From the IMG/VR virus record IMGVR_UViG_3300035180_002210, positions 1 to 64,000 of that record: DNA of 64,000 nucleotides, one strand, 5' to 3'. A program made the translations under genes and the position numbers. This DNA is from a virus. Position 1 is the first letter of the stretch, and the number at the start of each line of letters is the position of its first letter. Positions 1 through 64,000 of this stretch are shown here, piece by piece. The notes below the pieces were generated by a model. That model did no database searches, had not been told where the DNA came from, and saw only the letters and a program-made list of their open reading frames with translations.

Positions 1-216
1 GGCCTCCTGCAGCTTTATTCCGGAAGAGACTGGGATTAGGGTATGCAGTGTCTGATTGCGGCGTTTTTTGTATAGAAATTCTTCCTTCCAGCGCTTCATT
101 TCGGCATTGGTAGCATTAAGCCCAAGCGATGTAGGTTTTGAATCCGGCTTGCCTTTTATGGAATCATAGTACCGAAAGTATAGTTTTTTACCCCGGGGAA
201 AGAACCCTTTAATCAT
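1..216 (-). CDS. Tyrosine integrase, N-terminal part (runs off the window)
   Basis: Reading leftwards from the ATG at 216, an open frame of 72 codons leaves the window at base 1. The visible part begins MIKGFFPRGKKLYFRYYD, which looks like the arm-type DNA-binding N-terminus of a tyrosine integrase. It ends in what looks like the start of the core-binding domain (GIKLQEA). The catalytic R-H-R-Y domain would lie outside. A GGGGGC tract precedes the ATG, and only 9 bases separate it from the stop of the recombinase-like gene upstream, so the two are probably co-transcribed. The call rests on the N-terminal pattern only. Confidence 0.6.
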   Translation of the reverse strand, partial: MIKGFFPRGKKLYFRYYDSIKGKPDSKPTSLGLNATNAEMKRWKEEFLYKKRRNQTLHTLIPVSSGIKLQEA

Positions 217-225
217 TATTGCCCC

Positions 226-1092
226 CTAATAGTTAATTACTGCCGTAAATTCAAGCTTTGCATTGAAAGGCGTAAAATACTCGATTTCAATGTGATCTGG
301 TTTGATGGTAACTGACTTGACATAATTTGTCAATAAATCCATATCAGTAAAGTCCTTACGATAGGCAGGCGGTTTTGGAAGCATGAGCATTTTCAACAGA
401 TCCTGAATATCATTAAGCTTTGCAGGAAGTTCCGTAAAGTATTTTTTATCCCGTTTCTTGAGCAGTTTGGTTTGTTTTTCAATCCGGGCCCGGGTTGCCT
501 CGAGATAGCTGAGATAATAGCTGTTAAATTTCCCGGTAACGGAGCGGATATGAGTTAAAATAGCCTTATTTACCGCATCCTGCCTATAGGTTTTGGCATC
601 ACAGGTGTCTTTCCCTTTTGAGAGCCGCCCTGTACAAATGTAATAATCGTGAATTGGGGTTTTTGCCACCCTCAATTTTGAGCCACAGAGGCCACAGCGG
701 GCGCCACCCCAGCCGGTTAGCAAATAGGACTGGCGCTTGCCAAGGATCCGTTTTTTCTTTTTCAGACTCATTAAGGCCGTAAATTGTTCTTCAGTGATCA
801 ACCGCGGCCAATTGCCTGCTTCACCGGTTTTATAGAACCCACGATAGAATTTGAGCCGGTCAGCAGCGAGGACGTACCCCACGGTAATTTCATACCAGGA
901 TTTTCCCCTGCGGGTTTTGTACCCGTGTGTGTTAAGATAATTGGCAATTTTACTTATCCCGAAGCCATCATTCATGGCCAGAGAAAGAATGAGTTTTACA
1001 ATTGCTGATTCAGCGGGGAAAACTTCTATTGTTTTTGTGTCTTTATTGAAGCGGTAACCGTAAGGGATTCCGCCGGATTTCCAAGTTTGCAT
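226..1092 (-). CDS. Large serine recombinase DNA-binding part, catalytic domain absent
   Basis: The 288-residue protein starts directly with a Recombinase domain (about residues 7-105; GGIPYGYRF near the start, LNTHGYKTRRGKSW in the middle). A zinc ribbon follows (about 125-175; CGLCG then CTG...C) and then a Lys/Arg-rich coiled coil. These are the DNA-binding parts of large serine recombinases. The roughly 150-residue resolvase domain holding the nucleophilic serine is missing. The upstream gene ends 2 bases before this ATG, so there is no room for it. The protein may be a decayed integrase or a DNA-binding accessory. A tyrosine integrase follows directly, so it may not be needed for integration. 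Confidence 0.8.
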   Translation of the reverse strand: MQTWKSGGIPYGYRFNKDTKTIEVFPAESAIVKLILSLAMNDGFGISKIANYLNTHGYKTRRGKSWYEITVGYVLAADRLKFYRGFYKTGEAGNWPRLITEEQFTALMSLKKKKRILGKRQSYLLTGWGGARCGLCGSKLRVAKTPIHDYYICTGRLSKGKDTCDAKTYRQDAVNKAILTHIRSVTGKFNSYYLSYLEATRARIEKQTKLLKKRDKKYFTELPAKLNDIQDLLKMLMLPKPPAYRKDFTDMDLLTNYVKSVTIKPDHIEIEYFTPFNAKLEFTAVINY

Positions 1093-1094
1093 GA

Positions 1095-1484
1095 CTATTT
1101 AAACACTCCTCCACCAGTATTAATTTTTGTGATTAATAAAAGGTAGGTACCGGAATCACGGATTATTTTGCCATAAATATCTGCGGAATAACTATAATTA
1201 TCATTGATATCAGCTTTGATAAGCTGCTTGAAAATGTTTTTTGTGGTTACGGCATCGCAGTTTGGGACTATAATTTCACTACCAGCGTGAGACTCTTTTA
1301 GATACAAACGGAAATATTTGTCGCCTCCTCCGATTGCATGATTTGGACGAAAATAAATGTTGCTGAATACAAGGTTTTTGCCGAGATAATCTTTTGGAAA
1401 GTTCAGTACATCGGCAATACTGGCTGTTTTTTGAGCAAAAACGAGTCCTGAAAATAGTACAAACGTTATTAAAATTATTTTCAT
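1095..1484 (-). CDS. Small secreted protein, paralogue of the 2369-2785 gene
   Basis: The 129-residue protein has a signal peptide (hydrophobic stretch ending VFA-Q, a type I cleavage site) and a mature part of about 110 residues. It shares the segment FPKDYLGKNLVFSNIYFR with the secreted protein at 2369-2785, where the version is FPKDYLNKNLAFENIYFR, so the two are paralogues. I do not recognise the family. Its ATG overlaps the stop of the methyltransferase fragment upstream (ATGA). Position within the lysogeny operon suggests expression in the lysogen, perhaps as a lysogenic-conversion or envelope-modifying factor. That function is inference. Confidence 0.75.
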   Translation of the reverse strand: MKIILITFVLFSGLVFAQKTASIADVLNFPKDYLGKNLVFSNIYFRPNHAIGGGDKYFRLYLKESHAGSEIIVPNCDAVTTKNIFKQLIKADINDNYSYSADIYGKIIRDSGTYLLLITKINTGGGVFK

Positions 1485-1660
1485 AAATCTTTCTCCAATA
1501 CTTTTTCGAATAAGTTTGGAGCATCGGGTACAAAGTCTAAATAATCGCGCTTGGAGTTGAAGGGGGGATCGATATAAACGAGATCGATAAGCCCGTCCGG
1601 ATGAGCTTTAGTGAGTTCTTTGAGGACTTCAAGACAGTCGGCAAAATAGAGCTTATTCAT
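1481..1660 (-). pseudogene. N-terminal fragment of a DNA methyltransferase
   Basis: This 59-codon frame begins directly after the repressor stop and ends in an ATGA overlap with the next gene. It reads MNKLYFADCLEVLKEL and then DLVYIDPPFNSKRDY, which is the start of a beta-class (type III Mod-like) DNA methyltransferase with motif IV DPPF. About 20 unrelated residues follow, then a stop. The SAM-binding motif and target-recognition region are missing, so it cannot be an active methyltransferase by itself. It is most likely the stump of a deleted gene. The clean junctions with both neighbours mean it may still be translated. Confidence 0.7.
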
Positions 1661-2302
1661 CTACATTTTCTCCAGTCTTGGCTGGCGGGCTACTACCCTG
1701 AACATTGCCTGAATTTCTTCCCTATCGGCAAAAATAGCCGGGTATTCGGAGTTAAATGAATGCAGCTCAACCGATCCGTTCTTGTTAATGTGCAACTTCT
1801 TAACCATTTGACGGTCCGAAAGAATGACAACTACAATATCGCCGCTGAGAGGGGTTTCCTTCGGGTCCACGAGGACAAGATCCCCGGGATGAAGGCGCGG
1901 GGCCATACTTTCGCCTTCAACAACTACGCAAAAACAACTGTTTTTTTTATGGTAATCGATAAATACAGTACCAACAACATCTGAGTCCTCAAAGATCATT
2001 TCGCTACCAGCCCTTACCTTGCCCACAATTGGATACCAATGCCCCTGGGCAATGGAAACATCGGATATTAGATTAGTGCCGTCATTGATTGGCGGCGTGA
2101 ATGTACTTTCAGTACCGGTGAGGAGCCAATCGAGAGTACACTTTCCTAAATCTGCTATTTTAAGCAATGTCTTGATATCTGGCTGGCGTATATTCGTTTC
2201 CCATGAAGAAATGGTTGCCTGTTTGACATCAAACATGTCCGCAAATTCCTGCTGGTTTTTACCCATCATTTTACGGATGGATGAGATTCTTTCTCCTAAC
2301 AT
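1661..2302 (-). CDS. LexA/CI-like prophage repressor (HTH plus S24 peptidase)
   Basis: The 213-residue protein has an XRE-type helix-turn-helix at about residues 3-60 (QQEFADMFDVKQATISSWE) and a C-terminal S24 peptidase domain. The cleavage site is Ala98-Gly99 (VRAGSE). The catalytic serine is Ser132 in GESMAPRLHPGD, and the catalytic lysine is Lys168 in MVKKL. All parts for RecA-stimulated self-cleavage are present, so the lysogen should be SOS-inducible. It probably binds the palindrome at 2846-2864 to silence the rightward early promoter and may control its own promoter at 2342-2371. Start chosen at the ATG of MLGERISS. Confidence 0.92.
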   Translation of the reverse strand: MLGERISSIRKMMGKNQQEFADMFDVKQATISSWETNIRQPDIKTLLKIADLGKCTLDWLLTGTESTFTPPINDGTNLISDVSIAQGHWYPIVGKVRAGSEMIFEDSDVVGTVFIDYHKKNSCFCVVVEGESMAPRLHPGDLVLVDPKETPLSGDIVVVILSDRQMVKKLHINKNGSVELHSFNSEYPAIFADREEIQAMFRVVARQPRLEKM

Positions 2303-2341
2303 TCGGCGTTCAAAAGCATTTATTTATAATAATCTGTCTTA

Positions 2342-2371
2342 ATTATAGAATACAAGTTTGCAAGATGTCTA
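2342..2371 (-). promoter_or_regulatory. Probable repressor promoter (leftward)
   Basis: On the minus strand a TAGACA (2371-2366) is followed after 18 bases by TATAAT (2347-2342), about 40 bases before the repressor ATG at 2302. The TATAAT is also one arm of an AT-rich inverted repeat (2325-2347), a possible autoregulatory site. The -35 overlaps the stop codon of the upstream secreted-protein gene. The match to the consensus is good for sigma-70 type promoters. Bacteroidota primary sigma factors prefer another motif, so this is tentative. Confidence 0.4.
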
Positions 2372-2785
2372 TTTAATAGTTGTAATTGAGCCATCGAAAT
2401 GAATTACATCAATTTTCGATATTCGCAGATAATAACAATAAGAGGAAAAGCAATTTACTCGAACCATTTTGCCTACCAGATTAGCGTTTGTAAGATCGTC
2501 ATGGGTAACGCCATATTTAGTCAATTGTCTATACATATTTTTTGTTATGGACACGTTCGCCTCACCGCCGATTAAAGAGCTATTTGCTCTCTCATACATA
2601 TATAAGATCATGTTTTTCCCCTCATCAGGAGTTGCAGAAGTCAGTCGGAAATAAATATTCTCAAATGCAAGATTCTTGTTTAAATAATCCTTTGGGAAGG
2701 TACAAACATCAGTAATGTCAGAAACCTTTTGAGCAAAGGCGTATGAACAGAATAATAATACAAAAATCGTGATGGAAAGCTTCAT
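2369..2785 (-). CDS. Small secreted protein, paralogue of the 1095-1484 gene
   Basis: The 138-residue protein starts with a typical signal peptide (MKLSITIFVLLFCSYAFA-Q). Its mature part shares FPKDYLNKNLAFENIYFR with the product of 1095-1484. Later parts also align loosely (ITKNMYRQLTKYGV against TTKNIFKQLIKADI). The family is not recognised. It is the first gene of the leftward lysogeny operon, divergent from the early promoter, so it is probably transcribed from the divergent control region. A role in lysogenic conversion or surface exclusion is possible but unproven. Confidence 0.75.
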   Translation of the reverse strand: MKLSITIFVLLFCSYAFAQKVSDITDVCTFPKDYLNKNLAFENIYFRLTSATPDEGKNMILYMYERANSSLIGGEANVSITKNMYRQLTKYGVTHDDLTNANLVGKMVRVNCFSSYCYYLRISKIDVIHFDGSITTIK

Positions 2786-2838
2786 TTCGCGCTTATTATT
2801 AAGTTTTTAAATAAATATTGAAAATGTTAATAAAAAAC

Positions 2839-2867
2839 TTGACAGATACAACACATAGTTGTATATT
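2839..2867 (+). promoter_or_regulatory. Early rightward promoter containing a palindromic operator
   Basis: TTGACA (2839-2844), a 17-base spacer and TATATT (2862-2867) form a near-consensus promoter. Almost the whole spacer and the first bases of the -10 are a perfect inverted repeat, ATACAAC-acata-GTTGTAT (2846-2864). A repressor bound there would block polymerase. It sits between the leftward repressor operon and the rightward early genes, as expected for the lysis/lysogeny switch. The predicted transcript starts near 2874, which fixes the first gene's start at 2914. Confidence 0.7.
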
Positions 2868-2913
2868 TACAAAAGACATCAATAAATATTATAAAACATC
2901 AAAAAATATCGAC

Positions 2914-3162
2914 ATGAGCAAACAAAATAAAGCAAAGTCACTTAAAAAACAAAGCAAAATAAATATTGCTATCCCTGTTTTACTTCACGCCCGATTGCGG
3001 GATGAGGCTGAGTTCCAGGAACGACTTCAATATGCGGTTAACAGCCAAATTATTGAACTGGGCCTTATTAAGCTTGGCGAGTTGAGAGCTGCTGGCAAAT
3101 TAGATTTGAGCCGCGCAGCTTCGCCAGGTGAGCCACAACCTACACCCGCACATCAAAATTAA
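2914..3162 (+). CDS. Small early protein, possible ribbon-helix-helix or Cro-like regulator
   Basis: This is the first gene after the early promoter and encodes 82 residues. I place the start at ATG 2914 (MSKQNKAKS) because an upstream in-frame ATG at 2818 would lie before the promoter. A basic N-terminus is followed by KINIAIPVLLHARLRDEAEF and a helix-rich stretch, a pattern compatible with a strand-helix-helix DNA-binding fold. The tail is proline-rich. Position opposite the repressor suggests a Cro or antirepressor function, but the sequence alone does not establish this. Confidence 0.55.
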   Translation: MSKQNKAKSLKKQSKINIAIPVLLHARLRDEAEFQERLQYAVNSQIIELGLIKLGELRAAGKLDLSRAASPGEPQPTPAHQN

Positions 3163-3192
3163 ACCGTAGCGAAAGATAATACAGGACAGTAT

Positions 3193-3246
3193 ATGACTTC
3201 AATAAGAATCCAATTGGAAAAGAAGTGGAAAGCGAAAGCAAATTGA
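3193..3246 (+). CDS. 17-residue leader peptide, coupled to the next gene
   Basis: ATG 3193 has a good ribosome-binding site (AGGACAG, 3 bases upstream). It opens a short frame (MTSIRIQLEKKWKAKAN) whose TGA shares a base with the ATG of the next gene (TGATG at 3244-3248). This looks like a translational-coupling leader rather than a functional protein. It supports start 3246 for the downstream gene, which lacks its own good ribosome-binding site. Confidence 0.4.
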   Translation: MTSIRIQLEKKWKAKAN

Positions 3247-3500
3247 TGGAATTACTCAACGCCTTAGAAACAGCTATACTGAGGTTTGGGAGGGTACACC
3301 GGGAGACAGTAAAGAACCCCTACTGGTTCTTTGCGGAGAAATTAGGCTTTAAGAGCAAGAATTATTTTTACCAGATATTCCAGGAGCGGGATGAAACGAA
3401 GCTCCAGTACAAGCACTTATTGGAGATCGTAAGGATAACCAAGGACAAGGACTTGGCGCGGGCAGTATTTTCGGACGTGAAGGCGGCTTACCATGAGTAA
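3246..3500 (+). CDS. Putative small phage regulator (CII-like position)
   Basis: The 84-residue protein contains NPYWFFAEKLGFKSKNYFYQIF, which resembles a helix-turn-helix in which a 'cell type' helix is followed by a recognition helix. The rest is helical. It follows the first early gene and overlaps the next by 8 bases, so it belongs to the regulatory cluster. A GTG at 3225 would extend it by 7 residues. ATG 3246 is preferred because it is coupled to the 17-residue leader. Function is inferred from size and place only. Confidence 0.55.
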   Translation: MELLNALETAILRFGRVHRETVKNPYWFFAEKLGFKSKNYFYQIFQERDETKLQYKHLLEIVRITKDKDLARAVFSDVKAAYHE

Positions 3501-3741
3501 AGTTAAAGAGATCAGATTGAGATTTAAGCCCGTTGAAGAAATGCTGGTAACCAAAGAAGTGGCGGCAGCGCTACTGAAAGTTTCGACTAATACGTTTTAC
3601 GATCGGTTTGTTAAACCCGGACTTCTTCCGGTAGTGATCCTGGATGAAGTTCAGCAGGCCCCCTTGTACTATTATGATGACATTAAACAACTAATCAATT
3701 CACGGAGAAAATATGTTACTCAGGACGAAAGCGAAAACTAA
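3493..3741 (+). CDS. Excisionase-like winged-helix protein
   Basis: The 82-residue protein contains MLVTKEVAAALLKVSTNTFYDRFVKPGLLPVV and later YYYDDIKQLI. This is the layout of the MerR/excisionase-type helix-turn-helix: a helix with KEVAAALLKVS, a recognition helix, and a short wing leading to a conserved hydrophobic end. Such proteins bind DNA and often act as excisionases or transcription factors. It overlaps both neighbours, which indicates a tightly coupled early operon. Excisionase for the left-end integrase is a reasonable guess but not demonstrated. Confidence 0.65.
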   Translation: MSKVKEIRLRFKPVEEMLVTKEVAAALLKVSTNTFYDRFVKPGLLPVVILDEVQQAPLYYYDDIKQLINSRRKYVTQDESEN

Positions 3742-3952
3742 CACACCATCACTAAGGGACAGAGCGACGGCATTACGGAATTTGGACAACCAGATTGAGG
3801 TACTGCGTAAGAAAGTGCACAAGCTGATCAACGGCTTACGTTACGATGAGCTGGCTAAACTCATGTGCGAGATCAGGGCCATTGAAGCGAAGCGACCTGC
3901 AAACTTTCCGGTGACTGTAGGTGAAATGCTGGAAATGGGAGCAATGCAATGA
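3713..3952 (+). CDS. Small hypothetical helical protein
   Basis: The 79-residue protein is predicted to be helical and charged (LRDRATALRNLDNQIEVLRKKVHKL) with a short coiled coil. It overlaps the upstream gene by 29 bases and the next gene by four (ATGA). The long upstream overlap is unusual for this cluster. The alternative is a shorter form starting at an internal codon, but no better start is visible. No family is recognised. Confidence 0.55.
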   Translation: MLLRTKAKTNTPSLRDRATALRNLDNQIEVLRKKVHKLINGLRYDELAKLMCEIRAIEAKRPANFPVTVGEMLEMGAMQ

Positions 3953-4122
3953 CAGCCGACAATGTTCTTTGCATAGTGATCTGGACGGTAGTTGTGTTTG
4001 CTTGCGGGTTCGTAATTGGTACTGTAAGGGCCAGACGCAAGGTTTACCTGGATTTGACAATAAAAAAATCCCCGGCAGCAATAGGGGGGGATTACTACCG
4101 AGGATTGGACAGAGAAAACTAA
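3949..4122 (+). CDS. Small single-pass membrane protein
   Basis: The 57-residue protein has an N-terminal membrane segment (about residues 6-26, LCIVIWTVVVFACGFVIGTV) followed by a basic stop-transfer sequence (RARRK) and a short cytoplasmic tail. The start overlaps the previous stop (ATGA). Function is unknown. Small membrane proteins in early phage operons sometimes act in superinfection exclusion. Confidence 0.55.
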   Translation: MTADNVLCIVIWTVVVFACGFVIGTVRARRKVYLDLTIKKSPAAIGGDYYRGLDREN

Positions 4123-4148
4123 CAGCGGAAAGATATGCAAATAGTTTT

Positions 4149-4165
4149 CTTCTGTCAAGCAGAAG
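4149..4165 (+). terminator. Weak hairpin, possible terminator
   Basis: CTTCTG-tcaag-CAGAAG forms a 6-bp stem followed by TTTTC, in the 98-bp gap after the early regulatory genes. The stem is short and the T tract is poor, so this is at best a weak terminator or attenuator. A TTAACAAA motif lies just downstream. Confidence 0.3.
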
Positions 4166-4220
4166 TTTTCAGATATTAACAAATAAAAGTTTCTATACAT
4201 TAATTAATAAAGGACAGAGC

Positions 4221-4889
4221 ATGAAACGGACAGCGTTTTTAGAGCAGTTTTCGTTAACGGAGGAATCACTCCGCGTAATCGAACCGGGCAAGGAATTGGA
4301 AGCAGTTAAGCGTAACGGCGATTCCCTCCGCTACGTGAAAGAACAGACACCGGAAGTTTGCCTGGAAGCAGTTAAGCAAGACGGCTATTCCCTCCGCTAC
4401 GTGAAAGAACAGACACCGGAAGTTTGCCTGGAAGCAGTTAAGCGTAACGGCTATTCCCTCCAATACGTGAAAGAACAGACACCGGAAGTTTGCCTGGAAG
4501 CAGTTAAGCGTAACGGCGATTCCCTCCAATACGTGAAAGAACAGACACCGGAAGTTTGCCTGGAAGCAGTTAAGCGTAACGGCGATTCCCTCCGCTACGT
4601 GAAAGAACAGACACCGGAAGTTTGCCTGGAAGCAGTTAAGCGTAACAGCTATTCCCTCCGCTACGTGAAAGAACAGACACCGGAAGTTTGCCTGGAAGCA
4701 GTTAAGCAAGACGGCTATTCCCTCCAATACGTGAAAGAACAGACACCGGAAGTTTGCCTGGAAGCAGTTAAGCGTAACGGCGATTCCCTCCGCTACGTGA
4801 AAGAACAGACACCGGAAGTTTGCATCGAGGCTGTGAAGATTGAAAAATCTGCGGCGGTTTACGTTGACTTGAAAATTTTTGAAGACTAA
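4221..4889 (+). CDS. DUF4116-type repeat protein
   Basis: The 222-residue protein has a 25-residue head followed by eight almost identical 22-residue repeats (consensus EAVKRNGDSLRYVKEQTPEV) and a ninth, diverged repeat at the end (IEAVKIEKSAAVYVDLK). This matches the DUF4116 pattern of alpha-helical repeats. Variation is limited to a few positions: RN or QD after EAVK, D or Y before S, and R or Q before YVKEQ. Start chosen at ATG 4221 because AAGGACAG lies 3 bases upstream. A longer frame beginning at 3921 overlaps other genes. Function unknown; a protein-binding scaffold or decoy is possible. Confidence 0.8.
   Translation: MKRTAFLEQFSLTEESLRVIEPGKELEAVKRNGDSLRYVKEQTPEVCLEAVKQDGYSLRYVKEQTPEVCLEAVKRNGYSLQYVKEQTPEVCLEAVKRNGDSLQYVKEQTPEVCLEAVKRNGDSLRYVKEQTPEVCLEAVKRNSYSLRYVKEQTPEVCLEAVKQDGYSLQYVKEQTPEVCLEAVKRNGDSLRYVKEQTPEVCIEAVKIEKSAAVYVDLKIFED
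4296..4823 (+). repeat. Eight tandem 66-bp coding repeats
   Basis: Eight direct copies of a 66-bp unit sit head to tail in frame in the DUF4116-like gene. The copies differ at a handful of bases that change only three or four residues. The near-identity implies recent duplication or continuing homogenisation, and the copy number should be unstable. The copies are contiguous and coding, so this is not a CRISPR array. Confidence 0.95.
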
Positions 4890-4910
4890 AACGAGAATAA
4901 GGACAGTAAA

Positions 4911-6056
4911 ATGACAGGACTAACAAAACCGGCGGGAGGAAGCCAGGGACAGGCAGGGGGAATGAGCACGGCGCTATCCACGCTTTCCAATAAGCTTATC
5001 AGCAACAATTCCGAGCTTAGCGCGCTCTTGGAAGATGCCAGAAAGGTATCAATCCCATTGATCCCCGAGACAACCCAGTTCACCGATCCCTATATACGGG
5101 TAGGGTTGACCTTCGTTCGCGTAAAAACCGAGTTTGCTCCTAAAAAGAAGTGGGATGAGAAAAAAAGAGCAATGGCAGAAACCGGAGAATTTGAAAGCAC
5201 GAACGGCGATATCTATAAAACCGATAACGGGCAATACGCACTACATCATACCAAGCTGAATGAAATTGCAAAGGCAGGCGGGGTTCAGATATACCACTCT
5301 TCCGTTGAAGAGCGCCAGCGAGACGATAAGGGTCTTGTTGTTTTCATTTCACACCTGGTTAAAGCAAAATGGCGTTCGGTTGACGGTGTTTATCATGATG
5401 AGGCGATCACCGGCACATACGATTACTATTCGGACGTAAAATCTAAAACACAGGCGAATGCGGACCGGCGCAGGAACAACGCGGATGCACTGGCAGAAAC
5501 CAAGGCGTTAAACCGGTTATTCAGAAAAGCTATTCCTCAGTTTTTGGGAAGCTACCCATTAGAGGAATTAAAAAAACCTTTTGCCGTTCCATTTGTAATT
5601 GATGACCAGAAGGCTTTGCTGGATTCCCTCGATCCCGATGATAGAAAGTTAGTTCACAAGCGTTTGACAGAGCAGCGCCTTGGGCTTATTAAGGATATGA
5701 CACCCGAAAGGCATATCGAGGATGCTGAAATTGTTACTCCAAAGCCACAGACTACCGAAGGGCCTGCAGGGCTGGATCCAACTAAAGAGGTGAAACCGCC
5801 AGAACCACAGGCGCCGCAGGCAGCGACAATACTTAGCCCGGAGGAGGAAATTAATCTTACTCTGAATGAGTACCGGAACACCGAGCAGAAGTACCGGACC
5901 AAGGGAATGATTGAGCTTCAATTATCGAAAGAGATTGACGATAAGAGCGCGAACGTGACCGAAGAACAGTTTGAGAAAGCATCGGTTGAAGATCAGATTA
6001 AGTTCCTGAGCAAGCTTTTACACGCGCCTAAAAAGCAGGAAGGATTGCCTATATGA
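4911..6056 (+). CDS. Phage recombination-associated protein, possible ssDNA-annealing protein
   Basis: The 381-residue protein begins with a Gly/Ser-rich head. A conserved-looking core follows, with YALHHTKLNEIAKAGGV (about 110-126), RSVDGVYHDEAITGTYDYYSD (about 155-175) and ADALAETKALNRLFRKAI (about 190-207). Related phage proteins carry a similar motif in which an AET/AES-x-A-x-NR helix is followed by LEELxKPF. The C-terminus is acidic and Pro-rich, then helical. It overlaps SbcD by 4 bases, which points to recombination or replication. An Erf/RecT/Rad52-like role is a guess, not a recognised match. Confidence 0.5.
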   Translation: MTGLTKPAGGSQGQAGGMSTALSTLSNKLISNNSELSALLEDARKVSIPLIPETTQFTDPYIRVGLTFVRVKTEFAPKKKWDEKKRAMAETGEFESTNGDIYKTDNGQYALHHTKLNEIAKAGGVQIYHSSVEERQRDDKGLVVFISHLVKAKWRSVDGVYHDEAITGTYDYYSDVKSKTQANADRRRNNADALAETKALNRLFRKAIPQFLGSYPLEELKKPFAVPFVIDDQKALLDSLDPDDRKLVHKRLTEQRLGLIKDMTPERHIEDAEIVTPKPQTTEGPAGLDPTKEVKPPEPQAPQAATILSPEEEINLTLNEYRNTEQKYRTKGMIELQLSKEIDDKSANVTEEQFEKASVEDQIKFLSKLLHAPKKQEGLPI

Positions 6057-7234
6057 GCAATTTAACCATCCTGCATACAGGGGACTGGCATGCTGACGTA
6101 GATCCGGTAAAGCGGAAGAAGCTTGCTCTTTCGCTGAAAGAAATACTTGAATACGTCCAAAGTAACCATGTAGACGCGATTGTTCACACGGGTGATATAT
6201 GGGAGCGCATGCAGAATTTTGCCGGCAAATCCGGCGCGCCATTAATCCGCTACTACCTCCGGCAATTAGCTAAGCACGTTAAGCACATCCATATCAATAA
6301 GGGTAATAACGAGCATGACCAGCCGGGGAGCATTGAACTTCTTGATCAGCTGCTGCCGAACATTCATGCAACGGAGGTGATCTCAGTTTCCGCCGTAAGA
6401 GGGGAATTCATGTACGATATGTTGAACGGGCCGATTGCTCCAACGGAACCGGACTATATTATAGCTTCAGTACCCTACCCGACAAAGGCAATGTTCATCA
6501 CCCAGGACAGCATTGATAATAACAATGCCAATTTCATTGAGAAGTTTGAGCAGGTTTTTGACCTGATAGCGGACACATGGAGCGGTTATACCTGCCCTAA
6601 GATCCTCAACTTTCACGGGAATGTACAAAGTTCCCGGTTGAACTCCGGACAGACTTTAGTTTCGCAGGACATCATGGTTGCGCCACAGACTTTGATGCGG
6701 GCACATGCGGACTATGCAGCTTTAGGCCATATCCATTTGCGGCAGGAGATCATGGGGAATATGGTTTACAGCGGCAGCGCGTTCAACAAGAACTGGGGAG
6801 AAACCGACGCAAAGAGCTTTGAGATTGTAGAATTTGAGACATTCCCTGCAATAACGGTAAATCACTTTCCGGTGTATTTCACCAACGCCAGGCCAATGGT
6901 TAAAGTTGCCGCGGTTCTGCAGGAAGACGGTGAACTTGCCTATGAAGAATATGAAGCCATCGAAGGCGCGGAATACCGAGTTCGCATATCAATACACGAA
7001 ACATTAAAGCTTCTTTACACCGAAACGCTGAAACAATCGTTGAGGTTGAAATTCGGTGATGATGTGAAGATTGAAGATATCACTATTCCAGTGCAGCGCG
7101 ATACGCGGTCCGAAACTATAATGGACTGCAAGGACCTGAAAGAGGAAGTAGTTGAATACAACACGGTTGTTAAGGAAGAGACTACGCCGGGCATGATTAC
7201 CAAGGTATTTCAAGTTATGAGGGAGTGTGCATAA
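6053..7234 (+). CDS. sbcD: SbcD/Mre11-like nuclease subunit
   Basis: The 393-residue protein has the calcineurin-like metallophosphoesterase motifs in order: DWH (Asp11, His13), HTGD (Asp48), GNNEHD (about 84-89), FHGN and GHIH (225-228). With SbcC it should form the Mn-dependent nuclease that cleaves hairpins and processes double-strand ends, as T4 gp47/gp46 do. Its stop overlaps the SbcC start (TAATG), typical of this pair. A 40-bp stretch around the GHIH motif (6699-6738) is duplicated exactly in the methyltransferase gene at 15165-15204. Confidence 0.92.
   Translation: MSNLTILHTGDWHADVDPVKRKKLALSLKEILEYVQSNHVDAIVHTGDIWERMQNFAGKSGAPLIRYYLRQLAKHVKHIHINKGNNEHDQPGSIELLDQLLPNIHATEVISVSAVRGEFMYDMLNGPIAPTEPDYIIASVPYPTKAMFITQDSIDNNNANFIEKFEQVFDLIADTWSGYTCPKILNFHGNVQSSRLNSGQTLVSQDIMVAPQTLMRAHADYAALGHIHLRQEIMGNMVYSGSAFNKNWGETDAKSFEIVEFETFPAITVNHFPVYFTNARPMVKVAAVLQEDGELAYEEYEAIEGAEYRVRISIHETLKLLYTETLKQSLRLKFGDDVKIEDITIPVQRDTRSETIMDCKDLKEEVVEYNTVVKEETTPGMITKVFQVMRECA
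6699..6738 (+). repeat. 40-bp segment repeated in the methyltransferase gene
   Basis: These 40 bases, coding for the HADYAALGHIHL part of SbcD, recur without a mismatch at 15165-15204, in the same reading phase. SbcD needs the GHIH residues, so this is the source copy. The copy in the methyltransferase is foreign to that family. Confidence 0.95.
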
Positions 7235-9777
7235 TGAGACTACTTGAATTGAAATTACGCGGCGCAATTGGTATCTGGAAAGGTTTGGGCCTTGATGAAA
7301 TACAGGTTGATTTTTCCCAGTTTGAACCGGGCCTGATTGCCTTAGTAGGTACGAACGGCTGCGGGAAGTCCACAACCATCGAAAATTTACACCCATACCG
7401 CAGGCTGGTAAGCAGGACCGGATCTTTCAAACGGCATTTCCGGCTAAAGGATTCATTCCGATACCTGAAATATGAGATCGACGGGCATATCTACGAATCG
7501 AATATCTTAATTGACGCCTTCACAGAAGGAGCGCAAGCATTCCTGATTAAGGACGGTCAGCCGGTGAATGATGGTAAGGTTAAAACTTACGACGTTGAAA
7601 TTGAACAGCTTTTAGGTTCGGAGGAATTATTCTTTAATTCGGCCTTTTCAGCCCAAGGCGCAGCGGGTATTGCCGGGATGACAGTATCAGAACGGAGGAA
7701 GCTATTTAACGAAGTTTTGAATTTGCTCCGCTACACCCAGTACCATGAGTATTCGAAAAAGCAATTAAGCAAGAGCGAAACAGCACTTGCGAGGATTGAA
7801 GGCGAACTTAGCGCCATCCAGCCTATAAACGATCCACAATACAGCGAGGAGCGGTTAAAAGAGCTCAAAAATATAACCCTTGACCAAAAGAAAGAAGTAG
7901 AATTACTGGCGGGTGAATTGGGCGATATTCTGGCAAAAAAAACGACGCTTAACGACCGGTTGATTAAAGAGCAGGCCGATACCAAAAATAACCGGCAGGC
8001 GAATAATGACCTTACCGAGCGGACCAGCGCGATTCAGAATAAAATTGTTTCCGTCAAATCTTATTATGAAACGCTGCTATCCTCGAATGAAGCAAAGCGC
8101 GCTTCCATAAAAAAGAGCATTGAGACGTATGATAAGCTGCTTGCCAACAAAGAGACAATAGAATTGAATCTGGGACGGCTGGACTGGTGTAAAACAGAAC
8201 TGGCAAAGCTGGATGCAGGCGTCAACTGGGCGAAAGATGCTTATTCGGCAGCGCAGGAATATGCAGAGGTCGAACGCCAGAAACTAATTCTTGACAGAGA
8301 ATCAATAAGCAAAGCCACGAAGGACGCAGAGGACATTCAAAGAAAAGCCAGGGAAGATTATGCCTGGAATCTGGATGAATTGGTACCGGCCAGAAAAGAG
8401 ATTGAGGCCAATGAAAAGAAGATCAGCGACCATGAGTATAACCTACGGTCCTATCGCAATAAGCTGAAAAAAATTGAGGAAGCCAGCCGTCTTGTTTCTT
8501 CCGTTCCCTGCGATGCTGCTTTGGGAGCTACCTGCAAGTTTGTTTCGACCGCACACGCGGCGATACAAAGCAAAGCAGACGTTGAGAAGGAAATATTTGA
8601 GACTGAAAAAGTTATTGAACAGCTCCGGCAGCTAAATATAACGAAGCAGGAAGAGATAGCCACGAAGGAAGATGCTCTGAAAGCTGAGTTGAACAGCAAT
8701 ATGATAACCTATGATACTGCTATTCGAACCATTGAGGCGCAGCGGCAGGAACTTAACCGGAGAGAAAGCGATATAGCAAAAACGCTTGAAACTGTCAGTA
8801 TGAAGCGGGATGAAATTATTGCATCTCTTAAACCCCAGAGGGAAGAAGCTGAAACAATTCAGTCCGTGTTACAAGCAAACGATTGGACGAAACTTAAAGA
8901 GCGGGCCGCGGACGCGGAGAATCAGAAAAAAATCCAGGAGCATTCACTTTCCAGTCTCGAAGCATCGGAGGCTGATGCCAAGATGCGGTTTGAGGCCGAC
9001 ACGAAGGAGTTAACCAATGAGTTAACTGAGCTGGAAAAGAAGTTTATTCAAATTGATGAAACACGGATCCCGGGCCTTGAAGCAGAGATACGGCGGGAAA
9101 CCGAACTCTTCAAAACCAAGGATGAAAAATACAAAAAGCTCCAAAGCGATATTAACGACCGCGAATATGCCATCGTGACCGTTGAAACAAAGATCGAAAC
9201 CGAACGGACGAATGCCAAAAAGCGGGAAACACTTGAGGCGGAAAAGACCGGTGTTCAGATGGATATAAGGGAATGGGCCGCACTTTGCAAGGCATTCAGC
9301 CCTACCGGAATACCGGTATTAAAATTGGAAAACAGCGGGATTGACGTAACGCTTTACGCGAACGAGCTTCTTTCCCTCTTCGAAAATAAATTCCGGATAG
9401 CGTTCGATACCACCAGGCTTGACGTGGACAAGAAGAACCTGAAAGAAACCTTTGATATAAACATCATTGAGCCTGACGGGATTTGCGAAATATCCAATAA
9501 AAGCGGCGGCGAGAAAGTATGGCTTGAAACGGCTATTCAGTTGGCCATCAGTTTGTTAGGCCGCAGGCAAGGTAAGAGCATTCAGACGGCCTACCTTGAC
9601 GAGAAGGACGGAGCACTAAGCCTCGAAAATTCAATGGCTTATTTCGAAATGGTTAAGAAAGCGCATGAAATGAGCCACGTATATCATACGCTGGTGATTA
9701 CCCATACGCCGGAGATCATAGACGCAATTCAACAGCAGGTCATATTCAGTGACGGCTATCTAACGTATAAAAATTAA
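7234..9777 (+). CDS. sbcC: SbcC/Rad50-like ATPase subunit
   Basis: The 847-residue protein is an SMC-like ATPase. Walker A is GTNGCGKST (residues 39-47). Long coiled-coil arms surround a hinge with two cysteines (Cys426 and Cys434, CX7C rather than the usual CXXC zinc hook). The C-terminal part has the signature SGGEK, a Walker B-like AYLDEKDG and the switch histidine in VITHTPE. It partners SbcD, whose stop overlaps its start. I use ATG 7234 rather than the GTG 9 bases earlier because of the TAATG overlap. It probably serves phage DNA recombination and end processing. Confidence 0.92.
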   Translation: MRLLELKLRGAIGIWKGLGLDEIQVDFSQFEPGLIALVGTNGCGKSTTIENLHPYRRLVSRTGSFKRHFRLKDSFRYLKYEIDGHIYESNILIDAFTEGAQAFLIKDGQPVNDGKVKTYDVEIEQLLGSEELFFNSAFSAQGAAGIAGMTVSERRKLFNEVLNLLRYTQYHEYSKKQLSKSETALARIEGELSAIQPINDPQYSEERLKELKNITLDQKKEVELLAGELGDILAKKTTLNDRLIKEQADTKNNRQANNDLTERTSAIQNKIVSVKSYYETLLSSNEAKRASIKKSIETYDKLLANKETIELNLGRLDWCKTELAKLDAGVNWAKDAYSAAQEYAEVERQKLILDRESISKATKDAEDIQRKAREDYAWNLDELVPARKEIEANEKKISDHEYNLRSYRNKLKKIEEASRLVSSVPCDAALGATCKFVSTAHAAIQSKADVEKEIFETEKVIEQLRQLNITKQEEIATKEDALKAELNSNMITYDTAIRTIEAQRQELNRRESDIAKTLETVSMKRDEIIASLKPQREEAETIQSVLQANDWTKLKERAADAENQKKIQEHSLSSLEASEADAKMRFEADTKELTNELTELEKKFIQIDETRIPGLEAEIRRETELFKTKDEKYKKLQSDINDREYAIVTVETKIETERTNAKKRETLEAEKTGVQMDIREWAALCKAFSPTGIPVLKLENSGIDVTLYANELLSLFENKFRIAFDTTRLDVDKKNLKETFDINIIEPDGICEISNKSGGEKVWLETAIQLAISLLGRRQGKSIQTAYLDEKDGALSLENSMAYFEMVKKAHEMSHVYHTLVITHTPEIIDAIQQQVIFSDGYLTYKN

Positions 9778-9787
9778 AGGATTTACC

Positions 9788-9940
9788 ATGCAGGACCAGA
9801 CAGTAATGAAATACAACCATCCTAAAGACGGTTTGAAAACAATTGTCCGCGTAGATAACGGAGAGCAGGCCATCGAGGAAATGACCGAGGAAGAAGAAAA
9901 CGCCTTCCCTCCTAATTTATTCGGATCCCAAGTAAGCTAA
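9788..9940 (+). CDS. Small acidic hypothetical protein
   Basis: The 50-residue acidic protein lies between SbcC and the helicase, with an AAAGGA ribosome-binding site before ATG 9788. It ends PPNLFGSQVS. The NLFG resembles the end of a sliding-clamp-binding peptide, and the helicase next to it has QRNLFGE, but the key glutamine is missing here. No family is recognised. It may be a small accessory of the recombination/replication cluster. Confidence 0.55.
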   Translation: MQDQTVMKYNHPKDGLKTIVRVDNGEQAIEEMTEEEENAFPPNLFGSQVS

Positions 9941-9942
9941 GT

Positions 9943-11550
9943 ATGAGAATAATTCAGGATAGGCCGTTCATGCCAAGAGACTGGCAGCGGGAGGGACTAA
10001 ACGCGCTGATGGAAACGCAAAGGCAGGGTAAGAAACAATTCCTTTGCGTAGCGACTCCCGGGTCCGGAAAAACAAAGTTTGCGTTAATGGGTACGCACCG
10101 GTTTTTCAGGATGGGATTGATGGACCGCGTAGTTGTAGTTACCCCTACCGATTATTTGAAACGGCAATGGGCGGCGGAAGCAGCAGAGTTCGCAGGGATT
10201 GACCTTGATCCGGACTTTGCCAATGCCTACCAGGCGGAAACATCGGATTTTCATGGTGTAGCCGTTACTTACTCATTGATAGGTTTGGATAAAGCCGGAG
10301 TGCATAAGCACAACACGATCAATAAACGCACACTGGTTATTCTGGATGAAGTTCACCACGCCGGAGATAACAAGACATGGGGGACGGCCTTAATTGAATC
10401 GTTTAAGGACGCGGAATTTATTATTTGTCTGAGCGGGACCGCATTCAGGACGGATGACTGCGAAATTCCCTTCGTGACTTACAAAGACAGGGTAAGTGTT
10501 TCCGACTATGAGTACACCTATGAGCGGGCGATAAAGGACAATGTTTGCCGGTCCGTTTATTTCAGCATTCACGACGGGAAAATGAAATGGGCGGTTGATA
10601 AGGCCGAGTTTGAGCACACGTTCAAAGATTTTCTTACGCCTGATCAGGTGAGCAAACGGCTGAGAACTGCCCTTGACGCCGGAGGCAACTGGGTACGCGA
10701 CGTTTTACGCGCGGCGGATGATAAGTTGAAAGAGATTAGGAATACTCATGCAGACGCAGGAGCAATGGTTTTTGCCAGCAGCCAACAACACGCGAAAGAA
10801 ATAAAAAGCGTTCTTGAACGGATAACCGGCTCAAAAATAGATGTAGTGATTTCGGAGGACGATAAAGGACGGGAGAAGATTGAGCGGTTTGCCAGGACAA
10901 ACGACCGCTGGATCATCAGCGTAAAGATGATTAGCGAGGGTGTAGATATTCCCCGGCTGAGGGTTGGGGTTTACATGACGAATATTAAAACTGAAATGTT
11001 CTTCCGGCAGTCTGTAGGTAGGTTCGTCAGAGTATTGAAGGGATTGAAGTTTCAGGATGCGTTCATGTTCATACCGGGCGACCGGGAGATCATAGGGCTG
11101 GCTGAGACTATCCAGGAAGAGCGCAACCATGTCTTAGACCAGGCCGAGAAGAGCAGCGATGATGACCAGCAGCGAAATTTGTTTGGCGAACCGGTTTACA
11201 CACCGGCATTGAAGGGGAAATTTCAGGCTATGGGCGCGGAACTGACTACATCGAAGCTTATGAGCGTAAATGTTGACATTAGTAAAGGCGCAAAATTTAG
11301 TGTTGTTAAATCGCCGTCGGCAGATGATCCGATCTACATACAGAAAGAACGGCTGCGGGATTACCTGAATACTTTGGCAAAGAGATATGCCAGACGGCAG
11401 ACGAACGGAAACCCTGCTATTCACCCCGATTACTCCGCACTTCACAAGTTATGGCGGCAGAACGGCGGGAAGCCGATGGAAATGGAAACTTTGCAGGAGC
11501 TTGAGAAGCGAGTACAATTTTATGAAGCACGGCTAAGAGAGGCAGCCTAA
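9943..11550 (+). CDS. Superfamily 2 DNA helicase
   Basis: The 535-residue protein shows SF2 helicase motifs in order: Walker A TPGSGKTK (about 40-47), DEVHH (about 145-149), SGTAFR (motif III) and QSVGRFVR (motif VI). It resembles phage DExH helicases of the type III-restriction-like (UvsW/T5) group. Residues 410-414 read QRNLF, a good match to the bacterial beta-clamp-binding consensus, which would tether the helicase to the host replisome. It follows the SbcDC genes closely and is likely used in replication restart or recombination. Confidence 0.88.
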   Translation: MRIIQDRPFMPRDWQREGLNALMETQRQGKKQFLCVATPGSGKTKFALMGTHRFFRMGLMDRVVVVTPTDYLKRQWAAEAAEFAGIDLDPDFANAYQAETSDFHGVAVTYSLIGLDKAGVHKHNTINKRTLVILDEVHHAGDNKTWGTALIESFKDAEFIICLSGTAFRTDDCEIPFVTYKDRVSVSDYEYTYERAIKDNVCRSVYFSIHDGKMKWAVDKAEFEHTFKDFLTPDQVSKRLRTALDAGGNWVRDVLRAADDKLKEIRNTHADAGAMVFASSQQHAKEIKSVLERITGSKIDVVISEDDKGREKIERFARTNDRWIISVKMISEGVDIPRLRVGVYMTNIKTEMFFRQSVGRFVRVLKGLKFQDAFMFIPGDREIIGLAETIQEERNHVLDQAEKSSDDDQQRNLFGEPVYTPALKGKFQAMGAELTTSKLMSVNVDISKGAKFSVVKSPSADDPIYIQKERLRDYLNTLAKRYARRQTNGNPAIHPDYSALHKLWRQNGGKPMEMETLQELEKRVQFYEARLREAA

Positions 11551-11557
11551 TTATTCC

Positions 11558-11624
11558 GGTGGCCGGGAGCAAGTACGTCCCAAACGTCGTGTGCCTCCAC
11601 GATTGCAAACGGCCACTATTTTTT
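11558..11624 (+). ncRNA. Structured RNA or complex terminator
   Basis: An 8-bp helix (GGTGGCCG 11558-11565 with CGGCCACT 11610-11617, one G-U pair) closes a 44-base interior that can itself fold (GGAG with CTCC, ACG with CGT). The sequence after the helix is TATTTTTT. It may be a terminator with a branched stem or a structured leader of the membrane-protein gene 23 bases downstream. It fills the 89-bp gap after the helicase gene, which holds no convincing frame. Confidence 0.45.
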
Positions 11625-11639
11625 AAGAAAGGACAGTTT

Positions 11640-12047
11640 ATGATAGTGTTTATGACAATGGTTCTCATGGCAATATGGTTCGCAATTTTTGTTGACGCCA
11701 GAATCAGTTTTTTGGAGCGCGGCTGGCCGGTACTGAACTGGATGAAATCGGATTTCATGTATTTGATTATGCCGGTTGCGCTTTTATGCCAGATGATAGC
11801 GTTTATCCATTTCTTTCCGGAGAAGAACGGCTACCTGCTGTTTGTTGCGGCAGGCGCGTTTATTGGTTCATTTGCCTGGGATTTCGCGTTCGGGATTGTG
11901 GTATATGATGATGCTTTTTTCCCCTTCCGGAAATGGCTGTTCAACATGGGATTTGCCGGCAAATATTACTGGCAGCGATACATTGCCGACGGCGCAAGGT
12001 TACTGGCAGGAGGCATTTTACTTTACTTCGCGCTGAAAGGAATGTAA
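11640..12047 (+). CDS. Multi-pass membrane protein
   Basis: The 135-residue protein has about four hydrophobic segments: VFMTMVLMAIWFAIFV near the start, LIMPVALLCQMIAFIHFF, GYLLFVAAGAFIGSFAW, and a last one at the C-terminus. Start chosen at ATG 11640 because AAGGACAG lies 3 bases upstream. An upstream start at 11559 would place the structured RNA inside the coding region. The stop overlaps the next ATG (TAATG). Function unknown. Confidence 0.65.
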   Translation: MIVFMTMVLMAIWFAIFVDARISFLERGWPVLNWMKSDFMYLIMPVALLCQMIAFIHFFPEKNGYLLFVAAGAFIGSFAWDFAFGIVVYDDAFFPFRKWLFNMGFAGKYYWQRYIADGARLLAGGILLYFALKGM

Positions 12048-12328
12048 TGAATTACCAGGTAAGAAAAGCAAGTGATGTACCTGCAGAGGCTAAAGGTTTA
12101 TTCCGATTTGTTAACGGCGCGCCGGTTGTACCGCCAGGACGTTTATTCCCGATTGAGGCTTACTGTATTCTGCTGGACCTGCGTTCAGATGAGGCGACGG
12201 TAGTTGTGGAAGCTTTGCGCGAGGCGAATTTGCTTCCGGCGAATCTTGAAAAGAGATTTAAGGCAGCAAACGAAACTTTTCCGCAAAGTGACCAGGTATC
12301 TTTTTTAGGCGAGGCAATCAATGGGTAA
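12047..12328 (+). CDS. Hypothetical protein
   Basis: The 93-residue protein begins MNYQVRKASDVPAEAKGLFRFVNG and ends in a region suggesting two short helices (EATVVVEALREANLLPANLEKRFKAA). Its start overlaps the stop of the membrane protein (TAATG) and its end overlaps the next gene by 8 bases, so it is a true member of this overlapping operon. No motif is recognised. Confidence 0.6.
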   Translation: MNYQVRKASDVPAEAKGLFRFVNGAPVVPPGRLFPIEAYCILLDLRSDEATVVVEALREANLLPANLEKRFKAANETFPQSDQVSFLGEAING

Positions 12329-12584
12329 TAATGACGGCCTTACTTTGTTTTTCATGCTTGCGTTTATTGTCACAGCATGCTACGCCATCGCCTATAAGAG
12401 GAAGTTTGAAGAGCTGGCGGACAAGCACAGCGGGCGGGAATATTCACCCAACTACAATGAAATAATGACCATGCCATTTATTGACAAGGTGATTCTCCGC
12501 TGGCATAAATGGAATAATAGGAATATCCACTTCAGGCGCGAACGAAAACGCCTTTACGTAACTCTGGAAAGGGAGGAGTTATGA
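12321..12584 (+). CDS. Small membrane-anchored protein
   Basis: The 87-residue protein has one N-terminal membrane helix (about residues 8-25, TLFFMLAFIVTACYAIAY) followed by a basic cytoplasmic domain rich in Trp, Arg and Lys (ILRWHKWNNRNIHFRRERKR). It overlaps both neighbours by 4 to 8 bases. No family is recognised. Confidence 0.6.
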   Translation: MGNNDGLTLFFMLAFIVTACYAIAYKRKFEELADKHSGREYSPNYNEIMTMPFIDKVILRWHKWNNRNIHFRRERKRLYVTLEREEL

Positions 12585-12799
12585 CAGCCCAGACTTACGC
12601 AACTGATTTATCGAAACTGAATACGAATGTTACCTGCCCGCATTGCGGCCATGTTCATAACGATGCAGAACACGGGATGAAGCTGATCATGCGCTACATA
12701 GAGAGTGTACGGGGTGTTGTAAGCCATCATTGCCCGAAATGCAAGATAAAGTATAAGGTATCTGCCAATTTGCAAGGATTAACCGCGTTACGCCCATGA
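12581..12799 (+). CDS. Small zinc-ribbon protein
   Basis: The 72-residue protein has two knuckles, CPHCGH (about residues 20-25) and HHCPKCK (about 49-55), the usual spacing for a zinc ribbon. A helix lies between them. Such proteins bind nucleic acid or act as adaptors. The start overlaps the upstream stop (ATGA), and the stop overlaps the wHTH gene's ATG. Confidence 0.65.
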   Translation: MTAQTYATDLSKLNTNVTCPHCGHVHNDAEHGMKLIMRYIESVRGVVSHHCPKCKIKYKVSANLQGLTALRP

Positions 12800-13125
12800 T
12801 TGATTCAGCAAAAGCAGATTCCGTAATAAAACTCATATCCGAGTACCGGAGGAGCCGTCCCATAACCTCGAAGAAGATTGAGGATTTACTTGGAGTGCCA
12901 GGCGCAACCATTAGAGACGTTGTCCGCGAAGCCCGGAGAAAGAAAATACCCATAGGGAGTAATTCAAGCGGGTACTATTTGATAACCAAACAATCGGAGC
13001 TTGATGAAACGGTAAAACACCTACGCAGCCGGGCTTTGAGCGAGTTGGAAACACACCGGTTAATGAAGAACATACGGTTCAGCGAATTTCCGGAACAAAT
13101 GCAACTTTTTGGAGAACAGGCATGA
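12796..13125 (+). CDS. Winged-helix DNA-binding protein with clamp-binding tail
   Basis: The 109-residue protein has a winged helix at about residues 20-70 (ITSKKIEDLLGVPGATIRDVVREARR, then a wing with GSNSSGYYL). A long helix follows (ETVKHLRSRALSELE). Its last residues read QMQLFGEQA; Gln101-Phe105 fits the QxxLF beta-clamp-binding consensus, in the exposed C-terminal position where such peptides usually occur. Similar small phage proteins lie near replication genes. A role recruiting the host clamp to phage DNA is inferred. Confidence 0.65.
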   Translation: MIDSAKADSVIKLISEYRRSRPITSKKIEDLLGVPGATIRDVVREARRKKIPIGSNSSGYYLITKQSELDETVKHLRSRALSELETHRLMKNIRFSEFPEQMQLFGEQA

Positions 13126-13262
13126 TAGAAAATATACTTCTGATAGTTAAATGGTTTATCGCGTTTGGAATTATTGACGCGGCGATTTTGCTTCTGATCA
13201 TTTTTTGCCATCGTGACCGGAAGGATAAAAAGGATTCAAATACAAGGACACGCAGAATATGA
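13122..13262 (+). CDS. Small membrane protein
   Basis: This 46-residue frame has one membrane segment (about residues 4-29, NILLIVKWFIAFGIIDAAIL) and a strongly basic tail (HRDRKDKKDSNTRTRR). It overlaps the previous gene (ATGA) and the next gene (ATGA), which supports real translation. Function unknown. Confidence 0.6.
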   Translation: MIENILLIVKWFIAFGIIDAAILLLIIFCHRDRKDKKDSNTRTRRI

Positions 13263-13471
13263 AAATTAAGAATTATACGTCATCTACACCGGTAGCCCGG
13301 TCTGTTGAGTTTATTGAGACGCGACTTGCCGCGGCAGGCGCGGGGTTTATTACCAAGGTTTATGACGGGGAGCCAAAGCGGTTAAAAGGCCTGACTTTCC
13401 AGATCGTTATTAACGGAATGCCGACTATCTACAAATTACCGGCAAGGGATGAGTACCCAGTAATAAAATGA
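13259..13471 (+). CDS. Conserved phage hypothetical protein
   Basis: The 70-residue protein begins MKIKNYTSSTPVARSVEFIETRLAAAGA and contains FQIVINGMPTIYKLPAR. The opening K-I-K-N-Y-T-S followed by an amphipathic helix is a familiar pattern in phage proteins of unknown function located near replication genes. It overlaps both neighbours by 4 bases. The family is usually somewhat longer, so this may be a short version. Confidence 0.6.
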   Translation: MKIKNYTSSTPVARSVEFIETRLAAAGAGFITKVYDGEPKRLKGLTFQIVINGMPTIYKLPARDEYPVIK

Positions 13472-13524
13472 ATACAGAAGTTTCCGGAACAATTTTGAAA
13501 ATAATTTTGAATAAACGTGCATGA
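13468..13524 (+). CDS. 18-residue linker ORF between coupled genes
   Basis: ATG 13468 overlaps the stop of the gene before it (ATGA). Its own TGA overlaps ATG 13521 of the replication gene after it (ATGA). The product is only MNTEVSGTILKIILNKRA. The double overlap suggests that ribosomes pass through it to reach the replication gene. It may be a coupling leader or the remnant of a deleted gene. Confidence 0.45.
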   Translation: MNTEVSGTILKIILNKRA

Positions 13525-14504
13525 AAAATAATCTTGAATATTACCAGCGAAGAGCCGATTCATACAGGCATTCTAAAATTATATTTCTAAATGTTGAATA
13601 TGGGGATGGTAATTCAGGCCTGGCAGCGGAAGCAAGATACTGGAGATTGCTCGACCTGATTGCTGAGTCTGATAATTGCGAGCTTGATTTGACGAAGAAA
13701 CGGGAAAAAGCACAGGTATCGAAAATACTTGGATTATCATTCGCGAAGCTTGATAAATTACTTAGCGTCTTGGTTAGTGATGATCTGAGACTTTTGATTG
13801 AGGTGAGAGAAAATGTTTATTCAGCAGAAAAACTTCGCAAGGTTTTCCAGGAAGTTTCAAAATTACGGGAAGCTGCCAGAGTACGAAAAAACGGTCAAAA
13901 TAAGGGAGTTCAGCGAACCAATACCGAACCTGACGGAAGTTCGGGCGAACTCTTAACGGGTTCGGACGAACTGAACAACAAAGTAAAAGGTAAAGTAAAG
14001 GTAAAGGTAAATGAAAGTAGTAGTTGTAGTAGTAGTAGTAAGGAGATTTCCGGAAACAACAACAACGACAACTTTGATTCTCCGAATTTTGAAAACAAGA
14101 AAAGTTTGTCCCAGGCTTTTACTAACCTCATCCAGCGGAAGTTTGGAGAATGCCCGACCGGGACCTTAACAACGCTTTTGAAAAAATTCAACAGCAGCGG
14201 ACTTTCGCCGGTAACGGCCTGGCAAATTGTTCTTGACAGTTTCGATGAAATTGATTTGCAACCGGCAGAGAAGCGAAACGCAGCTTATCTGGTAGGCAAG
14301 ATGAAAGGGAAGTTTGATGACGCGCGCGCGGCGTTACGAGAGCAGGAGAGCAAAGATCAGAAAAAAAAGGACGCCCGTGAACGGCGGGAGGAAGAAAAGA
14401 AAATAAGCGAGGAATACCGTTTGGCCAAGTTACATGGCGGCGGACCACTTAGCGATTTTAAGAAATTAACCGAAGATTCACAAACAAAAGGTTGTATTAA
14501 TTAA
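13521..14504 (+). CDS. Replication-initiator-like protein
   Basis: The 327-residue protein has an N-terminal winged-helix-like domain (YYQRRADSYRHSKI... LAAEARYWRLLDLIAESDNCEL) resembling the Lin1244/Lin1753-type (DUF4373) domain of phage replication proteins. A linker of low complexity (Lys/Val then Ser repeats) follows. The C-terminal helical domain (SLSQAFTNLIQRKFGECPTG) and the charged coiled-coil tail resemble primosomal or DnaD-like parts. Microsatellites underlie the linker (about 13980-14060), so frame changes are possible. It probably recruits the host helicase to phage DNA. The identification is approximate. Confidence 0.6.
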   Translation: MKNNLEYYQRRADSYRHSKIIFLNVEYGDGNSGLAAEARYWRLLDLIAESDNCELDLTKKREKAQVSKILGLSFAKLDKLLSVLVSDDLRLLIEVRENVYSAEKLRKVFQEVSKLREAARVRKNGQNKGVQRTNTEPDGSSGELLTGSDELNNKVKGKVKVKVNESSSCSSSSKEISGNNNNDNFDSPNFENKKSLSQAFTNLIQRKFGECPTGTLTTLLKKFNSSGLSPVTAWQIVLDSFDEIDLQPAEKRNAAYLVGKMKGKFDDARAALREQESKDQKKKDARERREEEKKISEEYRLAKLHGGGPLSDFKKLTEDSQTKGCIN

Positions 14505-14505
14505 C

Positions 14506-14715
14506 ATGGCAAAAACATGGGTTTATGATCGTTTGTGTTCAGATTTGATTGCCCTCCGGCTGGAGCTTGCAGAGCTGGACCAGGATGTTGACAACGAGAT
14601 CCGGAAACATGGTGAAGTAGACCCGGAATCGTTACAGCAAGCAAAAGAAAAAATAGCCGAGGCCTGCGCCTTGGCGGAAACAGCATATCAAGAATTCGGG
14701 AAAATGAGGAAATGA
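14506..14715 (+). CDS. Small helical hypothetical protein
   Basis: The 69-residue acidic protein is predicted to be a helical hairpin (LIALRLELAELDQDVDNEI and ESLQQAKEKIAEACALAETAYQEF). It follows the replication gene by one base and overlaps the next gene (ATGA). No family is recognised. Confidence 0.6.
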   Translation: MAKTWVYDRLCSDLIALRLELAELDQDVDNEIRKHGEVDPESLQQAKEKIAEACALAETAYQEFGKMRK

Positions 14716-14888
14716 CGATAACAGATTTACAGGCGAAAGCCAGCAGCATGGAAGAAACCATAGTGCTCAGGGAGCAAGAAATTAAAGACGCGAATGCCCT
14801 TGACGCATTCAGCGCCATTCCAAACAAGTTACGGGAAATTGCGGTAGCATTGAGCCGGTACACTGTTTCGGTGAAGGGTAAAAGATAA
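14712..14888 (+). CDS. Small hypothetical protein
   Basis: This 58-residue frame (MTITDLQAKASSMEETIVLREQ at its start) has ATGA overlap with the gene before and TAATG overlap with the methyltransferase after. Both overlaps support translation. It is mostly helical with a basic end. No function is evident. Confidence 0.55.
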   Translation: MTITDLQAKASSMEETIVLREQEIKDANALDAFSAIPNKLREIAVALSRYTVSVKGKR

Positions 14889-15589
14889 TGGACCTGAACA
14901 AGATTTACGAAGGCGACAGTGATTTTATTTTATCAAAATATTTTGATGATGAGTCAGTGGATTGTTGCATAACTTCACCTCCTTACTGGGGTTTACGTGA
15001 TTATAAAATGAACGCGCAGCTTGGGATTGAACGTACGCCCGAAGATTATATAGACCGGCTGGTAAAGGTATTCCGCGAGGTTCGCCGGGTATTAAAACCG
15101 GAAGGAACGCACTGGTTGAATTTAGGGGATAGTTATGCCCGTGATGTCAAACAGGGCAGTTCCGGGGCACATGCGGACTATGCAGCTTTAGGCCATATCC
15201 ATTTACGACAGGATATCATTTGGCAGAAGCCGAATCCGATGCCAGAGAGCGTAACTGACCGCTGTACGAAATCTCACGAATATATTTTCCTACTGAGCAA
15301 AAGCCCGAGATATTATTTTGATCAGGATGCTATCCGGGTTCCTTTGAAGGAAGCGCATTTTGCCACTTTTCCCGAGAAGCTCATAGAGCCGCTGGTTTTG
15401 GCGGGTTGTCCGGAGGGCGGAGTAGTCCTCGATCCATTCATGGGCGCAGGGACTACGGGTGTAGTTGCGTTCAAGAATAACCGGAATTACGTAGGGATTG
15501 AGCTGAACCCGGACTACATAACGATGGCCGAGAGGCGCATTTATAACATTGCGCCGTTATTCACCGAAAATTTAGGTAAAGCAGAGTAA
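14888..15589 (+). CDS. DNA methyltransferase (beta class), internally deleted
   Basis: The 233-residue protein has motif IV TSPPYWGLRDY (about 29-39), the block IIWQKPNPMPESV, HFATFPEKL, and the SAM-binding motif DPFMGAGTT near residue 182. This order is the beta class of N4-cytosine/N6-adenine methyltransferases, usually around 300 residues. Two parts are odd. Between LGDSY and LRQDI the normal family segment is replaced by AHADYAALGHIH, copied from SbcD. Between AIRVPL and KEAHFATFPE the target-recognition region is missing. Both changes keep the frame. The enzyme is probably inactive or altered in specificity. Confidence 0.75.
   Translation: MDLNKIYEGDSDFILSKYFDDESVDCCITSPPYWGLRDYKMNAQLGIERTPEDYIDRLVKVFREVRRVLKPEGTHWLNLGDSYARDVKQGSSGAHADYAALGHIHLRQDIIWQKPNPMPESVTDRCTKSHEYIFLLSKSPRYYFDQDAIRVPLKEAHFATFPEKLIEPLVLAGCPEGGVVLDPFMGAGTTGVVAFKNNRNYVGIELNPDYITMAERRIYNIAPLFTENLGKAE
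15165..15204 (+). repeat. 40-bp SbcD-derived patch in the methyltransferase gene
   Basis: These 40 bases are identical to 6699-6738, followed by 13 matches in the next 16. They encode the metallophosphoesterase motif GHIH, which has no role in a methyltransferase, and lie in the same codon phase as in SbcD. The similarity of CG-CAGGA-ATCAT after the patch offers a short homology for template switching. Confidence 0.95.
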
Positions 15590-15597
15590 GAAATACG

Positions 15598-15894
15598 ATG
15601 GAAAGAGTTAGTTCTACAAAACGGTACGCGAGCGACAAGGACCATGCACAAGGTACGGCCAAAATGCAATTGAAGTTTATTCTGGATAACGTCCGCCATT
15701 TGCGGAAGCTCCGCGGCGGCGACAGCTTAGAAAAGGCAGCAAGGAGCATGGCAGCGAACATTCAACTTGGCGGGGAGTTATCGCCGAACCAGTTATCCTA
15801 CGTTGACTCGATTTATGAAAAGGCATGGAAGGCAGCCGGTTTTGAATCGGTTGAGACGAAGCATGATTTTGGGCCAAGGAAGGCAGACAGGTAA
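15598..15894 (+). CDS. Hypothetical protein
   Basis: The 98-residue basic protein (KRYASDKDHAQGTAKMQLKF at the start; SPNQLSYVDSIYEKAWKAAG later) lies between the methyltransferase and a nuclease-like gene. The LSPNQLSYVDSIYEK pattern is seen in small phage proteins of unknown function. It ends in TAATG overlap with the next gene. Confidence 0.6.
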   Translation: MERVSSTKRYASDKDHAQGTAKMQLKFILDNVRHLRKLRGGDSLEKAARSMAANIQLGGELSPNQLSYVDSIYEKAWKAAGFESVETKHDFGPRKADR

Positions 15895-16454
15895 TGAGCG
15901 TAAAAGGCAGCCGGGGTAAAACGGAAATTAAACAGATCAGCCACAAAGAGCTTTGCCGTATTGCGGCTATCTGGCTGCAAAATTACTGGGGTTGCAATGT
16001 AGTTGCGCGCGAGCTTGGAACATCGGCAGGTGAGATCCCGGATGCGTTTGGTGTTAAACACGGAATATGTTACCTGATCGAGTGCAATGCCACCAGGAGT
16101 GATTTTCTGGCCGATGGGAAAAAGATATTCCGGATTGATCCTGCGCTTGGGATAGGCTCATACCGTTACTTCATTTGCCCTGCAGGCCTTATCCAGCCGG
16201 AAGAAGTGCCGGAAAACTGGGGATTGCTTTGGAAACATGATTTCCAGACGCGGGTAGTTAAGGAGCCTGAATGTCAGGAAAGCAATGCCATATCGGAGAA
16301 AATACTTCTCACTTCGATAATCAGGCGGTTAGAAATTAGCAGCTGCGTTTTCGTCTCACCAGAAACGCCGCCGGAGAAACTTGAATGTTTTAGTACCGAG
16401 ACTTACGACTATGAAATAAAAGCAATCGGCAATTCAGCCGAAATAACTCAATAA
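15894..16454 (+). CDS. PD-(D/E)xK-like nuclease-fold protein with altered active site
   Basis: The 186-residue protein contains EIPDAFGVKHGICYLIECNATRSDF followed by GIGSYRYFICPAGLI and NWGLLW. In the MmcB/VRR-like phage family this is the PD-(D/E)xK core: the Asp of IPDAF, then a Glu-x-Lys strand that normally reads IECKVSRSDF. Here the lysine is Asn (IECNAT). If the family call is right, catalysis should be lost or changed. It overlaps its upstream neighbour (TAATG). It may have become a DNA-binding or structural protein. Confidence 0.6.
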   Translation: MSVKGSRGKTEIKQISHKELCRIAAIWLQNYWGCNVVARELGTSAGEIPDAFGVKHGICYLIECNATRSDFLADGKKIFRIDPALGIGSYRYFICPAGLIQPEEVPENWGLLWKHDFQTRVVKEPECQESNAISEKILLTSIIRRLEISSCVFVSPETPPEKLECFSTETYDYEIKAIGNSAEITQ

Positions 16455-16476
16455 TCAAAAACAAAATGAAGAAAGG

Positions 16477-16557
16477 ATTGTTTGTTTGCGGGGTTCAAAC
16501 CCGAGAAGTTTACTTGACCGGGACGGTTGGGAAGCCGTCCCGGATATTACAAACAGT
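16477..16557 (+). ncRNA. Predicted three-way-junction RNA in the leader of the 16570 gene
   Basis: A 9-bp outer helix (16477-16485 with 16549-16557, one G-U) encloses two hairpins. The first has a 4-bp stem (CGGG 16489-16492 with CCCG 16500-16503). The second has a 9-bp perfect stem (16518-16526 with 16535-16543) extended by U-G and U-A to a GGGA tetraloop of the GNRA type. The closed three-helix form is hard to explain by chance. It ends 12 bases before an ATG, so it is a candidate cis-regulatory element or small RNA. It is not a tRNA: the T-arm-like GGTTCAAACC lacks a cloverleaf. Confidence 0.55.
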
Positions 16558-16569
16558 GTAGTTACGATT

Positions 16570-16884
16570 ATGAAACAATTAGCAATTTACGTTCTGTTAC
16601 CGCTGGCGGTCCTTGTGGCCTGGATGCTGCTGAAAATTACGAAGCGGAGCCCTTCCGGATTGAAGCAATATACTCTTGACCGGGAAGCAGCTTTGAAAGT
16701 TCATCCTGCAAATATGGAGCATCATCAGGAGTTAATTTCACAAAGCGTTCACTCCGCAGGGGTAGAGGTAATCCGGTATAGTTCCAAGCAGGAAATGCCG
16801 GTTTATTTATGCGGGCGGAAGCCGAAGGATTGTCCTTCGTTTGGGGTTGTATTCATCGAAATTAAACCGGAGGTAGCCAAGTGA
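16570..16884 (+). CDS. Small membrane-anchored protein
   Basis: The 104-residue protein has an N-terminal membrane segment (AIYVLLPLAVLVAWMLL) and a soluble part of about 80 residues (with HPANMEHHQELISQSVHSAG and VYLCGRKPKDCPSFG). Start chosen at ATG 16570. A longer in-frame start at 16486 would run through the structured RNA. Function unknown. It may be controlled by the RNA element just upstream. Confidence 0.6.
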   Translation: MKQLAIYVLLPLAVLVAWMLLKITKRSPSGLKQYTLDREAALKVHPANMEHHQELISQSVHSAGVEVIRYSSKQEMPVYLCGRKPKDCPSFGVVFIEIKPEVAK

Positions 16885-17234
16885 GAATTTTAGTATCAAG
16901 AACCGAAGGCGGTAAGTTTGAAGTTGTATCGCTACCCAGCAGCCGGAAGGTAATGTTGAAGCGGTTTAAGCGCGGTGACTTTTCGGCCATAGGGAAGTTT
17001 TCCGGAATTTTGTTCGGGAAGGGCTGCCGGATATTCAATAACAGCCCTGTACAAGCGAGGGTATATAGCGAATGCAAGGAATATAGTTTTACCGGGATAA
17101 AACCGGCCCAGAATTTTCCATTCTTTTTTTCTACAGGCGAAAGAGGTTTATTCCAGATCAAAGCTTCCCGAACCTGGCAAGCTAATTCGAGAAGGAATAT
17201 GCGGCGGAAGAAGAAATTCGGAGGAAAGCAATGA
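16881..17234 (+). CDS. Basic hypothetical protein
   Basis: The 117-residue protein probably starts at GTG 16881, overlapping the previous stop (GTGA). It is strongly basic, rich in Phe and Gly (KRGDFSAIGKFSGILFGKG), and ends in an Arg/Lys cluster (RRNMRRKKKFGGK). The next gene's ATG overlaps its stop (ATGA). It may bind nucleic acid. No family is recognised. Confidence 0.5.
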   Translation: MRILVSRTEGGKFEVVSLPSSRKVMLKRFKRGDFSAIGKFSGILFGKGCRIFNNSPVQARVYSECKEYSFTGIKPAQNFPFFFSTGERGLFQIKASRTWQANSRRNMRRKKKFGGKQ

Positions 17235-17533
17235 AAGTATCATTTGATTTTGACGGCTGTTTGAGTCAGCCGGTTATGCAGCAGGTATTTTTGGCTATGG
17301 CCCACTACCGGGAGTATAACGGGAAATTACACCAGTTGCAGAACGAGGTATATATCATAACGAAGCGGAACGCAAACGGGAAGAATGATGATCTGTACGA
17401 GGTTTGCCGACCTTGACTATTCCAAGCTTACCTGAGATGGCTGATTCCCTTTGCCATTCACGCAGGGCGGAACTACCAGCAGCAGCACATTGGTTATTAC
17501 GCTTCCATTACAGAAACACAATTCGGGAAGTAA
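17231..17533 (+). pseudogene. HAD-like phosphatase gene interrupted by an in-frame TGA
   Basis: The frame begins MKVSFDFDGCLSQP, with the HAD nucleophile motif FDFDG, then EVYIITKRNANGKNDDLYEV (motif II region). It stops at TGA 17414-17416 after 61 residues. In the same frame it continues for 38 codons of protein-like sequence (QAYLRWLIPFAIHAG, then YYASITETQFGK). It ends at TAA 17531, directly before the next ATG (TAAATG). The tight junction suggests that the whole 303 bp was one gene, broken by one nonsense change. HAD motifs III and IV are not visible, so it may also be shortened. Translation to 17416 is the conservative reading. Confidence 0.5.
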
Positions 17534-17890
17534 ATGCGACGTAACCGATTTAGCGACCAGGAGCGCAAGGACCTGACAGAAAAAGCACTTGCAATGTGGA
17601 ATGATATGGAGATAGGCGGCATGCACGATACGGGAAAGTTCAGGATTATTGCCGAGGAGCTTAACGTTTCGTTGAATACAGTTCTGACTATCATTTACAA
17701 TAACACCGGAGAAAAGCCGGAAAAGGAGGAAACTGCCAGGGCAAAGGTAATTGCCAGGTACGGTTCTGATCACTTCAACCCGTTCATAGACTTGCTCCCG
17801 ATAGCTGAGCTGAGCGTATTGAACGTGAGGAAGTTTGAAGAGCGGTTAAAGTTGGCGGAGCATCCTAAAGAGGAGGAATATTGGGAGTAG
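17534..17890 (+). CDS. Helix-turn-helix-like regulator, last gene before the late region
   Basis: The 118-residue protein contains GKFRIIAEELNVSLNTVLTIIYNNTG, a helix-turn-helix-like stretch, after an Arg/Lys-rich N-terminus. The C-terminus is acidic. It is the last gene before the terminase block. In many phages this place is held by a late transcription activator, so it could act on the TGCAAAAAAC motif at 17900. That link is inference. Confidence 0.5.
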   Translation: MRRNRFSDQERKDLTEKALAMWNDMEIGGMHDTGKFRIIAEELNVSLNTVLTIIYNNTGEKPEKEETARAKVIARYGSDHFNPFIDLLPIAELSVLNVRKFEERLKLAEHPKEEEYWE

Positions 17891-17899
17891 CAAAGTTTA

Positions 17900-17909
17900 T
17901 GCAAAAAAC
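17900..17909 (+). promoter_or_regulatory. Candidate late-promoter motif (terminase block)
   Basis: TGCAAAAAAC lies in the gap between the early/middle genes and the terminase small subunit. The same 10 bases occur at 38835 (before the prohead protease) and 51753 (before the tail genes), within a longer match between those two. All three positions start a structural gene block. The surrounding sequence is AT-rich with no standard -35/-10 pair. Confidence 0.45.
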
Positions 17910-17977
17910 GATGCAAATAATGAAAAAATAAGCCATTAATTTACTTTTTATTGAAAAAACACAGAAAACGATAAACA

Positions 17978-18550
17978 ATGCCACCCCGTAAAGCGCCGGA
18001 ATCTCCCGAGCAAGTTGCAGCATTCGAAGCCTTCTTCAAAATGGGTAATACCCGGAGCATTGCCAAATTGTCCCGCTTGCTGAAAAAAAACAAAAATACG
18101 CTGCAGAAGTGGTATCAGAAATTCAAGTGGGAGGACAGAGCAGAGCGCCGGAGCAGGAAAATTGCGAAGGAGATAGAGAAAAAGACCGATAAGGACCTGA
18201 TTAAGCAGCGTACCAGCTATTTATCTGAGATTGGATTTTACCGAGACGCATTGAAGGACTTGCTTGATACCGTGATCAAAAAGGATCCAAAGACCGGGAA
18301 ACCAAAGATCATGATTATACCCGAGAGCGTTAAGGACGTAGGTATTATCATAAAGGCTTATGAGATTCTCACCCGGCTCGAAATGGACGTGTTGAAAGAG
18401 GACAAGGACCAAAATAAGGATGAGGGTGTTCACCTTACGTTCGTTCAGCAGATAACCGTCAACGGCAAAACAGTTGAAGAGGAAGTAAAATTGGAAAGCG
18501 CGCCGGTTGTTGATGAGATTGAGGAAGCGACTGTAGTGAATGAATCTTAA
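17978..18550 (+). CDS. terS: Terminase small subunit
   Basis: The 190-residue protein has an N-terminal helix-turn-helix (about 20-50; TRSIAKLSRLLKKNKNTLQKWYQKFKW). A basic central helix follows and then an acidic C-terminus. This is the usual build of terminase small subunits that recognise the packaging site. It overlaps the large subunit by 11 bases. The packaging site may lie within or just upstream of this gene. Confidence 0.8.
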   Translation: MPPRKAPESPEQVAAFEAFFKMGNTRSIAKLSRLLKKNKNTLQKWYQKFKWEDRAERRSRKIAKEIEKKTDKDLIKQRTSYLSEIGFYRDALKDLLDTVIKKDPKTGKPKIMIIPESVKDVGIIIKAYEILTRLEMDVLKEDKDQNKDEGVHLTFVQQITVNGKTVEEEVKLESAPVVDEIEEATVVNES

Positions 18551-19922
18551 ATTAGAGAATGAGATAAACCCCGCGTACTTTCCTTTGTTTTGGGACCGGA
18601 AGCGATATGAGGTTTTGTACGGAGGGGGAGGTTCGGGCAAAAGCTATTTTGCCGGCCAGAAAATGCTTACCAGGGTTATGCAGGAGGAAGGGCATAAATT
18701 CCTTGTGGTCAGAAAGGTTGCTAAGACGCTGCGCGGAAGCTGCTATTCACTATTGCAGGGTGTAGCTCAATCATGGGGGATAGAACAAAAGTTCGATTTT
18801 AGGAAAACGGATATGTCCATCCAGTACAGAGCGAACGGAAATGAGATTGTTTTTGCCGGTATGGATGATACGGAGAAGATTAAGTCTATTTTTGGCATTA
18901 CGGGTATTTGGATTGAAGAAGCTACTGAATTAGCGAAAACTGATTTCATGCAGCTTGATATCCGACTCAGGGGACAGACGCCGAACTACAAGCAGATCAT
19001 GTTGAGCTTTAACCCGATAAACAGTCAAAATTGGCTATACAGGCATTTTTTCGCCAATCCGGGAGCACGGGTACAAAAGCGGAGCACGATACTTAAAACT
19101 ACGTACAAAGACAATTTGAAACTGGATGCCGAGTACGTAGAAATGCTGGAAGGATTGCGGGAGCAGGATGAGAATTACTATAATGTCTATTGCCTTGGAC
19201 TTTGGGGACAGTTAGCGGAAATTATCTACAAACCATTCCCGATCAGGAAGCTTTATCCGCCATACTTCACGGACACATTTTACGGCCTCGATTTTGGTTT
19301 TGTAATGCCTACGGCCTTGGTCCAGATTGACCGGAGGGAAAATGAGTTCTTTTTGACTGAGAAAATATACCGGACAAGGCTCACTAACGGGGAATTAATC
19401 CAGCAAATGAATGATTTGGGTATTTCGAAGCATCAGCCAATCTACGCCGACGCTGCCGAGCCGCAGAGGATCCAAGAGATTCACAATGCAGGGTATATGA
19501 TCATCCCGGCCAACAAGCGGGTGAAGGACGGCATAGACCATGTAAAGCGCCATGTGATTTACAGCACACCTGAGAATGTGAATATAAACAGCGAGGTTTT
19601 GGGCTACGCTTACAGGAAAGACAAGGACGGCAATATATTGGAGGAGCCGATAAAAATTAAAGATCACATGATGGATGCTATCCGTTATGGAATACATACG
19701 CACCTGGGGTTAGACTTCGGTGAGTTGGCGCAGAATCCGGCAAATATGGATATGGACAACCTGATAAAGCTATCGGATGCTTACATGGAGTTGAAGTACC
19801 GCTGTTTGAAGGAAGGTTTGGACGAGGCTACAATGGCGCAAAGGCTTATCAAGGAGCTTCAGCTTAATGAGGTGAATTACGATAAGCTGAAAAAGTACGT
19901 GAAGACTGAATATGACTATTGA
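18540..19922 (+). CDS. terL: Terminase large subunit
   Basis: The 460-residue packaging motor has Walker A GGGGSGKS (residues 28-35), Walker B IWIEEATEL (about 123-131), and a coupling region LSFNPIN. The C-terminal RNase H-like nuclease has acidic residues in YGLDFGF (about 249-255), YADAAEP and DHMMDAIRYG. It is a PBSX/Terminase_3-like protein. With TerS and the portal it packages DNA into proheads. Confidence 0.93.
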   Translation: MNLKLENEINPAYFPLFWDRKRYEVLYGGGGSGKSYFAGQKMLTRVMQEEGHKFLVVRKVAKTLRGSCYSLLQGVAQSWGIEQKFDFRKTDMSIQYRANGNEIVFAGMDDTEKIKSIFGITGIWIEEATELAKTDFMQLDIRLRGQTPNYKQIMLSFNPINSQNWLYRHFFANPGARVQKRSTILKTTYKDNLKLDAEYVEMLEGLREQDENYYNVYCLGLWGQLAEIIYKPFPIRKLYPPYFTDTFYGLDFGFVMPTALVQIDRRENEFFLTEKIYRTRLTNGELIQQMNDLGISKHQPIYADAAEPQRIQEIHNAGYMIIPANKRVKDGIDHVKRHVIYSTPENVNINSEVLGYAYRKDKDGNILEEPIKIKDHMMDAIRYGIHTHLGLDFGELAQNPANMDMDNLIKLSDAYMELKYRCLKEGLDEATMAQRLIKELQLNEVNYDKLKKYVKTEYDY

Positions 19923-19942
19923 CAATTAACAAATAGAACCCT

Positions 19943-20290
19943 ATGTTTGATAACATGAAAAAACCAATAAGTAACGAAATTTTAGAAAAACTCGTCATCG
20001 GCACATTGATTGACAAACCGGTAAGCTTTGAGCTGGTTGAATCATTCTTGAAGCCGGAACATTTTAATAATGATGATCACCGGAGAATATATCAGGCGAT
20101 CATAGACCTTGCAGCAGCACATATACCTATTACTCCGTTCGCGATACTTGATAAATCCGCTCCTGATTTCATACACCGGTCAGACTTCGCGACATACATA
20201 ATGCAGTTAGCACAGATAACGGTTTCACGGGGCCACCTGGCAGATACGGCCAGAGCCTTGATAACCAAACAACAAGGAGCAGCAGAATGA
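19943..20290 (+). CDS. Stand-alone DnaB helicase N-terminal domain
   Basis: The 115-residue protein (EILEKLVIGTLIDKPVSFELVESFLKPEHFNNDDHRRIYQAIIDL) matches the DnaB_N domain in order and spacing. This is the helical domain that forms the N-terminal collar of replicative helicases and binds primase or loader. The ATPase domain is absent. It sits between terminase and portal, not with the replication genes. A free DnaB-N could interfere with the host helicase-primase contact. Confidence 0.7.
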   Translation: MFDNMKKPISNEILEKLVIGTLIDKPVSFELVESFLKPEHFNNDDHRRIYQAIIDLAAAHIPITPFAILDKSAPDFIHRSDFATYIMQLAQITVSRGHLADTARALITKQQGAAE

Positions 20291-21225
20291 AGAAGTTATT
20301 TTATCGGTTCATCACTTTTTTGGTAGCGACGTTTATTCAACCCATCCACAACGAGCTATTGACTTTACGCGGCTGGATCACCGGCAGGGCGGAACTGTTT
20401 GAAAATGCAGTGAAAGCGGAATCAGAGAAGTTTTACAAAACGCTGGCAGAGCACGTAGAGGCTTTATCCAAAGGGTTGGCGGCTGAAGCGGTAGCACTTA
20501 GCCAAGGAATTGCCAACGAGGCCCAACGCGCTTTCAATAAATCAGTGAAACCGGCAGTGCTGATTGTGAATGATACGATCATTAACATGGCAGCGACACC
20601 AACGTTTAAGATTGAGGGTATTTTTGACCGGGTAGCTGATGAAGTAACAATCGCAATGCAGGCAAATTTCCGAGAAGTGGCGAAGTTCAGACTCGATATG
20701 AGGAAGATTGCTAAAATATTTGGCGAGGAATACGGGCAGCTTTACGAAAAGGGGAAAGAATCTATTCTGTTTTACCAGGAGTTTATTGCATCCGCTAAGT
20801 ACAGAAAAGATCCCGTTGAACCACCGTTTGATTTCTTTTCCGGCGTAATGAAGGAATATAATTTCCGGTTCGCTAACAGCATTCAGAGTATGAATGTTCT
20901 AACCGAGGAGTATTTACAGCAGCAGTTTATTAATTCCTTTATTGGCATTGCCCGCTATGTTATTGAAGAAGAAGAAAAGCTGGTACAGGAAAACCAGGCA
21001 AAGATACAGAGCATGCACGCCATAAGCGAAGGCCAGAGCGCGAACGTTCAGCAGTCCAATATTCTGGATATGAACGGGAACCCGATTAACACGGCAGCAC
21101 CGACACCCAGCGAACCCGAACCAGCAGACGCCGAGCCAGCCGCGGCAATTTCATCGAGCGGCACATACCCTATTCCACCTGCAGGCAGCAGCCCGCTCCC
21201 AGCCGAGGACGGCGAAGTAGTTTAA
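20287..21225 (+). CDS. Membrane-associated coiled-coil protein
   Basis: The 312-residue protein has an N-terminal hydrophobic stretch (FYRFITFLVATFIQPI) and long helices (EHVEALSKGLAAEAVALSQG; EEEEKLVQENQAKIQS). The Pro/Glu/Ala-rich tail is low in structure. It overlaps the DnaB-N gene by 4 bases. It may be a minor structural or membrane protein. Family not recognised. Confidence 0.55.
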   Translation: MKKLFYRFITFLVATFIQPIHNELLTLRGWITGRAELFENAVKAESEKFYKTLAEHVEALSKGLAAEAVALSQGIANEAQRAFNKSVKPAVLIVNDTIINMAATPTFKIEGIFDRVADEVTIAMQANFREVAKFRLDMRKIAKIFGEEYGQLYEKGKESILFYQEFIASAKYRKDPVEPPFDFFSGVMKEYNFRFANSIQSMNVLTEEYLQQQFINSFIGIARYVIEEEEKLVQENQAKIQSMHAISEGQSANVQQSNILDMNGNPINTAAPTPSEPEPADAEPAAAISSSGTYPIPPAGSSPLPAEDGEVV

Positions 21226-21235
21226 TCCTAAAAAG

Positions 21236-21305
21236 TGCGCTCCGGTGTGGCGGGATATGTCAGGTCCCGTCACCGGGAACATCGGAAACAGAGAGCCGGA
21301 GCGCA
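21236..21305. ncRNA. Large stem-loop RNA upstream of the exported OB-fold gene
   Basis: A perfect 10-bp helix (TGCGCTCCGG 21236-21245 with CCGGAGCGCA 21296-21305) encloses a second 9-bp hairpin (21247-21255 with 21265-21273, one G-U) and about 20 further bases. On the plus strand A5, not T5, follows, so it is no rightward terminator. On the minus strand CTTTTT follows, so it could stop leftward transcripts. It occupies most of the 107-bp gap and ends 27 bases before the ATG at 21333. Confidence 0.55.
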
Positions 21306-21332
21306 AAAATTATAAACCGGAAAGGACTAACG

Positions 21333-21920
21333 ATGAAAACAATACTGTTTATCCTGTTAACAGTTGCGATATTCGCCCAGAATGATTACAAAGGTTGTCC
21401 GGAAACCGGGACGCCATCGAAGGCAAATATAAACGCGCTGAATGTATTGAAGAACCGCGCAGCGATACCGGCGGTTGCTGATTTTGATACGACCGTTACT
21501 TTGGAGGCTATGCTGATCACCGGCGATGACACAAAACGATGGACACCGGCAAAGGCGGGACAGATCACCGGACAGATTAAACTTGTTAAGACCGGAGGCG
21601 CGGAATCCTGCAATTGCGGAATGAAAGACGATGAGGACAGAGACGCGCATATTGAGATTGTTTCACTCACTCATAGTACACTGCCGGTAATTGTAGAGGT
21701 TACACCCAGGATCAGGGCACAGATGAAGGCCCGGGGAATTGACTGGAGTACCAAAACTTTGAAAAGCCTTGTAGGCTCCATTGTAACCGTTCAGGGCTGG
21801 CTATTTTATGACGCCGAGCATAAGCAAAGCGCAACGAACACCGCACCGGCAGGGAAGCATAACTGGCGGGCGACCGCATGGGAGATTCACCCCGTTACCT
21901 ATTTGAAAGTGGTGAAATAA
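21333..21920 (+). CDS. Exported protein with OB-fold-like C-terminus
   Basis: The 195-residue protein has a signal peptide (MKTILFILLTVAIFA-Q). The mature part has ESCNCGMKDDEDRDAHIEI and, near the end, HNWRATAWEIHPVTYL. This resembles exported Bacteroidota proteins of unknown function with an OB-like barrel. It is unusual between terminase and portal, so it looks like a moron acquired by the phage. A structured RNA precedes it, and AAAGGA gives the ribosome-binding site. Confidence 0.65.
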   Translation: MKTILFILLTVAIFAQNDYKGCPETGTPSKANINALNVLKNRAAIPAVADFDTTVTLEAMLITGDDTKRWTPAKAGQITGQIKLVKTGGAESCNCGMKDDEDRDAHIEIVSLTHSTLPVIVEVTPRIRAQMKARGIDWSTKTLKSLVGSIVTVQGWLFYDAEHKQSATNTAPAGKHNWRATAWEIHPVTYLKVVK

Positions 21921-21924
21921 ACGC

Positions 21925-22185
21925 ATGGATAAGCAAAACATCTACGCAATTTATTGGAGATACAAGAACTCAACCAGGGAGCGTATCCTCGTTATGGGGA
22001 GAAGGAACCCGGTTCTATTTAGCTCAGAATCTGCCTGCAGGGCTGACGTAAAATTGCGGAACCATGTGACCAGTAGAATTTTATATCGAGCTCAAAAAGT
22101 AAAAGTTTATAAAAATGGCGTAGTGAAGAAAATAGTCATAAATAATTTTCAGTGGCTATCACCCGCTATGACGGTGACGAAATGA
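21925..22185 (+). CDS. Small basic hypothetical protein
   Basis: The 86-residue basic protein (YAIYWRYKNSTRERILVMGRR at the start) ends in ATGA overlap with the next gene. The beta-rich pattern gives no clear family. Confidence 0.5.
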   Translation: MDKQNIYAIYWRYKNSTRERILVMGRRNPVLFSSESACRADVKLRNHVTSRILYRAQKVKVYKNGVVKKIVINNFQWLSPAMTVTK

Positions 22186-22505
22186 AGCTTAACGGCCTCG
22201 AAGTTGACTTTGATGAAAATGAGGGCTTGCTAAACATATTCGCCCGGCAATATTGGGAGATAAAGTTAGAGTTCATAAACGAGGAGATACCGAGGCCGCA
22301 GACGGAGAAAAGATTCATGGCGGCCTTCGCGGAAAAGTACAAGCTTGAAATGACACTGGATGATTTTATTGAGCTGAAAGACTACGCGGAGAACGACTAC
22401 CGCGGGGAGGCATTAGCCAGAATTCAGGAAGATTTGGACAGTGGATTGCTTACAGAAGTAAATAGTGCAAAATATAGAGCAAAGGGGAAGCCCGAAACTT
22501 TATAG
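22182..22505 (+). CDS. Small acidic hypothetical protein
   Basis: The 107-residue acidic, helical protein (ARQYWEIKLEFINEEIPRPQTEKRF in the middle) precedes the portal gene. Start chosen at ATG 22182, which overlaps the upstream stop. An in-frame start 30 bases earlier lies inside the neighbour. A minor head or packaging accessory is possible. Confidence 0.55.
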   Translation: MKLNGLEVDFDENEGLLNIFARQYWEIKLEFINEEIPRPQTEKRFMAAFAEKYKLEMTLDDFIELKDYAENDYRGEALARIQEDLDSGLLTEVNSAKYRAKGKPETL

Positions 22506-22535
22506 TTTCCCGTCAAATTTTGGAGTAAAGCCGAT

Positions 22536-24350
22536 ATGAACATCAGTCTTGCTGACGATGAAAATGATAAACCAGAAATTCTCACGGACAATGATATTAT
22601 TGAACAGGTCAACAATAACGCGCAATTCCAAAAGGATCTACGTGTTTTAGACCAATCCAGTGCGATAAACTTTGAATTAGCAAACGAGGTACTTGCCTTG
22701 CTGCAGGACAGCGAAGGCCTCATGTTCGATCAGTCTGAAGGAGAGCGGTTTATTAATTGGGAAACAGAGCCCATTCCCTACCAGGTATTACGCAGGGCCG
22801 GAGCTTCAGAGCCAGCCGAACTTATTAAGAGCCACCGAACTTTCGATTTTATTACATGGGGCAGAATACCTCCAAGAGAGGGCGCGAGGGGTTGTAGGTT
22901 AAAATTCCGGAATCCGGATTATCAGCCGACCAGGGAAGAAAGTGCCATGCTTCGCCAGTGGGAAATGAAGATATTCGAACAGTTCTTTTTTCCCCCGAAT
23001 GAGTATTACGCCAATTTCGGAAAGTTCATAAGCGCAGCGTACCGGGATTGGTTTGATCTGGATGATATTACGACTGAATTTAGGATGGATGGTTTTGGCC
23101 AGCCGGTAGCGGTCCACTTGCAGGATCCCATAATAATGAAGCCGATTGTGAAGCAGAGGAAATACTCAGCAGCGGGATTATACTCAGACGTTGAGGATAT
23201 CCTGAACGATTATGAGAAGCTTTTAGACACGAAGGAATTTAAGGAAGCGACCAGCCGGGACAGGGAAGAAGCCGACTATCTGCTATTGTACAATAACAAG
23301 CGCTTTGCAGCCCTCACCAGGGAAAGAGTACGTAAGTTCCACTTCTTCACCCGTAGCGATTTTCGACACGCACAGCGGGGCTATAGCGTTGTGGAGAAGG
23401 GAATCCGTACACTCACGAACATCATCAACGCGCTAACATGGAATGCCAGCAATTTCAACAGCCGCCAATTTACCAGCATGGTAGCATTTACCGGCGGAGG
23501 CGTTAACACCGTCGCGTTAGAAAAGCTGAAAAAGATACTCTACGCCAACATGAGCGGAGCCAGCAACGCCCAGAAATTCCCGATGATCAGCTTAACCGGG
23601 GAAAAGACGGACGCCAAAGTTTTGAATCTTCGCCAGAACTCCAAGGACTTTGAATTCCACCAAGGCACTACTTTACTCTTCTCAATTTGGTGTAAATACT
23701 CCGGGACGGACCCGAACGAGCTTGCATTAGCTTCCTACAAGGACGCGGTAGGGAAACCGGGATTATTCAATGAATCCGCCGACGGCCTTGTTAAGGAGAG
23801 CAAAGATTCAGGAGCCAGAACCTTCCTTACGCACCTTGCAGATTCAATGAATGTGCCTAACAGGGACGGGCTGAACGTATTCCAGCTTATGACTCAGATG
23901 GATGTTAAGATGGAGTTCACCGGCTTCGAAATAGAGGACGCAAAGGTAAAATACGAACTCCGTGAAAAAGACTTAGAAACCGTAAAGAGCGTAAACGATA
24001 TTTTGGCCGAGCAGGACAAGGAACGTCAGGTTTTAATGTTGGGAGATAATAACATATTCGATATTCCCGGGTTCCATAACTCATCGGTTTATCAAACCGC
24101 GTTATTCCTTGCTCAGCAGAAGGCTCAGAAAGACGCCGCCCAGCAGCAACCGGGAGGAATGCCGGGCATGCCAGGACAGCAGGCACCGCAGGACCCCGCA
24201 GCGGAAGCCCAGCAGCAGGGTATTCAATTAACTGATAAAGACCAAGCTTTGTTAAAGCAGGTTCAACAAAAACAAGGCGGCAATTCAATGGACAACGATT
24301 TGCAGGCCGAACTACAACAAAACGGCGGACAGCCGGAGGAGCAGGAATGA
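22536..24350 (+). CDS. Portal protein
   Basis: The 604-residue protein has the typical features of a phage portal: YSVVEKGIRTLTNIINALTW (about 280-300) in the core helix region, WCKYSGTDPNELAL (about 388-401), and a Gln/Pro/Gly-rich disordered C-terminus (from about 530). It lies downstream of the terminase and upstream of the MuF-like gene, as expected. It forms the dodecameric gate for DNA. Its stop overlaps the next ATG. Confidence 0.85.
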   Translation: MNISLADDENDKPEILTDNDIIEQVNNNAQFQKDLRVLDQSSAINFELANEVLALLQDSEGLMFDQSEGERFINWETEPIPYQVLRRAGASEPAELIKSHRTFDFITWGRIPPREGARGCRLKFRNPDYQPTREESAMLRQWEMKIFEQFFFPPNEYYANFGKFISAAYRDWFDLDDITTEFRMDGFGQPVAVHLQDPIIMKPIVKQRKYSAAGLYSDVEDILNDYEKLLDTKEFKEATSRDREEADYLLLYNNKRFAALTRERVRKFHFFTRSDFRHAQRGYSVVEKGIRTLTNIINALTWNASNFNSRQFTSMVAFTGGGVNTVALEKLKKILYANMSGASNAQKFPMISLTGEKTDAKVLNLRQNSKDFEFHQGTTLLFSIWCKYSGTDPNELALASYKDAVGKPGLFNESADGLVKESKDSGARTFLTHLADSMNVPNRDGLNVFQLMTQMDVKMEFTGFEIEDAKVKYELREKDLETVKSVNDILAEQDKERQVLMLGDNNIFDIPGFHNSSVYQTALFLAQQKAQKDAAQQQPGGMPGMPGQQAPQDPAAEAQQQGIQLTDKDQALLKQVQQKQGGNSMDNDLQAELQQNGGQPEEQE

Positions 24351-24598
24351 TAGTTAACACCAAGGACACCCGTTTCGAACTAAAGGAAGGTGATACGCAT
24401 ATTTACAATAATTGCGTCATCCACCAGTATGGACAATTGGACGCGGTAAAGGAAGATAAACCGGCAAAGACCATAAAGGATTGTGCGAACTTTGACCAGT
24501 GTGTTGCGTTCGTGAAAGAAGAAATAGGATTAACCTACGAGCTGATAAAGAGCGTTTTAATCAGTGCCGATAAATTTTTCATTACCCAAGGCCAATGA
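24347..24598 (+). CDS. Small hypothetical protein between portal and MuF
   Basis: The 83-residue protein (FVKEEIGLTYELIKSVLISADKFF near the end) overlaps the portal gene and the MuF-like gene by 4 bases each. No family is recognised. The position suggests a small head-assembly factor. Confidence 0.55.
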   Translation: MIVNTKDTRFELKEGDTHIYNNCVIHQYGQLDAVKEDKPAKTIKDCANFDQCVAFVKEEIGLTYELIKSVLISADKFFITQGQ

Positions 24599-25644
24599 TA
24601 CTTACTATAGATTCGAAGATTCACCACCTTAAAGAGCTTGATTTCATTGAGCGGGAACTTTACGGCCTTTTTAGCCCGGAGGAGTTCTATACCGATTTAC
24701 GGAAGTTTCTGCAGCAGAATCCGGACATCGACCTACGCAATAAGGGCTGGTTGAATGAATTCGAGGTCAGGGCCATTGATGAATATGTAAAGAATTATTT
24801 CTTCTCGAGGATCCCCGAAGCAAAGACATGGTATTTACGCGCGTATATAGTAGGCCGGTTGACGGCTGAAAGCGACCTTATGGGAACGGTACTCAGTTTG
24901 GCGCCTTTAGCAACAATGCCATTATTTGTGCAGACAGCAGCAAAGGAATTCGGGCTATCCCTACATGAAGCCAAAATGCTGGAAGGCGCGGTCAGTACGG
25001 CAGGAATGCACATAACCAACACTACCCAGGGGACGATTCAGCAGATTCAGACCGCGATATCCGATGCTTTGATCAGGCGGGAAGGCATTCAGGGAATAGA
25101 GCGAAGATTAAATTCCATGCTGAATCTTGACATAGGCGATTTGAACCGGGACTGGAAAAGGGTTGCGATAACCGAAACGAATATGCTGTTTAACGACGGA
25201 TATATCTCTTCTATGCTTGACGGGGACTATGTAATAGGAGTGAGCATGCCGGACGCTTGCGATTCTTGTTTGAACGACATTAACAATAAAATTTACCAGG
25301 TGACAGCCGCGCCGCCGCCGGACTATACCGAGTTAACCGGAGAAGCCAAGAAACAGGCCGAATTTGATTGGGAAACCAAAGTTTGGGCAGGAAAGAACAA
25401 TATAGGCCGGAGTGCTTCCAAGCGGAAACGTTTGGATAAACAGGCTGGTAACGCCGAGACTAATTTACGGCACAAGCATCATCACGAAATGAGCATGCCC
25501 GCTTGCCCGTATCATCCACACTGCCGCTGCCGATGGATTCACTTTAACCCGAAATTCCAATGGATTGACAAAGGCGGTAATTTGCGCTTTGCAGTTGAGG
25601 ACCCGGACGCGCATGATGAATGGTATAAGGAGAATATAGGGTGA
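24595..25644 (+). CDS. MuF-like head morphogenesis protein
   Basis: The 349-residue protein is helical at the N-terminus. Its C-terminal part has the MuF signature: RVAITETNMLFNDGY, then PDACDSCLNDINNK, then CPYHPHCRCRW. The cysteines and histidines may bind a metal. MuF proteins associate with the portal and are packaged or ejected with DNA. In several phages they carry toxin domains; none is apparent here. Confidence 0.82.
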   Translation: MILTIDSKIHHLKELDFIERELYGLFSPEEFYTDLRKFLQQNPDIDLRNKGWLNEFEVRAIDEYVKNYFFSRIPEAKTWYLRAYIVGRLTAESDLMGTVLSLAPLATMPLFVQTAAKEFGLSLHEAKMLEGAVSTAGMHITNTTQGTIQQIQTAISDALIRREGIQGIERRLNSMLNLDIGDLNRDWKRVAITETNMLFNDGYISSMLDGDYVIGVSMPDACDSCLNDINNKIYQVTAAPPPDYTELTGEAKKQAEFDWETKVWAGKNNIGRSASKRKRLDKQAGNAETNLRHKHHHEMSMPACPYHPHCRCRWIHFNPKFQWIDKGGNLRFAVEDPDAHDEWYKENIG

Positions 25645-25883
25645 ACGTAGATACGGTCCCGATACTTGCAACCATTATTCTTATTGCGACAGCAGCCACG
25701 TTTATACTTGGAATAGGCGCCTATGTTATTCACGGCAGGAAAACGAAGCTGCCATTCACCCACTATGAGAAAGACATTCTGGAAAAGAAAATCCAGAACA
25801 TTCTTTATACCGGCAATAATAAATACCGGACCGAAGAGCTTATAAAATTAATCGGCGAAGAAGTCAGAAAAGCAAAGAAATGA
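25641..25883 (+). CDS. Small membrane protein
   Basis: The 80-residue protein probably starts at GTG 25641, overlapping the MuF stop (GTGA). It has one membrane helix (about 7-30, PILATIILIATAATFILGIG) and a charged cytoplasmic tail. It overlaps the polyvalent gene that follows by 4 bases. Function unknown. Confidence 0.5.
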   Translation: MNVDTVPILATIILIATAATFILGIGAYVIHGRKTKLPFTHYEKDILEKKIQNILYTGNNKYRTEELIKLIGEEVRKAKK

Positions 25884-28800
25884 AATTCGTAGTTAAATAT
25901 CCGGACTATGAAGGCGGCTTCATTTACAAAGCCGTTGAAGGGTATAATGTTGTTACCAGGGACAATGACCTACATATCATTGACTCCCGGCCCATAAATA
26001 TGCTCAGGAAGGGATTAGACACCCACCGGGGTAAGATTTTACGCTATGACGATAGTACGGTAGAGGTTTTGACAGATCAGGGCGTAAGGACAGCCGACAG
26101 AGAATTATTTAACCGAGTTCTGATTCATAAGTCTATTGCCACCCAGGAACGGCAGGCAGCGGACGAAATTTGGCAGCGAGGCGGCCTGATTAAATCAGTT
26201 CGTAATATGATGACGGTAAAGCCCCCAAAGGTAAAGGACAATACTGTTAAACCGCCATCATCGGGCGGCCTGGCATGGAATGCGAAGGGCGGGCAGAAAC
26301 CCGATCATAAATACATCGAGCGCAGGCCATCACCCACAAGGCCGGATGAATGGGTTTATTTATACCAGCTTCCTAATGGTGAGAAGAAATGGCATGATGA
26401 GAGCGGCCAGGAAATAAGCGAACAGGACGCAAACTCCGCAGCGCAGAACGAGCCGTCAGAAGGCAATTTAACCGGGTATAAGGAAGGTTCGTTCGTTAAG
26501 GTAAACAGCAGAACCGCCAGAGTGAGCGGCGTAGCTGATAATGTAATTTCGGTTCAGTATGATGACGGCAGTGAGGAAATACTTTCTTCCTTCCAGTTGA
26601 ATCCGAAGTTGCAGAAAGTTGGAGCAAACTATTTTGATCCGCAGTCACAACAGAATTATGCAGTTGAAACGATAGGGGACAATGTATTTTTAGGCAGGAG
26701 CCAGAGCGGAGAACTCAGGGCTTTTTTGAAACGGAAGATTTTCAAGCTCAGTGACGAGCAGATACACCCTAAAACAAAGTCACGGCTGGACCCGAACCAC
26801 TACACCCACGACAGCGTTTACAAAACTTATGCTTCTCATTCCCAGGCGCACGGCTATGATGAAATGAGCGACGATGGTTTGAACTATGCAAAAACCACAC
26901 CGGTTGCAGGCGGACAGTGGACTATAAACCGCGAATATGATCCGGCTACAAAGGAATTTACCGTGAGTGTAAACGGGAAAAAGGATTTCAAAATTGACTA
27001 TGAGGGCAAGAACCTTGAAGTTATAGACGCGACGGACACGGACATTATTGCCAAGGACGAAACCGGCGGGATCTGGAATGTTGATAAACGCCTGTACGGC
27101 GATTATTTACGGAAACAGGGGTTGAAGATCCCCGCAGCGGGTGACAATTCAGGGTTGAGCGAAACAGACCAGATATTGAAACACGTTACGGACACCGGCA
27201 GCCAGGGAGATAAAGCAATTTCAAACGCCACCGGCATTCCGTTAAACCGGGTGAAAAAATACCTTGCAGACCTATTGATCGACGGGAAGCTCCGGCACCG
27301 GAACGGGGAGTATTCGACGAAAGAGAAACCGAAAGGACGATGGGTAGCTGATCAGAAGGCGCCAATCGTCAGCGCAGAGGAGCGGGCCAAGGGTGAGCAG
27401 GAGCGGTTGTCCAGGATTAACGATAAGAATGTTGCCAAAAATTCAGATGAGTATAAGACCGGCACTTCTTTATTGGAGAAGGAAGGGTTTAATCTTAACC
27501 CGAATAATGAATTTTACGCATCGAAGCGGGTACGCGCGAACGGCTTAGATTTTGACATCGAGGCCAAGTATAACATGCAAACCGGATTGTGGGAAACCCA
27601 AGTTTCTAACGGCCATTACAAGGAACTGCAAATAGGCAGCAATCCGGATGAAAAATTCAAGATAGCCGATATCACCGGTGACACCGTCAGGTACTATGAC
27701 CATAACGGAAAAATCAATTCAGTTGATTTGAAAGAGCTTGAAGCGATAAACGGCAGAAATGTATTTGAGCCTACCAAGGCGCAGAATGCCAGCCAGAATA
27801 TTGCTATGGGTGATCAGACGGAGATTGTATATGCCAATGGTGAAAAGCACAAGGCAAACTACGCGGTAGTTGAGCTTGACGATATTACCGCCAGCCACGA
27901 CGAGCGGACATTCCTTCCAAACAAGAACTATCCGCAGATGGACGGCCAGAGCACGAACGACCGGGATTATACCAAGAATCTGGACGATCAGCGCATGGTT
28001 CAAAAGGTTGAACAGAACTGGGATAACCGGACTATCAACAACAGCCAGCAGGCGGACCAACATATTATTATTTCACCGGAAAACTTTGTTGTTTCCGGGA
28101 ATAATAGGACGATGAGTGCGAAGTTAGCCAGAGAGAGTAACCCGAAGGCTTGGGAAGCGTTCAAAGAAAAGATGATAGCCGACGCCAGTTATTACGGGCT
28201 GGATCCGGAAGCCATAAAAGGGATGAAGCACCCGTTTTTTGTGAAGATTGACGCCGATACGCCGAAGGATGAGAACGGGAAATACGTGTACCGGAAATCG
28301 GAGCTTGCGAAATTCAATGCCGATGATAAGAAGTCCAAGACCGAAGAAGAAGAGGCCATGACCTACGGGGACGCGATTCAGGGCCGCCCGGAGATCATGG
28401 AGGTACTTGCAGACGCCATGAAGGATAAGGAAACACTTAGCGATATTTTGAACAGCAAAGCGGTTGATACGCAGAAGGCGTTCAGGGATGCCCTATTCCA
28501 ATCCGGGGTAATGCCGCAGCAGGCAGCGAAAAAGTATTTTAATCCGGACGGCAGCTTAACGGATAACGGTAAAATTCTCGTTCGCAGCGTACTCAAAGGG
28601 ACATTCCTCAGCCCGGACACGTATGAACTTTCCACGTCAGAAGGTATGAAAACCTTCGGTGACGCCATCATTGATAATGTTGGAGCGAACTCTATAAACG
28701 CCAGCCTGCACCCTGAATGGAGCCTGCAGAACTACATTAATGATTCAATACGACTTGAAGGGAAATATCAGTACAGCGGGGACTACAAGAAGAGCGGCAG

Positions 28801-30265
28801 CCCGTTTGAGCAGATGTTACGCATGCGGAATATGTTTGATGCACCGCACGACCGCCGGACCGTAGCTTTGAATCTGCTTGCTAAGAAGGGGAAGGAAGTT
28901 TACGGGAAAATTCTGAAAGATTATAACCAGACGGCCAGCACCGAGCAGACCAACAACATGGATAGCATGTTTGGTGAGAACATTACACCCGAAAACCTGT
29001 TTGAATCCGCGGTGATCGACGGGGAGTATAAGGGTAAACCGATATTTACACCGGAGGACCGGAAACTGCTGGATGAATTCAAATTTGAAACCCAGCCGAG
29101 CAAAGGCGGGAAATGGCAGAAACCGAAAGATACGTCAGCGGTTGATAAGGCGTTCAATGAAGCGACCGGGCAGCAGGAGGAAACGCAGCAGGTAGAGAAG
29201 TCGATTGATACCAGTCATAACGCACTTCTCCCGTCAAAGAAGAATCCGCGGGTGAGCCGGTGGCAGAGGATTGAATCAGCAAGTGCAGAATATCAAATTG
29301 GTGATTTTGGACCTATCTATCATCAGTTCAAGAAGAGATCAAAAGAAGCCATTCAGTTCCTTGTTGAAAAGAAGGACGGAGAGGCAATAGGCGCATTATA
29401 TCATCCAGCCATAGGCGATATTGATTTGGTTTGGGGTAAAGAAGGGACTGGAAATAATGATGGATACGGGCTTGCGAAAATTGTTAAATACCATCCGGAA
29501 GTAGTTGAAAATCTTCAGGGAATATTGGAATCTATGCCAATTAAGAGTAAAGGTAAAAATAGAATTCGATTAGAAGATAACAACCATGAAGCGGCTGTGA
29601 GTTTAGAATGGTATGGTAAGGCGAAGACCTGGTTGTTAACCGAGTACCAAAAACAAAAAGCCGCCCGAAGTATGAACGTGGGCGGCGAATCTCAGTTGAG
29701 ACCAGATGAAACGACTACTTCATCTGTAAATCCAGTAAGCAATATAGTGAATGCAGGTGATGAAAGTCAAGAGATTAACAAAGGGATGAACGCAGTAGAT
29801 TTCGCGCTGAAATATCACAAAGACCAGAAATATAACGGTCAGCCGTATGTAGAAGCGCATTTGCAGCCGGTATTTGAAATGAGTAAAACACTTTGGACAG
29901 CCAGCGACAGGAAATTAGACTTTGAAACCTTGGGGAAGGCGGCCTTCCTTCACGATGTAATGGAGGACACCGATGCGACCTATGATCAGGTGAAAGAGCT
30001 TTTCGGACAGGACGCCGCGGATGCCTGCCAGCTGCTTGATACTACTAATAAGACCAAGGACGAGTATTACGCGGGAATAGCTACTTCTCCGTTAGCCAAG
30101 TTAATAAAGGCGGCAGACCGGCTTGTAAATCTGAAATCGCTTGCAGCTCACCCGGACGTTGACTGCGCAGCCTATCTTAAAAATAAATACCGGAATGATC
30201 TTGCATACTATGAGAAGTACGACATTTACCCGGACCTGATTAAACAGGCAGTAGACGAATTATAA
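25880..30265 (+). CDS. Polyvalent protein 1: ddrB-type ParB, BECR nuclease and alarmone-hydrolase HD
   Basis: The 1461-residue protein carries several domains. A short HKYIERR...YLYQLPNG motif is at about 143-166. A winged helix is at about 430-480 (LKHVTDTGSQGDKAISNATG). A ddrB-like ParB domain is at about 640-750 (VVELDDITASHDERT to GNNRTMSAKLA), with its usual helical partner to about 1080. A barnase/EndoU/colicin-like (BECR) nuclease domain is at about 1120-1255 (GDIDLVWGKEGTG then YGLAKIVKYHPE). The C-terminal HD domain (1303-1461) has His1327, His1358-Asp1359 in HDVMEDT and Asp1413 in KAADRL, the RelA/SpoT hydrolase pattern. Such proteins are thought to enter the host with phage DNA. 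Confidence 0.8.
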   Translation: MKFVVKYPDYEGGFIYKAVEGYNVVTRDNDLHIIDSRPINMLRKGLDTHRGKILRYDDSTVEVLTDQGVRTADRELFNRVLIHKSIATQERQAADEIWQRGGLIKSVRNMMTVKPPKVKDNTVKPPSSGGLAWNAKGGQKPDHKYIERRPSPTRPDEWVYLYQLPNGEKKWHDESGQEISEQDANSAAQNEPSEGNLTGYKEGSFVKVNSRTARVSGVADNVISVQYDDGSEEILSSFQLNPKLQKVGANYFDPQSQQNYAVETIGDNVFLGRSQSGELRAFLKRKIFKLSDEQIHPKTKSRLDPNHYTHDSVYKTYASHSQAHGYDEMSDDGLNYAKTTPVAGGQWTINREYDPATKEFTVSVNGKKDFKIDYEGKNLEVIDATDTDIIAKDETGGIWNVDKRLYGDYLRKQGLKIPAAGDNSGLSETDQILKHVTDTGSQGDKAISNATGIPLNRVKKYLADLLIDGKLRHRNGEYSTKEKPKGRWVADQKAPIVSAEERAKGEQERLSRINDKNVAKNSDEYKTGTSLLEKEGFNLNPNNEFYASKRVRANGLDFDIEAKYNMQTGLWETQVSNGHYKELQIGSNPDEKFKIADITGDTVRYYDHNGKINSVDLKELEAINGRNVFEPTKAQNASQNIAMGDQTEIVYANGEKHKANYAVVELDDITASHDERTFLPNKNYPQMDGQSTNDRDYTKNLDDQRMVQKVEQNWDNRTINNSQQADQHIIISPENFVVSGNNRTMSAKLARESNPKAWEAFKEKMIADASYYGLDPEAIKGMKHPFFVKIDADTPKDENGKYVYRKSELAKFNADDKKSKTEEEEAMTYGDAIQGRPEIMEVLADAMKDKETLSDILNSKAVDTQKAFRDALFQSGVMPQQAAKKYFNPDGSLTDNGKILVRSVLKGTFLSPDTYELSTSEGMKTFGDAIIDNVGANSINASLHPEWSLQNYINDSIRLEGKYQYSGDYKKSGSPFEQMLRMRNMFDAPHDRRTVALNLLAKKGKEVYGKILKDYNQTASTEQTNNMDSMFGENITPENLFESAVIDGEYKGKPIFTPEDRKLLDEFKFETQPSKGGKWQKPKDTSAVDKAFNEATGQQEETQQVEKSIDTSHNALLPSKKNPRVSRWQRIESASAEYQIGDFGPIYHQFKKRSKEAIQFLVEKKDGEAIGALYHPAIGDIDLVWGKEGTGNNDGYGLAKIVKYHPEVVENLQGILESMPIKSKGKNRIRLEDNNHEAAVSLEWYGKAKTWLLTEYQKQKAARSMNVGGESQLRPDETTTSSVNPVSNIVNAGDESQEINKGMNAVDFALKYHKDQKYNGQPYVEAHLQPVFEMSKTLWTASDRKLDFETLGKAAFLHDVMEDTDATYDQVKELFGQDAADACQLLDTTNKTKDEYYAGIATSPLAKLIKAADRLVNLKSLAAHPDVDCAAYLKNKYRNDLAYYEKYDIYPDLIKQAVDEL

Positions 30266-30299
30266 CAAATAACAGCATATATCAGTTAACAGGCGAAGC

Positions 30300-33200
30300 A
30301 TGGATAATCTTGATGATAAATTGAAGGCGGACAAAAACTTTAAGCTACAAGGACGTAAAAGCTTTCAGGGCCTTGATATTGCGGTAGAGAACCGGCCCGG
30401 CAGCATACGCAGCGGGCTTGACAATGACGGGGAGGAATGGGAAACCCGTATGTTTTATGAATATGGATATATCCGCGGCACGCTTGGAGTTGACGGCGAG
30501 CAGGTAGATTGCTATGTGGGTAAAAACGCCGACAGCCAAAAGGTTTTTATCATCCATCAGAAGAATCCGGAAACCGGCAAGTATGATGAGGATAAAGTTA
30601 TGCTTGGGTTCACAGATAAAACACACGCCAGGGACGCCTATTTGGCACACTACGACTCGCATAAGTTCCTTGGTGAAATAACTGAAATGACCATCGACGA
30701 ATTAAAAGAGAAATTGAAAACCAGGAAGGGTAAAATGATTAAGAGCGTATCAATTTTCGGTAAAAAAGTATTGCAGGCGTTCGAGGATATTTTTAAGTCA
30801 GTGAAAGTCCGGGATCTATTGACTATGAATATGTTTGACGCCGCGAATCCGGATGATGAGGTGACAGAGGGTAAAACCGTAGTAAAAAACGGAAAGACTT
30901 ATGAATACCGCCGGAGCCAGAAAAACCCGGGGGTACGCAGATTGTTTTCCACCGAGCAGGACGAACCGGCGCAGCCGGATTTATTCCAGACCGCTCCAAA
31001 GATAGCAGGGCCTACACCGAAGCAGGCAGCGGCCTTGGGTGAGCATGAGCCAGTAGACCAGGCAGCCATGAAGGAGGCCACAAAGAGAACTAAATTATTT
31101 GGCCAGCAAGTAAGTTTATTCGATCAGCAGGAAGAGCCGAAAACTGCAAAAAGCCTTGTAAAAATAACTAATAAAATAACCGGTGAATCTGCAAAACCGG
31201 ATGAAAAAATAACTGACAAGATACCGGAAGAGGAACACCCCGAGACAATAGGTGATGATCTGTTCTCCCAGCCAGCACCCAGCCCGAAAAAGAAAGAGGA
31301 TGAAGAAAACCCGACAATGGCGTTTGGAGCGGAGGCTATTGATAAGAACGTCGTGAAGAAACGGCAGGAAATAAATGCCAAAGCGCTTGAACTTCTTAAA
31401 ACAAAGAAACCTGAAGAAATGACAATGGATGATAAAATAATCCTTGCTCAGTATTCAGGCCGCGGCGGATTGGGCGGAAACACTTTTGACGATATCAGTT
31501 TGAACGAATATTACACCAGGACGCAGGAAGCACAGTTTATTTGGGATATGTTAGGGAAGTTTGGCTTCAAAGGCGGACCGGTACTGGAACCGAGTTCCGG
31601 AGTTGGCGTATTTATCCATACCGCGCCAAAGGACACCATAGTTGACGGCGTAGAGCTTGATAAGACGAGCAGCGCTATTGCTTCCATACTTCACGGGCAA
31701 TTCCACAACATAACGAACCAGAGTTTTGAGCAACATATAAAAGGAAGCGACGGCGGAAAATATGCAGCGGTAGTAGGAAACCCGCCATTCGGGCCGCGCG
31801 GAATGACCTCAGTTGACGATCCGGAAAAGATAGACTTGAACACCTGCCAGGAATATTTCCTTGACCGGGGTATTGACGAACTTGAAGAAGGCGGGTTATT
31901 GGGAATGATTGTTCCCACGGGTATCATGGATAACCAGGTGAATGAATGGCGGCTTTCTCTCAATAAAAAGGCAGACTTTTTAGGCGCAATCAGGATGCCT
32001 ACCGGAGTATTTAAGCATGCAAAGGCTCAGGTAACAACGGATATTGTATTTTTCCGTAAAAGGGATGATGCAGTACGGGACTATCTTGAAAACGTTCCTA
32101 AAGAGGATTTGAAGGGCTTATACGACGCTCAAATTCTTGACGCGGAGTTTATTGCCGGTAACTATTTTGAGAAGAACCCGCAGTACGCCCTTGGAACAAA
32201 GAAGCGCGGGCAATGGGAAGGACAGAGCATTTGGACCGGTGACATAAGCCGGGGTGATCTGGATGAAGTTGGAGCATTACTGAAATTTACGGATCGGGAC
32301 GCGGAATATCAGAAGCTTGGAATCCTCATTGATCGACTGCCGGCAAAAGAGCTTCATGTTGGAGATACCAAAACATTCAACGGGCGCACCTACCGATTGA
32401 ACGAAAACCACCGATGGGAAAGGGTTGATGAAGCGGAGCTGGGTAAAGAATCCCTGCCAAAAGAGCTGCAGGAGAAGCTTGGAATAAAAACAAAAGCAGA
32501 ATTTCAGGCCTTGCAGCGGGACGTAGCGAAAAAGCTTGAACTCACCCGCGAGCAGTTAAATCTTCTGGATGATAAGGTTTTGTCATCGGAGCTGGAAGCG
32601 TACAATGACAAAAACGACTTCCGGGCGGAAATGCTGAAGCACGCTACTTTGTTAGGGCTGGCAGTTAAAAAGTTTCAGATTGATTTACGAAGCGGGGCCA
32701 TTGAAGGAAGCGACGCACAAAAAGAAGCAGCTAAGCTTGCAGGCTTGCTCAATCAGTTCCATGATAAATACGGACACCCGATTAATGATTTGAAACTGAA
32801 ACGGTACTTAGGGCGCACAACCGGAAACCCTATTCTTTATTTGGCCGGGTCCTTTAACGAGGACGGCGGGTTAAGCGCAATTTTTGACGATCCACTGGCT
32901 TACTACGCAGTATACAGGACAAACTACGAAGTGGGTGAGCTTGACAGCAAGAGCATACCGAAAATTTTACAATATCTGGTTGATAACGGGCTTGACACTT
33001 CTTTCGAGTCTATACAGTCCATGTACAGCGGCGGCACCATCGAAGAAAATGAGCTTATCCGTGATGAGAATGTTTTTATTGACGAGAACGGCGGGTATAG
33101 CCCAACGCAGGAGGTTTGTGTAGGTACGGTTTATAATAAACTGGATGCCTGGACAAAAATGCGAAAAGACATCAGCGAAAAATTGTCAACTCCGGCAGGG

Positions 33201-36200
33201 GTAAACGAACCCGAGGGCGAAGGTAAAACGCTTAGCGACGATGAAAAGGAAACCTTGCTACTGAAGGATAAAAAGCTTGAAGATCAGATTTTTGAGATGA
33301 AACGCAGAGCCGGATCTACGGAGTTAACGAATCTTCCGGTATCAATGAAGGACGCAGGAGAATTTTTTGATATTAAGCATTTGAACGAATATTTAAGCGG
33401 GAAACTGGGAGCTAATTTTGTTGGCAACATATCCAGGAATAAAGAAGGCTTTTTTGGTATGGAGGACCAAGGGCTACAGAACACCTATTTGATGTATGCC
33501 ACAAAAGGCGCAGAAGGCCAGGACAAATATGAAAAAGATCAACGGAACCGGTCTATGGAGGCGTATTTCGGTAAGGAAAATCTGAATCCGCCGATGTTTC
33601 TCTTCCTGAATATGCTTAACGGCTTATCGGTTCGCGGCGCAAATAGTCTTGAATTCAAAAAACAGTACGAAGATATTGCGAACAGCTTTGTCAAATACCT
33701 TGATTCAATTGATGAGGCACCGGCCATAACCGATATTTATAACCGGGCTTTTAACGACTTCATACAGAAAAAGTATGATGATTCAGTTATCGAAGGCCTG
33801 AATCACTTTGCTTACGATAAAGTTGTTGCCACCGATAAGGACGGCAAAGAATTTACAGTAAGGGATAAAATAGGCTCCCATGTTTGGGAAGTTGTCCGGC
33901 GCATGTATGACCAAGGGAAGGGTATAATTGCTCACGGCGTCGGTTTAGGAAAGACTGTCACTGCAATTGCGCTGATAGCCTTATCGAAGGCAACGGGCCG
34001 ATGCAAGAAGCCGGTAGTGATCATGCCGAAGTCATTGCAGCTGAATTGGGTAAACGAAATTAACAAGTGGACCGAAGGGAGTAAGATACTTCCGGTTGGA
34101 TTGAAGCAGGTAAACGGAGTCTGGAAGGATTGCAACGCGCAGGAAACTATTTTGCAGCTTCAGCAGATTCAGAACGAGGACTGGGACTATATTCTGATCA
34201 CCAGGGATGACTTTAAACGGATAGATTTCAACCCCGAGACGAAAAAGCGAATGATTAAAGAGATAGCGGATAAATACTATCCGGAAGGTGATGAAATGAC
34301 CAAACTCGATAAGCAGAAGCGCGAAGTGGCTATTCAGCAATTGGCAAAGACCATGCAGAACGATACCGCGTTCGAAAACGTGTTTCTGGAAAATCTTGGG
34401 CTGGATATGATGGTGAGGGACGAGGCCCATGATTGCAAGAACTTACTGCAGGCAGTTCAGACGGATATTAAAGGCATAGGCAATGCCGCCGCGGCGATCA
34501 GCATGCACAACTTTTTTGCATCGAAGATCATACGCGGAGCCAATAACGAAAAGGGCGTATTCTCTATGACGGCAACACCGATTTCTAACAGTCCGCTTGA
34601 AGTGTTTAATATGATGCTGCCGGTTATGGAAAAGGAGCTCGAGGCGATCAATATTAAGACAATGGATGATTTTGTTGAGAAATTTGCAGATCACGGAATG
34701 CGGATGACTGCCGACGCCGATGGTAAGGTAGGAGAAAAAGACATGTTCTCCGGCTGGAAAGTGCCTGACGCGCTAAGGAAGATTTTCTACCGGTTCACCG
34801 ACTTTAAAACAAAGGATGATGTTGAAAGTGTACGGTCAAGCATAAAGTTCCCGAAGGAACGGCCTTCCAATTTATACAGTACGTTAAATGCAGGGCAGGA
34901 ACAATTAAGCGATCATTGTTCGGCAAGGCTGAATTGTTTGAAATACCGTGAGCAGGATCCCAATACTAAAAAGTGGAACCTGAAAGACAGCGTAATGACC
35001 AAGGACATTGAGGAAGAAGTTCTAACCGAGCAGGAGAAGCAGGACGCGGTTCACTACTTCTATAATCAGTTCATACCCACGTATGAGAAATTGAACCGGG
35101 GCCGCAGTCCGGAGGATCCGCCGATTGATGACTGTTTCTTCTCAATTCAGAGCGACCTTATTAAGATCAGCAGCGATTTGGACTGGTACGCCGGGAACCG
35201 CAGCTATTATTCCAAGGATATTGATGAATCGTTTGTTGAGAAATACAATGATTTAGATAAGTATAAACAGTTGACCGAGCATGCTGCAGGGCTTTATAAT
35301 TCGGGCAAGAAGCAGCTCATTTTCGCTATAAATACTACGCTTCACCCGATCATACTTGATAATCTGATAAAGGCCGGGATAAAGCCTTCTGAAATTGCTA
35401 TTGTAAACGGAAAGACGGCAAAGAACGCACAGGCCCGCTCCAAGTTCAGTGAAGGGTTCAACAGCGGCAAGTATAAAGTAATTATCGGTAACTACGCCAC
35501 AATGGGCGAAGGTTTGAATTTTAACAAAGAATGCGCTGCCATCACCCACGTACAACCGGCCTGGAACTATGCACAGATCGAGCAGGGAAATGGCCGGGGA
35601 ATTCGGCAGGGGAATGACCTGGACTTTGTTGATACGTATTACATGCTCACCAAGGGCAGCATCGACACCTTCATGACTGATAAGATCATGAAGAAGGGCG
35701 GCATGGTTTCTAAATTCCTCAAAGGAGAGCTGAGCGAGTGGAACGAAGATGTTCAGCTTGACGGTGACGAAATGCTGGCCGCACGGGCGAAGAACCCGGA
35801 ACGGGCAAGGAAAATTCTGGAAAGAAGGAACGCCGCCATTCAGGAGGCTAAGAAGGAGAAAAACCGGGTAATTAATTTCCAAAAGTTTGATCGGTTGTTT
35901 GAAGTAAAAGCTAAGATGAGTAAGTTTGAGGACCAAAACAGCAAACAGTATAAAATGCTGGAACAGGAACAAAATGAGATCATGGAGCGGTTGAACAACG
36001 ATCCGGAATTCAAGCTGAAAGACCACCTTACTTCAGATCAGAAGCCTATTGTTATCAGGAACCATGACGTAGCAATTCCTGTAGGAAGTGTGGTGAAATA
36101 TTCGAACCACCCGGACGAAGCAAATGAATTTGCGGTATTGACCGACTATACCCCGAGCACGGGACGGGTTCTTTTGACCACGTACAGTTCTGATACAAGG

Positions 36201-37043
36201 GAGATTAAGTCTATGCCGGTTGAATCGTTCATCAGCCAGTACGGATGGACCGTAAAGAAAACGGACCTTGACGTAGCGGGAATGTTCAAAACTTTGGTTG
36301 ATAAGGAGAATCTTATTGATATGGGCATGATTAACGCCATGCCGATAGACGCTTTGAACGCGAACCGGAAACAGTTATTGCAGAATTTACGGGATGTGGA
36401 CTACGCACCCCCATTGATGTATAAAAATATGAATGGTGAAATTAAATTTGATGTAGCCGATGATGTATTTCAGACAATAGAGGAGGACGGCGGGAAGGTC
36501 CTATTCCCGCAGGAATATCCGGATTGGGTTAAGGTTGCCAGCCAGATTATTAAGAGTAAACGGGATGACTCGAAAGCCCGGGGATTTTGCCGAGCGATTT
36601 ACGGCGATAATTGGGAAAAGGAACTTCCGAAAGCGGTTAAGAAGTTGACGAATCCGAAAGCGGAAACAAACACCACACCGCAGGATAAGTTTGAAATACC
36701 GGACTGGAAAGAAGCCAAGTTTAATGTTTTAGTCAAGCAACTTGAAAACGAAGGCTATATTTCACCGTATGACGCTCATAGGGCAGTTAAGGAGAAATCG
36801 GACCGCTTGCCATCGGAATATCTCATGAACCGGATATTGCAGGGCGGATTGAGTAAGAAATACATTGCGGATTATGAAAACGCGGAAAACAAGGAAGAAT
36901 TTCTGCAGCGCAATAACGACCGCATGGAGTCTATAATTGCGCTCTTTGACCACGGTGATGACGAACTGAAAAAATGGCACGACAAATTGAAGCTTGACAA
37001 ATGGTACGGAGATAATAAACATTTAAGCGAGAAAACAGCATGA
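30300..37043 (+). CDS. Polyvalent protein 2: pyrophosphatase-like, DNA methyltransferase and SNF2 helicase
   Basis: The 2247-residue DarB-like protein has the following order. A pyrophosphatase-like domain of polyvalent proteins is at about 15-150 (GLDIAVENRPGSIRSGLDNDG, YGYIRGTLGVDGEQVDCYVG). A linker with QPDLF (225-229) and QVSLF (270-274) clamp-like motifs follows. An N6-adenine methyltransferase domain is at about 380-600 (motif I LEPSSGVGVF, motif IV NPPFG near 494). An SNF2-type helicase has Walker A GVGLGKT near 1213, DEAH near 1374, FSMTATPISN and QGNGRGIRQG near 1760. A helical tail ends it. DarB of phage P1 enters with DNA and protects it from type I restriction; a similar role is likely. 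Confidence 0.85.
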   Translation: MDNLDDKLKADKNFKLQGRKSFQGLDIAVENRPGSIRSGLDNDGEEWETRMFYEYGYIRGTLGVDGEQVDCYVGKNADSQKVFIIHQKNPETGKYDEDKVMLGFTDKTHARDAYLAHYDSHKFLGEITEMTIDELKEKLKTRKGKMIKSVSIFGKKVLQAFEDIFKSVKVRDLLTMNMFDAANPDDEVTEGKTVVKNGKTYEYRRSQKNPGVRRLFSTEQDEPAQPDLFQTAPKIAGPTPKQAAALGEHEPVDQAAMKEATKRTKLFGQQVSLFDQQEEPKTAKSLVKITNKITGESAKPDEKITDKIPEEEHPETIGDDLFSQPAPSPKKKEDEENPTMAFGAEAIDKNVVKKRQEINAKALELLKTKKPEEMTMDDKIILAQYSGRGGLGGNTFDDISLNEYYTRTQEAQFIWDMLGKFGFKGGPVLEPSSGVGVFIHTAPKDTIVDGVELDKTSSAIASILHGQFHNITNQSFEQHIKGSDGGKYAAVVGNPPFGPRGMTSVDDPEKIDLNTCQEYFLDRGIDELEEGGLLGMIVPTGIMDNQVNEWRLSLNKKADFLGAIRMPTGVFKHAKAQVTTDIVFFRKRDDAVRDYLENVPKEDLKGLYDAQILDAEFIAGNYFEKNPQYALGTKKRGQWEGQSIWTGDISRGDLDEVGALLKFTDRDAEYQKLGILIDRLPAKELHVGDTKTFNGRTYRLNENHRWERVDEAELGKESLPKELQEKLGIKTKAEFQALQRDVAKKLELTREQLNLLDDKVLSSELEAYNDKNDFRAEMLKHATLLGLAVKKFQIDLRSGAIEGSDAQKEAAKLAGLLNQFHDKYGHPINDLKLKRYLGRTTGNPILYLAGSFNEDGGLSAIFDDPLAYYAVYRTNYEVGELDSKSIPKILQYLVDNGLDTSFESIQSMYSGGTIEENELIRDENVFIDENGGYSPTQEVCVGTVYNKLDAWTKMRKDISEKLSTPAGVNEPEGEGKTLSDDEKETLLLKDKKLEDQIFEMKRRAGSTELTNLPVSMKDAGEFFDIKHLNEYLSGKLGANFVGNISRNKEGFFGMEDQGLQNTYLMYATKGAEGQDKYEKDQRNRSMEAYFGKENLNPPMFLFLNMLNGLSVRGANSLEFKKQYEDIANSFVKYLDSIDEAPAITDIYNRAFNDFIQKKYDDSVIEGLNHFAYDKVVATDKDGKEFTVRDKIGSHVWEVVRRMYDQGKGIIAHGVGLGKTVTAIALIALSKATGRCKKPVVIMPKSLQLNWVNEINKWTEGSKILPVGLKQVNGVWKDCNAQETILQLQQIQNEDWDYILITRDDFKRIDFNPETKKRMIKEIADKYYPEGDEMTKLDKQKREVAIQQLAKTMQNDTAFENVFLENLGLDMMVRDEAHDCKNLLQAVQTDIKGIGNAAAAISMHNFFASKIIRGANNEKGVFSMTATPISNSPLEVFNMMLPVMEKELEAINIKTMDDFVEKFADHGMRMTADADGKVGEKDMFSGWKVPDALRKIFYRFTDFKTKDDVESVRSSIKFPKERPSNLYSTLNAGQEQLSDHCSARLNCLKYREQDPNTKKWNLKDSVMTKDIEEEVLTEQEKQDAVHYFYNQFIPTYEKLNRGRSPEDPPIDDCFFSIQSDLIKISSDLDWYAGNRSYYSKDIDESFVEKYNDLDKYKQLTEHAAGLYNSGKKQLIFAINTTLHPIILDNLIKAGIKPSEIAIVNGKTAKNAQARSKFSEGFNSGKYKVIIGNYATMGEGLNFNKECAAITHVQPAWNYAQIEQGNGRGIRQGNDLDFVDTYYMLTKGSIDTFMTDKIMKKGGMVSKFLKGELSEWNEDVQLDGDEMLAARAKNPERARKILERRNAAIQEAKKEKNRVINFQKFDRLFEVKAKMSKFEDQNSKQYKMLEQEQNEIMERLNNDPEFKLKDHLTSDQKPIVIRNHDVAIPVGSVVKYSNHPDEANEFAVLTDYTPSTGRVLLTTYSSDTREIKSMPVESFISQYGWTVKKTDLDVAGMFKTLVDKENLIDMGMINAMPIDALNANRKQLLQNLRDVDYAPPLMYKNMNGEIKFDVADDVFQTIEEDGGKVLFPQEYPDWVKVASQIIKSKRDDSKARGFCRAIYGDNWEKELPKAVKKLTNPKAETNTTPQDKFEIPDWKEAKFNVLVKQLENEGYISPYDAHRAVKEKSDRLPSEYLMNRILQGGLSKKYIADYENAENKEEFLQRNNDRMESIIALFDHGDDELKKWHDKLKLDKWYGDNKHLSEKTA

Positions 37044-37417
37044 AGGAAGCAGTAAAGAAGTTCTTAGAACTAATGTCCAACCAGGAAGACGGCAAATGCT
37101 TGTATAAGTTTTTTGGCGGCTGCTGGGAGCTTGCCTATCCGATCTTCAAGAAATATGCGCCAAAAGAGCTGCAGGCTTACGAAGACCGGCTGCCGGAAGA
37201 GTTCACCTATTTTAATCCTCAGGTTGAGAAAATACTTTCCACCGGTGACGAAAAAGAAAACTGGACAGCCGCGGTAAACTATTATAATTCCCGCATGGCA
37301 TCATACGCCAACCCGCAGGACGTTGACTTTATTACCGATCCTACAACGGGTGATGACATTCCCTACGTGCCGAACCAGAGCATAGACGCGAAGCAATATT
37401 TTGGCCGGGAAGAATGA
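37040..37417 (+). CDS. Hypothetical protein
   Basis: The 125-residue protein (CLYKFFGGCWELAYPIFKKYA near the start) overlaps polyvalent protein 2 and the next gene by 4 bases each. The acidic C-terminus ends in AKQYFGREE. No family is recognised. Tight linkage suggests a partner or chaperone of the giant protein. Confidence 0.5.
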   Translation: MKEAVKKFLELMSNQEDGKCLYKFFGGCWELAYPIFKKYAPKELQAYEDRLPEEFTYFNPQVEKILSTGDEKENWTAAVNYYNSRMASYANPQDVDFITDPTTGDDIPYVPNQSIDAKQYFGREE

Positions 37418-37764
37418 GCAGCGGTTTACGGAAGTTTTACGAAAGCCGGGATTCGCTAACGGCAGAGGAGCGGGAAAAGTTTGATGAGATATTCGAGCCG
37501 ATAATCCGCGAATACGGGCATGGAGTAATCCGGGCCTTTTACCAGCTCAGCCACCGGCTACGGTTAGAATTCGAGTGCAACTCTTTGCCAATAACGCTGC
37601 TATACCGGCTATCGTTATTCCGTATGTTTGAAACGGAGTATGCAGCGTTAACCACAAAAGAGGTGATTGATATTGAAGGCCTGCCGAAGCGGACGGCCTA
37701 TCAGATGAAAGCAAGATTCTGGAAACAGAAACATGATGCTAAAAAATTAACAAAGAACGGGTAA
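37414..37764 (+). CDS. Hypothetical protein with helix-turn-helix-like end
   Basis: The 116-residue helical protein ends with TTKEVIDIEGLPKRTAYQMKARFWKQKHD, which resembles a helix-turn-helix. The last codons contain TTAACAAA, a motif that recurs in intergenic positions in this window. No family is certain. Confidence 0.5.
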   Translation: MSSGLRKFYESRDSLTAEEREKFDEIFEPIIREYGHGVIRAFYQLSHRLRLEFECNSLPITLLYRLSLFRMFETEYAALTTKEVIDIEGLPKRTAYQMKARFWKQKHDAKKLTKNG

Positions 37765-37769
37765 TATTA

Positions 37770-38102
37770 GTGAAAACAGGAAAAGGACGAATTACAGAAA
37801 TTTTTAATACGCTGGAGAAGGTTGGGTATATCGTATTCACGTTCAACAGCCAGAAAGCCCTTGGAACCGGAATGAAAGACTTTGTTGATCATTTGATCAT
37901 CGGGCATGGCCGGTCAATTTATATTGAAGTGAAATTGGGGAGAGACGTAATAAGCAAAGGGCAGGAGCGGACACACGCGCTTTTAGCCGCGGTATCGGCA
38001 CAAAACAGGCTGGTTGAACTATTCATAGTGAGGGACGAAACCCAGGCAACAGCGATTAGAGATAAAATTTTATATTCAAAAGATATGGAAATGATACTAT
38101 GA
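37770..38102 (+). CDS. VRR-NUC/PD-(D/E)xK-like nuclease
   Basis: The 110-residue protein contains GTGMKDFVDHLIIGHGRSIYIEVKLG and then SKGQERTHALL. This is the VRR-NUC layout: Asp in the FVDHLII strand, Glu-x-Lys in YIEVKLG, and the Gln helix. All three catalytic residues are present, so it should be an active nuclease, perhaps a Holliday-junction resolvase-like enzyme. The start is GTG 37770. It overlaps the next gene by 4 bases. Confidence 0.7.
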   Translation: MKTGKGRITEIFNTLEKVGYIVFTFNSQKALGTGMKDFVDHLIIGHGRSIYIEVKLGRDVISKGQERTHALLAAVSAQNRLVELFIVRDETQATAIRDKILYSKDMEMIL

Positions 38103-38695
38103 AGCTCGATTTCATGACCAAGATATTGATAGTGGCTACCGCAATCATAATCGGTACGCTTACTTTCTTCGTGACGAAAGGGATCTACTACAAGGCGCCG
38201 GTTCAGCCGCCACCGCCGATGATAAAGATTGATACCGTAACCGTGACGGTTTACCAGTCTTTTCCGCCGATTGTGATACATGGCAAGATTGATACCTTTT
38301 ATGTTTATGTAACATTGGACGGGAAGCCAACGCAGCAGATAACAGCCGAGGCCGATACTTCCATAGTTGACCAAGGCGATACGCTCAATATTTCCACCCG
38401 ATACATCTTTCCGCCGGATAATCTGTTCAAGACAAACGTGAGCTGGCTGAAGCATACGCGGGAGATTCACACCACGACCACGAACTATGAAGTGAAGGAA
38501 GTCCCGGGAAAGCCCGATCTGTTTGATATGGGAATAATGGGTGAGTTAGCATATCCGAATTTTACCGTTGAACCCGAGCTTTACGCAGCGCTAAACCTGG
38601 GTAAAAACAGTTATTGGGCCGGTGTAAGCGGCAAATGGAGCAACCAGCGGATAAACCCGATCTACAAGCTGGGCGCGAAGTTCAGCTTCTTCTAA
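38099..38695 (+). CDS. Membrane-anchored periplasmic protein, possible spanin-like
   Basis: The 198-residue protein has an N-terminal anchor (about 7-27, KILIVATAIIIGTLTFFVTKG), a proline-rich stretch and a beta-rich domain (IDTVTVTVYQSFPPIVIHGK) ending LYAALNLGKNSYWAG... FSFF. Such end strands resemble Bacteroidota outer-membrane-linked proteins. It is the last gene before the terminator at 38717. A spanin role is possible but not supported by specific motifs. Confidence 0.5.
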   Translation: MKLDFMTKILIVATAIIIGTLTFFVTKGIYYKAPVQPPPPMIKIDTVTVTVYQSFPPIVIHGKIDTFYVYVTLDGKPTQQITAEADTSIVDQGDTLNISTRYIFPPDNLFKTNVSWLKHTREIHTTTTNYEVKEVPGKPDLFDMGIMGELAYPNFTVEPELYAALNLGKNSYWAGVSGKWSNQRINPIYKLGAKFSFF

Positions 38696-38716
38696 AAAGA
38701 CAATTCATTTTTTAAC

Positions 38717-38770
38717 AAAGGCCTCCCCACCTGCAAAGGCATAGGTACGTAAAGCGGGCGGCCTTTTTTT
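38717..38770 (+). terminator. Intrinsic terminator after the packaging/polyvalent block
   Basis: AAAGGCC (38717-38723) pairs with GGCCTTT (38760-38766), and the T run continues to 38770. The 36-base interior can form an ACCT/AGGT hairpin. It lies directly after the 38099-38695 gene and before the candidate late promoter of the protease, so it separates two transcription units. Confidence 0.75.
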
Positions 38771-38831
38771 ATTTCTGCCAGTCATCCCCCTTGTCAATCC
38801 GAATCTACAACTCCCCCGTACTTAAAGTAAT

Positions 38832-38852
38832 TAGTGCAAAAAACAGACTAAA
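38832..38852 (+). promoter_or_regulatory. Candidate late promoter of the head block
   Basis: These 21 bases match 51750-51770 without a mismatch, and their core TGCAAAAAAC (38835-38844) also occurs at 17900. It lies between an intrinsic terminator and the protease ATG (52 bases downstream). The placement is what a promoter would require. No standard -35/-10 elements are obvious, so a phage or host alternative factor may be used. Confidence 0.6.
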
Positions 38853-38903
38853 TAATGATTCCTAAACGGCTTAGTTTCACGCTATATGAAGAAACTATTT
38901 TAA

Positions 38904-40397
38904 ATGCACAACACAAGTAAAGACGAGTTCAGTTTTTTTGCCGACGAAGCCTACCTGGTTAAAAGCGGTGATGCCAAAAGCCACAAGTTTGGCGGCTGCT
39001 TTACTACTGAGGACCGGGACATTGACGGAGAAATCCTCGACGCGGACGGCATGGATATTACTTCGTACTTCATGAACGGCTGGGGTAAGATAAAATATGA
39101 GCACCCGGATTACCTTGATACCTTCATAGGCGCGCCTACCAAAGTCTGGCGGAATGGGAAGAAGACCTACTTCGAAGCAGAATTCTACCATTTCCATGAT
39201 ATTCCGGATGATATGTTGAACACGCAGCAGAAAGCAGCCAAGCAGGCTTATGACTTGCTCAAGAACACCGAAGAGTGGAACCGGCTGCACCCTGAAGCGC
39301 CTAAGCAGAAAATTGGTTACAGTGTTGAGGGTGAGTGGCGGAAAAAGGACAAGGATGAAAAGACCGGCAGGATCAAAAAATCCAGACTGGTAAATGTTGT
39401 ACTTACAACGAAGCCAAGGAACCGCGGTACGGAAGCAGTTTTGAAATCAATGGAAGTAGGGTATGCACACGGCATAACGGACCAGACGGGGTTTGGAGCG
39501 ACACGCCTTTCATCCATTCAAAGAGATAAGAAGCAAATTAAAAAATCAGCCGATACGGACGATGACAGTCTGGTAGATATGACTGAATCTATTAACAATT
39601 CATTCATTAAAATCATTAAGGAGCATATTCCTATGAAAAAGTTCAAAGACAAAAAAGAGTGCCATGAGTATTACAAAAGCTTAGGGCTCGACGACGACGA
39701 AGCCGGAATGCTTGCCGATAAGTGGGAAAAACACGAATCAGGCGAAGGCAAGGAAAAGGAAGAGTTAGAGCGCAAGAAGAAAGAAGAAGCGGAAAAGAAC
39801 GAGAAAGTTGAAAAATCGCTTGGTATTTCCGATATGCGGGCCAGCCTGGAAGCAATCCAGTCCCTGGTTAAAGCGCGTCCTTCCTTCACGGTAGAAGAGT
39901 TTGAAGGGAAACTTTCAAAATCGGTTAAAGTGAACGCCAAAGGCGAAGTTGAGGACATTACCCCCTATTTCAAAGAGAAAGAGAAAATGGATATTGCCAT
40001 CCTCGAAACTCTGGTTGGGCTGAACGACAAACTTGATCTGTTCGCAAAATCAATGGGACTTTTAGTTGCGGGTACGGTTCAAATGGCTAAATCGGTTGGG
40101 ACAACCATTCAGTTTAGCGAATTGAACGCGAAAGCCGCAGTAAAAATGCTGAAATCAAGCTCGATGAGCCTTGGTCTATCAACAGACAATCTCGACGATC
40201 ACACCATTGACGATAACAACAGAATGGAAAAATCGTTAGGCAGCGACCTTAAAAAAGGAGAAGTGATTGAAATACTCGACAAGTTACGCCAGGCAGGCAA
40301 AGTTGACCGGTTAACTGTTTCCCGCGCGGAAGTTGGCGAGATTGACGATAGGACCATGCAGATGGTGAAATCGAACCGGAATCTGTTACACAAATAA
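38904..40397 (+). CDS. Prohead protease fused to a scaffold (XkdF-like)
   Basis: The 497-residue protein has an N-terminal XkdF-type protease domain (about 1-165; FTTEDRDIDGEILDADGMD, KYEHPDYLDTFIGAPTKV, KIGYSVEGEW). A helical, Lys/Glu-rich scaffold occupies the rest. Residues 185-206 contain GITDQTGFGATRL, which matches the N-terminus of the major capsid protein. Lys-Ser pairs, usually followed by a hydrophobic residue, occur about a dozen times, most of them in the scaffold, and may mark processing sites. The fusion would assemble inside the prohead, cleave itself and free space for DNA. Confidence 0.85.
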   Translation: MHNTSKDEFSFFADEAYLVKSGDAKSHKFGGCFTTEDRDIDGEILDADGMDITSYFMNGWGKIKYEHPDYLDTFIGAPTKVWRNGKKTYFEAEFYHFHDIPDDMLNTQQKAAKQAYDLLKNTEEWNRLHPEAPKQKIGYSVEGEWRKKDKDEKTGRIKKSRLVNVVLTTKPRNRGTEAVLKSMEVGYAHGITDQTGFGATRLSSIQRDKKQIKKSADTDDDSLVDMTESINNSFIKIIKEHIPMKKFKDKKECHEYYKSLGLDDDEAGMLADKWEKHESGEGKEKEELERKKKEEAEKNEKVEKSLGISDMRASLEAIQSLVKARPSFTVEEFEGKLSKSVKVNAKGEVEDITPYFKEKEKMDIAILETLVGLNDKLDLFAKSMGLLVAGTVQMAKSVGTTIQFSELNAKAAVKMLKSSSMSLGLSTDNLDDHTIDDNNRMEKSLGSDLKKGEVIEILDKLRQAGKVDRLTVSRAEVGEIDDRTMQMVKSNRNLLHK

Positions 40398-40466
40398 GCA
40401 AACAAGTTTCACACGAATTATAATTAACAAATAGAAACTTAAACTAATTAATTACGGAGTTTAATC

Positions 40467-41879
40467 ATGGATCAGGATATCCTTTCCTTCGGGCCCAGCA
40501 GCAATCCGGAAATTGCCGCTTTACAGAAAGCCCTGACGGTCGGTTACGACCACGCAATAACCGATCAGACCGGTTTTGGAGCTACCAGGCTCCAATCCAT
40601 CCAAAATACCCTTGTATGGGCGATTGAGGATGAAACCCAGTCGAGATTCTGGATCTCGCTGCGGAAAACAAAAGCGAAATCCTTAATTGAGGAATACGCC
40701 AAATTGAATTACATCGGCGATGCTTCGTTCTACGCTGAGGGTGGAATACCCGAAGAGTACAATGAAGATCTGTCAAGAGACTTCGAGCCCGTCAAATTTG
40801 TTGGCGCGGTTGGAACAGTCCCTTTGACTATCGACGTTGTTGATTCAATCACCGATAACGAATTATTGGTGATGAAAGCAAAAGCCACGGCTATTGTAAG
40901 AACCTGCAATCTGAAAACCATCTTCGGCAATTCAAACAACATTCCTTTGGAATGGAACGGGCTGGTAGAGCAGTTTTACCGCAAGGTAAAGAACCCGACG
41001 CAGAACGTTATTGACTGCCGCGGACAGGTACTTGACATCAACAACATGGCCGAAGCTGCTAAGATAATCGCCTATAACTACGGCGACAGAAACAATTTGA
41101 AATTTTGGATGAGCAACGGCGCGTTTACGAACTACGCCAAAGAGCTGATCAAGAACAAAACCTATTTTGTAAACGGGCGTCAGATCAATGAAATTGTTGC
41201 CGTACCTAAAACCATTGAAATTGGTGATAACGGTAAGGGAACGATTGAAACCGATCTCCACTTCCAGTTCAGAGGCCAGACGAACATTAACGACTTATGG
41301 CCGCGCCTGAACTCAAACAAGAGTGACTTTGCAGCCACAACAGCAAAATGCCCGGCAACGCTTTCCGGCGGTACCGCAACGGCTACCGTTGTTGCTGATC
41401 CACACAGCAAGCTTGACGGCGGCGTATATGACTATTGCTTTATTCCGGTTAACCAGTATGGCGCCGGCAAAGGCTTTGAAGTCCTGAATATCTCTGTTTC
41501 CACAGGACATAACGTAACCTTCGCGCTTAGCGACAACGGATCGGCACCCGGTTATGAAGCGACCTGCTTTGAGGTTTATAGAAAAAACACTGCACAGACA
41601 AACCTTATTGACTACCGCTACATGGCAACATTCAAAGCCAGTGCACCCAATAAAGTTGATGACGGTTCAGCCATCCCGGGAACTGAAATTGCAATTTTAG
41701 CAGACTGGAACCCCGATCAGGTGTTTGACTTCCGCCAATTGCTCCCCATGGTCCGTATGGACCTGGCACGGGTGAAGGATTCAAAACAGTGGTTACAGAA
41801 ATTATACGGAACACCTTTCCTCAAAAACGCAAACAAGGTTGTTCTGTTCACGAACGTCGGCAGCACGCCTTTATCATAA
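40467..41879 (+). CDS. Major capsid protein
   Basis: The 470-residue protein lies directly after the protease/scaffold. Its N-terminus (VGYDHAITDQTGFGATRL, residues 25-42) is followed by SLIEEYAKLNYIGDASFYAEGG and PVKFVGAVGTVPLTIDVVDS. This pattern is like the capsid proteins of SPO1-type and other large contractile-tailed phages (HK97 fold). Residues about 290-395 form a Gly/Ala/Thr-rich insertion that may be an Ig-like surface domain. Cleavage near Lys21-Ala22, before VGYDHAITDQTG, would fit the protease's own copy of the motif. Confidence 0.85.
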   Translation: MDQDILSFGPSSNPEIAALQKALTVGYDHAITDQTGFGATRLQSIQNTLVWAIEDETQSRFWISLRKTKAKSLIEEYAKLNYIGDASFYAEGGIPEEYNEDLSRDFEPVKFVGAVGTVPLTIDVVDSITDNELLVMKAKATAIVRTCNLKTIFGNSNNIPLEWNGLVEQFYRKVKNPTQNVIDCRGQVLDINNMAEAAKIIAYNYGDRNNLKFWMSNGAFTNYAKELIKNKTYFVNGRQINEIVAVPKTIEIGDNGKGTIETDLHFQFRGQTNINDLWPRLNSNKSDFAATTAKCPATLSGGTATATVVADPHSKLDGGVYDYCFIPVNQYGAGKGFEVLNISVSTGHNVTFALSDNGSAPGYEATCFEVYRKNTAQTNLIDYRYMATFKASAPNKVDDGSAIPGTEIAILADWNPDQVFDFRQLLPMVRMDLARVKDSKQWLQKLYGTPFLKNANKVVLFTNVGSTPLS

Positions 41880-41901
41880 TTGCTCTACTGCTGTCCGGTT
41901 G

Positions 41902-41940
41902 GTTGCGGAGTCCTCTGAAAATAGGCTCCGCAGCTTTTAA
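41902..41940 (+). terminator. Intrinsic terminator after the capsid gene
   Basis: GTTGCGGAG (41902-41910) pairs with CTCCGCAGC (41926-41934, one G-U), with a further CCT/AGG pair inside, followed by TTTTAA. It lies 22 bases after the capsid stop and probably gives the capsid gene its own transcript end. Confidence 0.7.
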
Positions 41941-42080
41941 TTAGTCATTTACACCGTTTTACCGGTTCTATGTAGCAGGGCAGGCCGGAAACCGGCGCGA
42001 TACGAAGCTTGAACTGACGGTTTACACCTGGAAGCGAAAGTACAGATAATTCACTCAGCCTATGACGGGCAAAATTTACC

Positions 42081-42110
42081 CCTTCCCCTTTCTTCGCGGA
42101 GAGGGGAAGG
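42081..42110. repeat. Intergenic palindrome (REP-like)
   Basis: CCTTCCCC (42081-42088) pairs with GGGGAAGG (42103-42110) and the stem continues inward, giving about 12 pairs in all. Another small palindrome (GCCGG-aaa-CCGGC) lies near 41992. The gap 41880-42143 holds no convincing gene, only the terminator and these palindromes. C/G-run palindromes of this form are common intergenic repeats in some FCB-group genomes. Confidence 0.5.
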
Positions 42111-42143
42111 CCAATATTTAATTTAATTAATCAGGAAGCAGTT

Positions 42144-42446
42144 ATGATAGTTAAAAACCCGGCCCTTGCAAACAAAACACTGATTGTTCACGAAGAAGTG
42201 CATCCGTCGAACAAAATTACTCTCGATCATGAAGGTAAAGTAGAATTAACCCATGATCAGGCAACAGCCCTTTTAACCGTGCCGGGATTTACCGAGCATG
42301 TAGAGGAAAAGGAGCAGGAACAGAAGGTTCCCCAGGAACCCAAAACACCGGCAGAAGCGAAAGCGGCTGCAGCAGCAAAAGGCGGCAAAAAAGGGAAGGC
42401 GACAGACGAACCAAAAACACCGGCAGAAGAAACCGTACAAGAGTAA
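42144..42446 (+). CDS. Small head-associated protein
   Basis: The 100-residue protein has a folded-looking N-terminal half (LIVHEEVHPSNKITLDHEGKV) and a Glu/Lys/Ala/Pro-rich disordered tail. Its position after the capsid gene suggests a decoration or head-completion protein. The next >40 bases contain no gene. Confidence 0.55.
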   Translation: MIVKNPALANKTLIVHEEVHPSNKITLDHEGKVELTHDQATALLTVPGFTEHVEEKEQEQKVPQEPKTPAEAKAAAAAKGGKKGKATDEPKTPAEETVQE

Positions 42447-42488
42447 ACAGCCCTATGTTTCAATAACCCAGCTAAACTATGCAGAGCC

Positions 42489-43655
42489 ATGATAAAAAAA
42501 CTTTTATGCGGATCCGCGCAAACACTTTTGCTCGATTGGACCAATGTTGTAAACCTTACTAACTTCCTCACTACCGACGAAGGCGCAATACCTATTACCG
42601 TTGACGGAGAGGAAATGTTAGTTTCGCCTTTGGTTGCCAAATGGGAGATATATTTCAATCTCTTTGACGAGGACGGGCAGGCAGTAACCGATGCAGCGGG
42701 GAATCCGATCAAGGCGATCAAGTTTGACTTTGACACCGACAAAAATCAATTCTCGAAATCAATTACGATAAATGAATCGACACCGAACCAGTATGTACGG
42801 TTGTATGTCTATTCATCGGACGTTGATATTGCGGACGGGGCCCAGCCGGAGGATTATAAGCTTGAAAAACTTGAAGTTGCGGCAATGGGTACTGAATTGG
42901 TACCGGTTAGTTATTTCATTGACTTCATATTGAGCCCGGAAACGAAGCTGGACCCCGCATACGCGGAGGCGGTTGCTTCATACGCGAAGAATAACCGACC
43001 GGGAATCAAATCATTTTTACGCAGCGCAGAATCGCGCCTGGAGAGCAAGACAAAGTTGTTTTTCCAGGAGCGGATTATTACCGAGCAGAGAGATTATTTT
43101 TTCGATCAGTACACAATCCACTTATGGCAGTTTGTTGTTGGCAGTCCGCCGATTAACGCCATTACCGATTATAAACTTCAATTTGCGAACCAGCAGATTG
43201 CAGATATAAACCCGAAATTATGCACTTATGACCGAATGATGGGCATTATTGAATTCCTTCCTTATCCGGCAGGCGAAAGTTTAGCGCTATACTCCATGCT
43301 TTTGACCAACATGAGCGCAATGGCCGTGACTGTATTGAACGATTCGGCATTGAGCCGGATCCCTAATATGTTCGTTTGCAGTTACCGAACCGGACTTGTT
43401 TTCCCGGGTTGTGACGAAGGCGAGAAGGAGAGCATACGGCAGGCCATTTGTAAGAAGGCGTTCAAAGCTTCCATTCCAATAATTGATCCGGGTATTCGCC
43501 AGACGTCGAGGACGGAAGGGATAGACGGGACTTCCTCTTCCCGTAATTATGGCGGGTATGATAAGCTGCTTGAGCGGATAGACAAAGAGGAAGATGAGTT
43601 CGTGTTTGACCTGATGAAAAAATACGGGAAACTTGCTGAAATGGTGGTTGTATAA
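42489..43655 (+). CDS. Head or neck structural protein
   Basis: The 388-residue protein follows the capsid genes. It contains WEIYFNLFDEDGQAV, RPGIKSFLRSAESRLESKTKLFF and NRPG-type turns, and ends in a charged helix. Similar-sized proteins at this place in contractile-tailed phages act as head-completion or portal-vertex adaptors. Specific family not recognised. Its stop overlaps the next ATG. Confidence 0.55.
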   Translation: MIKKLLCGSAQTLLLDWTNVVNLTNFLTTDEGAIPITVDGEEMLVSPLVAKWEIYFNLFDEDGQAVTDAAGNPIKAIKFDFDTDKNQFSKSITINESTPNQYVRLYVYSSDVDIADGAQPEDYKLEKLEVAAMGTELVPVSYFIDFILSPETKLDPAYAEAVASYAKNNRPGIKSFLRSAESRLESKTKLFFQERIITEQRDYFFDQYTIHLWQFVVGSPPINAITDYKLQFANQQIADINPKLCTYDRMMGIIEFLPYPAGESLALYSMLLTNMSAMAVTVLNDSALSRIPNMFVCSYRTGLVFPGCDEGEKESIRQAICKKAFKASIPIIDPGIRQTSRTEGIDGTSSSRNYGGYDKLLERIDKEEDEFVFDLMKKYGKLAEMVVV

Positions 43656-43927
43656 TGAAACTTTTTGGTAAAAGCATCGGCCAGGAACACGAAGCGCAGC
43701 CGGAAGTAAAAAGGCTGGCTGAAAAGGAAGAAGTAACCAGGACGGCTAAACCGCACTTATACAGGCGGAAAAGCGAGATAGAGCGGTTGACCGAGAAAGA
43801 AAAGAAAATGGCTGCCAAAGAAGGCAATGAGCATTCAGGTACGTTCGCGAAATTCAAAGCGGGTAAGATCAAAACGCAGCAGGACCTTTTGAAGAAAGAA
43901 AAAGCCGGTCAGGAGCCGGTCCAATGA
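43655..43927 (+). CDS. Small highly charged protein
   Basis: The 90-residue protein is almost entirely Lys, Glu, Ala and Gln (SEIERLTEKEKKMAAKEGNE). It starts MKLFGKSIGQE, with a LFGKS motif also seen in polyvalent protein 3. It overlaps the upstream gene by one base. It may be packaged with the head or act in assembly. Confidence 0.55.
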   Translation: MKLFGKSIGQEHEAQPEVKRLAEKEEVTRTAKPHLYRRKSEIERLTEKEKKMAAKEGNEHSGTFAKFKAGKIKTQQDLLKKEKAGQEPVQ

Positions 43928-43949
43928 AATTATAATTAACAGGATCGTT

Positions 43950-44039
43950 ATGAAAAAAATATTTCTTATTCTCGTTTTATTGGATCTTCCTGCTTTCGGG
44001 CAGATATTTACCTATCTGAAGGCCAAAGAGAGTTTATAA
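43950..44039 (+). CDS. 29-residue signal-peptide-like product
   Basis: ATG 43950 (after AGGAT) opens a frame consisting of a signal peptide (MKKIFLILVLLDLPAFG-Q) plus 11 residues, ending TAA 44039. It is either a tiny exported peptide or the start of a deleted exported gene. It sits just before the lysis genes. Confidence 0.4.
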   Translation: MKKIFLILVLLDLPAFGQIFTYLKAKESL

Positions 44040-44064
44040 TAATTTAATAACGAAGTGAGAGAAC

Positions 44065-44124
44065 ATGACAGCACCGGCTTATAAATTGAATATTTCGTCA
44101 CGGTTACTAAAATGCAAGAAATAA
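44065..44124 (+). CDS. Tiny ORF overlapping the lysis gene
   Basis: ATG 44065 with GAGAG upstream codes for 19 residues (MTAPAYKLNISSRLLKCKK) and ends 13 bases inside the next gene. It may be a translational leader. Support is weak. Confidence 0.25.
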   Translation: MTAPAYKLNISSRLLKCKK

Positions 44125-44516
44125 TATTTGATATGGAACATTATGCTACGTCAATAATTGGCGGACTTGTCGGCGTTATCACCGTAATTATAGGCTTTGT
44201 GAGCCGTGACTTTAACGAACGACTAAAATTAGTTGATAAACGGTCGCAGGAAATTGAGACTAACTATCTTTCAAGGTTCGCTGATATAAAAGACCGTATT
44301 TCCGAAACTACACTGTCCCTAAGCACGGAAATATACGAAACAAAACACGAAATATTAAACGCTATGATGAAATTTACTGAGGCAAGTGCTAAAGTCCAGG
44401 AAGTTAACAGAGATAGGTATGCTGACAAAGCACAAGTGGATAAAGACCTGCAAGGCTTAAACGAGCGTATTCACGAGAATAAAACAGACATTCAAAAATT
44501 ATCAGAAAGGCTATAA
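44112..44516 (+). CDS. Membrane-anchored coiled-coil protein, lysis cassette
   Basis: The 134-residue protein has an N-terminal membrane helix (about 12-30, ATSIIGGLVGVITVIIGFV) and a long coiled coil (ERLKLVDKRSQEIETNYLSRF to the end). It directly precedes the holin and endolysin. It may be a lysis accessory (pinholin-like or spanin-like). Confidence 0.6.
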   Translation: MQEIIFDMEHYATSIIGGLVGVITVIIGFVSRDFNERLKLVDKRSQEIETNYLSRFADIKDRISETTLSLSTEIYETKHEILNAMMKFTEASAKVQEVNRDRYADKAQVDKDLQGLNERIHENKTDIQKLSERL

Positions 44517-44517
44517 G

Positions 44518-44769
44518 ATGAACGCAAAAGTAAAAGACCTGTATATGTATGTTTTGGGCGCAATTGTAGTGCTTGGAGCATTTATTATCGTAGGTATGAT
44601 GATTTACCATGAAGTGCCCGCGGGCTCAAAAGACACGATTAATATTGCAATCGGAATTCTTCTCGGCCTGGCAGGTGCCGTTGTTCAATACTTTTATGGC
44701 AGTTCCAAAAGCAGTAGTGACAAAAACGATTTGCTGGCTGGTAAAGTACCTGAAGAAAAGACTGAATAA
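44518..44769 (+). CDS. Holin
   Basis: The 83-residue protein has two membrane segments (about 10-28, MYVLGAIVVLGAFIIVGMM, and 41-60, NIAIGILLGLAGAVVQYFYG) and a charged, Lys-rich C-terminus. It sits one base after the coiled-coil gene, and its stop overlaps the endolysin ATG. Size, topology and place fit a class II holin that releases the GH19 endolysin. Confidence 0.75.
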   Translation: MNAKVKDLYMYVLGAIVVLGAFIIVGMMIYHEVPAGSKDTINIAIGILLGLAGAVVQYFYGSSKSSSDKNDLLAGKVPEEKTE

Positions 44770-45335
44770 TGACGATCTATGAACTGAAACAGATTGCGCC
44801 AAACGCTCACTCTCCGGAAGTATTTCTACCTATTCTCGAAGCATCGTTTGATAAGTATGGAATAAATACTCCGGAACGTCAGGCTTGTTTTATTGCTCAG
44901 GTACTTCACGAATCAGGCGAGTTCCGGTACACCAAAGAAATTGCATCCGGTAAAGAGTATGAAGGGCGTACAGATTTAGGGAACACGGTTGCCGGTGACG
45001 GTGTCCGGTATAAAGGCCGTGGCGCAATACAGGTAACAGGAAGAGCAAATTATTATGCGTGTTCCATGTATTTGTTTGGTGATGACAGGTTGGTGCAACA
45101 TCCGGAATTACTTGAACAGCCTGAGTACGCAATCGCTTCCGCTTGTTGGTTCTGGAACTCTCGTAAACTATCTGACATTGCAGATGTTCCCGAAGGATGG
45201 ACACACACTTGGAAGGGTAACGTTTACGATCACTTCCAATGGATCACAATTCGCATAAATGGCGGACTTAACGGTTATAGCCGGAGATTACAGTATTATA
45301 CCAAAGCGAAGGCGGTATTAAAAAATGCTGCGTAA
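44769..45335 (+). CDS. GH19-family endolysin
   Basis: The 188-residue enzyme has the GH19 pattern: catalytic Glu48 in LHESGEF, followed by EGRTDLGNTVAGDGVRYKGR, then GAIQVTGRANY, and TIRINGG near the end. Phage enzymes of this family cut peptidoglycan glycan strands. No signal peptide is present, so export needs the holin encoded just upstream. Confidence 0.9.
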   Translation: MTIYELKQIAPNAHSPEVFLPILEASFDKYGINTPERQACFIAQVLHESGEFRYTKEIASGKEYEGRTDLGNTVAGDGVRYKGRGAIQVTGRANYYACSMYLFGDDRLVQHPELLEQPEYAIASACWFWNSRKLSDIADVPEGWTHTWKGNVYDHFQWITIRINGGLNGYSRRLQYYTKAKAVLKNAA

Positions 45336-45352
45336 CATAATTTACATTTAAC

Positions 45353-46036
45353 ATGCCACTACGCATAACGGATCCCAATTTTACCGATATTATGACCATC
45401 TACGGGTTGGACGCATGGTATTATCATGCGCGGCTTTGCAGTTGTGTAGGCGCTAATAACGGAGTTCCGGATTCAAGTGATGATTGTGAAATGGGATTCA
45501 GGTACAGCGCACCGGAGAAGGTCCGCCTGCAGAGAACGCAGACTACCAAGAAAACGCTTAACACCCCATCCGGAGTAATACCGGACGGGGCCATCACCCT
45601 GACAGTTCCTAAATACTGGAAGAAGAAATTACAGAATGCCTGGGTGACTGCTGCTCATGGTGACGTTTATTCATTGATTGGTAAATCACAGGTAGCAAGG
45701 GATATTTTGAAACGCGGGGTACGCGACCGGATATTCGCGTTTGATATACAGAAAATCCTATCGGTAGCGATAAAAGATACGTTTTATATACAAGGGACTG
45801 ATTTTACCCTGCAAGACCGGACAATAGTCTGGGCGGAGGATAAGGGCCCGGAGGACGGAGCCTTTTATTCGGTTGAGTTTTTATGCAACCAGCAGTACCG
45901 GCAATATGACACGGACGCCTTCGACCGCGGTGGTGACGGCGATGATTTGCCAAAGAGAATTAATGCAGTGATCCGGCAGTACGTAAATCCGGATGATAAC
46001 CCGCTTGACGCGGTAGACACCAAGGAGAATATCTAA
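45353..46036 (+). CDS. Neck/tail structural protein
   Basis: The 227-residue protein has a Cys-rich stretch near the start (CSCVGANNGVPDSSDDCEMG), possibly metal-binding. The rest is beta-rich (GAITLTVPKYWKKKLQNAW; FYIQGTDFTLQDRTIVW). It overlaps polyvalent protein 3 by one base. It is probably a head-tail joining protein. Family not recognised. Confidence 0.5.
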   Translation: MPLRITDPNFTDIMTIYGLDAWYYHARLCSCVGANNGVPDSSDDCEMGFRYSAPEKVRLQRTQTTKKTLNTPSGVIPDGAITLTVPKYWKKKLQNAWVTAAHGDVYSLIGKSQVARDILKRGVRDRIFAFDIQKILSVAIKDTFYIQGTDFTLQDRTIVWAEDKGPEDGAFYSVEFLCNQQYRQYDTDAFDRGGDGDDLPKRINAVIRQYVNPDDNPLDAVDTKENI

Positions 46037-49000
46037 TGCAACTATTCAGTAAGGCTATCCAGAACCAGTTTAAGCAGCTCGATCTATTTCACCAGCAAAC
46101 GTCGTTATTCGATCCGCAGCCAGGGCAGGAGAAGGAATTTGCTGAAGGTGACCGGCGGAAGCTTCAAATGGCGAAGAATGGGAAGTTACGTTGGATGAAC
46201 GCGGACGCCGATTCAATGGCCGCAGACCTGAATAAGAAATTTACGGACTACGTAGGCGCGCTGGATGAAACGGAGTTTTGCCTTACAGCCAGACAGTACC
46301 GGGCATATAAAGGGCTGGAGTTTTCCGGCGGGACAACCAAGATACAGAGCCCGGCAGACGCAGCGTATTTGTTTAAGCAGCTCAGGGAAGAAGCAATTGA
46401 ACATGCTTTTGCGGTACATGTGAATAAGGATGGGGATGCGGTAGTACAGCATTTAGGGACAGGGAAGTTTGATGAATCGGTTGTTGACAGGCAAGCACTT
46501 ATATCAATGGCAAAAGACTTCGAATCGAAGGAAATCTATTTTGTTCATAATCACCCCAGCGGGAATTTACAACCGAGCCGTGATGACGCCTATGTATTGG
46601 GGCTGATGCAGAGCGAATTTTCGGGCACCGATACCACGCTGAAGGGTATTATTGTTGATACTTTAGAGAATAAGTTCACTGAGTTCAATCCTCAACAAGG
46701 CTTTACAACAGATTTGATAGCGGAGGCCCCAGAGCAGGAAAGGAGTTATCCCGTACTTGCTTTTTCAAAACAATATTTCTACGCCGATATCTCAATTAAT
46801 AAAAAAATACTCCACCCCGATGATGTAGCGGGGTATATCCAGGCAAGCAGGTTCAGCAGCGGAGAGGTGTACCAATTATTGACGCTGAATATTGCGAATA
46901 AGGTTATTGGGCGCTTTAATCTAACCAAAATGAAATATAGCTATGACCAGGCGAGCCTTGACGAAATAGCCTGGTTAACACTTCATTCCGGAGGCAGTGG
47001 CTGCATATTAATGAGCGGTGAAGAACGACTGCCGGGTGAAGCGCTAAGAGATAAATTAAAGCATTATAGCGTAAATTTACTCGATTATATACGCATATCG
47101 CCAGAAAAAAGAAAATTCACGAGCATGGAGGCAAACGGCTTCTCTTATGATATACCGGCAGGGAATGACAGCCCGACCGGGCAGGATTATTCGAATGCGG
47201 CGGAGCCAGCTACATCCTATAATACCACCAGGAAGGGATATGCTAAATTTGATGCAAACACGGCCAGCCCAGAGGAGCTAAGAAAAATCCCAGTTGAGGA
47301 CCTTACGTTCAGCGATAAGAAAAAGCTTTATCCCCGATTAATAGAAGCATACAAAAAAGCTAAAGAAGAGCTTAGTGCCTTATGGAAAAATCAGGGGAAA
47401 GGCGGCGAATGGTTTATCCCGGAAGCAGCAACATTTTTGCCGGCAAAATTTTTCCATTATCCGGTGAGCAAAGCGGAGAATAAGGAATTGTATGATAAAA
47501 TTCAGGCTGCCAAGGGGAGATATGAGGCTTTGAAGTCTGTTTATGATAAAATATATGACAATTTACTTGTTGAGATTGACGATAAAGGGAAAATTTCTGT
47601 TAATTGTGATAACGAGTTTGATTGCGGCAGTTACGAAAAGGGTGTTGCCTTTTTGCAAAAGCTCGAACCATCACTGTATGAAGCTTTTATGAAGGATAAG
47701 AGCAGACCATCCACGGGACTATTCGGGAAAAGTGTAGTTATATTCGGGAAATCGTTAAAACCTACGATGCCATCTGTTAGTAAAGCACCGGCCACCCAAC
47801 CGGGACAGGAGAAGCCCGGCCACAAATATGTGAAGCGTGAACGGGATCAGAAACACCCCGGGAAATACATTTATTATTATAAAATGCCGAACGGGCAGAT
47901 TGAGGCGAGCAATGACGCCAACGGCCCGGATAAATCACCGGCGGCACCGGATAATGCAGTACCAGGCAATACCGCGCATGATACACAGGCAGAAAACTTT
48001 ACTCAGGACCAAGGCGACGGCCAGCAGCAAACACAGAACAATGATCAGCAGCAGGGAGCGGCGCAGGATCCGGCAGCAGCAGCGGAAGCAAAGAAGAATG
48101 CCGATGATCCGGACTATGTTGACTACGCCAGAATCAAAAAGGTTTATGGCCTACGCCAGCCGGAGATTCAGGTAATTGAAAACCTTGCAACAGACTACAT
48201 GCGAAAGGCGAAATTCCAGAAAGGAAGATTCCTTGAGGATGTTGATGCTATTTGTGAGGAAGGCGGGATAAAAGGAGTTTTGCCGAGCATTCGCTTTGGT
48301 GAGTTCGCCGTAAAGGGCAAAGGGAGTATTTTTGACAAAGCGCTGAGGAATATTGCCAAGGGAAGGCCGGAAAAGAACTATGAGTTTTCGGATATCCTAC
48401 GGACAACGATTGTGATTAACAGCCCGAAGCAGGCAAAGAAGCTGAGAAGTTTGCTGGAAAAGAAAGGGTATGAATTTTTAGAAGATGAAAATTTGTACGA
48501 TAGTACCACACCCGGATATAAACATATTGCCTGGAAGGTCAGGCGGGGCAAGGACGATCCGTTGGTGAAAGAAATTCTACTAATGCGGCCTAACATGCTG
48601 GAAGCAAAATTCGGGCTGGGACACGGGCTTTATGACGTTGAGAAGCATATTATTAAACTTATGCCGAAGATTGAAAGGCACAAAGACCTTGCAGGGTTTC
48701 TAACCGGGGTGAAAGAAATTTTAGGTTCGCACATGAGCCAGTTTTATGAAGACGCATATTACCGGGATTTAGAGGAAGAGGGCGGAGCTGCGCTTGATGA
48801 TCATGCCGGTTCAACTGTGAAAGAACCATCTTCGCGTTCTTCATATTCGACAGAGACGGACCCGAGTGAAACGAACGCTACAAGCAATTCTTCGAGTTTG
48901 CCTTCTGCGGCTAAAGACTTATCGAGCAGCACAATGACATCACTGATGGGCTTTTTGAATGACATGTGGCAGCCGATTTCAGCTAATTTATCTACTTCTT

Positions 49001-49158
49001 CAGGAGTGAGTCCGAGGCGCTCTGCCAAGGCAGCAAAGATAGATTCTATTTTCTCTTTCATCGTTGAACCATTGGGTAAGTTGCATAAAAAATACAGTCA
49101 GAATATAATCAATAAGAGTACCAGATTCAAGCGGTTCTTTAGTACCAAGGTGAAATAA
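46036..49158 (+). CDS. Polyvalent protein 3: RadC-like JAB domains and RelA/SpoT-like synthetase domain
   Basis: The 1040-residue protein begins with two clamp-like motifs, QLDLF (14-18) and QTSLF (21-25). A RadC-type JAB metallopeptidase domain follows (about 100-220) with HNHPSG (171-176) and PSRDD (Asp183). A second, degenerate JAB-like domain is at about 250-360 (ends VNLLDYIRIS). Lys-Ser motifs (about 563-575) and HKYVKRE...YYYKMPNG (from 596) come next, then a Gln-rich linker. A RelA/SpoT-like nucleotidyltransferase domain is at about 700-880: VKGKGSIFDKALR, SDILR (Asp786, Arg789), PGYKHI (Tyr828), KEILLM (Glu846). The last 100 residues are Ser-rich and overlie an antisense frame. Confidence 0.78.
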   Translation: MQLFSKAIQNQFKQLDLFHQQTSLFDPQPGQEKEFAEGDRRKLQMAKNGKLRWMNADADSMAADLNKKFTDYVGALDETEFCLTARQYRAYKGLEFSGGTTKIQSPADAAYLFKQLREEAIEHAFAVHVNKDGDAVVQHLGTGKFDESVVDRQALISMAKDFESKEIYFVHNHPSGNLQPSRDDAYVLGLMQSEFSGTDTTLKGIIVDTLENKFTEFNPQQGFTTDLIAEAPEQERSYPVLAFSKQYFYADISINKKILHPDDVAGYIQASRFSSGEVYQLLTLNIANKVIGRFNLTKMKYSYDQASLDEIAWLTLHSGGSGCILMSGEERLPGEALRDKLKHYSVNLLDYIRISPEKRKFTSMEANGFSYDIPAGNDSPTGQDYSNAAEPATSYNTTRKGYAKFDANTASPEELRKIPVEDLTFSDKKKLYPRLIEAYKKAKEELSALWKNQGKGGEWFIPEAATFLPAKFFHYPVSKAENKELYDKIQAAKGRYEALKSVYDKIYDNLLVEIDDKGKISVNCDNEFDCGSYEKGVAFLQKLEPSLYEAFMKDKSRPSTGLFGKSVVIFGKSLKPTMPSVSKAPATQPGQEKPGHKYVKRERDQKHPGKYIYYYKMPNGQIEASNDANGPDKSPAAPDNAVPGNTAHDTQAENFTQDQGDGQQQTQNNDQQQGAAQDPAAAAEAKKNADDPDYVDYARIKKVYGLRQPEIQVIENLATDYMRKAKFQKGRFLEDVDAICEEGGIKGVLPSIRFGEFAVKGKGSIFDKALRNIAKGRPEKNYEFSDILRTTIVINSPKQAKKLRSLLEKKGYEFLEDENLYDSTTPGYKHIAWKVRRGKDDPLVKEILLMRPNMLEAKFGLGHGLYDVEKHIIKLMPKIERHKDLAGFLTGVKEILGSHMSQFYEDAYYRDLEEEGGAALDDHAGSTVKEPSSRSSYSTETDPSETNATSNSSSLPSAAKDLSSSTMTSLMGFLNDMWQPISANLSTSSGVSPRRSAKAAKIDSIFSFIVEPLGKLHKKYSQNIINKSTRFKRFFSTKVK
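48801..49061 (-). CDS. Antisense small protein inside polyvalent gene 3
   Basis: The 86-residue minus-strand frame reads like a genuine protein (MKEKIESIFAALAERLGLTP, then EEVDKLAEIG, ending SVEYEEREDGSFTVEPA). It is acidic, helical, with normal codons and no simple repeats. The plus-strand frame over the same bases is abnormally Ser/Thr-rich, as expected if it is the passive one. No strong ribosome-binding site precedes ATG 49061. It could be an antisense moron, perhaps controlling the toxin-like domain encoded opposite. It could also be a chance frame. Confidence 0.45.
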   Translation of the reverse strand: MKEKIESIFAALAERLGLTPEEVDKLAEIGCHMSFKKPISDVIVLLDKSLAAEGKLEELLVAFVSLGSVSVEYEEREDGSFTVEPA

Positions 49159-50069
49159 TGGCCGGTCATTTCGAGATCAAATATGATTACGATTTGTCAC
49201 CGCTGCGCGATTTCTTTATCATGGTTAAGAACCGGCTGGAAACACCGCAGAGTAATCTTGTAGAGGCCGTGCAGGCGGCGGGGAACATGGTAATGAATGA
49301 ATGGATAAGCGCGGCAAACAACAGGTTCCGCCATTCGAACGGAGGCTACGCTCAGGGGATTGTACAGGGGGTTAAATATCCGTTTCAGGATAATCCACTA
49401 CACTTTGTTATTGAGCATACCAAAAAATACGCGACCTGGATTGAGCAGGGATATGATCCGTTTGATATGAAGAAAATGCTGCAGACGAGCAACAAGGTTC
49501 GTGTTTCCAAGGAAGGGCACAAATACTTAGTTATTCCCTTTCGCCACGGTACTCCCGGGTCCAAGACGATGGAGGCCATGCCGAAAGAAATTTACCAGCA
49601 GGCCAGAGAGCTTAAACAGAGTACCATCACCGGCCGGTTTCTGGAAGGCAGCCAGCAGGGCGCGAAGGGTTACAATGACGCGCAATTACTCAGGCAGTAT
49701 AATCCTAAAAAGGTTGAGCGTAACCGTTATAAATGGGGTGAGCAGCTTACGGACAAAGGAGCGGACGGTAAATACAGCAGATATGACGGTATGACCAGGT
49801 TTAACCGGAATGTAGCGAACGTGCGGGCCATAAACGGCGTACAGGCACCGACAGGGAAGTTTGCACTCAATTCCACAACCGAAGATTCACCGAATTACAG
49901 CTCATATTTCACTTTCAGGGTGATGAGCGAAATTTCGGAAGGCTGGATTAACCCGGGCGCGCCGGGGATGTACATATTGAAAGATGTGATCGAGCGGACA
50001 TCGGAGCGGGTTTACCAGATGATGGCCCGGGGGATAAAGCTTGATATGCGGGAAATGGGTTTTTCATAA
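49158..50069 (+). CDS. Tail-completion/neck protein
   Basis: The 303-residue protein contains EWISAANNRFRHSNGGYAQG near the start and KKYATWIEQGYDPFDMKKML, followed by a long C-terminal region ending RGIKLDMREMGF. The position and the N-terminal helix pattern resemble HK97 gp10-like tail-completion proteins. Specific family uncertain. It overlaps polyvalent gene 3 by one base. Confidence 0.55.
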   Translation: MAGHFEIKYDYDLSPLRDFFIMVKNRLETPQSNLVEAVQAAGNMVMNEWISAANNRFRHSNGGYAQGIVQGVKYPFQDNPLHFVIEHTKKYATWIEQGYDPFDMKKMLQTSNKVRVSKEGHKYLVIPFRHGTPGSKTMEAMPKEIYQQARELKQSTITGRFLEGSQQGAKGYNDAQLLRQYNPKKVERNRYKWGEQLTDKGADGKYSRYDGMTRFNRNVANVRAINGVQAPTGKFALNSTTEDSPNYSSYFTFRVMSEISEGWINPGAPGMYILKDVIERTSERVYQMMARGIKLDMREMGFS

Positions 50070-50104
50070 TTAACAAACAAAGGGTAATATAAGTAAAAAA
50101 ATCC

Positions 50105-50170
50105 TTGACAAAGAATCAAGAGCTTATTAAGTTTCTGACGGACATTGAAAACAAGAAGGACAGCAGATGA
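50105..50170 (+). CDS. Small ORF with non-ATG start
   Basis: A 21-residue frame (TTG start; LTKNQELIKFLTDIENKKDSR) ends in ATGA overlap with the next gene. The open frame begins four codons earlier at GTA 50093. The block ATTAACAAA-N4-GGGTAATAT before it mirrors the one before GTG 37770, where the base triplet in the GTA position is a GTG start. This may therefore be a gene whose start codon was lost. Weak support. Confidence 0.3.
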   Translation: MTKNQELIKFLTDIENKKDSR

Positions 50171-50664
50171 AATTTCAAGGCAGAGAAATTAAGCACCCGG
50201 TCAGAGAACTACGCAAACTACTCCGCACGCTATTGTTATGCACGATTTGTGCAGCGATTGAAAAGCACAAAATCCATAAAGTACAGCCATACCCGATTGA
50301 CTCCGAATTCCCAGGTGAAAAGCGAATCCATGTTATCGTGAAGGCCCAGCCACGCTACTTTTCTCCTTTCCTTTATATCGGGTTCGTAATCTGTTTTTTA
50401 CAGACAGTTTGGCGTGAAGGATTAAAAACTGCGTTTACCGATACACCAGGGCAATTCGCGTTCTCAAGACCTACAATAACAGAAGATGATTTTGCAATTC
50501 TGGAAACAGGTAAATGTCCGGCGCGAGTGAATGGCTCGTTTAAGCTTTCGCCCACAACCGGCATACAGGAGGTTGATTATTCTTCACCATCCGTCCAGGG
50601 AGGAAAGATGCTGGCGGAAGAGATCCGGAAGTATTTAGTGAAATACGCGGAGGAACTGAAATGA
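50167..50664 (+). CDS. Hypothetical phage protein
   Basis: The 165-residue protein has one hydrophobic stretch (about 62-76, FLYIGFVICFLQTVW) and a C-terminal helix (GGKMLAEEIRKYLVKYAEELK). AAGGACAG gives a clear ribosome-binding site. It precedes the exonuclease with a 4-base overlap. It may be a tail-terminator-like protein. Family not recognised. Confidence 0.5.
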   Translation: MKFQGREIKHPVRELRKLLRTLLLCTICAAIEKHKIHKVQPYPIDSEFPGEKRIHVIVKAQPRYFSPFLYIGFVICFLQTVWREGLKTAFTDTPGQFAFSRPTITEDDFAILETGKCPARVNGSFKLSPTTGIQEVDYSSPSVQGGKMLAEEIRKYLVKYAEELK

Positions 50665-51308
50665 AATACTTCTCCGTTGATATTGAGACTACGTCAGACG
50701 ATCCGGAAACCGGACAGATACTGCAGGTTGCGGTTGTGTTTGAGGACACTGAAAAGCCGCTGCCTATCGGAGAGCTCCCGTTTATAAGTTTTATCATAAA
50801 TCATAGGATTTTCCAGGGAGACGCATATTGCCTGAGCATGAATAACTGGATATTCAATATGCTGGCCGATCATCAACGCAGGCCGGATTTACCAGTCTAT
50901 TTTCCAAGCGAAGCAGCCCAGATGATGTTTGCTTTCATGTATAATTGCCTTAACCCGGATAACCCACTTCGGCAATTAACAATAAATATAGCGGGTAAAA
51001 ACTTCGCTAATTTCGATTTCAACTTTTTGAAGAAGCTACCAGGATGGAAGCACAGTTTTGGATCCCATGATACACTGAATCTTAAAGAGCCGATTTGCCA
51101 CCGGTTTATTGATCCGGCTATTCTCTATGTGGATTGGACCAAGGATAATTGCCTGCCGTCGTTCGATGAATGCCTAAAACGCGCCGGGATAGGGTACGGG
51201 GTGAAACATAACGCAGTTGATGACGCGCGGGATATTATTAAATTGATACGGAGGCATAGGAAGCATGAAGCGATTTCAAAAACAGAGGACGAGGCTAACA
51301 ATGGCTGA
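50661..51308 (+). CDS. DnaQ-like 3'-5' exonuclease
   Basis: The 215-residue protein has DEDDh motifs: DIET (Asp7, Glu9), GKNFANFDFNFL (second Asp, around 115-126) and KHNAVDDARDIIKL (His and last Asp, around 183-196). This fits a 3'-5' exonuclease of the DnaQ family. It is oddly placed among neck and tail genes. It may trim DNA ends or have come in as a moron. Confidence 0.8.
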   Translation: MKYFSVDIETTSDDPETGQILQVAVVFEDTEKPLPIGELPFISFIINHRIFQGDAYCLSMNNWIFNMLADHQRRPDLPVYFPSEAAQMMFAFMYNCLNPDNPLRQLTINIAGKNFANFDFNFLKKLPGWKHSFGSHDTLNLKEPICHRFIDPAILYVDWTKDNCLPSFDECLKRAGIGYGVKHNAVDDARDIIKLIRRHRKHEAISKTEDEANNG

Positions 51309-51378
51309 GCAACGCAAAAAACCCCACTTCGATTGGATGCTGACTGAATATTTCTCCGGAGGTGAAGTTAATGTTTAG
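51301..51378 (+). CDS. 25-residue ORF overlapping neighbours
   Basis: ATG 51301 overlaps the exonuclease end by 8 bases and its TAG lies 8 bases into the next gene. The peptide (MAEQRKKPHFDWMLTEYF at its start) carries the next gene's GGAGG ribosome-binding site within its sequence. It may only provide coupling. Confidence 0.35.
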   Translation: MAEQRKKPHFDWMLTEYFSGGEVNV

Positions 51379-51721
51379 ATGGATTTTACATTTATACCGT
51401 CATCCCAATACCGATTATATACGATACCCCTTGAAAAGATTGATATGTTATTTCAGAGGACACAGTTATATCGAGATATTTTGCTTAAACTTTCCTCTTG
51501 GGTATTTATGGAAGCGAGTATGTACTCATTGTTGGCATGTTGAGAAAGAATGGGCGCCAACTCAGGAAGAGATAACCAGGGAACATATACGGTCAGCGCA
51601 TGGAGTGCAAAGATGGATGGACATGTTATTCGAGGGTACCCTTGAATATAAACCTAAAAAAGTAATTTTAAGCCAAAGGCGGGATGCTCCGGAAGAGCCG
51701 GAGAAGGAGCGGGAAACGTAA
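51371..51721 (+). CDS. Small basic hypothetical protein
   Basis: The 116-residue protein (MFRWILHLYRHPNTDYIRYP at its start) has CTHC in the middle, a possible half zinc knuckle, and a charged tail ending EEPEKERET. Start chosen at ATG 51371, which has GGAGG 8 bases upstream; a GTG start at 51362 is less likely. It ends just before the candidate late promoter at 51750. Confidence 0.5.
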   Translation: MFRWILHLYRHPNTDYIRYPLKRLICYFRGHSYIEIFCLNFPLGYLWKRVCTHCWHVEKEWAPTQEEITREHIRSAHGVQRWMDMLFEGTLEYKPKKVILSQRRDAPEEPEKERET

Positions 51722-51749
51722 TCCCTAAAGATCCCAAGCTACGGTTAAA

Positions 51750-51770
51750 TAGTGCAAAAAACAGACTAAA
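51750..51770 (+). promoter_or_regulatory. Candidate late promoter of the tail block
   Basis: These 21 bases match 38832-38852 exactly, with the TGCAAAAAAC core at 51753-51762. The site lies in the gap after the 51371-51721 gene and 70 bases before ATG 51841, the first gene of the sheath/baseplate series. Confidence 0.6.
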
Positions 51771-51840
51771 AAAAACGGGGAATCGTGCCGAAATTTCCGC
51801 CGTAATAATCTTTTTGTATTCTCATTGTAAACTACAGAGT

Positions 51841-52749
51841 ATGGTACAACCATTAACTGAAATTTCCATAAAAGCATCGGCGTTCGGCGGTCAGCTTGAC
51901 ATTGCCTGGACTTTCCCGGAGGTACTGCCTGATAAATATAAGGTTTACCTGTTCAGGAGAGCCAACGAGGCTGTTTCCGACAATGATGATATAGCCCGCT
52001 ATTTCCAAAATATAAATAATCTGGTCAGGTATGACTATAAAGGATTATGGGTATTTGACCGGATTTCGCCTTTGGTTGAAATTATTGGAGATCAGAAGGT
52101 TTACAATGACAAGACATACTACTACAAAGCGATAATCCGAGACGAAGATTCCGCAGAATACAGCGAAGCCGTTAGTGCCTACGGCATTCCTCATCCAGAT
52201 ATAAAAGTAAATATAACCGACGGCAAGGATGTAGTTGAGCAGGCGGTAAGCCGGATGTTCGACAGTGTTTACGACGTGACGGGCAAAAAAGTTGTTCTTT
52301 CCAAGGACATCAATATTGTGAAGCAATTTTCAATTGAACCCATAGGTTCAAATTGGGTGATGATCGAGCGGGTAAACGGATCGACACAAAACGCATTCTG
52401 GGGAGGCATACTGCTGACCAACAAGGATAAAATTCAGAAAGGGGAACTGGATGTAGATATTATCCGCTGCACATTTATGACGATGGACGGCACCGACCGC
52501 AGAGATAAAGCAGCCCAGATTTTCCGTTCGATGAAACAGCAATTAATTTCATCCTGCAAGGCCAGCGGCGCCTATGAGTGCGTTATTTCCCTCGAAGGCG
52601 ATTATTACAACCCGCAGGTACACGGAGTTAACGCCCTGGGGTTTATTGCGGTGTTTAACCTGGTCATTGAGAATAAATTCCAGATACCGAACCCGTCACC
52701 GGTGAGCAGTGTAGATATTCAGGATTCACCAATTAACAGCGATATATAA
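51841..52749 (+). CDS. Tail protein, first gene of the tail block
   Basis: The 302-residue protein has an N-terminal fibronectin III-like part (ISIKASAFGGQLDIAWTFPE; YYYKAIIRDEDSAEYSEAVSAYG). A C-terminal domain follows (ISLEGDYYNPQVHGVNALGF). It precedes the sheath gene and may be a tail-terminator or neck protein. Start chosen at ATG 51841; an upstream in-frame ATG at 51814 is closer to the promoter and less likely. Confidence 0.55.
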   Translation: MVQPLTEISIKASAFGGQLDIAWTFPEVLPDKYKVYLFRRANEAVSDNDDIARYFQNINNLVRYDYKGLWVFDRISPLVEIIGDQKVYNDKTYYYKAIIRDEDSAEYSEAVSAYGIPHPDIKVNITDGKDVVEQAVSRMFDSVYDVTGKKVVLSKDINIVKQFSIEPIGSNWVMIERVNGSTQNAFWGGILLTNKDKIQKGELDVDIIRCTFMTMDGTDRRDKAAQIFRSMKQQLISSCKASGAYECVISLEGDYYNPQVHGVNALGFIAVFNLVIENKFQIPNPSPVSSVDIQDSPINSDI

Positions 52750-52750
52750 A

Positions 52751-53086
52751 ATGAGCAAGAAAAAATTACCGGATAACCCGGGGATAGAGGCCTTAACCAT
52801 TGAAGCAGCTTTGCAGCTTAACCAGATTACCGACCAGCAGATAGCAGCCCAATGTTTGGATATAGCCGAGAGCGAAGGCGAAGCGGCAGCCCGATTCCTT
52901 CTGGCTCAGGCATTAAGTGGCCCGGTGAGCATCGAGTCAATTAACCAGTACCCGGACCAGGCAGAATTTAACAACCGGCTGGAGAACTACAGAGAGCAGT
53001 ATTTACGGAGCTTAGTTGTTCAGGATCCGCAGCAGGAAGCTACCCTTTACGACAAGCTCGACCGAGCGAAAACTTTTTTAATCTAA
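52751..53086 (+). CDS. Small tail-associated protein
   Basis: The 111-residue, helical, acidic protein (LTIEAALQLNQITDQQIAAQ) ends YDKLDRAKTFLI. It lies between the first tail gene and the sheath gene with short gaps. It is probably a tail assembly factor. Family not recognised. Confidence 0.5.
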   Translation: MSKKKLPDNPGIEALTIEAALQLNQITDQQIAAQCLDIAESEGEAAARFLLAQALSGPVSIESINQYPDQAEFNNRLENYREQYLRSLVVQDPQQEATLYDKLDRAKTFLI

Positions 53087-53107
53087 TTAGTATGAAAGGA
53101 TATTGAG

Positions 53108-54862
53108 ATGATTGTAATTAACGGACAAGTTCATAATGTGCCAGACGTGTACGGATCGACGAAAGTGATTGATCAGGCGACAGGGACGGCACCGGCTTTT
53201 AACGGGCTGCTGATTGTTGGGAACGCGAAGCAGGGTATTCCGTACTCAGCTGCTACCGGCGACCAGGTATTCATCCCTTTTTCAAGCGTAAACGCGGCGA
53301 AGAAGATTTTTGGTAACTGCGAGCTTACGCAGGCTTTTGCATGGGCGAAGCGCGGCGGCAGCCAGGTTGCCTATCTTTCCACACCGGCATTACTCACGCA
53401 GACAAAGACCGTAATTAAAGACGCAACCAGCCCGACACCTTTAGTGTGTTTTGACCTGACATCGAATCTTTACGGCGCAGTTGGCAACGACCATCAGTTG
53501 GCAATTACCGCCGACGGTACAGCCCATACACTGAGCTTCACGATCACACCGTCCAAGGCTTCGAAATTCCTTTCCGCTTCAGTGACCGCAGCTAAGCAGA
53601 TTCCGCTTATTGAAACGGAAGGACTGCATGTTGGGGACACCGTAATATTTACGGATAATTCGACTTCCCCTACCTACACATCGGCAACGCTGGTAAGTAT
53701 TGACACGGTGAATAACCGGGTTACGGTAGATACGGCAATTACCGTAGACGCTACCAAACAGGCAAGAATGTTCCTCCAGGACGTTTTAGGCGCAGTAACC
53801 AAGAAATTTACGGCAGTTAATACGGACCCGACAATCCTTGACCAGATCGTAGGATGGTTCAACAGCACCGGAATATTGACGGCAAGCGCGAAGGACTCTT
53901 CCGGAGCTTTCTATGCCGGGTCACCGGCAACCATAGCCACGATGAGCGCAACCTATTTAGGCGCACATACGCTTAAAACGGCAACCGGCTCATCAACTGA
54001 CGCGACAACGACCAGCGGCGGCGATTGGGACAACTTTATTACCGCTTTGCCACAGAAGATGGAAGAATTCCGGAACGTAAGGAAAAGCAGAATCCGCATT
54101 GTTAACGCGGTGACACCGGACGCAGGCGTTCATACCATGCTGAAAACAGGCGCGGCGCAAATGCGGGCAAACCTGAACTCCATAAAAGTGATTACCGGCT
54201 GCGGAGTAACCAGCGGCGTACTGGATGAGCTGCAGGATGTTTCTGCCTCAACCCATCCCTGGAAGCGCGCACTTGCCCTTGATACCGACGATATCACCCT
54301 TGCTTCAATTTCGCTGGAAGGCATACCGGCTTATTTGAGCTTAGCCCCTCAATACGCGGGTATGATGAGCTCGAACACCGTTCACAGAAACTTAACGATG
54401 GATCCGGTAGATGCAGTTTCCGTATCGAAGTTTTTCGGAGGATCGAACAAAGAAACAGAAACAACTTTCTGGCTGAAATCCGGCTGTTTAATTGTTTCAA
54501 CGACACAGGACGGTTTTGTGATCACCCAGGCGATAAATACTTATCTGAAACAGGATAAGAGCTGGAACGCCGATGACAACAAGACCTATCTTGACCAGCA
54601 GCGGCAGATTGCGGACTACGTAGACGAACGGGTACGGACCGCGCTGAAATCTGCACCGGGTAACGAGAACACGACGGAAACGAGTGTGACGAACCTTGCT
54701 TCGAATGAAATTACCCTATTGAAGGGTGAAGGCTATTTGAAGGACGCCAGCGGCATCACCAGCGTTTTCACGATAAACGGAGCTATCAAGGTAAAACCGA
54801 AATACTTCCTGATCGACAGCATTGATTTTATTGGTGTTGAGAACGAAATAGTTATTGTTTAA
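53108..54862 (+). CDS. Contractile tail sheath protein
   Basis: The 584-residue protein has the sheath pattern: an N-terminal part with VPDVYGSTKVIDQATG, a large central insertion of Thr/Ser-rich beta sequence (about 120-260), and a C-terminal part with WLKSGCLIVSTTQDGFVITQAINTY, DQQRQIADYVDERVRTAL and a final beta strand (FLIDSIDFIGVENEIVIV) for the handshake between subunits. Its presence identifies the phage as a myovirus. Confidence 0.85.
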   Translation: MIVINGQVHNVPDVYGSTKVIDQATGTAPAFNGLLIVGNAKQGIPYSAATGDQVFIPFSSVNAAKKIFGNCELTQAFAWAKRGGSQVAYLSTPALLTQTKTVIKDATSPTPLVCFDLTSNLYGAVGNDHQLAITADGTAHTLSFTITPSKASKFLSASVTAAKQIPLIETEGLHVGDTVIFTDNSTSPTYTSATLVSIDTVNNRVTVDTAITVDATKQARMFLQDVLGAVTKKFTAVNTDPTILDQIVGWFNSTGILTASAKDSSGAFYAGSPATIATMSATYLGAHTLKTATGSSTDATTTSGGDWDNFITALPQKMEEFRNVRKSRIRIVNAVTPDAGVHTMLKTGAAQMRANLNSIKVITGCGVTSGVLDELQDVSASTHPWKRALALDTDDITLASISLEGIPAYLSLAPQYAGMMSSNTVHRNLTMDPVDAVSVSKFFGGSNKETETTFWLKSGCLIVSTTQDGFVITQAINTYLKQDKSWNADDNKTYLDQQRQIADYVDERVRTALKSAPGNENTTETSVTNLASNEITLLKGEGYLKDASGITSVFTINGAIKVKPKYFLIDSIDFIGVENEIVIV

Positions 54863-54869
54863 GGCCTTC

Positions 54870-54913
54870 TTTCCCGCCTTGCCTGATGAGAAGAGGCAGG
54901 GCGGGGAAATTTT
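54870..54913 (+). terminator. Intrinsic terminator between sheath and tube
   Basis: A 15-base arm (54870-54884) pairs with 54894-54909, giving about 15 pairs with one bulge and one G-U, a 9-base loop (GATGAGAAG) and a TTTT tail. It sits 8 bases after the sheath stop. It may partly stop transcription, setting the sheath level relative to downstream baseplate genes. Confidence 0.8.
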
Positions 54914-54953
54914 AACAAGCAGAAATTTATAATAGTTAAGTATAAGAAAGGAT

Positions 54954-55538
54954 TTGAAAATGTTTGGTTCATCGACATTGGGTTTACCGGTTCTGATTAA
55001 GACCATTAACAACCCGAACCAGTATTATAAAGGAAGATCGGGAAGCGCACTTGTTTTCCACCTCCTTGACGGGAATAATGATGTTATTGCCCGCGGACAG
55101 GGCGTAAGCCACAGCCAGGCACCACAGCAGAGCCCGTACATGGAGTTCGGCAAACGGAAAACGAGCGAGATCATAACCGGCGCCATGCCGGTAGGCCAGA
55201 TTTCCGTAAACACGCTGTTCACGATGGAAAGCAACGACCGCATGCCGACGGTCCGGAATCTGCCCGCCGATAAGGAATTCACGGCCATCATCCAGATTGG
55301 CCCGCACGAGGATCCGGAAGTGGCCAATGCAATACTGAACGTGTTCAAAGGTGTGAAGTTTGCAGGCGAACAGGGAAATATGAACGCGAACTCGATTTAC
55401 GTGATGAATTACAACTTCATGTACATTGAACGTTTATCCGGCGCCGAATGGGCCAAGGAGAATGGAAGCGCTGTCTATAACAAGATTGTTTCCATTGAAG
55501 TTGGTTCCAGAGATCAGATTCAGAACGGAGCCTATTAA
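54954..55538 (+). CDS. Tail tube protein
   Basis: The 194-residue protein follows the sheath gene, as tube genes do. It has the short beta-rich build (TSEIITGAMPVGQISVNTLF; YVMNYNFMYIERLSGAEWA) of myovirus tube proteins. It should stack into the inner tube through which DNA passes. AAAGGA gives the ribosome-binding site after the terminator. Confidence 0.75.
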   Translation: MKMFGSSTLGLPVLIKTINNPNQYYKGRSGSALVFHLLDGNNDVIARGQGVSHSQAPQQSPYMEFGKRKTSEIITGAMPVGQISVNTLFTMESNDRMPTVRNLPADKEFTAIIQIGPHEDPEVANAILNVFKGVKFAGEQGNMNANSIYVMNYNFMYIERLSGAEWAKENGSAVYNKIVSIEVGSRDQIQNGAY

Positions 55539-55540
55539 TC

Positions 55541-56050
55541 ATGAAAACCGCAGCAGTAGAGATTAATGGCCAGACTTTTGCCTTTAGAGTTGAAGAGACC
55601 ATTCTTGACGAGATCAAGATTGAGAATGAGGCTGCCTCCCTCATGGGGGGAGTGCAGCCGCTTTCCGAACTGAAAAGCGCTATCGACGAAACGTTGAACC
55701 AATACCATAAATCGAATGATGATAAGTATGGCAAGGTTGAGTACGCAGAAATGCGGGCTAAGTTTGACGCATTGCGAAAAACAAAGGACGGAGAACTGCC
55801 GGAGGGTGAGCGGGAAGTTGTAAATGAAGCCTATACGAAGTTATGGGAGCAGATAAACGACAACCGGCACTTTGTGGCGTATTTACGGCTGCAGACGCAG
55901 CTTGACAATATTTACGGCTTCGCCAGGATAATTGTGCTTTGCCAGGAGAAACCACAGGGATTCAACTTCCGGGATCAGAAAAGCGACTTCATGAAGGAGG
56001 TTCTCGCTGCGCTCGACGCGCAGAAGTTTTTTTTTCGCGGAGCGAATTAA
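55541..56050 (+). CDS. Tail assembly chaperone, short (zero-frame) product
   Basis: The 169-residue protein (VEINGQTFAFRVEETILDEI near the start) lies between tube and tape measure, the standard place of tail assembly chaperones. It ends shortly after a run of nine T (56027-56035), which is the likely frameshift site giving the longer form. It overlaps no other start. The short and long forms coat and fold the tape measure during tail assembly in phages such as lambda, P2 and Mu. Confidence 0.8.
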   Translation: MKTAAVEINGQTFAFRVEETILDEIKIENEAASLMGGVQPLSELKSAIDETLNQYHKSNDDKYGKVEYAEMRAKFDALRKTKDGELPEGEREVVNEAYTKLWEQINDNRHFVAYLRLQTQLDNIYGFARIIVLCQEKPQGFNFRDQKSDFMKEVLAALDAQKFFFRGAN

Positions 56051-56471
56051 GAAGCTAAGGCGCCTTATTGACCTGACGGAAGAAGAGCAGGCGAAGGATA
56101 AGGAGTTTATTACTGAAGCGGTCAAACAAGGCCAGGATTTACGGCACTGGTGGAAGGCCCATTATAATTACAGCAGGACGGACCCGAGGTATTTAGCAGC
56201 GACGGACTCAGTTATTTATGAAGACTACCTTGATTTTGTCATCGGCAAATTCAGGCCTGCAGTTGATTCGGAAGTTGGGTTAGACCTTTTTCTTGGCAGG
56301 CAGGAAGATCCGAAGTTTGATCAACGAATGAACGATAATTTCAAGAATAATTTGAAACAGGCGATAGAGCAATTCAATGCTCCGGCAGATAAATCAGCCG
56401 GCAAAGATGACAGCAAAGATGACCGCAAACAATCGGATGAAAACACGGAAGAAGTAAATGCAGGAAGTTAA
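55541..56471 (+). CDS. Tail assembly chaperone, frameshifted long product
   Basis: After the T9 run an open frame of 146 codons (56034-56471) continues in the +1 (equivalently -2) frame: KKLRRLIDLTEEEQAKDKEF, then RHWWKAHYNYSRTDPRY, then an acidic tail ending ENTEEVNAGS. It has no start codon near its beginning, and an in-frame TGA at 55992 bars upstream initiation. The -1 frame stops after about seven codons. The end overlaps the tape measure ATG by 14 bases. A shift on U9 would yield a protein of about 309 residues. Phage Mu uses a -2 shift at this position. Confidence 0.75.
56027..56035 (+). other. T9 slippery sequence for programmed frameshift
   Basis: Nine consecutive T in phase AAG-TTT-TTT-TTT-CGC allow tRNA-Phe to slip either +1 or -2 with full re-pairing. 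The downstream open frame fits only these shifts. A sequencing error in the homopolymer would give the same appearance, but the position matches known chaperone frameshifts. Confidence 0.7.
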
Positions 56472-58959
56472 CAATCTCAGATTAGATATAATTGCGAATC
56501 TCAAAGCGGAAGGTTTTGAGAATGTTGAGAATTATATCCGGAAGCTGGATGATGTTATAGGGCAGACTACGCAGAAAGCGCAGAGGGATTATTCCGGGGT
56601 TTTGAACAGTCCCAGCTATATGCAGAATAAATCCGGGCTTGATGAGAACCAGATTAAGCAGGCTGCTCAGTTTGAAGATACCTTCCGGCAGAGTTTGGCG
56701 CAAATGCAGGATCAGCTTATGGGAACGCATGCGGACACCGCCGAACGATTAGGCTATTATCAATACCTTGGGGGAAAAGTTCAGCCGCCACAGGTAATGT
56801 CTCTCAGACGGGGTATAATTTCCAGTTATAGCAATGTGTTCAACAGGATGAACGAATGGCAGAGCAGCGCGGAAACTTTACGCAACCAGCACGGGCCGGA
56901 CTCAGAAATGGGCGGCATAATGGAAGCGCAGATAGCCAGTATTAAAAACCAGAAGTCCGCCATCCTTGATTCCATCCGGGAAGAGTTGAAGATATTCGAT
57001 GAAATGGCGCAGAAATTTGCCAAGGTGAAGGGCGAAGGCACTGAATTTATAAAGAAGCTTGGCCAGATATTTTCCATAGGGTATATGATATCACAGGCCG
57101 GGCAAATGGCAAAATGGGCTATGCACGGTTCAGTGGTTGAGTCTGAAATTGGCGGCCATTACAGGACGGCGTTTGATTACACCAGCCCCATTGGTTCATA
57201 TTCAGCAGGGATGGAAGCACAGTTGTTTGAGCGCATGCAACGGCGTTCCTACGCGGCTCAGGGCTGGCAAACAGGAGCGGGTATAGCGCAAGGCGCGGGC
57301 ATGGCGTTTATCTCATCAGGCAACCCGTATGCAATGTTGGCAGGCGGTGTGCTCGCCGTATTAGGCACGATAGGAGGCGCCTACGCGGGGAACCAGGCAC
57401 AGATAGCGAACATTGAGGACCAGAGCCGGATCCAGGAACAGTTGAAAATGACTTCGCAGTTTTATTCAATGGCTAAACCGGCGGTTGATCTTGCGCTGCG
57501 GATTGAAAATTTAGGAATGAGGACGAGGCGGAGGACGGGAGCCAATTTAAGCGGCGGAGAGCTGCGCGATCTTGGGTTAACAATGGAAGAAGGACTGGGA
57601 GTTGAAAATTCCTTTTCCGCTTCACGCGGTTACTACGACGGTGATCTGATGCACGAACAGGCAACATGGGCGAAAGCGCATGGACTTGAACCGGGCGCGC
57701 TGTTCGGGGTGAACAGAACTTCAATGATAACCGGAGAAAGTTACGGCGCGGCTTACCAATTACAGGCAACAAAGTATGCGAAAGCTGCCGGATATGCTGA
57801 TCCTAACAAAGCAATTGAATATCTGGCAAAAATAGCCGACACCCAGGTTCAAATGCTGCAATTATCGGTAAAGGCAGATTTGAAAGATACGATGACCTTG
57901 TTTTCCATGCCGAGTAAATTGTTTGGTCCCGATTCTCCCTACGGTAAAATGGACGTAATGGGAGGCCGGACCATGAACACGCTTGCAAACCTAATGCAGC
58001 CGGGCGACAGGGCATCGGAAGCATGGCTTTATTCCTCTCTTGGATTAAGCCCGAAAGAGTTTAACGAGATGAAAAAGGGCGGCATGATGAATAACCTGGA
58101 CAGCTTCCAGAAGGCCATGCGAACCCTACAACGGATCGGCGCGGGAATGGAACCGAACCAGTTTTATTTTATGCTCGATCATTTGTTTAAGGACGGTCCA
58201 CAGGGGATGGTCCCGCATATTCAGGAGCTTTTAACGAAGGGAAGCGTGAGCTGGACTGATAAGGAGGGGAAATCTCAGTCCACTTCCTTATCGAAATTAT
58301 TTTCTCCCGACACCGGAGTAAGTAAAGCTGAACAGGATAAATTTACCAAAGACATGCAGACGGACGCCCAAAATTCCGTTACTAAACTGAACCGGTTGAA
58401 TTTTACGATGGAGGACATAAATAAGAAGATAGGTGACACTTCTTCGAAAACTATTATTGGAATGATGGTTGAGCAGGCCCGGTTTTCCGAAAAGTTATTC
58501 GGGCAGGACGGGGTAATGGAACAGCTTAATAAGGCCTCGAGATGGGGACAGATTGAACAGTATTCCTCAGCGGTTAAGAACGGAATTATCGGCTTCGGAA
58601 AAGTTGAAGGTATTCTTTCAAAAATGTATAAAGATCCGGATGAATTATTAAACGCTCTTTACCATGTTGCCGAGAATAACGACCAGGAATCAATATTGAA
58701 GGAGAACGCCAGGAACTATGTTGCCGGTAAAAAACGGATACAGCATGAAATAGGCGTTAGGAAGGTAATTAACGAAGCAAAGTCTCATGGTGATGCAGGC
58801 GGAGATTCGTACAATGGAGTTATTGAAGTTTTACACAGCATTCATTCGCGTTTAGGTGATTTGGCAAACGCGCCGAATATAAATCACCTGCATATCAATG
58901 GGAGTAACCCGAATGAGGTTTGGGAACTGGCGAACAGTTCCACCGGAGGATTGGGATGA
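56458..58959 (+). CDS. Tape measure protein
   Basis: The 833-residue protein follows the frameshifted chaperone and has long helices. It carries hydrophobic, Gly/Ala-rich segments (GAGIAQGAGMAFISSGNPYA then MLAGGVLAVLGTIGGAYAG) that probably insert in the host membrane during DNA entry. It sets tail length; by the usual 1.5 angstrom per residue, the tail would be about 120 nm. Its stop overlaps the next ATG. Confidence 0.85.
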   Translation: MQEVNNLRLDIIANLKAEGFENVENYIRKLDDVIGQTTQKAQRDYSGVLNSPSYMQNKSGLDENQIKQAAQFEDTFRQSLAQMQDQLMGTHADTAERLGYYQYLGGKVQPPQVMSLRRGIISSYSNVFNRMNEWQSSAETLRNQHGPDSEMGGIMEAQIASIKNQKSAILDSIREELKIFDEMAQKFAKVKGEGTEFIKKLGQIFSIGYMISQAGQMAKWAMHGSVVESEIGGHYRTAFDYTSPIGSYSAGMEAQLFERMQRRSYAAQGWQTGAGIAQGAGMAFISSGNPYAMLAGGVLAVLGTIGGAYAGNQAQIANIEDQSRIQEQLKMTSQFYSMAKPAVDLALRIENLGMRTRRRTGANLSGGELRDLGLTMEEGLGVENSFSASRGYYDGDLMHEQATWAKAHGLEPGALFGVNRTSMITGESYGAAYQLQATKYAKAAGYADPNKAIEYLAKIADTQVQMLQLSVKADLKDTMTLFSMPSKLFGPDSPYGKMDVMGGRTMNTLANLMQPGDRASEAWLYSSLGLSPKEFNEMKKGGMMNNLDSFQKAMRTLQRIGAGMEPNQFYFMLDHLFKDGPQGMVPHIQELLTKGSVSWTDKEGKSQSTSLSKLFSPDTGVSKAEQDKFTKDMQTDAQNSVTKLNRLNFTMEDINKKIGDTSSKTIIGMMVEQARFSEKLFGQDGVMEQLNKASRWGQIEQYSSAVKNGIIGFGKVEGILSKMYKDPDELLNALYHVAENNDQESILKENARNYVAGKKRIQHEIGVRKVINEAKSHGDAGGDSYNGVIEVLHSIHSRLGDLANAPNINHLHINGSNPNEVWELANSSTGGLG

Positions 58960-60701
58960 GAGAACAAAAACGGCACATACAGCCGAAAGTTTTCCTTTAC
59001 AATGTTGGCGGCGGTCTAAGGCTGGATGAATTTGTGCAGAGCATAACGATACATAAATCGCTTGAAGGTGAAGTTCATTCACTGCTAATTACGCTTAATC
59101 CGGTATTGCGACCGACGAAAAAGCCCTATACCACGACCACGAATATGATAAGCTACTGGCGGAAGATCATACGGCCTTTCCAGATCATTTGCGCTACCAT
59201 CGACGGACAACGGGAAGACTGGACCTTTTTAGGGTTGATAGATCAGCCGACAGAAGGGAACACCATAGGCAGCGGCCAAGGATCCAAGACATTCAGCTTC
59301 AGCGCGGGATTGTTACTGCCAAAGTTATTGTCCGCGCAGAAAATAGTTACTTCGCAGATGCTTGTAGATATGAACAACGCGAAGATAAAGCAGGCGTTCG
59401 GGGATAATCTTTCCTTCTTCAAATGGGTACGGGGCTATGTGGACCGCATTGATAAAAACGTTTTTCAGGGTAATAAGCCCGAGGACGCGATCCGCTGGAT
59501 ATTGAACAATTGCCTGCATATAAAATATATTCCGACTTTTGACATTCATGGTGGGGTTGAGGTCCAGCGGATTGACACCAGCGAATTTTTGGGATGGAAA
59601 AATGACAAGGTTAAAAATGACGTTCTCGATTTTAAGATTTTAGAGGAAGATTTATTATACGATCCGACATTAACGACTTACACAGGCACTATACTTGAAT
59701 ATATCAAAAGTTGCCTTGATATGGGGTTCTATGAGTTGTTTTTTGATACGATCACCAGGAACGGGCAGCCCTATAACTGCATGAAGATACGGACCATTCC
59801 TTATTCAAGCAGGAAAGTAAACAGCAAGAGCCCATTCAGCTCGACCGCGAACTGGGCATACTGGGATGATCTGCCGGTTTATACCATAGATGACAGTAAA
59901 CGGCTTAGCGATAATCTTGCAATATCGGACCGGGAAATTGGAAATTATTTCCAGATGCACTTTGACAATAATATCATGGGAGCACCAGGCGGAGTAATGG
60001 ACACTTTCGGGTACGGGTTTCCCTTGGTTAATACTGATTCGGCGCAAATGTACGGCCTGCGCGAAATTGGCGGCAGGACGAAAATGATTTTGAACATGGC
60101 GCCGGAGATTATTAATAAAGGGCCGTATACTTCCCAGAGCGGGCTTTTGCAGGATATTTACAATAACGTACTGCCAATTCTAAACAGCGCACAGAAGCAA
60201 TATGAAATCAGCCTGAATGAATATCTATTCGTCCGGAGAGAAAAACTTGCGGAGTGGTTCAGCTTCCCGAATTATGAATGCGGACAACTTTCGATTGTTG
60301 GGGATGAGGATGCCACAATAGGGATGAAGCTGGATTATACGGACCGGGAATATTTTGAAGCTTTATTTTTTGGCGAGATGGTAGACGCTTCCGGGGCTAT
60401 CAGGAAAGAAAATTTTAAGGAGATATCCGGCAGGGGAATGGAATATTATATCAAGGGTGTGACGCACAGTTATACTTACCCGGGATTTTTCCAGACTAAC
60501 TTGCAGCTTACCCGCGGAGTTCCCAAGGGAGGACAGATAGCCGATTGGTACGCAGCGGTAAGGCCGCATTTTACAGCCGCGAATCTCAACTATGAAGGAG
60601 AAAAGGTTTTACCGGCCAACAGCGCAATTATAATTCCATGTGATATATTAAGGCCGGTGGAAATTGGGGATAGTGTAACCGTGAATAAAGGCGCGAAATG
60701 A
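58956..60701 (+). CDS. Baseplate hub protein
   Basis: The 581-residue protein lies between tape measure and spike, as baseplate hubs do. Its N-terminus (FLYNVGGGLRLDEFVQSITI) and the later beta-rich region with AIIIPCDILRPVEIGDSVTV look like the hub/gp27-type layout. Start chosen at ATG 58956, overlapping the upstream stop (ATGA); the frame is open further upstream, inside the tape measure gene. Confidence 0.65.
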   Translation: MREQKRHIQPKVFLYNVGGGLRLDEFVQSITIHKSLEGEVHSLLITLNPVLRPTKKPYTTTTNMISYWRKIIRPFQIICATIDGQREDWTFLGLIDQPTEGNTIGSGQGSKTFSFSAGLLLPKLLSAQKIVTSQMLVDMNNAKIKQAFGDNLSFFKWVRGYVDRIDKNVFQGNKPEDAIRWILNNCLHIKYIPTFDIHGGVEVQRIDTSEFLGWKNDKVKNDVLDFKILEEDLLYDPTLTTYTGTILEYIKSCLDMGFYELFFDTITRNGQPYNCMKIRTIPYSSRKVNSKSPFSSTANWAYWDDLPVYTIDDSKRLSDNLAISDREIGNYFQMHFDNNIMGAPGGVMDTFGYGFPLVNTDSAQMYGLREIGGRTKMILNMAPEIINKGPYTSQSGLLQDIYNNVLPILNSAQKQYEISLNEYLFVRREKLAEWFSFPNYECGQLSIVGDEDATIGMKLDYTDREYFEALFFGEMVDASGAIRKENFKEISGRGMEYYIKGVTHSYTYPGFFQTNLQLTRGVPKGGQIADWYAAVRPHFTAANLNYEGEKVLPANSAIIIPCDILRPVEIGDSVTVNKGAK

Positions 60702-61585
60702 AAGGGTATGAACCAACTTTACCGAGTATATCAGGAAAAGGCACCAGGGCATTATTTACCCAGGGCAGGCTTGTATGCTTTAAGCTAAAGGACGGAGGAT
60801 ATACTACTTATCTCGAAGACCGGTACCAGAAGCGGTACGCATGGGACAGATTAGTTTTTCTTTCTTCAGGCTGGAATGCCAGCGACGGTAACAATAATCT
60901 ACCTAAGCCATTTATTATTGATGAGAGCAATAAGGTTTTACAAAGCGGCGATACTATTATTTATGTAATGCTCAGCAGTGACCTGCTACTGGTCCTGGGA
61001 TCGGCGCGGACTCCATACCCGCACCTGGACGATAATTTGAATGCGGACCCGACGGACCCGAATAGTTTTGAACCGAGTCAAGTGCGGAATAACGATAACC
61101 GGTACTGGCAGTGGAAAGATGACGGGAAAGGCGGCCTTGCTTTATACCTTGAAGGGAAAGAAGGAGGCACCGGTAATTTTGGCGTAATGGTTTCGGGGAA
61201 AGGGGTGAATGGCAATTTTTATTTGAAGGTAAACGGCGGCGCTTACTTGACAAAACTTGACAAGACAGGCAAAGCCATATCCAGCTTCGGGGTTGATAAG
61301 GACGGGAATTATATAGTTGATGCAGGCGGGACGGTAACTCTTCAGAAGCGGAACGGAACCGATGTTATAGCAAAAATGAGCATGGACGCCCAGGGTAATT
61401 TTGATATAAGCGGAAACGGGAAAATGAATATTACGATGAACGGGATTGATCTGCTTTCCGTTTTAAGCGATCTGATAACCGAGACAGGAAACATTAAGAC
61501 TATGGTCCAAGGCGCGCCGGTACCGCCGAGTAATTTTGCAAACTTCCCCTTGCTGAAAGCTAAAATTGACGGGATGAGGAAATGA
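60698..61585 (+). CDS. Baseplate spike protein
   Basis: The 295-residue protein begins with an OB-like region (ALFTQGRLVCFKLKDGGYTTY) and continues with Gly-rich repeats (GGTGNFGVMVSGKGVNGNFY; GNFDISGNGKMNITMNG) typical of a beta-helical spike. It ends with a helical segment. It fits the gpV/gp5-like membrane-piercing spike that follows the hub. It overlaps both neighbours by 4 bases. Confidence 0.65.
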   Translation: MKGYEPTLPSISGKGTRALFTQGRLVCFKLKDGGYTTYLEDRYQKRYAWDRLVFLSSGWNASDGNNNLPKPFIIDESNKVLQSGDTIIYVMLSSDLLLVLGSARTPYPHLDDNLNADPTDPNSFEPSQVRNNDNRYWQWKDDGKGGLALYLEGKEGGTGNFGVMVSGKGVNGNFYLKVNGGAYLTKLDKTGKAISSFGVDKDGNYIVDAGGTVTLQKRNGTDVIAKMSMDAQGNFDISGNGKMNITMNGIDLLSVLSDLITETGNIKTMVQGAPVPPSNFANFPLLKAKIDGMRK

Positions 61586-62304
61586 TACAGAAATTTTCGA
61601 TACCAAAAGCGGAGTATGTAGTTTTCCAGTTGGTGAGCCTTGACAGTTCAACGACAGTAACCGTTATTGATACTATTTATCTGGCGCTGCTGCCTAATAA
61701 TTTTGGTTACGGCCTGCAGAGCCGGGACTCAATTGTTAAAACGCACAGTCAGGTTTTTACGAACGCGGTTGACTATGCGCCGGAAAAGGTAAGGATATCG
61801 GGGACGTTTGGACAGAGGCCGCGGTATATGGCCGGTACTTACATGGACGGATGGAGCAGGCTGAAACAGTTTGAAGATACGATAGTCCGGAAGTCTAAAA
61901 CAAGGGACGGTGACACGCATTACGCGATAAACTATTATGATTATGTGTTCCAGCGCTTTGGCAGCATCAATATAGGTGATTGGAGCATCGACGGGAACGC
62001 GGATTCCAACGCACAGTTAGTTCCTTACGCGTTAAATTTTGTGATCACCGGAGATTTAATCCTGGTGGACAATACGGATCCGCTGCTTTATATGCTGCAG
62101 AAGGTGTATTCACCGGTTGACGGTATCTATAAAAGCATAGTGGCCGCGGCTGATTCGTTAGCGGCGAGCCTGGCAATAGTGAGCATTGCTGCTGAAATAG
62201 TTGAAATTGCCAGTGTGCTCACCGAGCCATTGGCGCAGGTGACGAGCCTGATTGTAGATGTACAGGGAGCGAAGATCAGTCCGGCATTGAAGGGAATAGG
62301 ATAA
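61582..62304 (+). CDS. Baseplate/tail protein
   Basis: The 240-residue protein contains IYLALLPNNFGYGLQSRDSI and ALNFVITGDLILVDNTDPLL, a beta-rich N-terminal two-thirds, and an Ala/Ile-rich helical C-terminus (LAASLAIVSIAAEIVEIAS). It lies between spike and gp25-like genes and is probably a baseplate adaptor. Specific family not recognised. Confidence 0.5.
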   Translation: MIQKFSIPKAEYVVFQLVSLDSSTTVTVIDTIYLALLPNNFGYGLQSRDSIVKTHSQVFTNAVDYAPEKVRISGTFGQRPRYMAGTYMDGWSRLKQFEDTIVRKSKTRDGDTHYAINYYDYVFQRFGSINIGDWSIDGNADSNAQLVPYALNFVITGDLILVDNTDPLLYMLQKVYSPVDGIYKSIVAAADSLAASLAIVSIAAEIVEIASVLTEPLAQVTSLIVDVQGAKISPALKGIG

Positions 62305-63081
62305 ATGGAAGCAGCGGCAACAATTTACACAAACGCGGCAATTTTGGAAGCAAAGGTAAAAACTGCTTTGCAGGCTTTATTGCCGGTGACAGACGAGTAT
62401 GATTTGAATAATACTTCCGAGGCCGTTCATAACCTTGAACTCACTTTACGTCAGGCGCGCATGCTGCTGGTGTATGAGCGGTTCGCGAAGCTGAGCAGAG
62501 AAGATTTTATTACGCTTACTTCCGCGCAGGCCGGAGGGCTGGTGTTGCGGGATTACACGATATCCAGTTTTGATACGCCGTCGAAAATAGCGGCAAAGTT
62601 CGGGATGAATCTGGATGATCTTACACAGTTAAACAATCTGAAATCATCGCAGTTTACGCAAGGACGAACTATTCATGTTTATGTTCCAGCCGGGACGGTT
62701 ACGGTGACGAAAAGCGATATTCCGGTCTACGGGAGCCATAAGGGCCGGGATATACTGGGAACGGATATTCCAGCAGCGCCGTTCTTTGTAAAAAATGACC
62801 TTGCGGTTTTGAGCCCGGAAGATACTTTCATACAGGGGGTGAATATACTTACCAGTTTGATAAAAGGGGACTACCCGATGGTTGACATTGGAATAACAAA
62901 CTATGCAGGCAGTGATTTGCCGGATGACCTTGTAGATAATTTATTAACGACGGAATTACTGGCCCAGTTGGATCTTGACGGACGTATTGCATCGGCAGAC
63001 GCCATCGTGATCAACCGGCAGGAGGGCGCAATAACAGCGCAGGTAAAAGTAACATCAATAAACGGGTATAGCAATGATTAA
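62305..63081 (+). CDS. LysM-like and gp25-like baseplate wedge protein
   Basis: The 258-residue protein has a LysM-like part at about 90-135 (VLRDYTISSFDTPSKIAAKFG... LTQLNNLKSSQFTQGRTIHV). The C-terminal part resembles the gp25/gpW wedge fold (ILTSLIKGDYPMVDIGITNYA; RIASADAIVINRQEGAITAQ). The start follows the previous stop directly (TAAATG). It should be part of the baseplate wedge, next to gpJ. Confidence 0.65.
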   Translation: MEAAATIYTNAAILEAKVKTALQALLPVTDEYDLNNTSEAVHNLELTLRQARMLLVYERFAKLSREDFITLTSAQAGGLVLRDYTISSFDTPSKIAAKFGMNLDDLTQLNNLKSSQFTQGRTIHVYVPAGTVTVTKSDIPVYGSHKGRDILGTDIPAAPFFVKNDLAVLSPEDTFIQGVNILTSLIKGDYPMVDIGITNYAGSDLPDDLVDNLLTTELLAQLDLDGRIASADAIVINRQEGAITAQVKVTSINGYSND

Positions 63082-64000
63082 GCGCGCCAGCCAGATTTTA
63101 GGAGAAATGATCGCAGACTTTATAGCCGAACAGGATAAAGTTAACTTTTTAGGGATAAATTCAGCAATCCGAGGTTGCTTTGTTGGAATAGCCAATCAAT
63201 TATCCGAGGTCTGGAATGATATTACGCAGACAAAGCGGGATAACCAGATACAGACGGCCAAAGGCGATGACCTTTCGGTAATTGCAGGCTGGGATAATCT
63301 TTCCAAACGAGGCCCGGCCTATTCAAGTGTGCCTTGCATATTCAGCGGGCCCGGCAGCCAGGTAATTTTAGCCGGTACGCAGGTACGCGCTCCGGGGAGT
63401 AATGCAATTTTCAGCACTTTAGAAGATATTACTATCGGACGTAATTACAATCAGTTAGGACACCCGATATTAAGTAATACTTTGGGAGATACGGTACTCT
63501 GTATATCAATTGACACCGGTTCAGCGTCGAAAGTTCAGGCGGGAGAAATTACGGAGCTGGTTACGCCTATTTCGGGAGTGAGTGTTATAAATCTTGTGCC
63601 GAGTACCGGCGGGGCCGACACCGAGACGGACGAAGAATTGCGGGCAAGATCGACGGCAAAAAACGAGCTGCCATCGCAGGGTGTAACGGGTTATTATCTT
63701 GGAATAGCCCAGCAGGCAAATGATAACGTACTCAAAGCATTCCCCAAATTTAATTACGCTGCGGACAGTGTTGATTTATACTTATTGCGCCGAGGGCTGG
63801 GCGGGTTCACGAATGATGAGCTAACCGCGATTGCAGCGTATGTAAACGGCTATAATAAGGGCGGACAGCCGGTACATTGTTATAATTCACCGCAGCAGGG
63901 AATTTCAATATATATAGAGTTGACCAGTAAACAAGGAGTTGATCCGGCGGTTTTATACCGGAACCTGGCTATTTCCATTTCGGATTATATAGACCGGGAA
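63074..64000 (+). CDS. Baseplate J-like protein (partial)
   Basis: From ATG 63074 a frame of 309 codons runs off the right edge. It contains the signature PSTGGADTETDEELRARS followed by LPSQGVTGYY, typical of gpJ-like baseplate wedge proteins. It overlaps the gp25-like gene by 8 bases. The C-terminus lies beyond the window. Confidence 0.88.
   Translation, partial: MIKRASQILGEMIADFIAEQDKVNFLGINSAIRGCFVGIANQLSEVWNDITQTKRDNQIQTAKGDDLSVIAGWDNLSKRGPAYSSVPCIFSGPGSQVILAGTQVRAPGSNAIFSTLEDITIGRNYNQLGHPILSNTLGDTVLCISIDTGSASKVQAGEITELVTPISGVSVINLVPSTGGADTETDEELRARSTAKNELPSQGVTGYYLGIAQQANDNVLKAFPKFNYAADSVDLYLLRRGLGGFTNDELTAIAAYVNGYNKGGQPVHCYNSPQQGISIYIELTSKQGVDPAVLYRNLAISISDYIDRE

What the first reader, a model, noticed from the sequence alone, without database searches (positions are those of the whole stretch)
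39456..39521. Protease/scaffold and capsid protein share a 22-residue motif
Residues 185-206 of the protease/scaffold and 25-46 of the capsid protein agree at 19 of 22 positions (core ITDQTGFGATRL). The DNA differs by many synonymous changes, so selection on the peptide keeps them alike. In the capsid the motif starts next to QKALT, and in the protease next to LKSME. It may mark the maturation cleavage site or a shared assembly interface.
Basis: partly seen in the sequence, partly recalled or inferred. Interest (0 to 1): 0.65.

Follow-up and report, generated by a model that had tools for sequence, protein, structure and literature searches.

The report
Phage protease copies capsid protein arm
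In this phage and its SPO1-like relatives, the enzyme that trims the head carries, just behind its own predicted cut site, a copy of the segment that begins the trimmed shell protein, and in each phage the two copies resemble each other, which suggests both are used in the same step of building the head.

Summary
In detail: protease residues 185-206 and capsid (MCP) residues 25-46 match at 19 of 22 positions (shuffles reach 10). The codons are as different as independent draws, so selection on the peptide, not DNA copying, keeps them alike.

The pairing is a family trait. The aligned pair is anchored by a K-[S/A/T/G] in 80 of 87 dereplicated loci encoding both genes. Identity is at background before that lysine and high from it to about +31. 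This boundary coincides with a maturation cut: Listeria phage A511's annotated mature MCP and a phi812-type PDB chain both begin just after the equivalent lysine. HK97 cuts K103/S104.

Scaffolds in these phages carry 3-fold too many K-S dipeptides in the context E-x-[VIL]-x-K|S-[FLV]. Mature MCP is depleted of them. Predicted cuts here are MCP K21|A22 and protease K181|S182.

The roughly 27 residues downstream are not part of the generic cut site. Protease and MCP copies track each other within a phage beyond gene relatedness. My best reading is that the protease carries a mimic of the capsid N-arm, which docks it where that arm goes, and auto-cleavage frees it. The docking is inferred. Four loci lack the protease copy.

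The parts
38904..40397 (+). protease-scaffold fusion gene, 497 aa (P0001)
   Evidence: PHROG 1028 head maturation protease E=1.5e-17
38904..39443 (+). catalytic protease domain, residues 1-180; invariant H67 (39102-39104) and S140 (39321-39323) as candidate catalytic pair
   Evidence: 64 sequences; AlphaFold core pLDDT above 90; best solved fold T4 gp21 E=3.2e-5
39444..39449 (+). predicted auto-cleavage site K181|S182 (context E-A-V-L-K|S-M)
   Evidence: K181 invariant and S182 nearly invariant in 64 proteases; matches scaffold consensus ExPhixK|SPhi
39456..39521 (+). protease copy of the shared motif, residues 185-206
   Evidence: low-confidence (disordered) in the AlphaFold model
39618..39635 (+). 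AAGGAG Shine-Dalgarno-like site (39618-39623) and in-frame internal ATG (39633-39635, residue M244): probable separate start for a scaffold-only product
   Evidence: best of 17 in-frame ATGs; homologous ATG with an SD-like site in 8 fused relatives; not significant by synonymous resampling alone
39633..40397 (+). scaffold part; candidate K|S cut sites at residues 258, 304, 339, 382, 396, 417, 443, 489
40467..41879 (+). major capsid protein gene, 470 aa (P0002)
   Evidence: PHROG 752 E=6.8e-56; SPO1 Gp6.1 (9vel_C) E=1.2e-24
40467..40529 (+). predicted MCP propeptide, residues 1-21
   Evidence: inferred from A511 and 9row_B versus 5lii_P
40527..40532 (+). predicted maturation cleavage site K21|A22
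   Evidence: K21 invariant in 13 MCPs
40539..40604 (+). MCP copy of the shared motif, residues 25-46, predicted start of the mature N-arm

Best explanation
Two signals are superimposed. (1) A short maturation-protease cut site, E-x-[VIL]-x-K|[S/A]-[hydrophobic], sits at the same point in the protease (K181|S182) and the capsid protein (K21|A22), and is scattered through the scaffold, so one enzyme trims the shell protein, shreds the scaffold and cuts itself off from its C-terminal tail. (2) Directly downstream, and only in protease and capsid protein, lies a segment of about 27 residues that in the capsid protein is the N-arm of the mature subunit. The protease carries a copy of this N-arm. 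It is proposed to dock in the procapsid at the site used by the capsid N-arm (inner face of the lattice or its scaffold contact), which seats the protease beside its substrate; cleavage at K181|S182 then releases the catalytic domain. Shown: the shared segment, its boundary at the lysine, conservation in relatives, within-genome matching, and K-S enrichment in scaffold and protease. Inferred: the exact cuts in this phage, the docking partner and the release step.
For: Pair found at the same place in most of 87 loci, 80 anchored on K[SATG]. Identity is at background up to -1 relative to the lysine and high to about +31. A511 mature Cps annotated from S24, after K23; [quoted passage not shown] HK97 cut K103/S104 lies in the flexible N-arm region (PMC10275583). 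K-S 3.0x in scaffold ORFs (675 versus 222), 3.2x in protease domains, 2.8x in fused scaffolds, 0.64x in MCP after residue 60, 1.03x in other ORFs; SK shows no such enrichment. Scaffold sites share P5 E, P3 V/I/L, P2' F/L/V but not the downstream motif. Own-genome identity 0.58 versus 0.395 across genomes; partial Mantel r=0.50, 0 of 2000 permutations. L077 has the same 4-residue longer spacer in both copies. No DNA homogenisation: 776 codon differences, 753 expected. C-terminal autocleavage of a prohead protease has precedent (SPN3US, PMC5694885).
Against: No direct N-terminal data for this phage. No structure shows where the protease copy binds. The copy is absent from the protease of four loci (DAC19, MA9V-3, L021, L095), so it is not always needed. 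In the closest relatives (MCP body identity above 65%) own and cross similarity hardly differ, so coupling shows only over longer divergence. In the fused window clade the scaffold could recruit the protease without the motif. In Mecenats66 and Bacchae the nearest K|S lies about 12 and 3 residues upstream of the protease motif.
Confidence: 0.5

Rival explanations
1. Extended substrate recognition: the roughly 27 residues after the lysine bind an exosite of the protease catalytic domain. The protease copy is its own cis substrate or pseudosubstrate, holding the enzyme inactive until assembly; the MCP copy is the trans substrate. Both bind one groove and so match each other.
For: Explains the sharp start at the scissile bond and the within-genome matching. 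C-terminal autocleavage of prohead proteases is known.
Against: Many scaffold K|S sites lack the downstream motif. AlphaFold leaves the segment undocked, pLDDT about 41-57. The MCP copy is more conserved than the protease copy at equal relatedness.
Confidence: 0.25
2. Plain cleavage sites only: the resemblance reflects two K|S sites of one protease plus shared flexibility requirements, with no further joint function.
For: K|S is the common element, and scaffold sites share the flanking preference.
Against: Identity extends about 30 residues beyond the cut with specific G, P, Q, GGA, R and E positions, unlike scaffold sites.
Confidence: 0.18
3. DNA-level duplication or gene conversion between neighbouring genes keeps the copies alike, without functional coupling.
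For: The genes are neighbours, with protease upstream of MCP in all 164 loci holding both.
Against: Identical residues use codons as different as independent draws: 12 versus 12.0 in the window, 776 versus 753 over 80 genomes.
Confidence: 0.04

Closest known systems
Head module of SPO1-like phages (Herelleviridae: SPO1, A511, Twort/phi812 groups)
   Same: Homologous protease (PHROG 1028) and MCP (PHROG 752, SPO1 Gp6.1); same gene order; same paired motif and K-S-rich scaffold.
   Different: In the window and its closest relatives the scaffold is fused to the protease, with a probable internal start, and the motif core reads GFGATR instead of GGALR.
HK97 prohead protease and capsid maturation
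   Same: Cut between K and S at the start of the mature MCP, in a flexible N-arm region (PMC10275583).
   Different: HK97's scaffold is a 102-residue domain of its MCP, whereas here a separate or protease-fused scaffold is used. A capsid-arm copy in the HK97 protease was not examined here.
T4 gp21 / phiKZ / SPN3US prohead proteases
   Same: Closest solved fold is gp21; C-terminal autocleavage is reported for SPN3US and phiKZ proteases (PMC5694885).
   Different: They cut after glutamate (AxE-type motif), not K|S.
Nested protease-scaffold genes (lambda C/Nu3; herpesvirus UL26/UL26.5), from general knowledge
   Same: One frame appears to encode protease-scaffold and, from an internal start, scaffold alone.
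   Different: Relatedness and expression of the short product not tested; the link is by analogy.

Membership tests
SPO1-like (Herelleviridae-type) head maturation protease, PHROG 1028 | sequence-profile match over the protease domain | tested here: met
   E=1.5e-17, residues 24-218; no Pfam match above cut-off
SPO1-like (Herelleviridae-type) head maturation protease, PHROG 1028 | conserved His and Ser as catalytic pair, prohead-protease fold | tested here: met
   H67 and S140 invariant in 64 sequences; fold matches T4 gp21; catalysis itself not tested
SPO1-type HK97-fold major capsid protein, PHROG 752 | full-length homology to SPO1 Gp6.1 | tested here: met
   9vel_C E=1.2e-24 over residues 6-465
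K|S-specific maturation (HK97-like specificity) | mature MCP begins after a lysine at a K|S or K|A bond | tested here: inconclusive
   Relatives begin there; this phage predicted only
K|S-specific maturation (HK97-like specificity) | K-S sites enriched in scaffold and protease, not in mature capsid | tested here: met
   in the window the protease-scaffold is the most K-S-enriched of 66 ORFs
Herelleviridae as a taxon | whole-genome relatedness and gene content | not tested
   Only the head module was compared; the record is 72 kb, whereas the Herelleviridae records fetched are about 127-163 kb
Nested protease/scaffold gene | scaffold-only protein made from an internal start | tested here: inconclusive
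   SD and ATG at a homologous place in 9 fused genes, but synonymous resampling not significant; needs proteomics

The most novel reading that the evidence does not exclude
Across SPO1-like phages the maturation protease carries a mimic of the mature capsid N-arm behind its own cut site. It uses the mimic to occupy an N-arm site in the procapsid lattice and is released by self-cleavage, so that the enzyme is seated among, and timed with, its substrates.
Probability: 0.4. Interest if true: 0.7.

Novelty: new variant of a known kind. Interest (0 to 1): 0.55.

Why it matters
How tailed-phage proheads take in a small number of proteases and time their activity is, as far as I know, poorly understood. 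A capsid-arm copy in the protease, matched within each phage and placed behind an autocleavage site, gives a concrete and mutable candidate for the targeting signal in a large group that includes therapeutic and model phages. The derived cut rule ExPhixK|SPhi also predicts processing sites in every scaffold and protease of the group.

Tried and rejected
Single-protein scan of viral contigs with the MCP found nothing confirmed, and the diverse alignments A1 and A2 were too variable to scan with, so narrower alignments were used. A single-sequence AlphaFold model of the protease was useless (pLDDT 41). Gene conversion was rejected on codon evidence. 'The motif is needed for every cut' was rejected because scaffold sites lack it. 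Matching motif length in all pairs was rejected: in L066, L067, L072 and L074 the protease copy is shorter than the capsid copy. Searching for a replacement copy of the MCP arm elsewhere in the fetched stretches of the four exceptional phages found none convincing. Ten literature searches found no paper describing the paired motif; the library lacks most subscription journals. The position-0 and +1 values are fixed by the anchoring rule and are not used as evidence.

Full report
OBSERVATION. The protease-scaffold gene (38904-40397, 497 aa) and the next gene, the major capsid protein (40467-41879, 470 aa), contain VGYAHGITDQTGFGATRLSSIQ (residues 185-206) and VGYDHAITDQTGFGATRLQSIQ (residues 25-46), identical at 19 of 22 positions. 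Shuffled proteins reach at most 10 of 22. Of the 19 identical residues 12 use different codons, exactly what independent codon draws give (12.0 +/- 2.0), and flanking DNA is not alike. The peptide, not the DNA, is conserved.

IDENTITY. The first protein matches PHROG 1028 (head maturation protease) and the second PHROG 752 (major head protein). The MCP is related to SPO1 Gp6.1 (9vel, E=1.2e-24) and to phi812-type MCPs. With 64 relatives the protease core models confidently, H67 and S140 are invariant, and the closest solved fold is T4 gp21.

RELATIVES. I gathered 164 loci holding both genes, protease always upstream, and dereplicated them to 87. An unsupervised local alignment of the first 80 MCP residues against the protease finds the shared segment at the same place, just behind the catalytic domain, in nearly all; 80 can be anchored on an aligned K-[S/A/T/G]. 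The exceptions are Bacteroides phage DAC19, Chryseobacterium phage MA9V-3, a gut contig (L021) and L095, whose proteases lack a copy; L105 is truncated and uninformative. MA9V-3 (L012) is formally among the 80 anchored loci through a chance K-[S/A] match, although its alignment score is not above shuffles.

BOUNDARY. Protease-MCP identity by position is at background (0.01-0.15, with 0.29 at -4, where both have E) up to the residue before the lysine, then high to about +31 (for example G+5 0.94, P+10 0.78, A/G+16 0.75, R+20 0.81, E+22 0.84), and back to background after about +34. The lysine and +1 are fixed by the anchoring rule. The edge coincides with a known kind of cut: A511's annotated mature Cps begins at S24 after K23; the deposited mature-like chain 9row_B (439 aa) lacks exactly the first 24 residues of 5lii_P (463 aa); HK97 is cut at K103/S104 in a flexible region (PMC10275583). 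By alignment the sites in the window are MCP K21|A22 and protease K181|S182; both lysines are invariant in the alignments.

CUT RULE. K-S dipeptides are 3.0-fold over expectation in 73 scaffold ORFs (675 versus 222), 3.2-fold in protease domains, 2.8-fold in fused scaffolds, 0.64-fold in MCP after residue 60 and 1.03-fold in 324 other ORFs; the reverse dipeptide shows no such enrichment. In the window the protease-scaffold has 13 K-S against 4.6 expected, the strongest of 66 ORFs. Aligned scaffold sites give E(P5)-x-[VIL](P3)-x-K|S-[FLV](P2') with a median of 9 sites per scaffold and no G at +5 or GGA-R. The MCP and protease sites fit this rule at -4, -2, +1 and +2. The extended motif is therefore an additional signal restricted to protease and MCP.

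COUPLING. Over 80 genomes the protease motif is 58% identical to its own MCP motif and 39.5% to those of other genomes. The excess is 0.25 among distant genomes, 0.10 at 50-65% MCP identity and about 0 among the closest. A partial Mantel test controlling for protease and MCP bodies gives r=0.50, 0 of 2000 permutations. Examples: A9 has HGGTDQ in both, the window ITDQTGFGATR in both, L077 the same 4-residue longer spacer in both. Over 80 genomes, 776 of 1292 identical residues use different codons, with 753 expected, so gene conversion is not the cause.

MECHANISM. Best supported: one K|S protease trims MCP, scaffold and itself. The extra segment is the mature capsid N-arm and a copy of it in the protease tail, both fitting one partner in the procapsid. 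D3 and HK97 give the setting: the N-arm is disordered in the procapsid and, after scaffold removal, new density attributed to it appears at a site previously held by scaffold (PMC12749128). SPN3US and phiKZ proteases autocleave at their C-termini (PMC5694885). The AlphaFold model leaves the protease copy unstructured (pLDDT 41-57), which fits an exposed cut site and gives no support to cis docking on the catalytic domain, but disorder in a model is weak evidence. An exosite or pseudosubstrate role remains the main rival.

GENE ARCHITECTURE. In the window and eight relatives the scaffold is fused behind the motif. An in-frame ATG (M244, 39633) preceded by AAGGAG at 9 nt is the best SD site among 17 in-frame ATGs. 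Four genes (window, L009, L030, L031) have a 6-base SD and five a 4-base one at the homologous place. Synonymous resampling does not make any single site significant (0.11-1.0), so a nested scaffold-only product is likely but unproven.

NOVELTY. K|S maturation and protease autocleavage are known kinds of event. I found no description of the paired N-arm motif in the open-access library, which lacks most subscription papers, so novelty is provisional.

Noticed in passing
window 39618-39635: AAGGAG followed 9 nt later by an in-frame ATG inside the protease-scaffold gene, at a place conserved in eight fused relatives: probable internal start for a scaffold-only product.
   Followed up: partly
window 39639-39716 (residues 246-271): A small helical domain with a nearly invariant glycine (G261; LxKGxSxxxA-like in relatives) follows the motif; it ends the unfused proteases and begins the fused scaffold part.
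   Followed up: no
L010 2925-3773, L012 2767-4365, L021 2995-3735, L095 2285-3931: Proteases of DAC19, MA9V-3, a gut contig and L095 lack the capsid-arm copy, although K-S remains above expectation in them.
   Followed up: partly
window 41355-41693 (MCP residues 297-409): This part of the capsid protein matches PHROG 19622 (labelled esterase/lipase, E=4.8e-8); possibly a domain inserted in the capsid protein and shared with an unrelated annotation.
   Followed up: no
window 30300-37043: A single ORF of 2247 aa, helicase/methylase-like by eye, lies upstream of the head genes.
   Followed up: no
L089 1266-2903, L092 1314-2930: Here the motif lies near residue 455 of a protease ORF of about 540 aa, so extra sequence sits between the N-terminus and the motif.
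   Followed up: no
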